A stretch of 34,975 nucleotides of DNA from Bacteroidota bacterium (GTDB lineage Bacteria > Bacteroidota > Bacteroidia > 2-12-FULL-35-15), in the NCBI GenBank assembly GCA_025363555.1, contig JANYDQ010000019.1:1-34975 (forward strand), written 5' to 3'. This document shows, one piece after another, positions 1 to 34,975 of this stretch. The translations under genes and the position numbers were made by a program. The stretch's first letter is position 1, and each line of letters starts with the position of its first letter. The notes below the pieces were generated by a model. It was given only the letters and a program-made list of their open reading frames with translations. It searched no databases and had not been told where the DNA came from.

Positions 1-56
1 GGAACAATTAAGTAGTGAGTATAAGAATTTGATATATTAATAAAAGTAAAATAGTA

Positions 57-164
57 ATGAAACAATACCTGGTCCAGGTACGATGCGTTTCGGTAGTCAA
101 ATCGATTCACTTACAAAACGCTCGAAACAGAAGTAAAATGAAAGCTAATCGTATAACAATTTAA
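57..164 (+). CDS. Possible small ORF of 35 codons, unknown function
   Basis: A short open frame starts MKQYLVQVR and ends NRITI. It contains the perfect palindrome at 66-80. I do not recognise it. It may be chance, or a fragment of the same broken unit as the next feature, since a second ATG follows 12 bases after its stop. No promoter or membrane segment is evident. Confidence 0.15.
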   Translation: MKQYLVQVRCVSVVKSIHLQNARNRSKMKANRITI

Positions 165-176
165 GTCGAAAATAAG

Positions 177-363
177 ATGAAAGTCAAAATAAAAACTGGT
201 GGAAGGCAGCGACAAGGAAACATGGAAAACGAAAGTTTCTACTGACTGGAAAGTCTTACTAGACTTACTGGAAAGCGGGAAAAAAGTTTTCGTTCAGTGT
301 GCCGGTGTTGGCGCAAGCAAACACCTGGTATGGAGCAATGTGATATACATGTATGTTATCTAG
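177..363 (+). pseudogene. Possible small gene interrupted by a one-base insertion in an A run
   Basis: Read from the ATG at 177, the frame opens MKVKIK and then runs into a stop. If one A is removed from the five-A run at 191-195 it continues as a 61-residue protein that reads naturally, including WKTKVSTDWKVLLDLLESG and KKVFVQCAGVGASKH, and ends at the TAG at 361-363. The downstream frame has no ATG near its beginning; a GTG at 199 is the only alternative start. A pattern of KVS, then LLxLL, then VxVQxxGxGAxK loosely recalls small Alba/SpoVS-type nucleic-acid-binding folds, but the match is weak and I do not assign a family. It could be a frameshifted relic, a sequencing error, a programmed shift, or a GTG-started gene. 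Confidence 0.3.
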
Positions 364-500
364 TGACAGAGAGCCAAAAACCATAAAGCCCGGGACATCG
401 AATTGTAACTATAGTTGCAACTGTAGTTTTTATAGATGTTTCCGCTGCTTTTTTTTATTTCGTATTTTGTGATAGAAATAGTAAAAGGAGATATAAAAAC

Positions 501-532
501 AAAAAAGGCAACACTTCCGAATTGCCTTTTTT
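501..532. terminator. Rho-independent-type hairpin, bidirectional
   Basis: The 11-bp arms AAAAAAGGCAA and TTGCCTTTTTT flank a 10-base loop. The A tract on one side and T tract on the other would serve transcription from either direction. It lies just beyond the stop of the minus-strand gene ending at 557. Confidence 0.75.
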
Positions 533-556
533 GCGTTGGGATTCGGAGACAATAAA

Positions 557-1483
557 TTATTTATCTCCTAAAATTATTGTTGCCTGCCCCAGTCCTTTCA
601 TCATTAATTTAGTGTTGATGGAATAAGGTGGCGAATTAAGCAACTGTTGTAATCCTTTCAGAAAGCCCTTTGCATCTGCCTCATTTGCCCGCTCATCATA
701 AAAAGGAATACGCACTTTTTCCACTATCATCATGTTTCGGCTGGCAGTAGCAATTTTAAATTTCCCTTTCACCGTGTTTGTTTTCAACCAGTCTTCTATT
801 GCCGAACTCAACTCTTTGCCCCCATATTCCTTTTCCAAATCTCCGCTCCACGAATCCAGCTTTTTGATGCGAAGGGTTATTTCTTTTCCGTTTTCTATTC
901 TGTCGTTAAAATGTGTTTGCAAACTTTTAGCAAAACTATCGAGAGGTTCAACCATCGCTTCTTCTACTAATGCAGGCACATCAGCAGTTAAGGAAGGAGC
1001 ACCTGTTCCCTGAGCAAACGCTACTTGTTTGTCTGTGTAAGCATCCAATGCCAACAAGTTAAATGTAACTGATTTTAGAAAATCTTTGGCAATTACCGTC
1101 CAGTTCAGTTGCAAAATAATGTCGGCTCCTGCTGCTTTCTTTAATTTATCGAAAGTACTTTCCATCGCCTTTGTATTGTCTTTTTCCGCATTTCCACCTA
1201 CCGAATTAATAATCAGTTCTGCACTTTTTAGAGTAAATTTTTTGTCTGCCATCATCACCTTTAGTTTCCCTATTACCTTATTCATTGTAGAATCTTTCTG
1301 AAATGCTTTTTTGTAATCCGGCACTTTTACAAGCATTCCGCTATTGTCATCGTCCATCATATATCCGTTTCGGCTGCACCATTCATCACCGGGCACTATC
1401 ATTAAAGTAGGTTTTTTTGACTGCGAAAAAACAGTGTTAACCATTACTATAACAATGCACATACATAGAATTATTTTTTTCAT
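557..1483 (-). CDS. Exported DUF6175-like protein
   Basis: A 308-residue protein with an N-terminal signal peptide (hydrophobic residues 5-19, likely cleaved after VFSQ). The mature N-terminus carries the pattern KPTLMIVPGDEWCSRNGY and, further in, a DAYTDKQVA-type segment followed by GTGAPS. From memory these are features of the DUF6175 family found in Bacteroidota; its function is unknown. The protein has no transmembrane segment after the signal, so a periplasmic or surface location is likely. It follows the MORN-repeat gene on the same strand after 61 bases that contain a G-rich repeat fragment, so the two may be cotranscribed. The hairpin at 501-532 would end that transcript. I can say little about its role beyond export. 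Confidence 0.75.
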   Translation of the reverse strand: MKKIILCMCIVIVMVNTVFSQSKKPTLMIVPGDEWCSRNGYMMDDDNSGMLVKVPDYKKAFQKDSTMNKVIGKLKVMMADKKFTLKSAELIINSVGGNAEKDNTKAMESTFDKLKKAAGADIILQLNWTVIAKDFLKSVTFNLLALDAYTDKQVAFAQGTGAPSLTADVPALVEEAMVEPLDSFAKSLQTHFNDRIENGKEITLRIKKLDSWSGDLEKEYGGKELSSAIEDWLKTNTVKGKFKIATASRNMMIVEKVRIPFYDERANEADAKGFLKGLQQLLNSPPYSINTKLMMKGLGQATIILGDK

Positions 1484-1544
1484 ATTGTTAGTTTGTTGTT
1501 GGGGCAGGGGTGAGGTCGGAAAAGGGAAGGATTAAAGTTATTGG

Positions 1545-3275
1545 TTACTTTACCTTCACTCCCTTTTTATAAGTAATTTCATTAATCACATTTTCATTCT
1601 TATCATAAAAAACCCATTTCCCATTTGGTTTGCTTTCCACTCTGCCATTTTTAGTTTTTACTAAAGTATAAGAGGAAGTGCTTCTTAGTTTTGCATCTTC
1701 TCCCCAACTTGCACAATCTCCCGACAGCAAACCATCTTTAAATGTCTGTTCCATCGACTTCACTCCTGTAGGATAATAATACGTCCACAAACCATCAAAT
1801 TTTTCTTCCTTATACACTCCCTCATTGTCCTTAGACCCATGAGGAGTAAAAGCAATCCAGTGTCCGTCTTTTTTCCCCTTTTTATAGTCGCCTGTTTCTC
1901 TCACTTTTCCCGATTCATAAAATAATTTCCATTGCCCATCTTTCAGGTCATCTTTATAAAACCCTTCGTAGATAGGCATTGTAGAAGGCAGCCAGCCTTT
2001 CCAGCTTCCGTCCATTTTGCCTGCTTTAAAATTTCCTTCATCTTTCATCACCCCGTCATCGTACCACGAGTGCCATGTTCCTTCCTCTTTTCCGCTGACA
2101 AATTTTCCTTCATTCAGTTTCTGCCCGTTTTCGTACCAGGTGGTCCATGTTCCTATTTTTTTCCCTTCGGTATAACTTCCCGCTTTCCATTTGGTACCTG
2201 TCTTATATGAATAATTCCAGGTACTGTCCATCAAATCATTTTTGTAATATCCTTCCGATTCCTTTATTCCTGTTGGAAACCAATACATCCATTTCCCGCT
2301 TCGCAAATCATCTTTCAGTGTTCCTTCCATTTCTATTTTTCCATCTTCGTTATACCATTTCCAATACCCGTTCTTTTTATCATTTACAAACGGTCCCTGG
2401 CTTTTTATTTTACCATTTTTAAACCAGTTGATGCAGTCCCCATTCTTTTTTCCGTTTAGATACTCCACTTTATAATCTTTTTCCCCCGTTTTTAGATAGA
2501 ACATCCATTCCCCATTCATCCTCCCATCCTTGTAATTTCCTTCACTTTTCTTTTTCCCGTTATCATATTGGGTAGTCAGTTTTCCATTTCCGTTATTAAT
2601 TACCTGCGCGTAATTCTCGGTCCACAAATTCATCAGCAACACCTCATCGTCTTTATACATCAGTTCCTGTTTCGGAGTTCCGTTCTTAAACCATTCTTTC
2701 CATGTTCCCGTTTCTTTTCCGTGCAGGTATTGCCCTTCAGTTTGGCGCATCCCGTTTTTATGCCACCCTTTATAAGGTCCTTCCGCCATATTATTTTTAA
2801 ACATGCCGTCACTTTCCTTTTGTCCGTTGTCGTAATAGTAAATCCATTCCCCGGTTTTCTTTCCCATCACATAGCTTTCCATGCTTTTTGGTTTTTCATT
2901 TTCGTACCATGCCAGCCAGGTACTGTCCTGCTTATCCTTCTTGAAATAACTCACCATTGCTTTCTTTCCATTGCTGTAATAGTAATTCCAGGCACCATTC
3001 TTTTCTCCAAGCCGGTATGTTTCTTCCATTTTAATTTTCTTTCCCGGATAATAAGTAATAAATTTTCCATCCTCTTTCCCTTTCGTAAAATTACCCTCCC
3101 TTGCCAACTCCCCGTTTTCGTACCATTCCATCAGTTTTCCATCCTGCATCCCATCTTTGGTTTGCTGTTCACTTTTCTTTTTTTTAAATTCTTTGTCCCA
3201 GTATTCGGTTACAGGTTGGGCAATGAGGGTATTAAGAAAAAAGGTAAAAAGCAAATAGGTTATAATTTTTTTCAT
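1545..3275 (-). CDS. Exported YwqK/MORN-variant repeat protein
   Basis: A 576-residue protein with a signal peptide (residues 1-19, ending LIAQ) followed by about twenty tandem repeats of about 23-25 residues filling the rest of the chain. Each repeat has the form YxNGKxxxEGxYKxGKxxGxWxxW, the variant MORN repeat seen in YwqK-family proteins. These repeats form elongated beta-hairpin ladders. Some database entries call them antitoxins, but nothing here supports a toxin partner. The signal peptide points to the periplasm or cell surface. It lies downstream of the OmpA-like gene, separated by two hairpins at 3302-3345, and upstream of the DUF6175-like gene. Long unrelated open frames on the opposite strand are by-products of the repetitive coding sequence. 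The family call is firm and the function unknown. Confidence 0.85.
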   Translation of the reverse strand: MKKIITYLLFTFFLNTLIAQPVTEYWDKEFKKKKSEQQTKDGMQDGKLMEWYENGELAREGNFTKGKEDGKFITYYPGKKIKMEETYRLGEKNGAWNYYYSNGKKAMVSYFKKDKQDSTWLAWYENEKPKSMESYVMGKKTGEWIYYYDNGQKESDGMFKNNMAEGPYKGWHKNGMRQTEGQYLHGKETGTWKEWFKNGTPKQELMYKDDEVLLMNLWTENYAQVINNGNGKLTTQYDNGKKKSEGNYKDGRMNGEWMFYLKTGEKDYKVEYLNGKKNGDCINWFKNGKIKSQGPFVNDKKNGYWKWYNEDGKIEMEGTLKDDLRSGKWMYWFPTGIKESEGYYKNDLMDSTWNYSYKTGTKWKAGSYTEGKKIGTWTTWYENGQKLNEGKFVSGKEEGTWHSWYDDGVMKDEGNFKAGKMDGSWKGWLPSTMPIYEGFYKDDLKDGQWKLFYESGKVRETGDYKKGKKDGHWIAFTPHGSKDNEGVYKEEKFDGLWTYYYPTGVKSMEQTFKDGLLSGDCASWGEDAKLRSTSSYTLVKTKNGRVESKPNGKWVFYDKNENVINEITYKKGVKVK

Positions 3276-3301
3276 ATTGAATTTTATCTGCTTAATAAAG
3301 C

Positions 3302-3345
3302 TTCTATCTTTTTAAAAGGTAGAACCTTTAACGTCTCCAACGTTA
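3302..3345. other. Two adjacent hairpins between minus-strand genes
   Basis: The first hairpin pairs 3302-3311 with 3315-3324 (TTCTATCTTT against AAAAGGTAGAA, one G-T pair). The second pairs TAACGT at 3329-3334 with ACGTTA at 3340-3345 around a 5-base loop. They lie after the stop of the OmpA-like gene and before the MORN gene, so they may terminate or attenuate read-through. AT-rich repeats of GATATTAGATATT type follow at 3350-3382. Confidence 0.45.
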
Positions 3346-3390
3346 GAGTTTAGATATTAGATATTAAATTTTAGATATTAATTTCATTCC

Positions 3391-4404
3391 TTACTTCGTT
3401 TCCAACACCTTAAACAACTCATCCAGTTTAGGAGTCAAAATTATTTCCGTCCTCCGGTTCTTTTTTCTTGCTTCTGCTGTCTTCCCCGGGTCTATCGGAA
3501 AATATTCCCCACAACCCGCAGCAGTTAATCGCTTGGGGTCAACACTTGAATTTTTTGTAATTATTTTTACAATAGAAGTTGCCCGAAGCACACTCAAATC
3601 CCAGTTGTCCTTAATTTCTCCTTTGCCGCTCATCGCCACATCATCCGTGTGTCCTTCTATCAGCACATTAATGTCTTTGCTCTGTTCCAATACCTTTGCC
3701 ACTTTTTTCAATGCTTCCACACCTTTTTCCTCCACCGAAATACTGCCCGAAGCAAACAACAAACTTTCATCCATAGACACATATACTTTCCCATTTTTTT
3801 GGGTAATGGTCAATCCTTTTCCTTCAAAATTAAACAACGCATCCGACAGTTTTTTCTTCAACTCATTACTTGCATCATCCTTACTTTTAAGCACTGCTTC
3901 CAGTTCAGCCACCCGCGCTTCCCGTTTTTTCAGTTCAGCAGTGGTATCATCCAGCGTTTTTTTTTGTGCATTAAGCTGCGCTTCTAGTTTTTTCAGTTCA
4001 TCCTGTTTTTTCAAAAACTCTTCCTGCGTAGTTTGCAGTTCGCCCGATATTTTTTTAGTATCACTTATATTTCCTTCCAGCAGCCGGTTGTATTTCTCCA
4101 GCAACTGTTCATTAATTTGGTTCAGCTTTTCAAACTTCCCATCCGTTACCCTGTAACTTCTTCCCAATTGAGAAGTGTCTTTTTTCAAATCCTCTATATC
4201 CCTTCCGTTTTCCTTCAGTTCCTTTCTCGCCTCTGCCAGCTTCGCCTCGCAGTCGTTCGAATTTGTTTTTAATGTTGCCAGTTCCGTTTCGCAGTTTTTG
4301 CGTTTTGCCTGTTCTTCTTCCATCAGTCGTTGCGGCACACACGAGCAAAACCAGGAAGTTAAAAATACTACAGAAAAATAGTTCAGTCTTTTTTTCATTT
4401 TCAT
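3391..4404 (-). CDS. OmpA-family peptidoglycan-binding lipoprotein with coiled coil
   Basis: A 337-residue protein. The N-terminus is a lipoprotein signal with the likely acylated cysteine at residue 22 (FCSC). Residues about 30-190 are charged, heptad-rich and strongly predicted to form a coiled coil. The last third, about residues 200-330, is an OmpA/MotB/Pal-type domain with the hallmarks INVLIEGHTDD, NWDLSVLRA and ARKKNRRTEIIL, which bind meso-diaminopimelate in peptidoglycan. It would tie the outer membrane to the wall through a long periplasmic rod. An ATG two codons downstream is an equally possible start. A -7 box of the Bacteroidota type lies 23 bases upstream. It is divergent from the M20 peptidase. 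Confidence 0.88.
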   Translation of the reverse strand: MKMKKRLNYFSVVFLTSWFCSCVPQRLMEEEQAKRKNCETELATLKTNSNDCEAKLAEARKELKENGRDIEDLKKDTSQLGRSYRVTDGKFEKLNQINEQLLEKYNRLLEGNISDTKKISGELQTTQEEFLKKQDELKKLEAQLNAQKKTLDDTTAELKKREARVAELEAVLKSKDDASNELKKKLSDALFNFEGKGLTITQKNGKVYVSMDESLLFASGSISVEEKGVEALKKVAKVLEQSKDINVLIEGHTDDVAMSGKGEIKDNWDLSVLRATSIVKIITKNSSVDPKRLTAAGCGEYFPIDPGKTAEARKKNRRTEIILTPKLDELFKVLETK

Positions 4405-4426
4405 ATGTTTTTTTATTAATACCCTG

Positions 4427-4434
4427 CAAAATTA
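4427..4434 (-). promoter_or_regulatory. Putative -7 promoter box for the OmpA-like gene
   Basis: On the minus strand the sequence is TAATTTTG, which fits the Bacteroidota consensus TAnnTTTG. It would start transcription about 19 bases before the ATG at 4404. No good TTTG -33 box is seen at the expected distance. Confidence 0.45.
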
Positions 4435-4579
4435 TTATATAACCATCATGTTCTAACAATGTATTACCAAACTTTATAAACATTTAGTGTGTTCATTAGT
4501 TTAGCAGCGAAAATTAAAATACGTAGTAACAACCTCCCGGGAGTTAAGCGGGGCATACTTCCTAATCCTTTTCCATCGC

Positions 4580-4612
4580 CATCTGCCCTCCCCATGAAAA
4601 AAGGAAGGGGAG
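4580..4612. repeat. REP-like palindrome (CCTCCCC / GGAAGGGG type)
   Basis: CCCTCCCC at 4586-4593 and GGAAGGGGA at 4603-4611 form imperfect inverted arms. It belongs to the same style of element as 4648-4696, 26075-26209 and 34874-34939. It sits in the 399-base gap between the divergent OmpA-like and M20 genes, where I see no gene. Confidence 0.5.
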
Positions 4613-4647
4613 CGGTTTCCCAAGTACTTAATGTTTTTTTCAAGAAC

Positions 4648-4696
4648 TACCTCCTCTCCTTTTTTTGAAGAAGAGGGGATGAAAGGGGTGAGGCAG
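4648..4696. repeat. REP-like palindrome (CCTCTCC / GAGAGGGG type)
   Basis: The left arm CCTCCTCTCC at 4650-4659 and right arm AAGAGGGG followed by GGGGTGAGGC at 4685-4694 reproduce the pattern seen in full at 26163-26209. It is a dispersed palindromic intergenic element and may stall or terminate transcription. Confidence 0.6.
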
Positions 4697-4803
4697 AATA
4701 AATATTTCCGACAAATTTCTCCTTCATCTAAATATTAATTGCAAATTTGCAACTCTTCAAACCTGAAACTTTAAACCCTTAAATTTTAAAACTAAAAATA
4801 AAG

Positions 4804-6174
4804 ATGAGCAACATTAAAGACTACATTGAAACAAACAAACAACGTTTCTTGGACGAATTGTTTGAACTACTAAGAATACCAAGCGTTAGCGCTGACCCGA
4901 AACATAAACAGGATGTGTTTAAAACTGCAGATGCTGTAAAAACTTATTTGGCGAAAGCAGGTGCGGACCATGTGGAAATTTGCCAGACAGCAGGATACCC
5001 CATAGTGTATGCAGATAAAATTATTGATGCGAAACTTCCGACAGTTTTGGTATATGGACATTATGATGTTCAACCAGCCGACCCGCTGGAACTATGGACA
5101 TCAGGACCTTTTGAACCTGTTATTAAGAACGATAAAATATATGCACGGGGAAGTTGCGATGACAAAGGGCAAATGTATATGCATGTAAAAGCATTTGAAT
5201 ACATGATGCAGACGAACTCTTTGCCTTGTAACATAAAATTTATGATAGAAGGGGAAGAAGAAGTAGGGTCCAACAATCTTGGAACCTTTGTAGCCAACAA
5301 TAAAGAAAAATTAAAAGCAGATGTTATTTTAATATCCGATACAGGCATTATTGCTAACGATATTCCTTCTATTACTGTTGGTTTGCGCGGACTGACGTAT
5401 GTGGAAGTGGAAGTAACGGGACCTAACCGCGACTTACATTCCGGTTTGTATGGTGGTGCTGTTCCTAATCCTATCAATATTCTTTGCGAGATGATTGCAA
5501 AAATGAAGGATGAAAACAAACACATTACTATTCCAGGATTTTATGATGATGTGGATGTTATTTCTACTGAAGAGCGTGCAGAGATGGCAAAGGCGCCTTT
5601 CAGTTTGGATGAATACAAAAAGTCAATTGGATTAAAAGATATTATCGGGGAAGAAACATATTCCACCAACGAACGGATTTCTATTCGTCCTACAATAGAC
5701 GTAAATGGTATCTGGGGCGGCTACCAGGGCGAAGGGGCAAAAACAGTAATTCCTTCTAAAGCATACGCAAAAATATCTATGCGTTTGGTTCCATATCAAA
5801 CATCGGATAAAACATTTGAGCAGTTTAAAACTTATTTTGAATCGCTTGCCCCTTCTTCTGTTTCTGTAAAAGTAACCAATCATCACGGTGGGGAAGCGGC
5901 TGTAACCCCTATGAATACTATTGCTTACCAAGCAGCAAGCAAAGCAATGGAAACTACGTTTGGTAAAAAGCCTATTCCTGTTCGCAGTGGTGGCAGCATT
6001 CCTATTGTTGCTATGTTTAAATCGGAATTAGGCCTGGATACGGTGTTGCTTGGTTTTGGACTGGATTCGGATGCCATCCATTCTCCAAACGAACATTATG
6101 GTGTGTTTAATTACCTGAAAGGAATAGAGACAATTCCTTATTTTTACCAGTATTATGCGGAGATGAGCAAGTAA
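4804..6174 (+). CDS. M20-family metallopeptidase (dipeptidase)
   Basis: A 456-residue cytosolic enzyme of the M20 family, close to the CNDP/carnosinase-like dipeptidases in length and motifs. Zinc-binding and catalytic elements are present: GHYDVQPADP (His86, Asp88), the bridging aspartate in RGSCDDKG (about Asp120), the general-base glutamate and ligand in EGEEEVGS (Glu151/Glu152), and a late histidine in the DAIHSPNE segment. The middle, about residues 190-370, is the dimerisation (lid) domain. There is no signal peptide. It would hydrolyse dipeptides or short peptides. It is a single gene, divergent from the OmpA-like gene and convergent with the amidase, with a bidirectional terminator between. 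Confidence 0.9.
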   Translation: MSNIKDYIETNKQRFLDELFELLRIPSVSADPKHKQDVFKTADAVKTYLAKAGADHVEICQTAGYPIVYADKIIDAKLPTVLVYGHYDVQPADPLELWTSGPFEPVIKNDKIYARGSCDDKGQMYMHVKAFEYMMQTNSLPCNIKFMIEGEEEVGSNNLGTFVANNKEKLKADVILISDTGIIANDIPSITVGLRGLTYVEVEVTGPNRDLHSGLYGGAVPNPINILCEMIAKMKDENKHITIPGFYDDVDVISTEERAEMAKAPFSLDEYKKSIGLKDIIGEETYSTNERISIRPTIDVNGIWGGYQGEGAKTVIPSKAYAKISMRLVPYQTSDKTFEQFKTYFESLAPSSVSVKVTNHHGGEAAVTPMNTIAYQAASKAMETTFGKKPIPVRSGGSIPIVAMFKSELGLDTVLLGFGLDSDAIHSPNEHYGVFNYLKGIETIPYFYQYYAEMSK

Positions 6175-6218
6175 TTGGATTGGCTGATTTGTTATCTAAC
6201 CACAGATTATCACAAATA

Positions 6219-6256
6219 AAAAAACTCCCCTGATTTTTTCATCGGGGGAGTTTTTT
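6219..6256. terminator. Bidirectional rho-independent terminator
   Basis: Arms AAAAAACTCCCC (6219-6230) and GGGGAGTTTTTT (6245-6256) pair perfectly around a 14-base loop, with A and T tracts at the outer ends. It lies between the convergent M20 peptidase and amidase genes and can serve both. Confidence 0.9.
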
Positions 6257-6305
6257 ATGTGGTAGCTATTCCCCTCTTGAAAAGGTCAAGGGTTGTGTTA
6301 TTGTT

Positions 6306-6905
6306 TTAATTCTTCAAACACTCCACTATTTTCCCTGCTATTTCGTTTTGCCCCGCTTCACTTGTTAAATAATTTTTATCCTTTTCGTTCGAAATAAAAC
6401 CCAGTTCTAAAAGTACTGCCGGGCATTTCGAATTTTTTAAAACAAATAAGTTGGCGTCTATTACTTTCCTTTTTACCAAACTCTCATTTGAAATTACATT
6501 TACTAAACTGTTAGCATTTATAAGTGATGCATTATAAAAATTATTTTCTTTACAAACTGATGCCTGAACACCATTGGTATTTATATCTTTCGAAATATTA
6601 ACATGCAACGAAATTAATAAATCCGGATTCAAGGTATTTATTTTCTCCACCCGCTCATTCAACTCTATAAACTTGTCATCATCCCGAAGCAATACTATTT
6701 CCACATCACTGCTTTTATTCATTTCTTTTATTTTCATGGAAATACTTTCCACTATTTTCTTTTCCGAAGCATCTCCTATGGTTGCTCCATAGTCTTTACC
6801 ACCGTGTGCGGCATCTATCACTATTCGTCTTTTTTCATTTATTGGTTTAAACGAAAAAGATAGTATCAGTACTATCATTCCTAAAAATTTGATTTTGTTT
6901 TTCAT
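6306..6905 (-). CDS. N-acetylmuramoyl-L-alanine amidase (Amidase_3)
   Basis: A zinc amidase that cleaves the bond between MurNAc and L-Ala in peptidoglycan. From the chosen start (MKNKIKFLG) it has 199 residues. It has a hydrophobic signal or anchor at residues 6-19, then the catalytic domain with the zinc ligands His34 (DAAHGG), Glu48 (SEKK) and His101 (ISLHVN) and the catalytic Glu167 (LLELGF). No SPOR, LysM or other wall-binding domain follows, so this is a minimal enzyme. An in-frame ATG lies at 6998, but the -7 box at 6932-6939 falls inside that extension and the signal peptide begins only at 6905, so the shorter form is preferred. Confidence 0.88.
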   Translation of the reverse strand: MKNKIKFLGMIVLILSFSFKPINEKRRIVIDAAHGGKDYGATIGDASEKKIVESISMKIKEMNKSSDVEIVLLRDDDKFIELNERVEKINTLNPDLLISLHVNISKDINTNGVQASVCKENNFYNASLINANSLVNVISNESLVKRKVIDANLFVLKNSKCPAVLLELGFISNEKDKNYLTSEAGQNEIAGKIVECLKN

Positions 6906-6931
6906 TCTGATTGGTTTTAATTGGTTTATTG

Positions 6932-6939
6932 CAAAAGTA
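6932..6939 (-). promoter_or_regulatory. Putative -7 promoter box for the amidase
   Basis: On the minus strand this reads TACTTTTG, matching TAnnTTTG, about 23 bases from the predicted transcript start to the ATG at 6905. It supports the shorter start. The -33 position reads TTTT rather than TTTG. Confidence 0.5.
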
Positions 6940-7085
6940 AGATTGTTTTTAGTTTTAAAAAAGGAATACCTAAAACTTATAAACATGTTTTTCAACACAG
7001 AACAATTGGGGGACCCTGGGATTGGGCAACCTGTTCAACTAAAAATAAAAAAGCCCCCAAATTATACTCCAAAAACGGCTTATTA

Positions 7086-7347
7086 TACACTTGTAAAAAT
7101 CGTTTATACAATTGTATTTGCCATTTTTACAACTGTATTTATCATTTATACAATTGTAGTTGCCCTTTATACAACCGGATTTGCTCTTTTTACAACCGTA
7201 TTTGCTCATTTTACGACCGTATTAATGATTTATCTTACCGTAAAAAGCATTTTTTCTACCGTATTACTTCTTTTTTGGGTGGTATAAATGCTTTTTTGGG
7301 TGGTATCAACTCTTTTTACCACCGTATGCACAGCAAAACCGGTTGTA
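7086..7347. repeat. Tandem array, 13 units of exactly 21 bp, palindromic TACAATTGTA-type core
   Basis: Ten-base cores start at 7086, 7107, 7128, 7149, 7170, 7191, 7212, 7233, 7254, 7275, 7296, 7317 and 7338, every step exactly 21. The cores at 7107 and 7149 are the perfect palindrome TACAATTGTA. Others read TACAACTGTA, TACAACCGTA, TACGACCGTA and TACCACCGTA, keeping TAC and GTA at the ends. The cores at 7275 and 7296 are both TTGGGTGGTA. Spacers are T-rich and variable. Neighbouring units are more alike than distant ones. The array lies in the divergent gap between the amidase and the LEA-type gene. Because 21 is seven codons, several frames stay open across it as heptapeptide repeats; I do not regard them as genes. 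Confidence 0.9.
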
Positions 7348-7407
7348 TAATAGGGTATATTTACGCTAAAAGAATATAACTAACATAATATCAATAAATT
7401 AACAAGG

Positions 7408-7482
7408 GATAAATTCTAAATTCTAATCTCTAAATTCTAATAATAAACAAAAGATAAATTCTAAATTCTAATCTCTAAATTC
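7408..7482. repeat. Two identical 30-bp direct repeats, 45 bp apart
   Basis: The same 30 bases occur at 7408-7437 and 7453-7482, beginning GATAAATTCTAAATT and built from TAAATTCTAA-like words. Similar AT-rich words recur at 16997-17060 and near 26780. It lies just upstream of the LEA gene promoter. No gene is seen here. Confidence 0.75.
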
Positions 7483-7507
7483 AACAATAAACAATTAATT
7501 ATTAACA

Positions 7508-7537
7508 TTTGAGGGTGGGTATTATTTAGTAATTTTG
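7508..7537 (+). promoter_or_regulatory. Bacteroidota-type promoter for the LEA-type lipoprotein gene
   Basis: TTTG at 7508-7511 and TAATTTTG at 7530-7537 are separated by 18 bases, matching the -33/-7 consensus of the Bacteroidota housekeeping sigma factor. Predicted transcription starts about 35 bases before the ATG at 7576. Confidence 0.65.
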
Positions 7538-7575
7538 CGGGGGTAATTGTAATAATAACTGATAGAGAGAGAGAC

Positions 7576-8043
7576 ATGAAAAGTTTATGCAGGGTGCTTG
7601 GTGGTTTATTGTTTGTTGTTTTGGTTTCGTGTAGTGATTATAAGGAGGTAACTTTTAGTGGTATTGAAAGTGTGAAAATGCTGAAACTGTCGCAAAACGG
7701 AGCAGAAGCCGAAATAACAGCTAAAATAAAAAATCCGAATAACACTTCGTTCACCATTTACAAATCGGAAATGGATGTAACCATTAATGGATTGAACGCG
7801 GGAAAAGCGCATCTGGAAAAAAATGTGCGAATAACGAAGAACTCGGAAGATACTTATACGTTTGTTATCAAATCCGATTTTTCTGCTTTGAGCATTACCG
7901 ATATTCCGAAAATCATTCAAATGGCAATGAGTAAAAATGTAAAGGTAGGATTGAAAGGAAATTTGCGGGCAGGTAAACTATGGGTGAAACGAAACTTTCC
8001 GGTGGACATTACCCAAAGCGTTCCTTTGAATTTTGTTAAATAA
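7576..8043 (+). CDS. LEA type 2 (WHy-domain) lipoprotein
   Basis: A 155-residue protein with a lipoprotein signal (lipobox LVSC, acylated Cys19) followed by one LEA14/WHy-type beta-sandwich. Visible marks are the strand pattern with KNPNNTSFTIYKSEMDVTING, where the NPN turn is typical, then a long alternating beta region, and the end with FPVDITQSVPL. Such domains occur in small periplasmic or outer-membrane lipoproteins of Bacteroidota and are thought to be structural or stress-related. It has its own promoter at 7508-7537 and stands alone, with a degenerate inverted repeat downstream at 8059-8130. The family call is good and the role unknown. Confidence 0.8.
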   Translation: MKSLCRVLGGLLFVVLVSCSDYKEVTFSGIESVKMLKLSQNGAEAEITAKIKNPNNTSFTIYKSEMDVTINGLNAGKAHLEKNVRITKNSEDTYTFVIKSDFSALSITDIPKIIQMAMSKNVKVGLKGNLRAGKLWVKRNFPVDITQSVPLNFVK

Positions 8044-8058
8044 CTTCCCCTAATAAAA

Positions 8059-8130
8059 GACGCAAGAATGCGAAGAAAAAAATTACATGGTAATGCATAA
8101 TACTATCCTTTTCTTTCTGTGTCTCTTTGC
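8059..8130. repeat. Degenerate inverted repeat (GACGCAAGA / TTTCTGTGTCTCTTTGC)
   Basis: The left part at 8059-8080 and right part at about 8109-8130 are imperfectly complementary. The wording resembles the element at 15325-15402, which has clearer arms. It may act as a terminator after the LEA gene. Confidence 0.35.
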
Positions 8131-8169
8131 AAAACATCTTTTTAATTTTCCATGCGAGACATTTTAACT

Positions 8170-10209
8170 ATGCAAGAACATAAACACACCAACTCGCTTA
8201 TTAAAGAAACAAGTCCTTACCTGCTTCAACATGCTCACAACCCTGTGGACTGGTATGCCTGGAAGGACGAAACCCTGGAAAAAGCAAAACAGGAAAACAA
8301 ATTGATTTTAATAAGCGTGGGTTATTCTGCCTGTCACTGGTGTCATGTAATGGAACACGAATGTTTTGAGGATGAAAAGTTGGCAAAGCTGATGAACGAC
8401 AATTTTATTTGCATAAAAGTGGACAGGGAGGAGCGTCCTGACGTTGACCAGATATACATGCTGGCAGTTCAGTTAATGACCGGGCGAGGCGGCTGGCCCC
8501 TCAATTGCTTTGCTCTGCCTGACGGACGCCCCATATACGGAGGCACTTATTTTCCGAAGAAAGAATGGATGAATATTTTAGTAAACATTGCAGACGTGTA
8601 TCAAACCAACAGGGAAAAAGTAGTTGGTTATGCAGTGCAATTAACGGAAGGGGTGCGGCTTTCGGAGGTTGTAAAAATAAATAAAGAAGAGAATGATTTT
8701 ACCATTGATACACTTCATCAATGCTATACTAAATGGAAAGAACGATTTGACAATACAGAAGGCGGACCCGACAAGGCACCCAAGTTTCCGTTGCCAAATA
8801 ATTACCAGTTTCTGTTGAGATATGCCTTTTCTGATTCAGAAAAACAAGAAGAGGTGCTTAAACATGTTCATTTGACACTTACTAAAATGGCTTTTGGCGG
8901 CATCTATGACCAGATGGGGGGAGGATTTTCACGCTATTCTGTTGACCATTACTGGAAAGTTCCTCACTTTGAAAAGATGTTGTATGACAATGCCCAACTG
9001 GTAACGCTTTATTCAGAAGCATTCCGGGCAACACAACTCCCTTTGTACAAACAAGTAGTGTATGAAACCCTGGCATTTGTTGAACGGGAATTAACTTCTC
9101 CCGAAGGAGGCTTTTATTCCGCCCTGGATGCCGATTCAGAAGGCGTGGAAGGCAAATATTATGTTTGGCAAAAAGAAGAGTTGCAAACTATTTTAAAAGG
9201 CAACTTCGGTTTGTTTGCCAATTATTTTAATGTAAATGAAAATGGATTATGGGAAGAGGGCAATTATATTTTGGTTCGAAAAGAGAGTGATGAAATTATT
9301 GCAAAGAAATATAATATTACGGAAAAGGAATTGCAACAAACACTAACCGAAATAAAAAAAGAGTTGCTTTCGATTAGAGAAAAAAGGATTCATCCCGGAT
9401 TGGACAATAAAATTATAATCTCCTGGAATGCGCTGATGTTAAAAGCATATACAGATGCTTACACTGTTTTCGATGAGCCGCATTTTTTAGAAGTTGCCAT
9501 TAAGAACGTGAATTACATTTTTAATAATGCGTTAACAGAGGACAACAAACTATCACATTTAATTGGCAATACTATAAATGGTTTCCTGGAAGATTATTCT
9601 TTTTTGATTGAAGCATTAATCACTATGTATGAAACCACCTTCGATGAAACGTATTTGCAAAAAGCAAATAACTTAATGCACTATTGTATCCTTCATTTTC
9701 GGGATAAGGATTCCGGAATGTTTTATTTTACTTCGGATGAAGACAAAGCATTAATAAGTCGTAAAATGGAATTATCTGACAATGTTATTCCTTCTTCCAA
9801 TTCAAGCATTGCAAAATCATTGTTTATACTTGCGCATCATTTCGAAAACGAAGAATTTATGCTAATGAGTAGAAAGATGCTGAACAATGTGTTAAATGAG
9901 ATTGTAGATTATGGAGCAGGTTACAGCAATTGGGCTATGCTTTTGTTGTACTATACACAACCTTTTTATGAGGTAGCTATTGTTGGTAAATCTGTTCATG
10001 AAAAACGAAAAGAATTGAATAAACATTACTTTCCTAATGTGATATTTGCAGGATGTGAAAACCAAAGTGCATTGCCTTTGCTGAAAAACAGATATGTAAA
10101 AGACGAAACATTTATTTATGTTTGTCAAGACAAAACATGTAATGAACCGGTGAGAGAAATAACGCCTCTCCTGTTCCATCCTTTTAACATGAGAAGAGAT
10201 AATAATTAA
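8170..10209 (+). CDS. YyaL/SSP411 family protein: thioredoxin-like domain plus (alpha/alpha)6 barrel
   Basis: A protein of about 680 residues in the DUF255 family (human SSP411/SPATA20, Bacillus YyaL). Counting from an alternative in-frame ATG at 8152, the N-terminal 170 residues form a thioredoxin fold with the conserved opening [18 protein letters not shown] and the active-site motif Cys61-His-Trp-Cys64 in [14 protein letters not shown]. The rest is an alpha/alpha barrel like those of N-acylglucosamine epimerases, with [17 protein letters not shown] and [16 protein letters not shown] as family signatures. The substrate is unknown. There is no signal peptide, so it is cytosolic. I chose the start at 8170 ([10 protein letters not shown]) because family members usually begin close to the TSPYLLQHA motif. 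The stop overlaps an out-of-frame ATG. Confidence 0.9.
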
Positions 10210-10225
10210 TGCGAAACCAAACCTG

Positions 10226-11263
10226 GTGATAAAAATATTTTATAAGTATCTCTCCAATTGCAGTCACTCCCAGGCGGGGAGAGCAGTAGGACAATTTCTT
10301 TTACTCGTTTTTGTTTGCCTTCATTGCCATGCACAAATCATCAACACAAAGCCTTCAGACATTTCTTTAGGACCCATCAATTTTAATCCCTCTGCAATAA
10401 AGCAAAATAAAATAAAAAGTATTTTAGCAGTAATCGTTGATAAGCCCGATGGAGAAGTGATTATAGACAAAGGAGCAACACAGGGGTATGAATTTGATTC
10501 ACTAGGAAATGTTACCCGGTATTATTATACCATTTTTAATTTAACTCAAAACGTAGAAATTGAAGTACCTGAAATTATAAGGCATGGAAAGGTTATTAGG
10601 CATGCAGGAACGCGCACCATTACAAAATATGTTAATGATACTATTTCTGTAAATGTGTTTTACGACCAACAGAACCGGATTGTTTCCAAACGGGTTCATT
10701 CAGGTGATTATTACGACACCTACTATTATGAATACACAACAGAAGGAAGAATTAAAAAAGAAACACATTGTAAGGAAACCAATATCAGCGAAAACCAGAA
10801 AGAATTCAAATTGGGCGTTCAAAGTATTTTGTCGTCCGAAACATTTGAATATACTGCGCTTACACCTACCCAACTAAAAAAGTCGTGCTTGAATGATGAA
10901 GGAAGGGAATACAAAAAAGCGATAATTAATTACGATGCAAAAGGCAATAAGCTTTCTGAAAATTATGAATTCATTGTAAGTTGGATGCGGGAAGAAACCG
11001 CTTATACGTATGATGAAAACAATCGGCTGACAGAAAAGACATTTAACAGCAACGAAAGCGGTAATATAAAAACCGAATCGTATTATGAATATAACAGTAA
11101 AGGTGCATTGTTAGGAGAAAAGAAATTAAAAAGTGATGTACTTACAGATGAGATAAATTTATTATACGATGAGGCTTTCAACCTGCCTAAGTCAGAAGTA
11201 AACCGCGACCATATTAATTCATCCATAGGCATTGTAAAGTTTGGTTATGCATTTTATAATTAA
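10226..11263 (+). CDS. Exported protein with YD/RHS-like repeats, unknown function
   Basis: A 345-residue protein. The only reasonable start is GTG at 10226; no in-frame ATG precedes the signal peptide. The hydrophobic signal core (LLLVFVCLHCHA) begins only at about residue 24, after a polar stretch encoded by DNA containing a palindromic element (10250-10283), which suggests an altered N-terminus. The mature part contains degenerate YD-type repeats with the form YxYxxxGRIxxE, such as YEYTTEGRIKKETH, NYDAKGNKLSENYE and YTYDENNRLTEKTF, typical of secreted beta-rich repeat proteins. No enzymatic or toxin domain is visible. It lies 16 bases after the YyaL-like gene, so it may be cotranscribed. 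Function is unknown. Confidence 0.65.
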   Translation: MIKIFYKYLSNCSHSQAGRAVGQFLLLVFVCLHCHAQIINTKPSDISLGPINFNPSAIKQNKIKSILAVIVDKPDGEVIIDKGATQGYEFDSLGNVTRYYYTIFNLTQNVEIEVPEIIRHGKVIRHAGTRTITKYVNDTISVNVFYDQQNRIVSKRVHSGDYYDTYYYEYTTEGRIKKETHCKETNISENQKEFKLGVQSILSSETFEYTALTPTQLKKSCLNDEGREYKKAIINYDAKGNKLSENYEFIVSWMREETAYTYDENNRLTEKTFNSNESGNIKTESYYEYNSKGALLGEKKLKSDVLTDEINLLYDEAFNLPKSEVNRDHINSSIGIVKFGYAFYN

Positions 11264-11283
11264 CTCGTTCGAAGGCTAAAGCG

Positions 11284-11316
11284 AATTATATAATTTTTTT
11301 CTTAAATTATATAATT
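11284..11316. repeat. Two copies of the 12-bp palindrome AATTATATAATT, 21 bp apart
   Basis: The self-complementary 12-mer occurs at 11284-11295 and 11305-11316. The start-to-start spacing is 21, the period of the larger arrays in this window. The pair could also fold as one AT-rich hairpin downstream of the preceding gene. The rest of the gap to 11427 holds GC-containing inverted words (CGCGTTTTAAA) at 11349-11375 and no gene. Confidence 0.6.
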
Positions 11317-11413
11317 GGCTTAACACGAATACTTATCACCTTTGTCCTCGCGTTTTAAACCGCGTTTTAAAAGCGAAAAAAACGCATGAGAGATGAATGC
11401 ATAATTAAATATA

Positions 11414-11421
11414 TATCTTTG
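11414..11421 (+). promoter_or_regulatory. Putative -7 box directly before the UbiA gene
   Basis: TATCTTTG fits TAnnTTTG and ends 5 bases before the ATG at 11427. Transcription would begin within a few bases of the start codon, giving an almost leaderless mRNA for the polyketide cassette. No TTTG -33 box is seen. Confidence 0.5.
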
Positions 11422-11426
11422 CGCAA

Positions 11427-12332
11427 ATGGCAAACCTTAACATCATTTCTTATTTTGATAAAAGTACTGTAAAACATTTGCGTTTACCTTTCTCCTATCA
11501 TTTAATGCCCGTATTTTTATTTGCGTTGAGCCAGGCAAATCAGGTAAACTGGCAACATACAATCATTTCATTTGTAATTCTTCATTTGCTAATATATCCT
11601 TCCAGTAACGGTTATAACAGTTACCAGGACAAGGACGAAACAAGCATAGGCGGATTAAAAACCCCGCCTAAGGTTTCAGAAAATTTATTTTATGCCACCT
11701 TGCTGCTGGATGTGGTGGGAGTGGCATGTGCACTTTTTGTTTCTATCTATTTTTCCATTTTTGTTTTGCTGTATGTTTTGATTTCACGAGCCTATAGCTA
11801 CCGAAATTTAAGAATAAAAAAATATGCTATACCAGGATTTTTAACTGTGTTTTTTTTCCAGGGCGCATTTACTTACCTCATGGTATCCATTGCAGTTAGT
11901 GGCTTTTCCATCGAAAACCTTTTCACTCCCTATACTATTATTTGTATGAGTGTGGCAAGTTTTTTTATCGGCAGTGTGTATCCTCTTACTCAAATATATC
12001 AGCACCTTTCTGATAAAAAAGACGGGGTAACTTCCATTAGTTATAAGTTAGGATATTTGGGCACGTTTATATTTTCAGCAATTATGTTCACAATAGCTTC
12101 AATACTTTTGTTTTATTATTTCGATTTAAAACATCAGCGAATATCGTTGTTTTTATTTTTCATCATGATGTTGCCTGTTCTGTTGCGTTTGTATTTTTGG
12201 TTCAATAATGTTCGTAAAAGTATTGCAAATGCAAATTTTGAAAACACCATGTCCATGAACCTACTTGCTTCTTCGTGTATGAATTTGTATTTTTTAGTCT
12301 TAATTTTGAATAATAATTTTAGCTGGTTCTAA
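11427..12332 (+). CDS. UbiA-superfamily prenyltransferase
   Basis: A 301-residue integral membrane protein with about 8-9 hydrophobic helices. The two aspartate-rich motifs of UbiA-type aromatic prenyltransferases are present in modified form: the first in SNGYNSYQDKDET (Asn64, Asp68, Asp70) and the second in YQHLSDKKDGVTS (Asp196, Asp199). These bind the magnesium-diphosphate of an isoprenoid donor. The preserved acidic residues suggest activity, though spacing differs from the classical NxxxDxxxD. It begins the four-gene polyketide cassette, and its TAA overlaps the ATG of the type III PKS gene by one base, implying coupled translation. The natural inference is prenylation of the PKS product. 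A house-keeping role (menaquinone) is less likely given the neighbours. Confidence 0.8.
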   Translation: MANLNIISYFDKSTVKHLRLPFSYHLMPVFLFALSQANQVNWQHTIISFVILHLLIYPSSNGYNSYQDKDETSIGGLKTPPKVSENLFYATLLLDVVGVACALFVSIYFSIFVLLYVLISRAYSYRNLRIKKYAIPGFLTVFFFQGAFTYLMVSIAVSGFSIENLFTPYTIICMSVASFFIGSVYPLTQIYQHLSDKKDGVTSISYKLGYLGTFIFSAIMFTIASILLFYYFDLKHQRISLFLFFIMMLPVLLRLYFWFNNVRKSIANANFENTMSMNLLASSCMNLYFLVLILNNNFSWF

Positions 12333-13432
12333 TGAGTAAAATAATATCCATCGGAACTGCTGTTCCCCAACATCGCACTGAACAAAAGGAGATACTTGAG
12401 TTTATGCACGCTGCGTATGACAATAATGAAGTTGCATCTCGCAAGTTAAATGCATTGTTTCATAATAGCGGCATTCATACCCGTTATTCTGCTATTCCCG
12501 ATTTTGATAAATCAAGACACCAACACATCTTTTTTAACGGAACGCCAAGTAAGGCAAATGTTGAAAACAGATTGAGCGTGTTTAAAGAACGTGCCATCCC
12601 GCTTGCAATGGATGCAGTACATACTTCTTTCAAAAACATTGATACTACTGTCACCGAGTTTGGAATAACTCATTTAATAACGGTTACCTGCACAGGCATT
12701 CATGCCCCCGGATTAGATGCCGAATTAATATACCAGTTGGATTTACCCAAAGATATTTTTCATACTTCTGTTAATTTTTTAGGGTGCAACGCTGCTTTTC
12801 ATGCCTTAAAAATTGCAGATATGATTTCTAAAACCGATGAGCATGCAAAAATTTTAATCGTGTGTGTTGAATTATGTACACTGCATTTTCAAGCCAAAGA
12901 CAATCATGCTAATTTATTATCAAATACTATATTTGGTGATGGGGCGGCAGCAGTAATTATTACCGCAGATAAGCATCCCGGTTATCATCATCAAAACACT
13001 TTATCCATCAACGGTTTTTATTCATTGCTATTAAACAAAGGAAAGGAATTGATGGGATGGAACATTACCCCTGTTAACTTTGAAATGATTTTGGACGCCA
13101 GGATTCCTGAAGTGCTGGGCGAAGAAGTAAATTCTATTTTTAATAATGCTGTTGCCCGATTTAATGTTCCCCCCCAATCTATTACCAATTGGGCAATACA
13201 CCCGGGCGGTAAAAAAATACTGGATGTTATTAAACGCAAATTAAAGTTGAGTGATGAAGACGTTCTTTCTTCTTATAAAATATTAGATGAATATGGAAAC
13301 ATGTCGTCACCCACCATTTTATTTGTATTGAACGAACTGATGCAGGAAAAAAATAAACAAGGCGAAACTATTTTCTCTATTGGTTTCGGACCGGGACTTA
13401 GTATAGAAACTGCTCTGTTCACCTATGCCTGA
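12332..13432 (+). CDS. Type III polyketide synthase (chalcone/alkylresorcinol synthase-like)
   Basis: A 366-residue homodimer-type enzyme that extends an acyl-CoA starter with malonyl-CoA and cyclises the product. The catalytic triad is intact: Cys152 in NFLGCNAAFHALK, His290 in WAIHPGGKKILD and Asn323 in DEYGNMSSPTILF. The C-terminal signature GFGPGLSIETALF and the segment VTCTGIHAPGLD also fit the family. The starter unit cannot be read from the sequence. Neighbouring methyltransferase and FAD oxidoreductase genes recall the Streptomyces srsABC set for methylated phenolic lipids and quinones. It overlaps the upstream gene by 1 base and the downstream gene by 8. Confidence 0.93.
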   Translation: MSKIISIGTAVPQHRTEQKEILEFMHAAYDNNEVASRKLNALFHNSGIHTRYSAIPDFDKSRHQHIFFNGTPSKANVENRLSVFKERAIPLAMDAVHTSFKNIDTTVTEFGITHLITVTCTGIHAPGLDAELIYQLDLPKDIFHTSVNFLGCNAAFHALKIADMISKTDEHAKILIVCVELCTLHFQAKDNHANLLSNTIFGDGAAAVIITADKHPGYHHQNTLSINGFYSLLLNKGKELMGWNITPVNFEMILDARIPEVLGEEVNSIFNNAVARFNVPPQSITNWAIHPGGKKILDVIKRKLKLSDEDVLSSYKILDEYGNMSSPTILFVLNELMQEKNKQGETIFSIGFGPGLSIETALFTYA

Positions 13433-14159
13433 TAAATTTACTCAACGTTCCTGCCAGGCTGAATTATTGGATGCGCCCAATATCCCGAAAAAATTACTTT
13501 TCCAAAATTTACGCGAACTCGATTTTATTAATAAAACCCTGGGCGGACACTCCATTACACTTTCAGGGATAAAAGAATTACTGACCGATAAAAACAAAAC
13601 CTATCATATCATTGACATTGGCTGCGGGGGTGGCGATGCCATGAAACACATTGCCGACTGGGCAAGAGCAAACCATTATAAAGTGAAACTGACGGGAGTG
13701 GATATGAATGCCGATGCGGTGGATTATCTGAACAGTAATTGCAACGACTATTTGGAAATTACAGGGGTGGTGAGCGATTATCGCGACTATTTGAAATCGA
13801 CCTGCCACACAGATATAGTGCATTGCTCCTTGTTTTGTCATCATTTAAAAGACGATGAATTAACAGAATTGTTTTCGTACATGAAACAATATGCAAAAAT
13901 TGGTTTTGTTATCAACGATTTGCAGCGTCATTGGCTGGCATATTACAGCATTAAAGTATTGACCAGGCTTTTCAATGGGTCTTCTTTAGTAAAAAATGAT
14001 GCCCCTCTATCGGTATTACGTGGATTTAAAAAACCCGAGCTGGTACATCTATTTGAAAAAGGAAAAGTTGAAAATGTAACTATTAATTGGAAGTGGGCGT
14101 TCAGGTATTTGGTGGTTGGTAAAAAATTAAAAGAATTTACACCCCCCTTCACGAATTAA
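13425..14159 (+). CDS. Class I SAM-dependent methyltransferase
   Basis: A 244-residue enzyme with a Rossmann-type SAM-binding domain. Motif I is IIDIGCGGGD (residues 62-71), followed by LTGVDMNADAVDYL as motif II and the post-motif VHCSLFCHHL region. No membrane segment is obvious, though the C-terminal part is basic and aromatic. It overlaps the polyketide synthase gene by 8 bases and precedes the FAD oxidoreductase by 22 bases, so it belongs to the same operon. The likely substrate is the phenolic product of the polyketide synthase (O- or C-methylation), inferred only from context. Confidence 0.87.
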   Translation: MPDKFTQRSCQAELLDAPNIPKKLLFQNLRELDFINKTLGGHSITLSGIKELLTDKNKTYHIIDIGCGGGDAMKHIADWARANHYKVKLTGVDMNADAVDYLNSNCNDYLEITGVVSDYRDYLKSTCHTDIVHCSLFCHHLKDDELTELFSYMKQYAKIGFVINDLQRHWLAYYSIKVLTRLFNGSSLVKNDAPLSVLRGFKKPELVHLFEKGKVENVTINWKWAFRYLVVGKKLKEFTPPFTN

Positions 14160-14181
14160 ACTCAGTTGCCATTAATTACAA

Positions 14182-15318
14182 ATGAACTCTCAAAATAAAT
14201 ACCAGGTAGGCATAGTGGGTGGCGGATTAGCAGGATTAACATTGGCTATTCAACTGGCTGATGCAGGTTATTCCTGTGTGTTGTTTGAAAAAAACAAATA
14301 CCCTTTTCATAAAGTATGCGGAGAATATGTTTCTAAGGAATCATGGAACTTCCTTGAACGATTGGGATTGAATCTTTCTGAAATTCATTTACCTCAAATA
14401 AAAAAACTTAATGTTTCTTCTCCTTCAGGAAAATTATTACAACACAACTTAGACTTAGGAGGATTTGGAATCAGCCGCTATTTACTGGACAGTAAACTTG
14501 CTGAAATTGCCAAAAAAAAAGGGGTTATCCTGTTAGATGATTGCAAAGTGAATGATGTGAAATTTGATGGAATGCTTTTTACGATTCAATCATCAAAAGG
14601 GAATTTTACTTCCGAACTATGCTTGGGGGCGTGGGGAAAAAAAAGCAATATGGATACGAAACTTGCCCGCGCTTTTACATTAATGAACAAAAAAGATAAA
14701 AATTATGTGGGGATAAAATATCATATAAATATTGATTTTCCGGATGATTTAATTGAACTGCACAATTTTGAAAACGGATATTGTGGCATTTCAAAAATTG
14801 AAAATGATACCTATTGCCTTTGTTATTTAACCGATTCGGAAAACCTCAAAAAGTGCAACGGAGACATCAGGCAAATGGAAAAAGAGGTGTTGATGAAAAA
14901 TCCTTTTCTAAAAAAATATTTCACAGAAGCAACATTTTTATTTGAAGAGCCCTTAGCCATTTCACAAATTAAAATTGGTTATAAAAATGCGGTTGAAAAC
15001 AATATACTAATGTTAGGCGATTCCGCAGGTAACATAGCCCCATTAAGCGGAAACGGTATGAGCATGGCAATGAGGAGTTCATTCTTTCTAAATAAATTGT
15101 TGATTGATTATTTCAATAAAGAGATTACCCAAAAAGAATTAGAAAACAAATATGAAGCATTCTGGAAAACCCAATTTAAGAAGCGGGTAGAGTTTTCTAA
15201 AATGTTACAAAAGTTGTTAAAGAATAAATCGCTTACTAATTTTACTATTTCTGTTTTAAAGTTTTTTCCGTTTTTGAGAAATACGGTGGTAAAGTCCACG
15301 CACGGAGAACCATTTTAA
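14182..15318 (+). CDS. FAD-dependent oxidoreductase, geranylgeranyl-reductase/hydroxylase-like
   Basis: A 378-residue flavoprotein of the PHBH-fold group. It has the N-terminal dinucleotide motif GIVGGGLAGL (residues 10-19), the segment KYPFHKVCGEYVS with Cys46, common in geranylgeranyl-reductase-like enzymes, and the second FAD motif MLGDSAGNIAPLSGNGM at about 277-293. Two roles fit. One is hydroxylation of an aromatic ring on the way to a quinone, as SrsC does in Streptomyces. The other is saturation of a prenyl chain, as geranylgeranyl reductases do, which would suit the UbiA gene in the same operon. The sequence alone does not decide. It is the last gene of the tight cassette, and an inverted repeat follows at 15325-15402. 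Confidence 0.83.
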   Translation: MNSQNKYQVGIVGGGLAGLTLAIQLADAGYSCVLFEKNKYPFHKVCGEYVSKESWNFLERLGLNLSEIHLPQIKKLNVSSPSGKLLQHNLDLGGFGISRYLLDSKLAEIAKKKGVILLDDCKVNDVKFDGMLFTIQSSKGNFTSELCLGAWGKKSNMDTKLARAFTLMNKKDKNYVGIKYHINIDFPDDLIELHNFENGYCGISKIENDTYCLCYLTDSENLKKCNGDIRQMEKEVLMKNPFLKKYFTEATFLFEEPLAISQIKIGYKNAVENNILMLGDSAGNIAPLSGNGMSMAMRSSFFLNKLLIDYFNKEITQKELENKYEAFWKTQFKKRVEFSKMLQKLLKNKSLTNFTISVLKFFPFLRNTVVKSTHGEPF

Positions 15319-15324
15319 ATTTTT

Positions 15325-15402
15325 GCCACAAAGGTATAAAGACAGAATGTTTCACAATTTTTTTTTCTTAGTGCTTCTTAATGTCTTTGTGCCCTTAGTA
15401 GC
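15325..15402. repeat. Dispersed inverted repeat (GCCACAAAGG / CTTTGTGCCCTTAG type)
   Basis: The left arm at 15325-15344 (GCCACAAAGGTATAAAGACA) and the right arm at 15382-15402 (TGTCTTTGTGCCCTTAG, then TAGC) are complementary with a few mismatches around a loop of about 37 bases. It separates the polyketide cassette from the SDR gene and could terminate the operon. A more degenerate relative may lie at 8059-8130. Confidence 0.6.
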
Positions 15403-15420
15403 AGATTTAACAATTTACTT

Positions 15421-15428
15421 TATCTTTG
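15421..15428 (+). promoter_or_regulatory. Putative -7 box directly before the SDR gene
   Basis: TATCTTTG, identical to the box before the UbiA gene, ends 4 bases before the ATG at 15433. The predicted transcript would be leaderless. It suggests the SDR gene can be transcribed separately from the cassette but by the same kind of promoter. Confidence 0.45.
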
Positions 15429-15432
15429 CTCA

Positions 15433-16221
15433 ATGAATTTAGACTTAACAGGAAAAACCGCCCTTGTTTGCGGAAGTACACAGGGAATTGGAAAAGCTTC
15501 GGCTATTGAACTGGCATTGCTTGGTGCCAATGTAATTTTACTTGCACGAAATGAAGAAGCATTGAAAGAAGCATTGAAAGATTTAGACATTTCCAGAGGA
15601 CAAAAACATTCATACATCTGTGCAGATTTTCAATTACCCAATGAATTAAAAATAAAAATCGAACATTTTGTTGATACGAATAACCCAATACATATATTAG
15701 TAAACAATACGGGAGGTCCGGCAAGCGGACCGATTCAGGGTGCAAAAATTGAAGAGTTTATACAGGCATTTAATAATCATTTGGTATGCAATCATATTTT
15801 AGTTCAGTCGTTGCTCGAAGGAATGAAGAAAGAAAAATACGGACGCATCATTAATATTATCAGTACTTCTGTAAAAGTTCCATTAAAGAATTTAGGTGTT
15901 TCCAATACCATTCGTGCTGCTGTTGCCAACTGGGCAAAAACATTGGCAGGCGAAGTGGCAGGTGATGGAATAACTGTAAACAATGTACTTCCGGGGGCTA
16001 CCTTAACAGGAAGATTAAAAAGTATTATTTCAACTAATTCTAAAAACAAAAGCAAAACAGTGGATGAAGTGCAAAACGAAATGATAAAAGAAATCCCGAT
16101 GGGACGATTTGCAGATGCTTCGGAAGTGGCTAATGCTGTGGCTTTTCTTGCTTCTCCGGCTGCCGGTTATATTACAGGAATTAATGTTCCTGTGGATGGA
16201 GGAAGGACAGGGAGTTTGTAA
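15433..16221 (+). CDS. SDR-family protein lacking the canonical Tyr-xxx-Lys (FabG-like)
   Basis: A 262-residue Rossmann-fold protein of the short-chain dehydrogenase superfamily. The cofactor motif is altered to CGSTQGIG (residues 13-20) instead of TGxxxGIG. NNTGGP at 91-96 matches the NNAG motif, and the C-terminal PVDGGRTGS fits. The catalytic serine has candidates at Ser144 and Ser146, but the positions of Tyr and Lys read Ser157 and Arg161 (GVSNTIR). This matches a recognised FabG-like subgroup with imperfect motifs, so the gene is intact and not decayed. It may be a reductase with a different mechanism. It follows the polyketide cassette by 114 bases with its own -7 box, so membership in the pathway is uncertain. 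Confidence 0.82.
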   Translation: MNLDLTGKTALVCGSTQGIGKASAIELALLGANVILLARNEEALKEALKDLDISRGQKHSYICADFQLPNELKIKIEHFVDTNNPIHILVNNTGGPASGPIQGAKIEEFIQAFNNHLVCNHILVQSLLEGMKKEKYGRIINIISTSVKVPLKNLGVSNTIRAAVANWAKTLAGEVAGDGITVNNVLPGATLTGRLKSIISTNSKNKSKTVDEVQNEMIKEIPMGRFADASEVANAVAFLASPAAGYITGINVPVDGGRTGSL

Positions 16222-16252
16222 TATCTTGCTTTTTATGCCCCTATTTTATTGA

Positions 16253-16441
16253 TTTTCTATACTTCCTGACTGGTTCTCTTGAGTTCCCAACTGGTTCTCT
16301 TGAGTTCCCGATTGATTCTCTTGGGTTCCCGATTGATTCTCATGAGTTCTCAATTGATTCTTTTGAGTTCCCCAATGGTTCTCTTGAGTTCGCGACTGAT
16401 TCTCATGAGTTCTCGATTAGTTCTCTTGACTTTCTAATCGA
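16253..16441. repeat. Tandem array, eight 21-bp units plus one degenerate unit
   Basis: The anchor TTCTCTTGAGTTC or a close variant starts at 16274, 16295, 16316, 16337, 16358, 16379, 16400 and 16421, every step exactly 21. A weaker unit (TTTTCTATAC) lies at 16253. Variation is mostly A/G or C/T at fixed positions, and two units (16337, 16400) carry the palindrome CTCATGAG. The array fills the convergent gap between the SDR gene and rnhA. On the minus strand one frame reads as heptapeptides of the form (S/L)GTQENQ, without a start codon. I see no gene in it. Confidence 0.9.
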
Positions 16442-16513
16442 ATTGTGTTATAAGCAGGTGTTTGTTAGTCAGTAAAAGGCATCGTTTTAATAATTCCCAG
16501 GGTAATGAATCAC

Positions 16514-16990
16514 TCAAAACAATCCTCCCTTCTCCTTTTTCTTTTCCTCTTCAAACCAATGGTCTGGTTTCAAATTCCTGCCCATGGCTGCTTCCACGGC
16601 CAGTTCATCGCACCGGTTATTTTCTTTATTAGCTGCATGTCCTTTTACCCAAACAAATTTTACCTGGTGTTTTCGGAACGAACGCAAAAACCGAATCCAT
16701 AAATCTTCGTTCTTTTTATCCTTAAAATATTTTTTTTCCCAGCCGAATACCCATTTCTTTTCAACCGCATCCACCACGTATTTGGAATCGGAGTAAATAG
16801 TAACCGGAGTTCCTTCCTTTTTTAATGACTCAAGGGCAACTATTACACTTAATAATTCCATCCGGTTATTAGTTGTCATCCTAAATCCTTCAGAAATTTC
16901 TTTTCTTAATGCCCCATATAACATTACTACTCCATACCCCCCCGGTCCGGGATTTCCTTTTGCTGCTCCATCTGTATATATTGAAATCAT
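16514..16990 (-). CDS. rnhA: Ribonuclease HI
   Basis: A 158-residue RNase H of normal length that cleaves the RNA strand of RNA-DNA hybrids. The hallmarks are the opening ISIYTDGAAKGNPGPGGYG with the first catalytic Asp7, the acidic residues in NNRMELLSVIVALE and IYSDSKYVVDA, the WVKGHAANKENNRCDELA segment with the last catalytic Asp, and a conserved basic C-terminal tail. It is the last of three minus-strand genes (purN, marC-type, rnhA), separated from the MarC gene by 71 bases of AT-rich repeats. Its end faces the 21-bp array at 16253-16441. Confidence 0.95.
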   Translation of the reverse strand: MISIYTDGAAKGNPGPGGYGVVMLYGALRKEISEGFRMTTNNRMELLSVIVALESLKKEGTPVTIYSDSKYVVDAVEKKWVFGWEKKYFKDKKNEDLWIRFLRSFRKHQVKFVWVKGHAANKENNRCDELAVEAAMGRNLKPDHWFEEEKKKEKGGLF

Positions 16991-16996
16991 ATCGTT

Positions 16997-17060
16997 GTTA
17001 TAAATTCTAAATCCTAAAATCCAAATGTTAATCCGAAATCGAAAATCCGAAATCCGAAAT
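16997..17060. repeat. AT-rich short-word repeat (AAATCCGAAAT type)
   Basis: Words such as TAAATTCTAAATCC and AAATCCGAAATCCGAAAT repeat through this 71-base gap between rnhA and the MarC gene. They resemble the direct repeats at 7408-7482. Confidence 0.5.
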
Positions 17061-17061
17061 T

Positions 17062-17622
17062 TTATACTCCTGCGTGAGTGCGGAATAATTTTACTGCTAT
17101 TGCCAATAAAATAACTCCAAACACTTTTCTTAAAATATTAATACCACCAACCCCCAGTATATTTTCTAACCGATAGGTATTTCGAAGAACTAAATACACA
17201 AATACCAGGTTTATCAAAATAGCTATAATTATATTCTCTACTTTATATTCTGCACGAATAGAAAGCAGCGTAGTTAATGTACCCGTTCCGGCAATGAGCG
17301 GGAAAGCGATGGGAACAATAGATGCCGTAGCTGCTGTATCTTCTTTGTAAAACTTTACTCCCAGTATCATTTCCATTGCAAGAAAGAAAATTATAAAGGA
17401 ACCTGCTATGGCAAATGAACTTACATCAATGCCTATCACGTTAAGAATTTGCTCGCCTATAAACATAAATACAATCATTATTAATCCCGAAACCAGCGTA
17501 GCTTTTTCTGCCTGTATCTTTCCGTGTTTGCTTTGCAAATCAAGCAAAACGGGTAAGGAGCCAACCACATCAATTACTGCGAATAAAATCATAGTAATAG
17601 TAAGTATTTCTTTAAAGTCCAT
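17062..17622 (-). CDS. MarC-family integral membrane protein
   Basis: A 186-residue protein with six predicted transmembrane helices, the usual size and topology for MarC/YhgN proteins. The family signature around helix 4 appears as IVPIAFPLIAGTGTLTTLL, and ILNVIGIDVSSFAIAGSFIIF also fits. Despite the name, the E. coli MarC protein has not been shown to give drug resistance and the transported substrate, if any, is unknown. The gene lies between purN (57-base gap) and rnhA (71-base gap) on the same strand and is probably cotranscribed with them. Confidence 0.85.
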   Translation of the reverse strand: MDFKEILTITMILFAVIDVVGSLPVLLDLQSKHGKIQAEKATLVSGLIMIVFMFIGEQILNVIGIDVSSFAIAGSFIIFFLAMEMILGVKFYKEDTAATASIVPIAFPLIAGTGTLTTLLSIRAEYKVENIIIAILINLVFVYLVLRNTYRLENILGVGGINILRKVFGVILLAIAVKLFRTHAGV

Positions 17623-17679
17623 GATTTTTACGAATTATTAATTTGCAAATCTGATTTATAGTACCTGTCAGGATAGCAC

Positions 17680-18240
17680 TTAACTCATTATCTTTTCTAT
17701 TATTTTAGGAAAAAATTCGAGTTCCAGCTGACGGATTTTTTGAGCCAGCGATTCTGAAGTTTCGTTTTCTGAAACCATACAAGTATGCTGTTCTATTATT
17801 TTACCTTCATCATATTTTTCGTTTACATAATGAATGGAAATACCGCTTTCTTTTTCTTTGGCTTCAATCACTGCTTTGTGAACATTCATTCCATACATTC
17901 CTTTTCCGCCAAACTTTGGAAGTAATGCAGGGTGAATGTTTATTATTTTATTGGGATATGCTTTAATAATAGCGTCTGAAATTTTCCACAGAAAACCGGC
18001 AAGGACTATATAATCAATACTATTTTTTTTAAGTTGATGAACAATATCTGATTCAAAAAAAAACTTTTCATCAGAAAACAGAACAGGTATATGTGCTTTT
18101 TCCGCTTTAGAAATAACTTTAGCACCCAAACTATTACTTACCACTAAAGCTACTTTTATTTTGTCAGAATCTTTGAAATAGTCAATAATATTTTGTGCAT
18201 TTGTTCCTTCCCCGGAGGCAAAAATGGCAATATTTTTCAT
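17680..18240 (-). CDS. purN: Phosphoribosylglycinamide formyltransferase
   Basis: A GART enzyme of 186 residues that transfers a formyl group from 10-formyltetrahydrofolate to GAR in purine synthesis. Hallmarks are the phosphate-binding N-terminus IAIFASGEGTNAQNI, the catalytic segment INIHPALLPKFGGKGMYG with the essential Asn and His, and GISIHYVNEKYDEGKII with the conserved Asp/Glu region. An ATG at 18246 is also in frame. The -7 box at 18251-18258 would start transcription at about 18247, so the ATG at 18240 leaves a short leader and begins closer to the conserved first strand. It is divergent from acpP, a layout that seems common in Bacteroidota. Confidence 0.95.
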   Translation of the reverse strand: MKNIAIFASGEGTNAQNIIDYFKDSDKIKVALVVSNSLGAKVISKAEKAHIPVLFSDEKFFFESDIVHQLKKNSIDYIVLAGFLWKISDAIIKAYPNKIINIHPALLPKFGGKGMYGMNVHKAVIEAKEKESGISIHYVNEKYDEGKIIEQHTCMVSENETSESLAQKIRQLELEFFPKIIEKIMS

Positions 18241-18250
18241 TATCATGGGG

Positions 18251-18258
18251 CAAAATTA
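18251..18258 (-). promoter_or_regulatory. Putative -7 box for purN
   Basis: The minus strand reads TAATTTTG, fitting TAnnTTTG. It implies a transcript starting within a few bases of the purN start codon. No -33 TTTG at the right distance; one occurs 12 bases upstream. Confidence 0.45.
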
Positions 18259-18387
18259 ACTTTTAAAAGCCAAAACCCTGAATTTTTATAAATAATTATC
18301 TACCTCTGTTTTGGCTGAACGCATTGAATTTTAGTAAAAAAAGAACATTAAAAATAAACATTTCGATGAATAAAAGTCATTATTTTT

Positions 18388-18417
18388 TTTGTATTTATAC
18401 AAGTAAGTCTATCTTTG
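18388..18417 (+). promoter_or_regulatory. Bacteroidota-type promoter for acpP-fabF-rnc
   Basis: TTTG at 18388-18391 and TATCTTTG at 18410-18417 are 18 bases apart, the same spacing as the promoter at 7508-7537. The predicted leader is about 27 bases. Confidence 0.7.
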
Positions 18418-18447
18418 CACCCAAATTAACCTTTAAACATTTTAAAA

Positions 18448-18684
18448 ATGTCAGACATTGCAACAAAAGTAAAAGCTATTATCGTTGATAAATTAGGAGT
18501 TGACGAAAAAGAAGTAACACCTACTGCTAGCTTTACAAATGATTTAGGTGCGGACTCATTGGATACTGTAGAGTTGATAATGGAGTTTGAAAAAGAATTT
18601 AACATTGCTATTCCGGACGACCAGGCTGAAAAGATTGGTACCGTTGGAGAAGCTGTTTCTTACATTGAAGCAAACGCAAAATAA
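18448..18684 (+). CDS. acpP: Acyl carrier protein
   Basis: A 78-residue acidic four-helix protein that carries acyl chains on a phosphopantetheine arm during fatty acid synthesis. The attachment serine lies in the classic motif [15 protein letters not shown]. Length and the [16 protein letters not shown] segment are typical of primary-metabolism ACP. It is followed after 18 bases by fabF. It carries a strong promoter at 18388-18417. It could also supply acyl starters to other pathways, but nothing in the sequence ties it to the polyketide cassette. Confidence 0.97.
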
Positions 18685-18702
18685 TTCCAAAAGATTTATT
18701 TA

Positions 18703-19959
18703 ATGAAGTTAAGACGAGTAGTAGTTACAGGTCTTGGTGCTATCACGCCTATTGGTAATACGGTTTCCGAATATTGGAACAATCTTATCAACGGAGTTAG
18801 CGGAGCTGCGCCTATTACTCGTTTTGATGCTTCAAAGTTCAAAACACAATTTGCCTGCGAAGTAAAAGGGTTTAACCCGGAAGATTTTTTAGACCGGAAA
18901 GAAGCCCGTAAACTGGACCCGTTTTCACAATATGGTTTGGTTTCGGCTATACAGGCAGTAAAAGATGCCGGGCTGGATGGCGAAAACGCTTTCGACCCTG
19001 ACCGGGCAGGTGTTATCTGGGGGTCCGGAATAGGAGGTTTACAGACTTTCCAGGACGAATGTTTTAATTTTGAAAAAGGAGATGGAACACCTCGTTTCAA
19101 CCCTTTCTTTATTCCAAAAATGATTGCCGATATTTGTTCGGGGCATATTTCCATCCGTTTTGGAATGCGTGGTCCTAACTTTACCACTGTATCGGCTTGT
19201 GCTTCCTCTACCAATTCTATGATTGATGCTGCTACCTACATAAAATTAGGGAAGGCGGATATTATGGTTACTGGGGGTTCCGAAGCTGCCGTTTGTGAAG
19301 CAGGGGTGGGTGGTTTCAATGCTATGCACGCCCTTTCCACCCGTAACGATTCGCCTTCCACCGCTTCCCGTCCTTTCGATTTGGACAGAGATGGTTTTGT
19401 GTTAGGCGAAGGTGCAGGTGCTTTGATTTTGGAAGACCTGGAACATGCTTTAAAACGTGGTGCTAAAATTTATGCAGAAGTAGTAGGTGGAGGAATGACT
19501 GCTGATGCCAATCACATTACAGCACCTCATCCCGAAGGATTAGGTGCCAGGAATGTAATGAGAATAGCTTTGCAGGATGCGGAAATGAATGCTGACGAGA
19601 TAGATTATGTGAACGTACACGGAACATCTACTCCATTGGGTGATGTAGCTGAAACAAAAGCCATCATCAGTGTTTTTGGCGAAAGTGCATACAAATTAAA
19701 TATCAGTTCTACTAAATCAATGACCGGGCATTTGCTTGGTGCTGCCGGTGCTATTGAAGCTATGGCTGCCATTCTTGCGGTAAAATATGACATTGTTCCT
19801 CCAACTATTAATCACTTTACAGACGACCCTGTGTTGGATAATAAATTAAATTTTACTTTCGGAACTGCTCAAAAACGTATTGTACGTGCTGCACTCAGCA
19901 ACACATTTGGTTTTGGCGGTCATAATGCTTCCGTGATTGTAAAAAAATACATTGCCTAA
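18703..19959 (+). CDS. fabF: 3-oxoacyl-ACP synthase II
   Basis: A 418-residue condensing enzyme of the KAS II type that elongates acyl-ACP with malonyl-ACP. The catalytic Cys lies in TVSACASSTNSM and the two catalytic His in VNVHGTSTPLGD and MTGHLLGAAGAIEA. The C-terminus has the expected FGFGGHNASVIV. Length is normal, with no fused domain. It is positioned between acpP and rnc and is probably translated from the same mRNA, in the conserved acpP-fabF-rnc order. Confidence 0.97.
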   Translation: MKLRRVVVTGLGAITPIGNTVSEYWNNLINGVSGAAPITRFDASKFKTQFACEVKGFNPEDFLDRKEARKLDPFSQYGLVSAIQAVKDAGLDGENAFDPDRAGVIWGSGIGGLQTFQDECFNFEKGDGTPRFNPFFIPKMIADICSGHISIRFGMRGPNFTTVSACASSTNSMIDAATYIKLGKADIMVTGGSEAAVCEAGVGGFNAMHALSTRNDSPSTASRPFDLDRDGFVLGEGAGALILEDLEHALKRGAKIYAEVVGGGMTADANHITAPHPEGLGARNVMRIALQDAEMNADEIDYVNVHGTSTPLGDVAETKAIISVFGESAYKLNISSTKSMTGHLLGAAGAIEAMAAILAVKYDIVPPTINHFTDDPVLDNKLNFTFGTAQKRIVRAALSNTFGFGGHNASVIVKKYIA

Positions 19960-19968
19960 TTTTCCTGC

Positions 19969-20691
19969 TTGAGTATATTCAGAAAACCTTTACGCGTTCA
20001 TCTTTCCCCTGATAAAAATTTACATGAATCACTACGTAACATTTTAGGGTTTTATCCTCAAAATATTTCTTTATACAAATCTGCCTTTCGACACAGTTCC
20101 GTTGCCATTCTTATTAAAGATGGAGTGAAAGACAGCAACGAACGTTTGGAGTTTTTAGGTGATTCTGTAATTGGTGCGGTTGTCGCTGATTATTTATTTA
20201 AGAAGTTTCCCTTTAAAGACGAAGGATTTTTAACAAAAATGCGTTCCAAAATGGTAAGCAGAAATCAACACAACCATATTGCTTTAAAATTAGGATTGAA
20301 TAATTTAATTGCTGCCAACAATGAGCGTAACTCTTATCCAAGTTCCATTAATGGCGATGCTTATGAGGCTTTGATTGGTGCCATATACCTGGATAAAGGA
20401 TTTGATTTTGCAAGAAATTTTATGGTTACCCGAATTTTTAATGTGCACATTGATATGGATGAAGTGGAAACCAAGGAAGTGGATTTCAAAAGCAAATTTA
20501 TTGAATGGGCACAAAAAGAAAAAAAAGACTTCCGCTTCGAAACTGTAAAAGATGGCAACGCTTCAAGCGACAAACAATTTTTATTGAAACTAATGGTGGA
20601 TGATAAAGTGTTGGGAACTGCTCAACATTTCTCTAAGAAACGCGCAGAACAATTGGCTGCTGAAGAAGCTTGTATAAGTCTGGGGTTATAA
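19969..20691 (+). CDS. rnc: Ribonuclease III, TTG start
   Basis: A 240-residue double-strand-specific RNase. The endonuclease domain has the signature NERLEFLGDSVIGAVVADYL and the second acidic site GDAYEALIGAIYLDKG. The double-stranded-RNA-binding domain covers about residues 170-240, from DFKSKFIEWAQKE to AEQLAAEEA. The frame has no ATG before the conserved region; the fabF stop is in the same frame 12 bases upstream, so TTG at 19969 is the only plausible start. This leaves 9 bases between fabF and rnc. A weak start codon fits an enzyme usually kept at low level. Confidence 0.94.
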   Translation: MSIFRKPLRVHLSPDKNLHESLRNILGFYPQNISLYKSAFRHSSVAILIKDGVKDSNERLEFLGDSVIGAVVADYLFKKFPFKDEGFLTKMRSKMVSRNQHNHIALKLGLNNLIAANNERNSYPSSINGDAYEALIGAIYLDKGFDFARNFMVTRIFNVHIDMDEVETKEVDFKSKFIEWAQKEKKDFRFETVKDGNASSDKQFLLKLMVDDKVLGTAQHFSKKRAEQLAAEEACISLGL

Positions 20692-20734
20692 AAAAATCAG
20701 GGGTAAGATACTGATATTGATTATTTTACTATTT

Positions 20735-21030
20735 TTGGTTTCCTAAAAACCCATGTTCCTTCGTTTGCTTGAAAGGAAGCTTCCTTTTGATGCAATGTTC
20801 CTTCCTTTTTCTGAAAATTTCCCAAATTCTGCTGAAATTTCCCAAATTTCACCCAAATGTTCCCAACTTTACATTGCAATGTTCCTTCCTCGCAATGAAA
20901 TGTTCCTTCCTTTCTCTCCAGGGAAGCAACATTTTTCTTCAAAGAAGATTTTTTTCCGTTTAATGTTCCTTCCTTTCGTGTAAAAGTGGTTTCCTTTCCG
21001 AAAAAAGTGGTTTCCGCCCTCTTTCGGTAA
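20735..21030. repeat. Tandem array of about 13 units of 21 bp, ATGTTCCTTCC-type core
   Basis: TTCC marks occur at 20756, 20798, 20819, 20839, 20860, 20882, 20903 and 20966. The intervening register positions 20777 and 20924 carry GGAAGC, which resembles the motif on the other strand. Two further units (AAGTGGTTTCC) have TTCC at 20991 and 21012, 21 apart but shifted by 4. A perfect 12-bp palindrome AGGAAGCTTCCT lies at 20773-20784. The array fills most of the 429-base convergent gap between rnc and the TlpA-like gene. Open frames across it are heptapeptide repeats such as xxKEGTL on the minus strand and probably reflect the 21-bp period. Confidence 0.85.
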
Positions 21031-21120
21031 AAAACAGATACTTAAACTATTTTTTTCGGGTTTATTTTAAATGAATAAAAAGGCAGAATCAAACAACAAT
21101 TCACAAAATAATGTCCGGGG

Positions 21121-22377
21121 TTATTCAGTCAGTAATTTTTCTACAAACCGTGCCGTTTCCTCTTCCTGTTTAATGTAACTCTGTCTGGTTGCCGGACCAT
21201 AATATCCAGTATATATTTTCCTCACATTCCCTTTTTTGTCAATATAAATGGTGGTTGGAAATGCCATTACTTTGTTCAGCATTGGGAGTGCTTCCGATGC
21301 CTGTTGAGCCCCGGTTTTCATAGTAATCAGAAAATCATACTTAGCATTGAACTTTGCCTTTACCCTGCTCACCCTTAATACTGCTTTACTAAAATCATCT
21401 GTTCTTTCAAAAGCCAAACCTATTATTTCCAATCCTTTTGATTTGTATTTATCATAAAATGGAGCAAGCGATTTTGTTTCATCCATGCAGTTAGGACACC
21501 ATGTTCCCATTAGTTGAATGATTACCACTTTGTTTTTATACTTCTCATCTGACAATGAAATTTGTTTTCCTTCCAGGTTTTTAAAACTGAAATCTACTTT
21601 TGTATAACCTGGTTTTAAATAAGTAAGAGAATCGGGATTGCGTAATTGAAACTTTTCATTTCTTTTAGCAATCCATGTTTCGTGACTATGGGCACCGGAA
21701 TAAAAATGACCATTTATAATACTATCATCTTTAACTTTTCCTGTAAATAAAAATGCGTGAGCTCCGTCAAAACAGGAAAGGTAAAAATCATAGTTTGCCA
21801 TAACGCCCTCCAGGTACCTGTAATCACCGGTTTCCGTTAGGAAGGTTCCCATGAGTTTACTTCCTTTGGTTACATTTAATTGTTTGAATTCACCAATTGA
21901 TTTGTAGCTGTCCTTTGTTCCGGCTTCAAACTCAACCTCCCAATTACCTGTTACTACAGGTTCATAGTTAGTCCATGTTTTTATTTCGAACCTGTTTAGT
22001 TTCCCATAATAGGCATTGAAAGCAAGAATGTTTTTGTCTTTTCGATTATGATTTATCCAAACACCTTTTAATGAATCACCATAACTTTTTAGTTTAAATT
22101 CCGAATCAAACACCGGCATCCTAATAAAAACAGAATCACCTTGAATAGCTATTTCATTCGCTGTTATCTTTTCTTCTGCATTGGAGAATACAACAGAATA
22201 AATATCCAAATCGTACTTTACTTCAAAATTGAAAGGCAATTCGGTGGAATCATTAAGTGTAAGCACACCTCTCCATGTTCCGATTCTTAATTTGTTTTGT
22301 GCAATGCTATAATTAAAAAACAAAAGCGAAACAATTAGCATTGCTCCGCTTTTTAGATAGCTATTTTTAATATTCAT
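21121..22377 (-). CDS. Exported TlpA-like thiol:disulfide protein with N-terminal beta domain
   Basis: A 418-residue protein with a signal peptide (residues 1-26, ending YSIAQ). Residues about 28-255 form a beta-rich domain of unknown function, rich in Trp, Gly and Tyr. The C-terminal 165 residues are a TlpA/ResA thioredoxin domain with the active-site motif GTWCPNC (Cys294, Cys297) and the cis-proline segment AFPTTIYID. It should act in the periplasm as a thiol reductant or oxidant. Large lipid-free TlpA proteins with N-terminal extra domains are common in Bacteroidota and their substrates are mostly unknown. It is the last of a minus-strand run, 50 bases after the aldehyde dehydrogenase gene, with a palindromic repeat in that gap. 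Confidence 0.88.
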   Translation of the reverse strand: MNIKNSYLKSGAMLIVSLLFFNYSIAQNKLRIGTWRGVLTLNDSTELPFNFEVKYDLDIYSVVFSNAEEKITANEIAIQGDSVFIRMPVFDSEFKLKSYGDSLKGVWINHNRKDKNILAFNAYYGKLNRFEIKTWTNYEPVVTGNWEVEFEAGTKDSYKSIGEFKQLNVTKGSKLMGTFLTETGDYRYLEGVMANYDFYLSCFDGAHAFLFTGKVKDDSIINGHFYSGAHSHETWIAKRNEKFQLRNPDSLTYLKPGYTKVDFSFKNLEGKQISLSDEKYKNKVVIIQLMGTWCPNCMDETKSLAPFYDKYKSKGLEIIGLAFERTDDFSKAVLRVSRVKAKFNAKYDFLITMKTGAQQASEALPMLNKVMAFPTTIYIDKKGNVRKIYTGYYGPATRQSYIKQEEETARFVEKLLTE

Positions 22378-22387
22378 TTATTGGTTG

Positions 22388-22427
22388 AGATTCTGAATGA
22401 TCCTGAAACAAGTTCAGGACAGAATGA
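22388..22427. repeat. Palindromic intergenic element (CCTGAAACAAGTTCAGG core)
   Basis: TCCTGAA at 22401-22407 and TTCAGGA at 22413-22419 form a 7-bp stem with a 5-base loop, flanked by ATTCTGAATG and CAGAATGAC, which extend the pairing with mismatches. From memory this CTGAACTTGTTTCAG wording is a frequent dispersed repeat in bacterial genomes. It may attenuate read-through from the dehydrogenase gene into the TlpA-like gene. Confidence 0.7.
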
Positions 22428-23984
22428 CTAAATAGTAAAATTAATTCCTTGTGCTAATGGCAATTGTGTTCCATAATTAATTGTATTGGTTTGTCTGCGC
22501 ATGTATGCCTTCCAAGCATCAGAGCCCGACTCGCGACCACCACCTGTTTCTTTTTCTCCTCCAAATGCACCACCAATTTCAGCTCCTGAAGTTCCGATGT
22601 TTACATTCGCAATGCCGCAATCAGAGCCTGATTGAGAAAGGAACAATTCCATTTCGCGCATATTATTTGTGAAGATGGAGGAAGACAATCCTTGCGGAAC
22701 GCCATTCTGCATTGCAATAGCCTCTTCTATGGTTTTGTATTTCATTACATATAATATAGGTGCAAACGTTTCTTCCTGCACAATATGATAATCATTTTTT
22801 GCTTCAATAATACATGGCTTTACATAACAGCCGCTTTCATAACCTTCACCGGCAACAACTCCGCCATCTACAATTATCTTTCCCCCTTCTTTTTTAGCTT
22901 TTTCAATTGCATTCAGATAATCTTCTGTTGCCTTTTTGTCAATCAATGGACCAACGTGATTTGCAGAATCTAATGGGTTTCCAATCTTCAACTGGCTGTA
23001 TGCCTTTTTCAACACATCAATGGTTTTATCATAAATGCTTTCGTGAATAATTAATCTTCTTGTTGTGGTACATCTTTGTCCTGCCGTACCCACAGCGCCA
23101 AACACCGCACCTGTCAATACCATTTTTAAATCTGCATGTTCAGAAACAATGATAGCATTGTTACCTCCTAATTCCAAAATGCTTCTTCCGAAACGTTGTG
23201 AAGTAGCTGCTGCTACTATCTTTCCTATTCTTGTAGAACCGGTAAACGAAATCATTGGAACACGTTTATCATTGTTCATTAAATCTCCTACAGGGTTTCC
23301 TATCAGCACACAACTCACTCCTTCGGGAACACCATTCTTCATTAATACATCACCAATAATATTCTGACAAGCTATTGCACATAATGCAGTTTTTGAACTT
23401 GGTTTCCAAACGCAAACATCTCCACATACCCATGCCAATGCTGCATTCCAGCTCCATACCGCAACAGGGAAATTAAATGCAGAAATAATTCCCACAATAC
23501 CCAGCGGGTGCCATTGTTCGTACATGCGGTGCATCGGGCGCTCGCTGTGCATCGTTAAGCCATACAACTGGCGGGACAAACCAACAGCAAAGTCGCAGAT
23601 GTCAATCATTTCCTGAACTTCTCCCATGCCTTCCTGCAAACTTTTTCCCATTTCGTAAGAAACCAATTTACCAAGCGGTTCTTTGTATTCTCTTAATTTA
23701 TCACCTATTTGACGAACTATTTCTCCCCGTTTTGGAGCCGGCATCATTCGCCAAAGTATAAATGCTTCTTCTGCAGTTTTCATTACCTGCTCATATTCCG
23801 CAGCAGAAGCCGTGTTTATACTTCCTATTAATTTTCCATCTACCGGAGAATACGAATCAATCTGTGGTCCTGTTGTGGTAATGTGCTTCAAACCGGTAGA
23901 AGCTCCGTAATTGTTTTTTTTAATTCCTAATTGTTTTAATACTTCTTCTATTCCAAAAGTATTTGCTGTTAATGTTTCACTCAT
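22428..23984 (-). CDS. ALDH7-family aldehyde dehydrogenase (alpha-aminoadipic semialdehyde type)
   Basis: A 518-residue NAD-dependent aldehyde dehydrogenase. The oxyanion Asn171 (FNFPVAVWSWN), general-base Glu271 (LELGGNNA) and catalytic Cys305 (GTAGQRCTTTRR) are present. The long form, the N-terminal segment with YSPVDG, and the C-terminal GGEKETGGGRESGSDAWK point to the antiquitin (ALDH7A1) group, which oxidises alpha-aminoadipate semialdehyde in lysine breakdown. A glutaryl-CoA dehydrogenase-like gene lies 3.5 kb away on the same strand, which fits. It follows the T9SS cargo gene by 20 bases. Substrate specificity cannot be proven from the sequence. Confidence 0.9.
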   Translation of the reverse strand: MSETLTANTFGIEEVLKQLGIKKNNYGASTGLKHITTTGPQIDSYSPVDGKLIGSINTASAAEYEQVMKTAEEAFILWRMMPAPKRGEIVRQIGDKLREYKEPLGKLVSYEMGKSLQEGMGEVQEMIDICDFAVGLSRQLYGLTMHSERPMHRMYEQWHPLGIVGIISAFNFPVAVWSWNAALAWVCGDVCVWKPSSKTALCAIACQNIIGDVLMKNGVPEGVSCVLIGNPVGDLMNNDKRVPMISFTGSTRIGKIVAAATSQRFGRSILELGGNNAIIVSEHADLKMVLTGAVFGAVGTAGQRCTTTRRLIIHESIYDKTIDVLKKAYSQLKIGNPLDSANHVGPLIDKKATEDYLNAIEKAKKEGGKIIVDGGVVAGEGYESGCYVKPCIIEAKNDYHIVQEETFAPILYVMKYKTIEEAIAMQNGVPQGLSSSIFTNNMREMELFLSQSGSDCGIANVNIGTSGAEIGGAFGGEKETGGGRESGSDAWKAYMRRQTNTINYGTQLPLAQGINFTI

Positions 23985-24004
23985 AATTGACTATTGTTTA
24001 CTGA

Positions 24005-25087
24005 TTATTGTTTATTAACAATTACTTTTTTTGTTTCTTCCCTGTTATTATTGTTTAATTTCAAAAGGTAATTACCTCCTGCAATACCTGATTTATCAAG
24101 CATGATAGTATGTTTCCCTGTTGACTGATTTTCTTCTGCAATAGTTTTTACCACTTGTCCTTTAATATCGAACAACTGAATACTTACTTTTCCATCTGCA
24201 TTTAATTCATAATTAATTTCTGTTCTTTCTCCAACCGGATTAGGACTTACCGTTAAATTAAAAGTACTGTTTGTTATTTCATTTATCCCTATTGATGAGC
24301 CAAAATAATAATATTTGGTATTATTACCTCCTGAATTTGGTACAGCTAATGTATCTGTGACAGTATTATAAAAAATATCGGCAGGGTTGTTTAACCCTGT
24401 TGAAATAACTGTTGTCGGATTAGTAAATGTATTTGAAAACCGTGTTATGCTAGAACCTGTCCATGATGTAACATAATAATTTCCTGCACCATCTTTTGCT
24501 ATTCCATCGCAATTTCCAAGTGTGGTTGCTGTAATTGTTGCTGTAGTGGAATCAGTAAGATTAACACGCATGATGGGCGCACTGGCACCCCAGTTAACAA
24601 ACACACAACGATTGTTGGGCTGGTCGTATATAATTCCATCAGGACTTTTAACCAAGCCGGTTACAAATATATTGTGCTGGCGTGTAGCGGTATTCAAGCG
24701 ATGTATTTTTTTTTGGGAAAAATCAGTTATATAAAGAGTGCCATTAATATCATGAGTAATCCCATTCAGGAAAGTTGCTCCGGCAAAAGCAATGGTAGCA
24801 ATACTGGCTCCGGTGTTGATGTTATACAAATGAATATTTCCTCCTTCGCATGAATATAAAGTATCATTAACTATCTCTAATCCTTGTGGTCCACTCGCAC
24901 CGGTTGCAAAAACAGTAACCACCCCTGTTTGACTATCGCGTGAAAGAATATTACTATAAGTAGGATTTGAAATCAGCCAGCGGTTATGTGCATAATCAAA
25001 CTCAATGCTTTCGGGGGCTCCGTAAGCTTGTGCAAATGTAGTTGCTGAAAATAATACTGCTGATAATAGTGTAAAGATTTTTTTCAT
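24005..25087 (-). CDS. Secreted NHL/SMP-30-like beta-propeller with T9SS sorting domain
   Basis: A 360-residue protein with a signal peptide (residues 1-19, TTFAQ). Residues about 22-260 are made of propeller-type repeats of the SGL/NHL kind, with phrases such as GPQGLEIVNDTLY, LNGITHDINGTLYITD and CDGIAKDGAGNYYVTS. The last 80 residues, from NLTVSPNPVGERTEINY to GNYLLKLNNN, are a type A sorting domain for the type IX secretion system, so the protein is exported through the outer membrane and either released or anchored. The ligand is unknown. It sits between the metal-binding lipoprotein gene (12-base gap) and the aldehyde dehydrogenase gene (20-base gap), so these are likely one transcript. 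Confidence 0.9.
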   Translation of the reverse strand: MKKIFTLLSAVLFSATTFAQAYGAPESIEFDYAHNRWLISNPTYSNILSRDSQTGVVTVFATGASGPQGLEIVNDTLYSCEGGNIHLYNINTGASIATIAFAGATFLNGITHDINGTLYITDFSQKKIHRLNTATRQHNIFVTGLVKSPDGIIYDQPNNRCVFVNWGASAPIMRVNLTDSTTATITATTLGNCDGIAKDGAGNYYVTSWTGSSITRFSNTFTNPTTVISTGLNNPADIFYNTVTDTLAVPNSGGNNTKYYYFGSSIGINEITNSTFNLTVSPNPVGERTEINYELNADGKVSIQLFDIKGQVVKTIAEENQSTGKHTIMLDKSGIAGGNYLLKLNNNNREETKKVIVNKQ

Positions 25088-25099
25088 GTTTATTTATTT

Positions 25100-25303
25100 T
25101 TAGGTTTTAGTTACTTTTTCTAAGTCCATACCACATACAGGGCAATCTCCCGCTTTATCATACGTTTGCCCATTGTTGCATTTCATCGGACATTGATATA
25201 CATCGGTATTTATCTCTGACGAGGTTTTTTCTTTTTTCTTTTCTCCTTGAGAGCAACCTATAAAGTTTATTGCTATGAAAATTAAGATGATGAATTGTTT
25301 CAT
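25100..25303 (-). CDS. Small heavy-metal-binding-domain lipoprotein
   Basis: A 67-residue protein. The first 17 residues are a lipoprotein signal with lipobox FIGC (Cys17). After a charged linker comes a single heavy-metal-binding domain with two CxxC-like sites, YQCPMKC and CPVCGMDL, as in the HMBD modules of CusB-type proteins and copper ATPases. The ATG overlaps the TAA of the superoxide dismutase gene by one base, so translation is probably coupled. It could bind metal in the periplasm for or around the dismutase. That functional link is inferred from the overlap. Confidence 0.85.
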   Translation of the reverse strand: MKQFIILIFIAINFIGCSQGEKKKEKTSSEINTDVYQCPMKCNNGQTYDKAGDCPVCGMDLEKVTKT

Positions 25304-26061
25304 TATTTCGCCATTTCATATATTTGTCCGGCTGCTTCCCAATCCACCACATTCCAGAAAGAAAATATATAATCGGCTCTCTTGTTTTGATTTTTTAAAT
25401 AATAAGCATGTTCCCACACATCCAGCGCTATTACCGGCTTTCCTTTTATTTCCACACTGTCCAGTTTCATTAATGGATTATCCTGGTTGGCGGTGGAGCC
25501 GATAGAAAGTTTTCCTTTGTTAACCACTAGCCATGCCCAACCGGAGCCAAAACGTTTTAGTGCCACATCGGTAAATTCTTTTTTAAACGAATCAAATGAA
25601 CCGAAAGAGGCACTTATTGCTTCTGCCAACTTACCAGTAGGAATGCCGCCCGCCTTTGGTTTCATTACTCTCCAGAAAAACGTGTGATTATAATGTCCAC
25701 CTGCATTGTTGCGAATGGCGGGTGGCAATTTATCCACGTTGGCAAATATATCATCCAAATCCGAAAGTGTGGCTGCTGTTTTGGCATCAAGTGTTTCGAA
25801 AGCTTTGTTTAGATTAGTAACATACGCCTGGTGATGTTTGGAATAATGAATTTCCATGGTCAGTTTATCTATATGAGGCTCCAAAGCATCATATTCATAA
25901 GACAATTTAGGAAGCGAAAACTTTCCTCCTTCAGGAACAATGATTTCTTTTTCCAGAAATTGGGTTGCTGCCAGTGCTTTGTTTCCTGCCGAAGTAGCTG
26001 CAATGGTTCCTAAGGCAAGTGCGGCTGTTTTTTTAATAAAGTCTCTGCGGTTGTTTTCCAT
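25303..26061 (-). CDS. Exported superoxide dismutase, Mn-type signature, Tat signal
   Basis: A 252-residue Fe/Mn superoxide dismutase with an N-terminal twin-arginine signal (NNRRDFIKK then [14 protein letters not shown]), so it is folded in the cytoplasm with its metal and exported. Metal ligands are His72 ([10 protein letters not shown]), His126 ([10 protein letters not shown]), Asp214 and His218 ([11 protein letters not shown]). Gln193 in STANQDNPL is the residue seen in manganese enzymes, as opposed to the Fe-type pattern, so Mn or cambialistic use is likely. The upstream gap of 148 bases is occupied entirely by two palindromic repeats. It is the first gene of a probable operon with the metal-binding lipoprotein. 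Confidence 0.93.
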
Positions 26062-26074
26062 TTTGTTTATTTAG

Positions 26075-26209
26075 CACCTCACCCCCGACCCCTCTCCAAA
26101 GGAGAGGGGAGCCGGTACCTGAAGTATGTTATTTAAAAATAATTGTTTTTTATTTAGTTTGTCACCTTCTACCCCCTCTCCTTTGGAGAGGGGATTAAGG
26201 GGTGAGGTG
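26075..26209. repeat. Pair of REP-like palindromes in inverted orientation
   Basis: The first copy (26075-26112) contains CCTCTCC, AAA, GGAGAGG. The second (26163-26209) contains CCTCTCC, TTT, GGAGAGG. The outer ends CACCTCACCCC (26075-26085) and GGGGTGAGGTG (26199-26209) are a perfect 11-bp inverted repeat, so the two copies can also pair as one large structure. The pair fills the whole gap between the SOD start and the stop of the BCCP gene. Each could act as a terminator. Similar single copies lie at 4648-4696 and 34874-34939. Confidence 0.85.
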
Positions 26210-26713
26210 TTATGCAAAGTTAATCAGTACCTGGTTCTTTTCCACTGCCATTCCTTTCTTCACATTTATTTTTTTCACGGTTCCGTCTGCCGGAGATTTA
26301 ATGATGTTTTCCATTTTCATGGCTTCGAGCACCAATATGGCATCTCCTTTTTTCACCGCATCGCCTTCTGCCACTCTTATTTCCAGCACCAAGCCCGGCA
26401 TGGGTGCTTTAATTTCGTTTACTTTTTTCGATGACATTGCATCCAACCCTAAACTTTGCAACAGTTCATCAAACTTATCTTTTATATTTAATTGGTATTT
26501 GTTTCCATTCACAGAAATCAAAAAGCTTTTTTCTTTTGCATCCGCTTTTATTACTTCCACAGTATACGATTTATTGTCTTTAATAATATGGAAGCTGCCT
26601 TCTTTCACTGTTATCACATCCCATTGAAATGTTTTTCCATCCACAGTTCCGCCCGTTGCGTTTTCTAACTCAATGGCATGTTCTGTTTTGTTATTTACTC
26701 TTACTTTCAACAT
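26210..26713 (-). CDS. Biotin carboxyl carrier-type subunit of an acyl-CoA carboxylase
   Basis: A 167-residue protein. The C-terminal 70 residues are a biotinyl domain with the attachment lysine Lys133 in LEAMKMEN and the usual APMPGLV start. Residues 1-95 are a beta-rich region with TVEVIKADAKEKSFLISVNG, seen in carriers of propionyl-CoA, methylcrotonyl-CoA or oxaloacetate-type carboxylases of Bacteroidota, and distinct from AccB. The partner carboxylase and carboxyltransferase subunits are not in this window. It is alone on the minus strand; its stop is one base from the palindromic pair at 26075-26209. Confidence 0.85.
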   Translation of the reverse strand: MLKVRVNNKTEHAIELENATGGTVDGKTFQWDVITVKEGSFHIIKDNKSYTVEVIKADAKEKSFLISVNGNKYQLNIKDKFDELLQSLGLDAMSSKKVNEIKAPMPGLVLEIRVAEGDAVKKGDAILVLEAMKMENIIKSPADGTVKKINVKKGMAVEKNQVLINFA

Positions 26714-27037
26714 TAAAACTGTTTTTTGAAATGAGATGTAAAGGTAATTATTTCTTTGATATTGCAGGGAATGTAAATTTCAAATTCTAATCACAAAATC
26801 TAAATAGTATGCGAATCATAAAATAGCTCCCAATACACATTCCAAAACCTGATAAAAACAGTACCCAAACAAAACGAATCGTCACCAATGGAAGAGCGGA
26901 AAATAGAGAAAACCCAATTATCGGACACCTGAACATGAGTATTGAATGATAAGAAATTAGTTGAAGGGGAATTTTTGAAATGCTGTAAATGTAATGCCGG
27001 CAGCATCTGCTTTGAACAAATGATGAATTTATAAAAA
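26714..27037. other. Intergenic, no supported gene
   Basis: The first part of an 800-base gap between the BCCP and acyl-CoA dehydrogenase genes. An 80-codon minus-strand frame (26800-27042) exists but has no family likeness or promoter. A plus-strand frame at about 26950-27030 ends with a Cys-rich stretch (KCCKCNAGSICF) but has no start codon. Some of this may be decayed coding DNA. I see nothing firm. Confidence 0.4.
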
Positions 27038-27170
27038 GTCAAAAGTTGTAAATAAGCCGGTTGACTTGATGAGAAGCCGGGTTACTGCATGAAAAAGTCG
27101 CGCGACTATATATATAAGTGGCGCCACTATATGATTAAGTCTGGTGACTATCTGGATTATTCGCCTCCAT
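27038..27170. repeat. Tandem array with 21-bp period, palindromic GTCGCGCGAC-type core
   Basis: Ten-base cores start at 27056 (GCCGGTTGAC), 27076 (GCCGGGTTAC), 27097 (GTCGCGCGAC), 27118 (GTGGCGCCAC) and 27139 (GTCTGGTGAC). The steps are 20, 21, 21 and 21. The cores at 27097 and 27118 are perfect palindromes. Between them C3 changes to G and G8 to C together, keeping the symmetry. The spacers are AT-rich, such as TATATATATAA. Weaker candidates lie at 27038 and 27160. Confidence 0.8.
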
Positions 27171-27289
27171 TTTTTTTAACTCCGGTTATTTTAAAGAACG
27201 ATTTGTGTTACTTTGTTACTGTTTCGAAAAAACTTTAACAATGGAGGAATACCACTTTCTTAAAATTCAACCTGTCTTTTAGTAATATA

Positions 27290-27445
27290 TAAATTTGGTA
27301 GTTTTAGTGTGGTGCTTGCTCGTGAGCGGGGCTTTTTGCTAAAAGCAAATGTTTAATAAATAGGAATTGAAGTGGACTGTGCTAACCAGTATCTTAATAA
27401 TATAACAAGACTGTTATCGGTAAAAACCACTGTCCCACTTCTTTA
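27290..27445 (+). ncRNA. Candidate structured RNA, unknown type
   Basis: A -7-like box TAAATTTG lies at 27290-27297. Downstream are GCTCGTGAGC (a short hairpin near 27320), a GCTTTTT/AAAAGC hairpin, and a larger structure in which GAAGTGGAC at 27369-27377 pairs with GTCCCACTTC at 27432-27441 (one bulge) and CAGT-ATCTT at 27387-27395 pairs with AAGACTG at 27407-27413. No open frame covers it. It could equally be a decayed element. I know no RNA family that it matches. Confidence 0.25.
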
Positions 27446-27514
27446 AAATCAAATTCTCGGTTTTCTTTTTTCAAATTTTTATTTTAACGATTTGAAATCT
27501 GCTTTTAGGGAAGA

Positions 27515-28693
27515 CTAATTAAAAGCATTTAACCCCGTTACGTCCATCCCGGTTATAAGTAAATGAATATCGTGAGTGCCTTCATAGGTAATAACCGATT
27601 CGAGATTCATCATGTGGCGCATGATAGGGTATTCGCCCGTAATGCCCATTCCACCATGTATCTGTCTTGCTTCGCGGGCTATCTGCAATGCCATGTTCAC
27701 ATTGTTTCTTTTCGCCATCGATATTTGTGCGGGAGAGGCGCGGTGTTCGTTTTTCAAAACCCCAAGCCGCCAGGTAAGCAGTTGCGCCTTGGTGATTTCG
27801 GTAATCATTTCTGCTAATTTTTTTTGCGTTAACTGGAATGCCCCAATTGGTTTACCAAACTGGATGCGTTCTTTTGAATACCGCAAAGCCGAATCATAGC
27901 AATCCATTGCCGCACCTATTACTCCCCATGAAATTCCAAAACGCGCAGAATTCAAACAACCCAGTGGTCCTTTCAATCCTTTTACATTCGGAAAAATATT
28001 TTCTTTCGGAATTTTTACGTTGGAGAAAACCAATTCGCCTGTGGCTGATGCGCGCAGACTCCATTTGCCATGTGTTTCAGGGGTAGTGAACCCTTCCATT
28101 CCTCTTTCTACTACCATTCCTCTTATATCTCCTGCTTCATCTTTTGCCCACACCACTGCTATATCAGCAAACGGAGAATTGGAAATCCACATTTTGGCAC
28201 CGTTTAGTATGTAATGGTCGCCTTTGTCTTTGATGTTGGTAATCATACCGGAAGGGTTGGAACCATGGTCGGGTTCGGTTAACCCGAAGCATCCCATCAT
28301 TTCTCCTGCTGCCAGTTTGGGCAAATATTTTCTTTTTTGTTCTTCAGAACCATATGTGAAAATGGGAAACATTACTAACGAACTTTGAACAGAAGCGGTG
28401 CTTCGCAAACCACTATCACCGCGTTCCAGCTCCTGCATAATTAATCCATAAGAAATCTGGTCTAAACCCGCACCACCATATTCTGTGGGTATATACGGAC
28501 CGAAAGCACCAATCTCTGCCAATCCTTTAATCCATTGTTTCGGAAACTTTGCATCCTGACAGGCTTGTTCTACTATGGGCGTAACCTCTTTCTTGACCCA
28601 CGCACGGGCAGTTTCGCGAATTAATTTATGTTCATCGGATAATAATTCATCCATTAAATAATAATCGTGTGCTTCAAATCTGTCTGTAGCCAT
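27515..28693 (-). CDS. Acyl-CoA dehydrogenase, glutaryl-CoA dehydrogenase-like
   Basis: A 392-residue FAD enzyme. Family signatures include LRSTASVQSSLVMFPI, the substrate loop GCFGLTEPDHGSNPSGM, the FAD contact KMWISNSPFADI and, near the C-terminus, the catalytic glutamate Glu371 in ITYEGTHDIHLLI. The pattern around LRSTASVQ and YEGTHDIHLL is typical of glutaryl-CoA dehydrogenases, which oxidise and decarboxylate glutaryl-CoA to crotonyl-CoA in lysine and tryptophan breakdown. The N-terminal extension (FEAHDYYLMDELLSDE) also fits that group. The gene is preceded by its own -7 box at 28728-28735. No electron-transfer flavoprotein genes are nearby. Confidence 0.88.
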   Translation of the reverse strand: MATDRFEAHDYYLMDELLSDEHKLIRETARAWVKKEVTPIVEQACQDAKFPKQWIKGLAEIGAFGPYIPTEYGGAGLDQISYGLIMQELERGDSGLRSTASVQSSLVMFPIFTYGSEEQKRKYLPKLAAGEMMGCFGLTEPDHGSNPSGMITNIKDKGDHYILNGAKMWISNSPFADIAVVWAKDEAGDIRGMVVERGMEGFTTPETHGKWSLRASATGELVFSNVKIPKENIFPNVKGLKGPLGCLNSARFGISWGVIGAAMDCYDSALRYSKERIQFGKPIGAFQLTQKKLAEMITEITKAQLLTWRLGVLKNEHRASPAQISMAKRNNVNMALQIAREARQIHGGMGITGEYPIMRHMMNLESVITYEGTHDIHLLITGMDVTGLNAFN

Positions 28694-28727
28694 TGTGGAA
28701 ATTTTTATTTTAAAATTTATTGCGGGG

Positions 28728-28735
28728 CAAAAGTA
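28728..28735 (-). promoter_or_regulatory. Putative -7 box for the glutaryl-CoA dehydrogenase-like gene
   Basis: The minus strand reads TACTTTTG, fitting TAnnTTTG, about 31 bases before the predicted leader reaches the ATG at 28693. It lies in the 48-base gap after the AlgX-like gene, so the dehydrogenase gene need not be part of that operon. Confidence 0.45.
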
Positions 28736-28741
28736 AGTATT

Positions 28742-29899
28742 TTAATTCTTCATTTTATTTTCTTTAGAAAGCAGATCGTACATCTGTTCAATAAACTGGT
28801 ATCCTCCTTTATTAAGATTCACTTCATTAAATACGATTAAAATAAAATCGCGATGAAGTGTTTGTTCTTTTAAATTTAATTTTGAAACCATCATAGGATT
28901 ATCAATTCGTTTTCCTTTCCAGCTTAATTCCCTGTTATAATACCAAAAGGAAGTTTTTTCATTGAATTCTTCAGGAATATATTTATAAAAATCAATCCAT
29001 AACCACGTAAAACTATCCCCAATAATAAGCAAATTAGGTTTTGTTTTAGTAGAATCTTTTTTGAAAACTATATTTGGATAATACATCGGGTAGGAAGGAA
29101 TGTCCCAGATTAAATCCATAGCCTTACCTATATCGGCATCCCAATTTCTTGGGGTTGCGCTTTCCTCTCCACCGTTTGGATAGAAATCAGGCATGTCAAT
29201 ATTCCTAAGTTTTTCCATGTATTTAAATAAGGTATCAGCCGCAACAGTGGACGCATAACTGCTCCAATGAACACCACATCGCGTATATAGAGGATGCTTA
29301 AGAGAAGATTTTATTTTCAGAAAATACTTTTTGAAATCAAGGTGGTTGATATGTTGTTTTTCAAACTGTTCGACATACCCATCGTAATTACTTTTTGCTT
29401 TTTTTGATATATCGTATTTTGCAGGAATGTATTCAGGCTGTATGGAAGGTTTGCTGGGGCAAATAACAAATACCAAATCTACGTTCCTTTTTTTTAATTC
29501 GTCCTGAACATACTTTAGTTTTCTTGCTTTTTCAATTATGGTATCATTACCCACAAAATCCTGCCCCAGGTAAGCCTGTATATGTCCGCCACCAAACAGG
29601 TTTTGGTCTTTTCCCAATTCTACTTTGCTTACCCGCACTTCGTTAAACAACGAATACCCGATTTGATTTCTCAAACGAACAAAGAAAGGATGCAGATTCA
29701 TTCGTTGTTCGTTATAAGTGGTAGCGCTGTCCTGATATTTTCCAGTCAGCCAGTTGTCAAAAGAAAAATGTGGTTTGGGAATAACGTAAATCGCCCCTTC
29801 CAGTTTAGGGGAATCAATGTATTTGCAATGCGTTTGGAACATCTCGGAGCAACACACCAGGAAGAATAAACAAAACAATACCTGTTTTATTATTTTCAT
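28742..29899 (-). CDS. AlgX/AlgJ-like SGNH-fold protein, probable polysaccharide O-acetylation
   Basis: A 385-residue exported protein with an N-terminal hydrophobic segment (residues 5-20). It has the nucleophile motif GDSFTW with Ser296 and a histidine motif VHWSSYA with His211, as in AlgJ and AlgX. In the Pseudomonas proteins the active-site Asp lies two residues before the His; here that place is Gly209, so the usual Asp-His-Ser triad is incomplete and another acid must serve, or activity is altered. It begins 3 bases after the stop of the MBOAT gene, so it is surely cotranscribed and would receive acetyl groups passed across the membrane. The target polysaccharide is unknown. Confidence 0.78.
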   Translation of the reverse strand: MKIIKQVLFCLFFLVCCSEMFQTHCKYIDSPKLEGAIYVIPKPHFSFDNWLTGKYQDSATTYNEQRMNLHPFFVRLRNQIGYSLFNEVRVSKVELGKDQNLFGGGHIQAYLGQDFVGNDTIIEKARKLKYVQDELKKRNVDLVFVICPSKPSIQPEYIPAKYDISKKAKSNYDGYVEQFEKQHINHLDFKKYFLKIKSSLKHPLYTRCGVHWSSYASTVAADTLFKYMEKLRNIDMPDFYPNGGEESATPRNWDADIGKAMDLIWDIPSYPMYYPNIVFKKDSTKTKPNLLIIGDSFTWLWIDFYKYIPEEFNEKTSFWYYNRELSWKGKRIDNPMMVSKLNLKEQTLHRDFILIVFNEVNLNKGGYQFIEQMYDLLSKENKMKN

Positions 29900-29902
29900 T
29901 CA

Positions 29903-31315
29903 TTAAAATCTGAAATAAATAAACGGATTAAAATCGCTTGCATTAATATCGCTGATGCAGATGATAAGCAGCAGGAGTAAAATAGTACCGCGGGTAATTA
30001 AAAATAATTTTTCCCACTGAAGTTCGCGGTTCTTTAAATTAACCCGGAGCATAGGGTAAAAAGAAAGCAGGGAAGCGATGATGAACATGGTCCAAAAGCG
30101 AAGGTCAAATGAAGGTTGCACAGGGGTAGCTTTTGAGAAAGAAAATAATTTGTGAATGTATTGAAAAGCAAAATTTACATCAGCGGCTCTGAAAAACACC
30201 CAACCGATACAGACTAAAAAGAAAGTGAGCACTACTTTCAGTACTGAAAAAAGTTTATCCGTTAATTTTATTAAAAATAACCGGTCGAGAATTAACAGCA
30301 AACCATGATATGCCCCCCAGACAATGAACGTCCACGAAGCGCCATGCCACAGACCTGAAATAAGAAACACTATCCAGAGGTTTAACAGCAGCCTCGATTT
30401 GGAAACTTTATTTCCACCCAGCGGTATGTATAAATAATCTTTCATAAAACGCCCCAGCGTGATGTGCCATCTGCGCCAGAACTCGGTAATGTTTTTGGAG
30501 ATGTACGGAAAATTAAAATTTTCAGGAAAAGTGAACCCCATCATTTTGGCTAACCCTATTGCCATATCGGAATATCCTGAAAAATCGAAATAAATCTGGA
30601 AAGTGTAGGCAAGTATTCCTATCCATGCTGTTGCGGTGGACATATCGGTGATGTGTAATGCAAACACAGAGTTAGCGGCATTGCCCAGGGGATTAGCAAT
30701 CAACACTTTTTTAGACAATCCTTTCACAAAACGAAACATGCCTTCCAACCTGAAATCAATGGTGTAAGCATTATCACGGTTTTCTATCTGGTCGGCTATT
30801 TCGTTGAACCGCACTATGGGTCCGGCAATCTGGTGAGGAAACATGATGATGTACAACATGTAATCGCTAAATTTATCGAGCGGCTTATGAACTCTTCGGT
30901 AGGCATCTATGGCGTAGGTAAGTTTGTGAAACGTAATAAATGAAATGCCGATTGGCAAGGCAACTGCGGTCCAGTCCACTTCTTTTATTCCAAAATTATG
31001 AAGTATGCCATTGGTATTTTCAATAAAAAAATTGGCGTATTTAAAATAAGCCAGCAGCCCGATATTGAGAAAAACAGAAACTGATAATGCTCTTTTGCTT
31101 GCTTTTCCTTGGGTTTCGTTTATTTGTTTCACCAAATAAAAATCGAAGAAAAGAGAAATTAATAAAACAAAAATAAACTTGGGAGCGCCCCAGGCATAAA
31201 AGAAAATGCTTGCCATGAGGGCAATTAAATTTCTGTGCTTATAAGGAGCAAGATAATAGGCTAAAAAAAATAGCGGCAGAAAAGAAAGAATAAAAAAGTT
31301 GTTACTAAAAACCAT
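29903..31315 (-). CDS. MBOAT-family O-acyltransferase (AlgI-like)
   Basis: A membrane-bound O-acyltransferase of about 470 residues with 11 or so hydrophobic helices. Counting from an alternative ATG at 31339, the invariant histidine is His332 in SGLWHGASWTFIVWG and a second conserved His is His292 in TEFWRRWHITLGRFMKDYLY. AlgI-type proteins move acetyl groups from the cytoplasm for modification of exopolysaccharides. The start at 31315 (MVFSNNFFILSFLP) is preferred because family members begin just before the first helix and because the -7 box at 31337-31344 overlaps the first codon of the longer form. The AlgX-like gene follows directly. Confidence 0.92.
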   Translation of the reverse strand: MVFSNNFFILSFLPLFFLAYYLAPYKHRNLIALMASIFFYAWGAPKFIFVLLISLFFDFYLVKQINETQGKASKRALSVSVFLNIGLLAYFKYANFFIENTNGILHNFGIKEVDWTAVALPIGISFITFHKLTYAIDAYRRVHKPLDKFSDYMLYIIMFPHQIAGPIVRFNEIADQIENRDNAYTIDFRLEGMFRFVKGLSKKVLIANPLGNAANSVFALHITDMSTATAWIGILAYTFQIYFDFSGYSDMAIGLAKMMGFTFPENFNFPYISKNITEFWRRWHITLGRFMKDYLYIPLGGNKVSKSRLLLNLWIVFLISGLWHGASWTFIVWGAYHGLLLILDRLFLIKLTDKLFSVLKVVLTFFLVCIGWVFFRAADVNFAFQYIHKLFSFSKATPVQPSFDLRFWTMFIIASLLSFYPMLRVNLKNRELQWEKLFLITRGTILLLLLIICISDINASDFNPFIYFRF

Positions 31316-31336
31316 TTGGTTGCTTGTTTCGGTTGC

Positions 31337-31344
31337 CAAATATA
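31337..31344 (-). promoter_or_regulatory. Putative -7 box for the MBOAT/AlgX-like operon
   Basis: The minus strand reads TATATTTG. It overlaps the ATG at 31339, so that codon would not be in the transcript if this promoter is used; the ATG at 31315 would have a leader of about 18 bases. The gap to the divergent gene at 31382 is only 66 bases. Confidence 0.45.
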
Positions 31345-31381
31345 TTAATTTTACCCCATTAAAAATAAAGACATTTACATT

Positions 31382-31990
31382 ATGAATAAAATAACTTCGG
31401 GTTTTAAAAACAAAACGCTGGTTCAGTTTGTAAGAGTAGCCTTGCTGATAGCACTGATTGTTTATATTATTTGCCGGATACTTTATTTTTTAGGTTTTTT
31501 TATAGAAGAAATAAATTGCACTGCCGAGCAGACGATTACCCGTAACAACAAAGAATACCTGGTATCGGACAATGGCTACCGGTTTGATAATGCAAACGGC
31601 AGAACAAACGAAAAAGCAATGGAAGGGACCTATTCTGTAAAACTTACTCCTGATAATCAATTTGGAATGTCAATGACTTTTGATATCCCAAAAGGCGGGG
31701 AAGAATACGAGGCATCGGTTTGGTGTTACGAAATGGTAACTTCGGCAGATACCACAGGGTGGCCCTTTTTGGTAGTATCGGTTGGAAACCAGTTTTGGAA
31801 AGGGGTGGTTGAGTTTTCAGAAAAAAAAGATGGTTGGGGAAAACTGCATTTAAAATTTACTATTCCGCCGGCACGTTATAAAGATCCGGTGGTTATTTAT
31901 TGCTGGAACAGTTCGAAAAATGTGGTGTATTTTGATAATATGATGATAAAGCGAAAAAACTACTGGAAGTTTTTCAGGCAGGACAAATAA
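31382..31990 (+). CDS. Membrane-anchored protein with jelly-roll-like outer domain, unknown function
   Basis: A 202-residue protein. A single hydrophobic helix at residues 17-42 (VALLIALIVYIICRILYFLG region) probably anchors it in the inner membrane with the rest outside. Residues about 50-195 are beta-rich, with YSVKLTPDNQFGMSMTFD and YEASVWCYEM and a final segment VVYFDNMMIKRK. This is the pattern of carbohydrate-binding-module-like jelly rolls. It is divergent from the AlgI/AlgX-like operon by 66 bases and its stop is adjacent to that of the convergent DUF2061 gene. A role in the same surface-polysaccharide process is possible but unproven. Confidence 0.7.
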   Translation: MNKITSGFKNKTLVQFVRVALLIALIVYIICRILYFLGFFIEEINCTAEQTITRNNKEYLVSDNGYRFDNANGRTNEKAMEGTYSVKLTPDNQFGMSMTFDIPKGGEEYEASVWCYEMVTSADTTGWPFLVVSVGNQFWKGVVEFSEKKDGWGKLHLKFTIPPARYKDPVVIYCWNSSKNVVYFDNMMIKRKNYWKFFRQDK

Positions 31991-32452
31991 TTACTGTTTT
32001 TTATGCATCACCCCGTATTTAAGGTGGTACCAAATCCGTTCGTGCCAGTAATACACCAGCAGTTTCACAAACAATTCCGCCACCACTACTTTTGTTGCCA
32101 TCGAAGCCATTTCGGGATGATTTTTAGTTAAGAACAACGCCAGCCCGAAGGTGGTGAAAGAACCTACTATTCGCCAGGTTACCGATTTGGCAAGGTGGCG
32201 CACGCGGGAAACAATGTCGAAATCGAAATTGATATGATACCAAATGCGCTCGTGAACCAAATATAAAAGAAGTTTTAAAAAAAATTCGCCAATGGCTATG
32301 CCCGAAGCAATGTCGGTGGCATTTTCTTCTTTATGAAAAATGAGCAGCACCAGCACAAAAGTGGTAATAAAGCTAAACACCCGCCAGGTAATTGCTTTTG
32401 CAATGTGGCGTTTGTATAAAATTACCGGTTTGTTTATTTTGTTTTCAGGCAT
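31991..32452 (-). CDS. Tandem DUF2061 membrane protein
   Basis: A 153-residue protein made of two copies of the DUF2061 module, residues about 14-75 and 84-147. Each copy begins RHxAKxxTWRxxxSFTT and ends HERIWYHxxxxF, with two hydrophobic helices, giving four membrane segments in all. DUF2061 usually occurs as a single copy of about 70 residues, so this is an internal duplication that has diverged. Function is unknown; single-copy relatives occur near sulfate-activation genes in some bacteria. Its stop codon abuts that of the preceding plus-strand gene, so the transcripts must overlap at the 3' ends. Confidence 0.85.
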   Translation of the reverse strand: MPENKINKPVILYKRHIAKAITWRVFSFITTFVLVLLIFHKEENATDIASGIAIGEFFLKLLLYLVHERIWYHINFDFDIVSRVRHLAKSVTWRIVGSFTTFGLALFLTKNHPEMASMATKVVVAELFVKLLVYYWHERIWYHLKYGVMHKKQ

Positions 32453-32600
32453 CTGTTGGTTGGTTACTGTTCCATTTTGAGTTGCAAATGTATGTAAAAC
32501 TTTTAAAGGGATGTTTTTGCACGATTTGGAGTTTGGCGCTTAATATCTTAAAATGGTCCCCTTATATTATGGAATGTTTTCAAATACCCTCGGAACGCTG

Positions 32601-32650
32601 CCGAGTATACTTGAAATTTTTCCGAGTATACTTGGAAAAATTCCACACGG
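32601..32650. repeat. Short array with 21-bp period, CCGAGTATACTTGG core
   Basis: CCGAGTATACTT starts at 32601 and again at 32622, exactly 21 apart; a degenerate third unit (CCACACGG) starts at 32643. The core is self-complementary over 14 bases except one G-T pair. It lies in the 566-base gap between the DUF2061 gene and uvrC. It is much shorter than the other arrays but has the same period. Confidence 0.6.
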
Positions 32651-32659
32651 TTAAAATAC

Positions 32660-33018
32660 GCCCTGCCTGATTTGTTATATTTTCTATTTTAAGGGAAATT
32701 TGAGCCGAGAGGGCGGGACGAACCCGGGGGGAAATTAGGTTTTACTGCTTATATATATAATGCAGGATGAAATTTTGCTTTTTTCCATTTTTGCATTTGT
32801 TTTTTTTGGTTGGGGAACTGGATGAAGCAGGGAGGGGTATTATTGGGTAACTATAATTTTTCATTTAACCGAAAAGCGAAAAGAAGAAGCGAAAAAGATT
32901 GCCTGACCGAAAAACTGAAATAACGGGCGAACGACATACCGACTGCCGGAGGCACACTTGGCACTTAACCCATAGCACCTCCTAAAGCGAAGCGCCTAAA
33001 AAAATTTTTACGGGTGAA
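32660..33018. other. Intergenic, structured element of unknown type near uvrC
   Basis: No gene is seen. A purine-rich stretch (GAAAAGCGAAAAGAAGAAGC) near 32870 is followed by hairpins TGCC-GGA-GGCA at 32944-32954 and GCGAAGCGC at 32987-32995, then a T-A run. It could act as a terminator downstream of uvrC. It reads like a dispersed structured repeat but there is only one copy in the window. Confidence 0.35.
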
Positions 33019-34824
33019 TTATGTGTTGGTTTTATAAAATTCGATGATGAGTTTTGCTTTTGCTTTGCCTACGATGGTTGCGAGTTCGGGCTCCGGGGCT
33101 TCTTTTATTTTTTTTACCGATTTAAAATGCGATAGTAATTTGTTGGCCGTTGTATCGCTTATTCCTTTTATTTCGGTGAGTTCTGTTTTTAAGGTTCCTT
33201 TATCTCTTTTGTTGCGGTGGTGGGTAATTCCAAATCGGTGGGCTTCGTCTCGTATTTGTTGAATTACTTTTAATGTCTCGCTTCTTTTATCCAAATAAAT
33301 GGGGATGGAATCTCCGGGGAAATAAATTTCTTCCAATCGTTTTGCAATACCTATAATAGCCACCTTGCCTCTTAGCCCTAATTTATCTAGGCTTTCCAGG
33401 GCAGAACTTAATTGTCCTTTGCCGCCATCTATTACTATTAACTGTGGCATGGATTGTTTTTCTTCGAGGACACGTTTATATCGTCTGAAAATAATTTCTT
33501 CCATAGAAGCAAAATCGTCAGGACCTTCTACGGTTTTGATATTAAAATGGCGGTAGTCTTTTTTGCTCGGTTTCACGTCCTTAAACACGGTCATGGCTGC
33601 TACCGGATAGGCGCCTTGGAAATTTGAATTGTCAAAACATTCAATATGCCGGGGCTCTTCTTTTAAATGCAAATCTTTTTTCATTTGTTCCAAGATGCGT
33701 TTGGTATGGCGTTCGGGGTCCACTAAGTTTTCCTGTTTTACTTTTTCTCTGCGGTAATATTCTACATTTCGTTGCGAAAGTTCGAGCAATTGTTTTTTGT
33801 CTCCGCGTTGCGGAATAACAAATTCAACATTCGGAAACTCGGTTTCTATTTTAAAAGGAACAATTATTTCTTTGGAGCCGCTGTTAAATCGTTCGCGCAG
33901 TTCGGCTATGGACAAGGTTAGGAGCTCTTCATCACTTTCGTCCAGTTTCTTTTTCAGCTCTATGGTATGCCCCTGTATGATGGAGCCATTTACTACTTTC
34001 AGAAAATTGACATACCCGTTTTTTTCGTCTGTCAATATAGAAAACACATCCACATTGGTAATGGAGGGGCTTACCACGGTAGATTTACTTTGATATTTTT
34101 CCAGCAAATCTATTTTTTCTTTGATGAGGTGGGCTTTTTCAAATTCCAGGTTATCTACATGTTCCTGCAACAATCCTTTCAGGTGGTGGGCAACGGTGTG
34201 GATGTTTCCTTTGGTTATTTCTTTAATACTTACTATGGTTTCGTTGTATTCATCTTCCGATTCTTTGCCCACACAAGGTGCTTTGCAATTGCCAATATGA
34301 TACTCCAGGCACACTTTAAACTTATGCGCCTGGATATTACTTTCTGTTAAATTAAGATTACAATTGCGGAGTTTGAAAAGTTTGCGTATTAAATCCAAAA
34401 CCATATACATTAGTTTTACAGAAGCATAAGGACCGAAGTAAGAAGAGCCGTCTTTAATAATAATGCGGGTGGAGAAAACGCGTGGGAAACGTTCGTTTTT
34501 AATGCAAATCCAGGGATAGGTTTTATCATCTTTCAATAACACATTGTATCGGGGCTGATACTTTTTGATGAGGTTATTTTCCAGCAGCAGGGCATCCAGT
34601 TCGGTATCCACCACTATGTATTTAATGTCTTCAATCTTTCTTACCAGGATTTGGGTTTTCCCGTTTTCGTGCTGGTCTTTATTAAAATAAGAGGACACTC
34701 TTTTCTTTAAATTTTTTGCTTTGCCTACATAAATAATAGTTCCGTCCTTATCGAAATACTGGTAGACACCCGGGTTATCGGGCAAGGCACGAATTAAACT
34801 ATTGATAAGTTCTGATTTTTGCAT
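33019..34824 (-). CDS. uvrC: Excinuclease ABC subunit C
   Basis: The nuclease that makes both incisions in nucleotide excision repair with UvrA and UvrB. From the start at 34824 it has 601 residues, the normal length. The GIY-YIG domain comes first (NPGVYQYFDKDGTIIYVGKA), then the region GNCKAPCVG with conserved cysteines, the UVR helix pair (VDNLEFEKAHLIKEKIDLLE), the RNase-H-like nuclease with IECFDNSNFQG and LIVIDGGKGQLSSA, and a C-terminal helix-hairpin-helix (IKGISDTTANKLL). An ATG at 34866 is in frame, but the -7 box at 34835-34842 lies between the two, so the shorter form MQKSELINSL is chosen. Confidence 0.96.
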   Translation of the reverse strand: MQKSELINSLIRALPDNPGVYQYFDKDGTIIYVGKAKNLKKRVSSYFNKDQHENGKTQILVRKIEDIKYIVVDTELDALLLENNLIKKYQPRYNVLLKDDKTYPWICIKNERFPRVFSTRIIIKDGSSYFGPYASVKLMYMVLDLIRKLFKLRNCNLNLTESNIQAHKFKVCLEYHIGNCKAPCVGKESEDEYNETIVSIKEITKGNIHTVAHHLKGLLQEHVDNLEFEKAHLIKEKIDLLEKYQSKSTVVSPSITNVDVFSILTDEKNGYVNFLKVVNGSIIQGHTIELKKKLDESDEELLTLSIAELRERFNSGSKEIIVPFKIETEFPNVEFVIPQRGDKKQLLELSQRNVEYYRREKVKQENLVDPERHTKRILEQMKKDLHLKEEPRHIECFDNSNFQGAYPVAAMTVFKDVKPSKKDYRHFNIKTVEGPDDFASMEEIIFRRYKRVLEEKQSMPQLIVIDGGKGQLSSALESLDKLGLRGKVAIIGIAKRLEEIYFPGDSIPIYLDKRSETLKVIQQIRDEAHRFGITHHRNKRDKGTLKTELTEIKGISDTTANKLLSHFKSVKKIKEAPEPELATIVGKAKAKLIIEFYKTNT

Positions 34825-34834
34825 GTAAAGTGAA

Positions 34835-34842
34835 CAAAGATA
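34835..34842 (-). promoter_or_regulatory. Putative -7 box for uvrC
   Basis: The minus strand reads TATCTTTG. The predicted transcript start is about 7 bases before the ATG at 34824, a very short leader. It rules out the ATG at 34866 if used. Confidence 0.5.
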
Positions 34843-34873
34843 AAACAAAAAGACGTTGCACTTCACGCTCCGT

Positions 34874-34939
34874 CATCCCCTCTCCCTGCAAGTCCCGATT
34901 TTTTTTCGGGATTCAAGGAGAAGGGTGGGGGAGGAGGTG
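34874..34939. repeat. REP-like palindrome with an internal TCCCGA hairpin
   Basis: The left half contains CCCCTCTCCCTGCAAGTCCCGA and the right half TCGGGATTCAAGGAGAAGGG, separated by a T run; the inner stem TCCCGA/TCGGGA is perfect and the outer arms pair with a few mismatches. It is related in wording to the elements at 4648-4696 and 26075-26209. It lies upstream of uvrC at the right end of the window. Confidence 0.7.
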
Positions 34940-34975
34940 TGAAAAAAAAACAGGGAGAAGTGTTATTTATTTAGT

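Follow-up and report, generated by a model that had tools for sequence, protein, structure and literature searches.

The array of 21-bp units located between an amidase gene and a LEA14-like gene in the window (i.e. the whole stretch of 34,975 nucleotides analysed) is rather likely to be the variable module, present as a solo copy, of a recurrent cassette, which comprises a 21-bp array, an AT-rich leader of about 80 nt and an orphan gene whose product would associate a helical hairpin and an FnIII domain. Arrays of this period are dispersed and hypervariable, display dyad symmetry and are linked to the orphan gene; at the window site, the gene is absent and a leader is retained. In usual tandem repeats, the sequence is common and the length varies, whereas in these arrays it is the length that is fixed and the sequence that is free. 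This fixed period, together with a near-obligate link to an undescribed protein family found in several Bacteroidetes lineages, suggests the existence of a process measuring 21 bp, for which the protein and the array provide a handle for testing. The host is an uncultured freshwater Bacteroidetes, about 12% of whose genome (507 kb) was read directly. All the genomes used are metagenome assemblies, in which arrays may be collapsed or located at contig ends, and gene calls are mechanical open reading frames.

The window array and its left end are as follows:
7047 to 7085, no strand: left end (head), from sequence comparison, common to the dispersed relatives of the window array
7083 to 7347, no strand: array of 21-bp period, 13 units, of which 12 are full and the last is partial

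This is the best-supported extent of the array, which the earlier note had placed at 7086-7347. Each unit carries a core, TACAA(T/C)TGTA or TACCACCGTA, and an 11-bp variable part. Along the array, the core drifts from the perfect palindrome TACAATTGTA to TACAACCGTA and then to TACCACCGTA; it is inverted in place in units 7275 and 7296 (TTGGGTGGTA; reverse complement TACCACCCAA), and the partial unit at 7338 matches the unit 7167-7185 in inverted orientation. Judged by eye, the head looks like a leftward-reading terminator (minus strand AAGCC...GGCTTTTTT).

Over 7086-7347, identity reaches 0.668 at lag 21, 0.618 at lag 42 and 0.598 at lag 63, versus about 0.28 at other lags; lags 7 and 14 are at background (0.227 and 0.254), so that the array has no 7-bp heptamer period. 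The lag-21 segment scores 94, and none reaches 20 in order-3 Markov shuffles of the 507 kb. Nor is the array a CRISPR, as its units are contiguous, degenerate over their entire length and devoid of unique spacers. No register slip occurs within it, which bears out the earlier description of 13 units in strict 21-bp register. The alignment of units that had been proposed as a check also agrees with the view that neighbours are most alike: unit identity is 0.65 between neighbours and decreases to about 0.42-0.49 once units are more than 8 apart (Mantel r = -0.48, p = 3.5e-4). The copying of adjacent units as a mode of growth is thus supported here and, more generally, by a significant fall of identity with distance in 26 of the 47 arrays that have at least 7 units. 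The suggestion that spacing is under selection finds no support, since slips of 1-3 bp are present in 19 of 56 arrays and since the array of the rnc/TlpA gap differs from its 84%-identical copy by 48 substitutions and 3 single-base gaps. A preference for +1 slips was rejected, few arrays being behind the signal (plus slips in 9 arrays, minus slips in 11).

The window array is not specific to the amidase/LEA14 gap. In the 507 kb, 32 ungapped self-match segments were counted at lag 21, 29 at lag 42 and 26 at lag 63; none is found at lag 20 or 22, and shuffled sequence likewise yields none. In two species, the density of intergenic arrays of at least 4 units is about one per 17-20 kb, and these arrays make up about 1.1% of the sequence; by extrapolation from this density, each genome would carry an estimated two hundred or more. 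The unit profiles of 56 arrays are scarcely more alike than column-shuffled profiles and the period is exactly 21; therefore, the period is common and the sequence is not. Besides the array between the amidase and LEA14 genes, the window holds the following ones:
16248 to 16431, no strand: second 21-bp array, unit ATTGATTCTCTTGAGTTCCCG, in the convergent SDR/RNase HI gap
20704 to 21015, no strand: third 21-bp array element (array 20759-21014), in the convergent rnc/TlpA gap, with a full-length relative on G000:C327
27054 to 27153, no strand: short 21-bp array with palindromic cores AAGTCGCGCGACT / AAGTGGCGCCACT
32601 to 32644, no strand: two 21-bp units with palindromic core AGTATACT

Among gaps of 200-1500 bp, arrays are held by 38% of the convergent, 25% of the divergent and 20% of the tandem ones. 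A promoter or terminator role was rejected, as arrays lie in gaps of all orientations, and the motifs commonly flanking them proved for the most part to be ordinary terminators. Arrays are common in the species of the window and in its genus relatives G014, G051, G013, G011 and G004, and at least one is present in G046. The stretches sampled in most other genomes showed none, single 20-kb samples being weak evidence, and neither did those of the better-sampled G002, G008, G009, G019 and G023 (60-80 kb each). A literature search, with subscription journals outside its coverage, turned up no account of such arrays.

Species-specific genes, encoding for example a 730-aa protein, an MNT/HEPN-like pair, a C5 methyltransferase or a TetR-like protein, are also frequent in gaps with arrays; the sites concerned include the SDR/RNase HI gap of G014, a G011/G013 gap beside the methyltransferase gene and the regions upstream of LEA14. 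Array-bearing gaps behave as if they were permissive sites for gene turnover.

Clustering of the proteins encoded near arrays revealed genes for proteins of 220-250 aa that read away from the array. A profile built from four array-linked members was searched in 36 genomes of the genus; it matched in seven array-bearing species and in three others (G042, G045 and, as a fragment, G015), and in none of the remaining 26 genomes. Among the 24 profile loci with at least 500 bp of upstream sequence, the array is directly upstream in 22 and downstream in none; when three seed loci are left aside, it is upstream in 19 of 21. The seeds were first noticed beside arrays, and the genome-wide profile search is independent of that. 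With exact start codons and the addition of a locus from a different family of the class, L161 of G027, an array is upstream in 22 of 23 loci, at 27-213 nt (median 82 nt), and no TAnnTTTG promoter lies between array and start codon in the resolved loci. The base rate was taken from 694 other genes, of which 33 (4.8%) have an array no more than 400 bp upstream; the binomial P is then 1.7e-28 for loci that, including orthologues and paralogues, are not fully independent. In G045 (L282, L289, L294, L299), nine matches to the orphan gene were found, some of them at contig ends; one intact upstream region has no array and another has one.

Across the class, the orphan protein is patchily distributed, being found in 28 of 395 genomes, including G027, in which arrays had been seen beforehand. 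Profiles missed the L161 protein of G027 at E 1e-3; by our own reading of its N- and C-terminal sequence, it would belong to the family. About one-sixth of the arrays adjoins such a gene, and the cassette may therefore be a minority arrangement and not the origin of the arrays. At L106 (8738-9112) and L243 (near 16273), the reading frames that start directly after arrays encode small XRE-type proteins of about 123 aa, with a helix-turn-helix and a C-terminal coiled coil; these are possibly a second array-linked gene family.

For the orphan protein, Pfam gave no match common to the 24 members, only single weak ones, as did PHROG for the same members; NCBIfam gave nothing meaningful for 6 proteins, a sequence search of the PDB nothing convincing, and single-protein searches of phages, plasmids and viral contigs no match. 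The AlphaFold model of the protein of about 230 aa (pLDDT 92) displays a long helical hairpin followed by a C-terminal FnIII sandwich (residues 134-230); its assignment to FnIII is backed by a VIA Z of about 11 and an rmsd of 2.0-3.0 over 83-92 residues. Foldseek comparison with viral proteins retrieved mostly FnIII domains, many of them in tail proteins. Other array-linked proteins match the 230-aa family in size and position, yet no similarity to it could be detected in their sequences; among them is the 220-aa family encoded beside the window's relatives, whose model (pLDDT 46) is too poor for FnIII to be assigned. Grouping both families in one superfamily is a judgement; given this lack of similarity and this poor model, their common ancestry is no more than putative.

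The array itself is the hypervariable module of a conserved cassette made of array, AT-rich leader and gene, because near-identical paralogues carry unrelated arrays. Indeed, the paralogues L292 and L296 of G004 are 91% identical in their genes, 96% in their leaders (77 nt) and 92% in the flank beyond the array (49 nt), and their arrays have no similarity. Likewise, L297 and L298 (G014 and G000) share 80% identity in the gene and 79% in the leader, and their arrays are not similar. Replacement is not constant, since in one gap the arrays of G011 and G013 are still homologous (83% over 523 nt), and those of L288 and L301 are still related. A bolder proposal, in which we have little confidence, is a diversification system: a dedicated process would keep replacing the 21-bp array upstream of each orphan-gene copy, so that each paralogue would own a private array while leader and gene stay constant, through a machinery reading a fixed two-turn period. 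The swapping of arrays beside unchanged genes would, if real, represent a mode of bacterial diversification that has gone unrecognised.

The window copy can be placed in relation to this cassette through its relatives, which lie 86-249 bp upstream of a 220-aa gene on G014:C3, G004:C80 and G011:C407. The sequence following the window array is related to such a leader:
7353 to 7405, plus strand: leader remnant (TATATTTACGCTAAAA...ATCAATAAATTAACAA), aligning with the G014:C3 leader that joins a related array to the start codon of the 220-aa gene

The local alignment of both leaders, which covers only about 55 AT-rich bases, scores 61.5, versus a maximum of 51 in 500 shuffles and at most 49.5 for other leaders. 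To the right of the remnant lie AT-rich heptamer repeats and then the LEA14 promoter, and no trace of the linked gene is found at the site. The window copy is best read as a solo remnant that would have kept the left end, the array and the start of the leader and lost the gene. On the simplest reading, it derives either from a cassette that lost its gene or from an array-plus-leader copy that arrived without one.

The units of many arrays also display dyad symmetry. An axis exceeding column-shuffled controls was found in 26 of 53 arrays of at least 6 units (z >2), the mean z being 1.78. Changes at paired positions are complementary at a frequency of 0.357 versus an expected 0.280 (sd 0.014), and of 0.22-0.29 for slid axes. 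Folding exceeds expectation (z about -2) equally on both strands, and mismatched pairs show no excess of G-T (231) over A-C (237). A transcribed repeat RNA forming a hairpin every 21 nt might be suggested by this folding and by some paired changes in one dispersed family, yet it is quite unlikely: the folding excess is strand-symmetric, there is no net G-T excess, the covariation term is unfavourable and no gathering-level Rfam match lies within the window. As strand-equal folding without G-T excess favours DNA over RNA, the dyad symmetry fits a property of the DNA; a mutational origin by template switching is also possible. Repeats coding for seven amino acids are a still weaker contender, to which we give almost no credence. 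Two frames are open across the window array and open frames are slightly in excess over arrays generally (1.88 v 1.42), but frames persist open by chance because 21 is a multiple of 3, the differences between relatives display no codon-position bias in the longer comparison, and 1-bp slips change the frame in other arrays.

Helical bending by phased AT blocks was rejected, as no 10.5-bp component of AT phasing rises above controls; the two-turn idea is thus drawn solely from the number 21. In the cassette explanation, the dyads and the two-turn spacing would reflect a dimeric protein bound side by side along a single face of the DNA, and the array would act as upstream control DNA or within the transcribed leader of the linked gene. 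Control of this gene, as protein-binding DNA or as part of the leader, would be its most likely function, given the short distance at which the array lies upstream. More generally, nearly every orphan gene of the array-bearing lineages carries an array of its own, always of 21-bp period, with a unit sequence private to the locus that can change much faster than leader and gene; the arrays grow via the copying of neighbouring units, can be exchanged between loci and spread into gene-less gaps.

The same features could be asked of functionless minisatellites evolving by slippage and unequal exchange, whose common period would be an accident inherited from an ancestral array. Such a neutral origin, which agrees with the similarity of neighbouring units, the presence of arrays in any gap orientation, the existence of dispersed families and the slips of 1-3 bp in 19 of 56 arrays, is nevertheless unlikely. 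Indeed, slippage gives no reason for a period of 21, never 20 or 22, in sequence-unrelated units, and leaves unexplained both the linkage to one protein family and the dyad excess with its paired changes. Were the arrays neutral, they would still reveal a mutational process with a fixed ruler.

Arrays are dispersed between loci. A whole-genome search found no second copy of the window array in its own genome; its homologues were found in G014 (three loci), G051, G011 and G004 (two loci), i.e. at no fewer than seven unrelated loci in four sister species, with different neighbouring genes. They share the left end (window 7047-7085), the unit and, in some cases, the right end TATATTTACGCTAAAA. 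The rnc/TlpA array has its 84%-identical relative elsewhere in the same genome (G000:C327, covering 20704-21015) and is a member of a dispersed family that counts at least 13 copies. As G014, G051 and G013 have only 10-24 bp at the rnc/TlpA junction, which is thus nearly empty there, this array was probably gained in the lineage of the window. In the SDR/RNase HI gap, G000, G014 and G051 each carry an array, and the three units are unrelated. The gap L272 (171-560, G000:C362) is a mosaic of the first half of an rnc-type element and then an array related to the one at 16248 in the window; its orthologues contain a complete element in two sister species. Within the sampled sequence, only 7 of 49 arrays have relatives. 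At L253 (G000:C369), a 21-bp array contains or adjoins an insertion sequence, whose ends are GGGTCAACG/CGTTGACCC and which carries an ISL3-like transposase.

These data make it conceivable, although we would not favour it, that the arrays are the bodies of a mobile noncoding element akin to BOX or MITEs (with a head, 21-bp units and a tail), which a putative enzyme would move in trans. Two families with common ends and bodies at unrelated loci, the nearly empty sites and the convergent-gap bias (38% v 20-25%), as reported for BOX (PMC3049150), speak for such mobility. Against it, no terminal inverted repeat or target duplication was recognised in two array families, a feature that may also set the arrays apart from MITEs, which they resemble as small nonautonomous dispersed elements. 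The 8-bp GGGGTTAT repeat that flanks the rnc/TlpA insert overlaps both stop codons, the sampled sequence contains no relative for most arrays, and counts of REP-type transposases do not track array presence.

Several known systems share part of these characters. Pneumococcal BOX elements, organised as boxA-(boxB)n-boxC and reported to be biased towards convergent gaps (PMC3049150), are likewise noncoding and dispersed, with two ends around a variable number of tandem units, and enriched between convergent genes; in the window family, head, unit and tail recur together at several loci. However, BOX modules have one sequence genome-wide, whereas the 56 unit profiles do not, the arrays having only the 21-bp period in common and being linked to a protein family. 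REP/BIME and REPIN elements are also short palindromes repeated in intergenic DNA, but REPs are a conserved sequence family tied to Y1 (RAYT) transposases, whereas the arrays have no common sequence; a link to REP transposases was rejected, as PF01797 is present in genomes both with and without arrays and the counts are uncorrelated. Phase-variation promoter repeats are also tandem units upstream of a gene family, but here whole unit sequences, and not copy number alone, differ between near-identical paralogues. Heptameric repeats, reported to be the commonest intergenic tandem period in bacteria (PMC6344855), are similarly intergenic and locked to one number, but their units are simple and of period 7, whereas the 21-bp units are degenerate and partly palindromic. 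The window also holds separate heptamer-like repeats, distinct from the arrays: an AT-rich repeat, AAATTCTAAATTCTAATCTC, lies at 7410-7482 and 17001-17060 and occurs at about 30 places genome-wide, sometimes near arrays but mostly not.

The genes and promoters flanking the window array are the following:
6306 to 6905, minus strand: N-acetylmuramoyl-L-alanine amidase (Amidase_3), left neighbour, Pfam E 1.7e-40
6932 to 6939, minus strand: Bacteroidetes-type -7 element TACTTTTG of the amidase promoter, from sequence
7508 to 7537, plus strand: Bacteroidetes-type promoter TTTG-N18-TAATTTTG of the LEA14 gene (TTTG 7508-7511, TAATTTTG 7530-7537), from sequence
7576 to 8043, plus strand: LEA14-like lipoprotein (LEA_2), right neighbour, Pfam E 4.8e-8

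Both promoter-like sites named by the earlier note (6932-6939 on the minus strand, and 7508-7537) were found in the sequence, and the position of the array between them is what would suggest a regulatory array for the divergent amidase and LEA14 genes. Such a role is very unlikely, and the idea that the array could affect both genes receives no support, because its relatives adjoin unrelated genes in other species and arrays are found in convergent, tandem and divergent gaps alike. The same holds for a service to LEA14, whose orthologues elsewhere have unrelated arrays or none at all; in relatives, the arrays found near LEA14 have unrelated sequences, and the gene on the other side is a different one. 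No role of the array for the amidase and LEA14 genes is indicated; in the cassette explanation, the window copy would be a leftover between them, with no dedicated role there. Further along the window, at 11427-15318, lies a cluster of genes that, as named from their translations, encode a UbiA-like prenyltransferase, a type III polyketide synthase, a methyltransferase and an FAD oxidoreductase.
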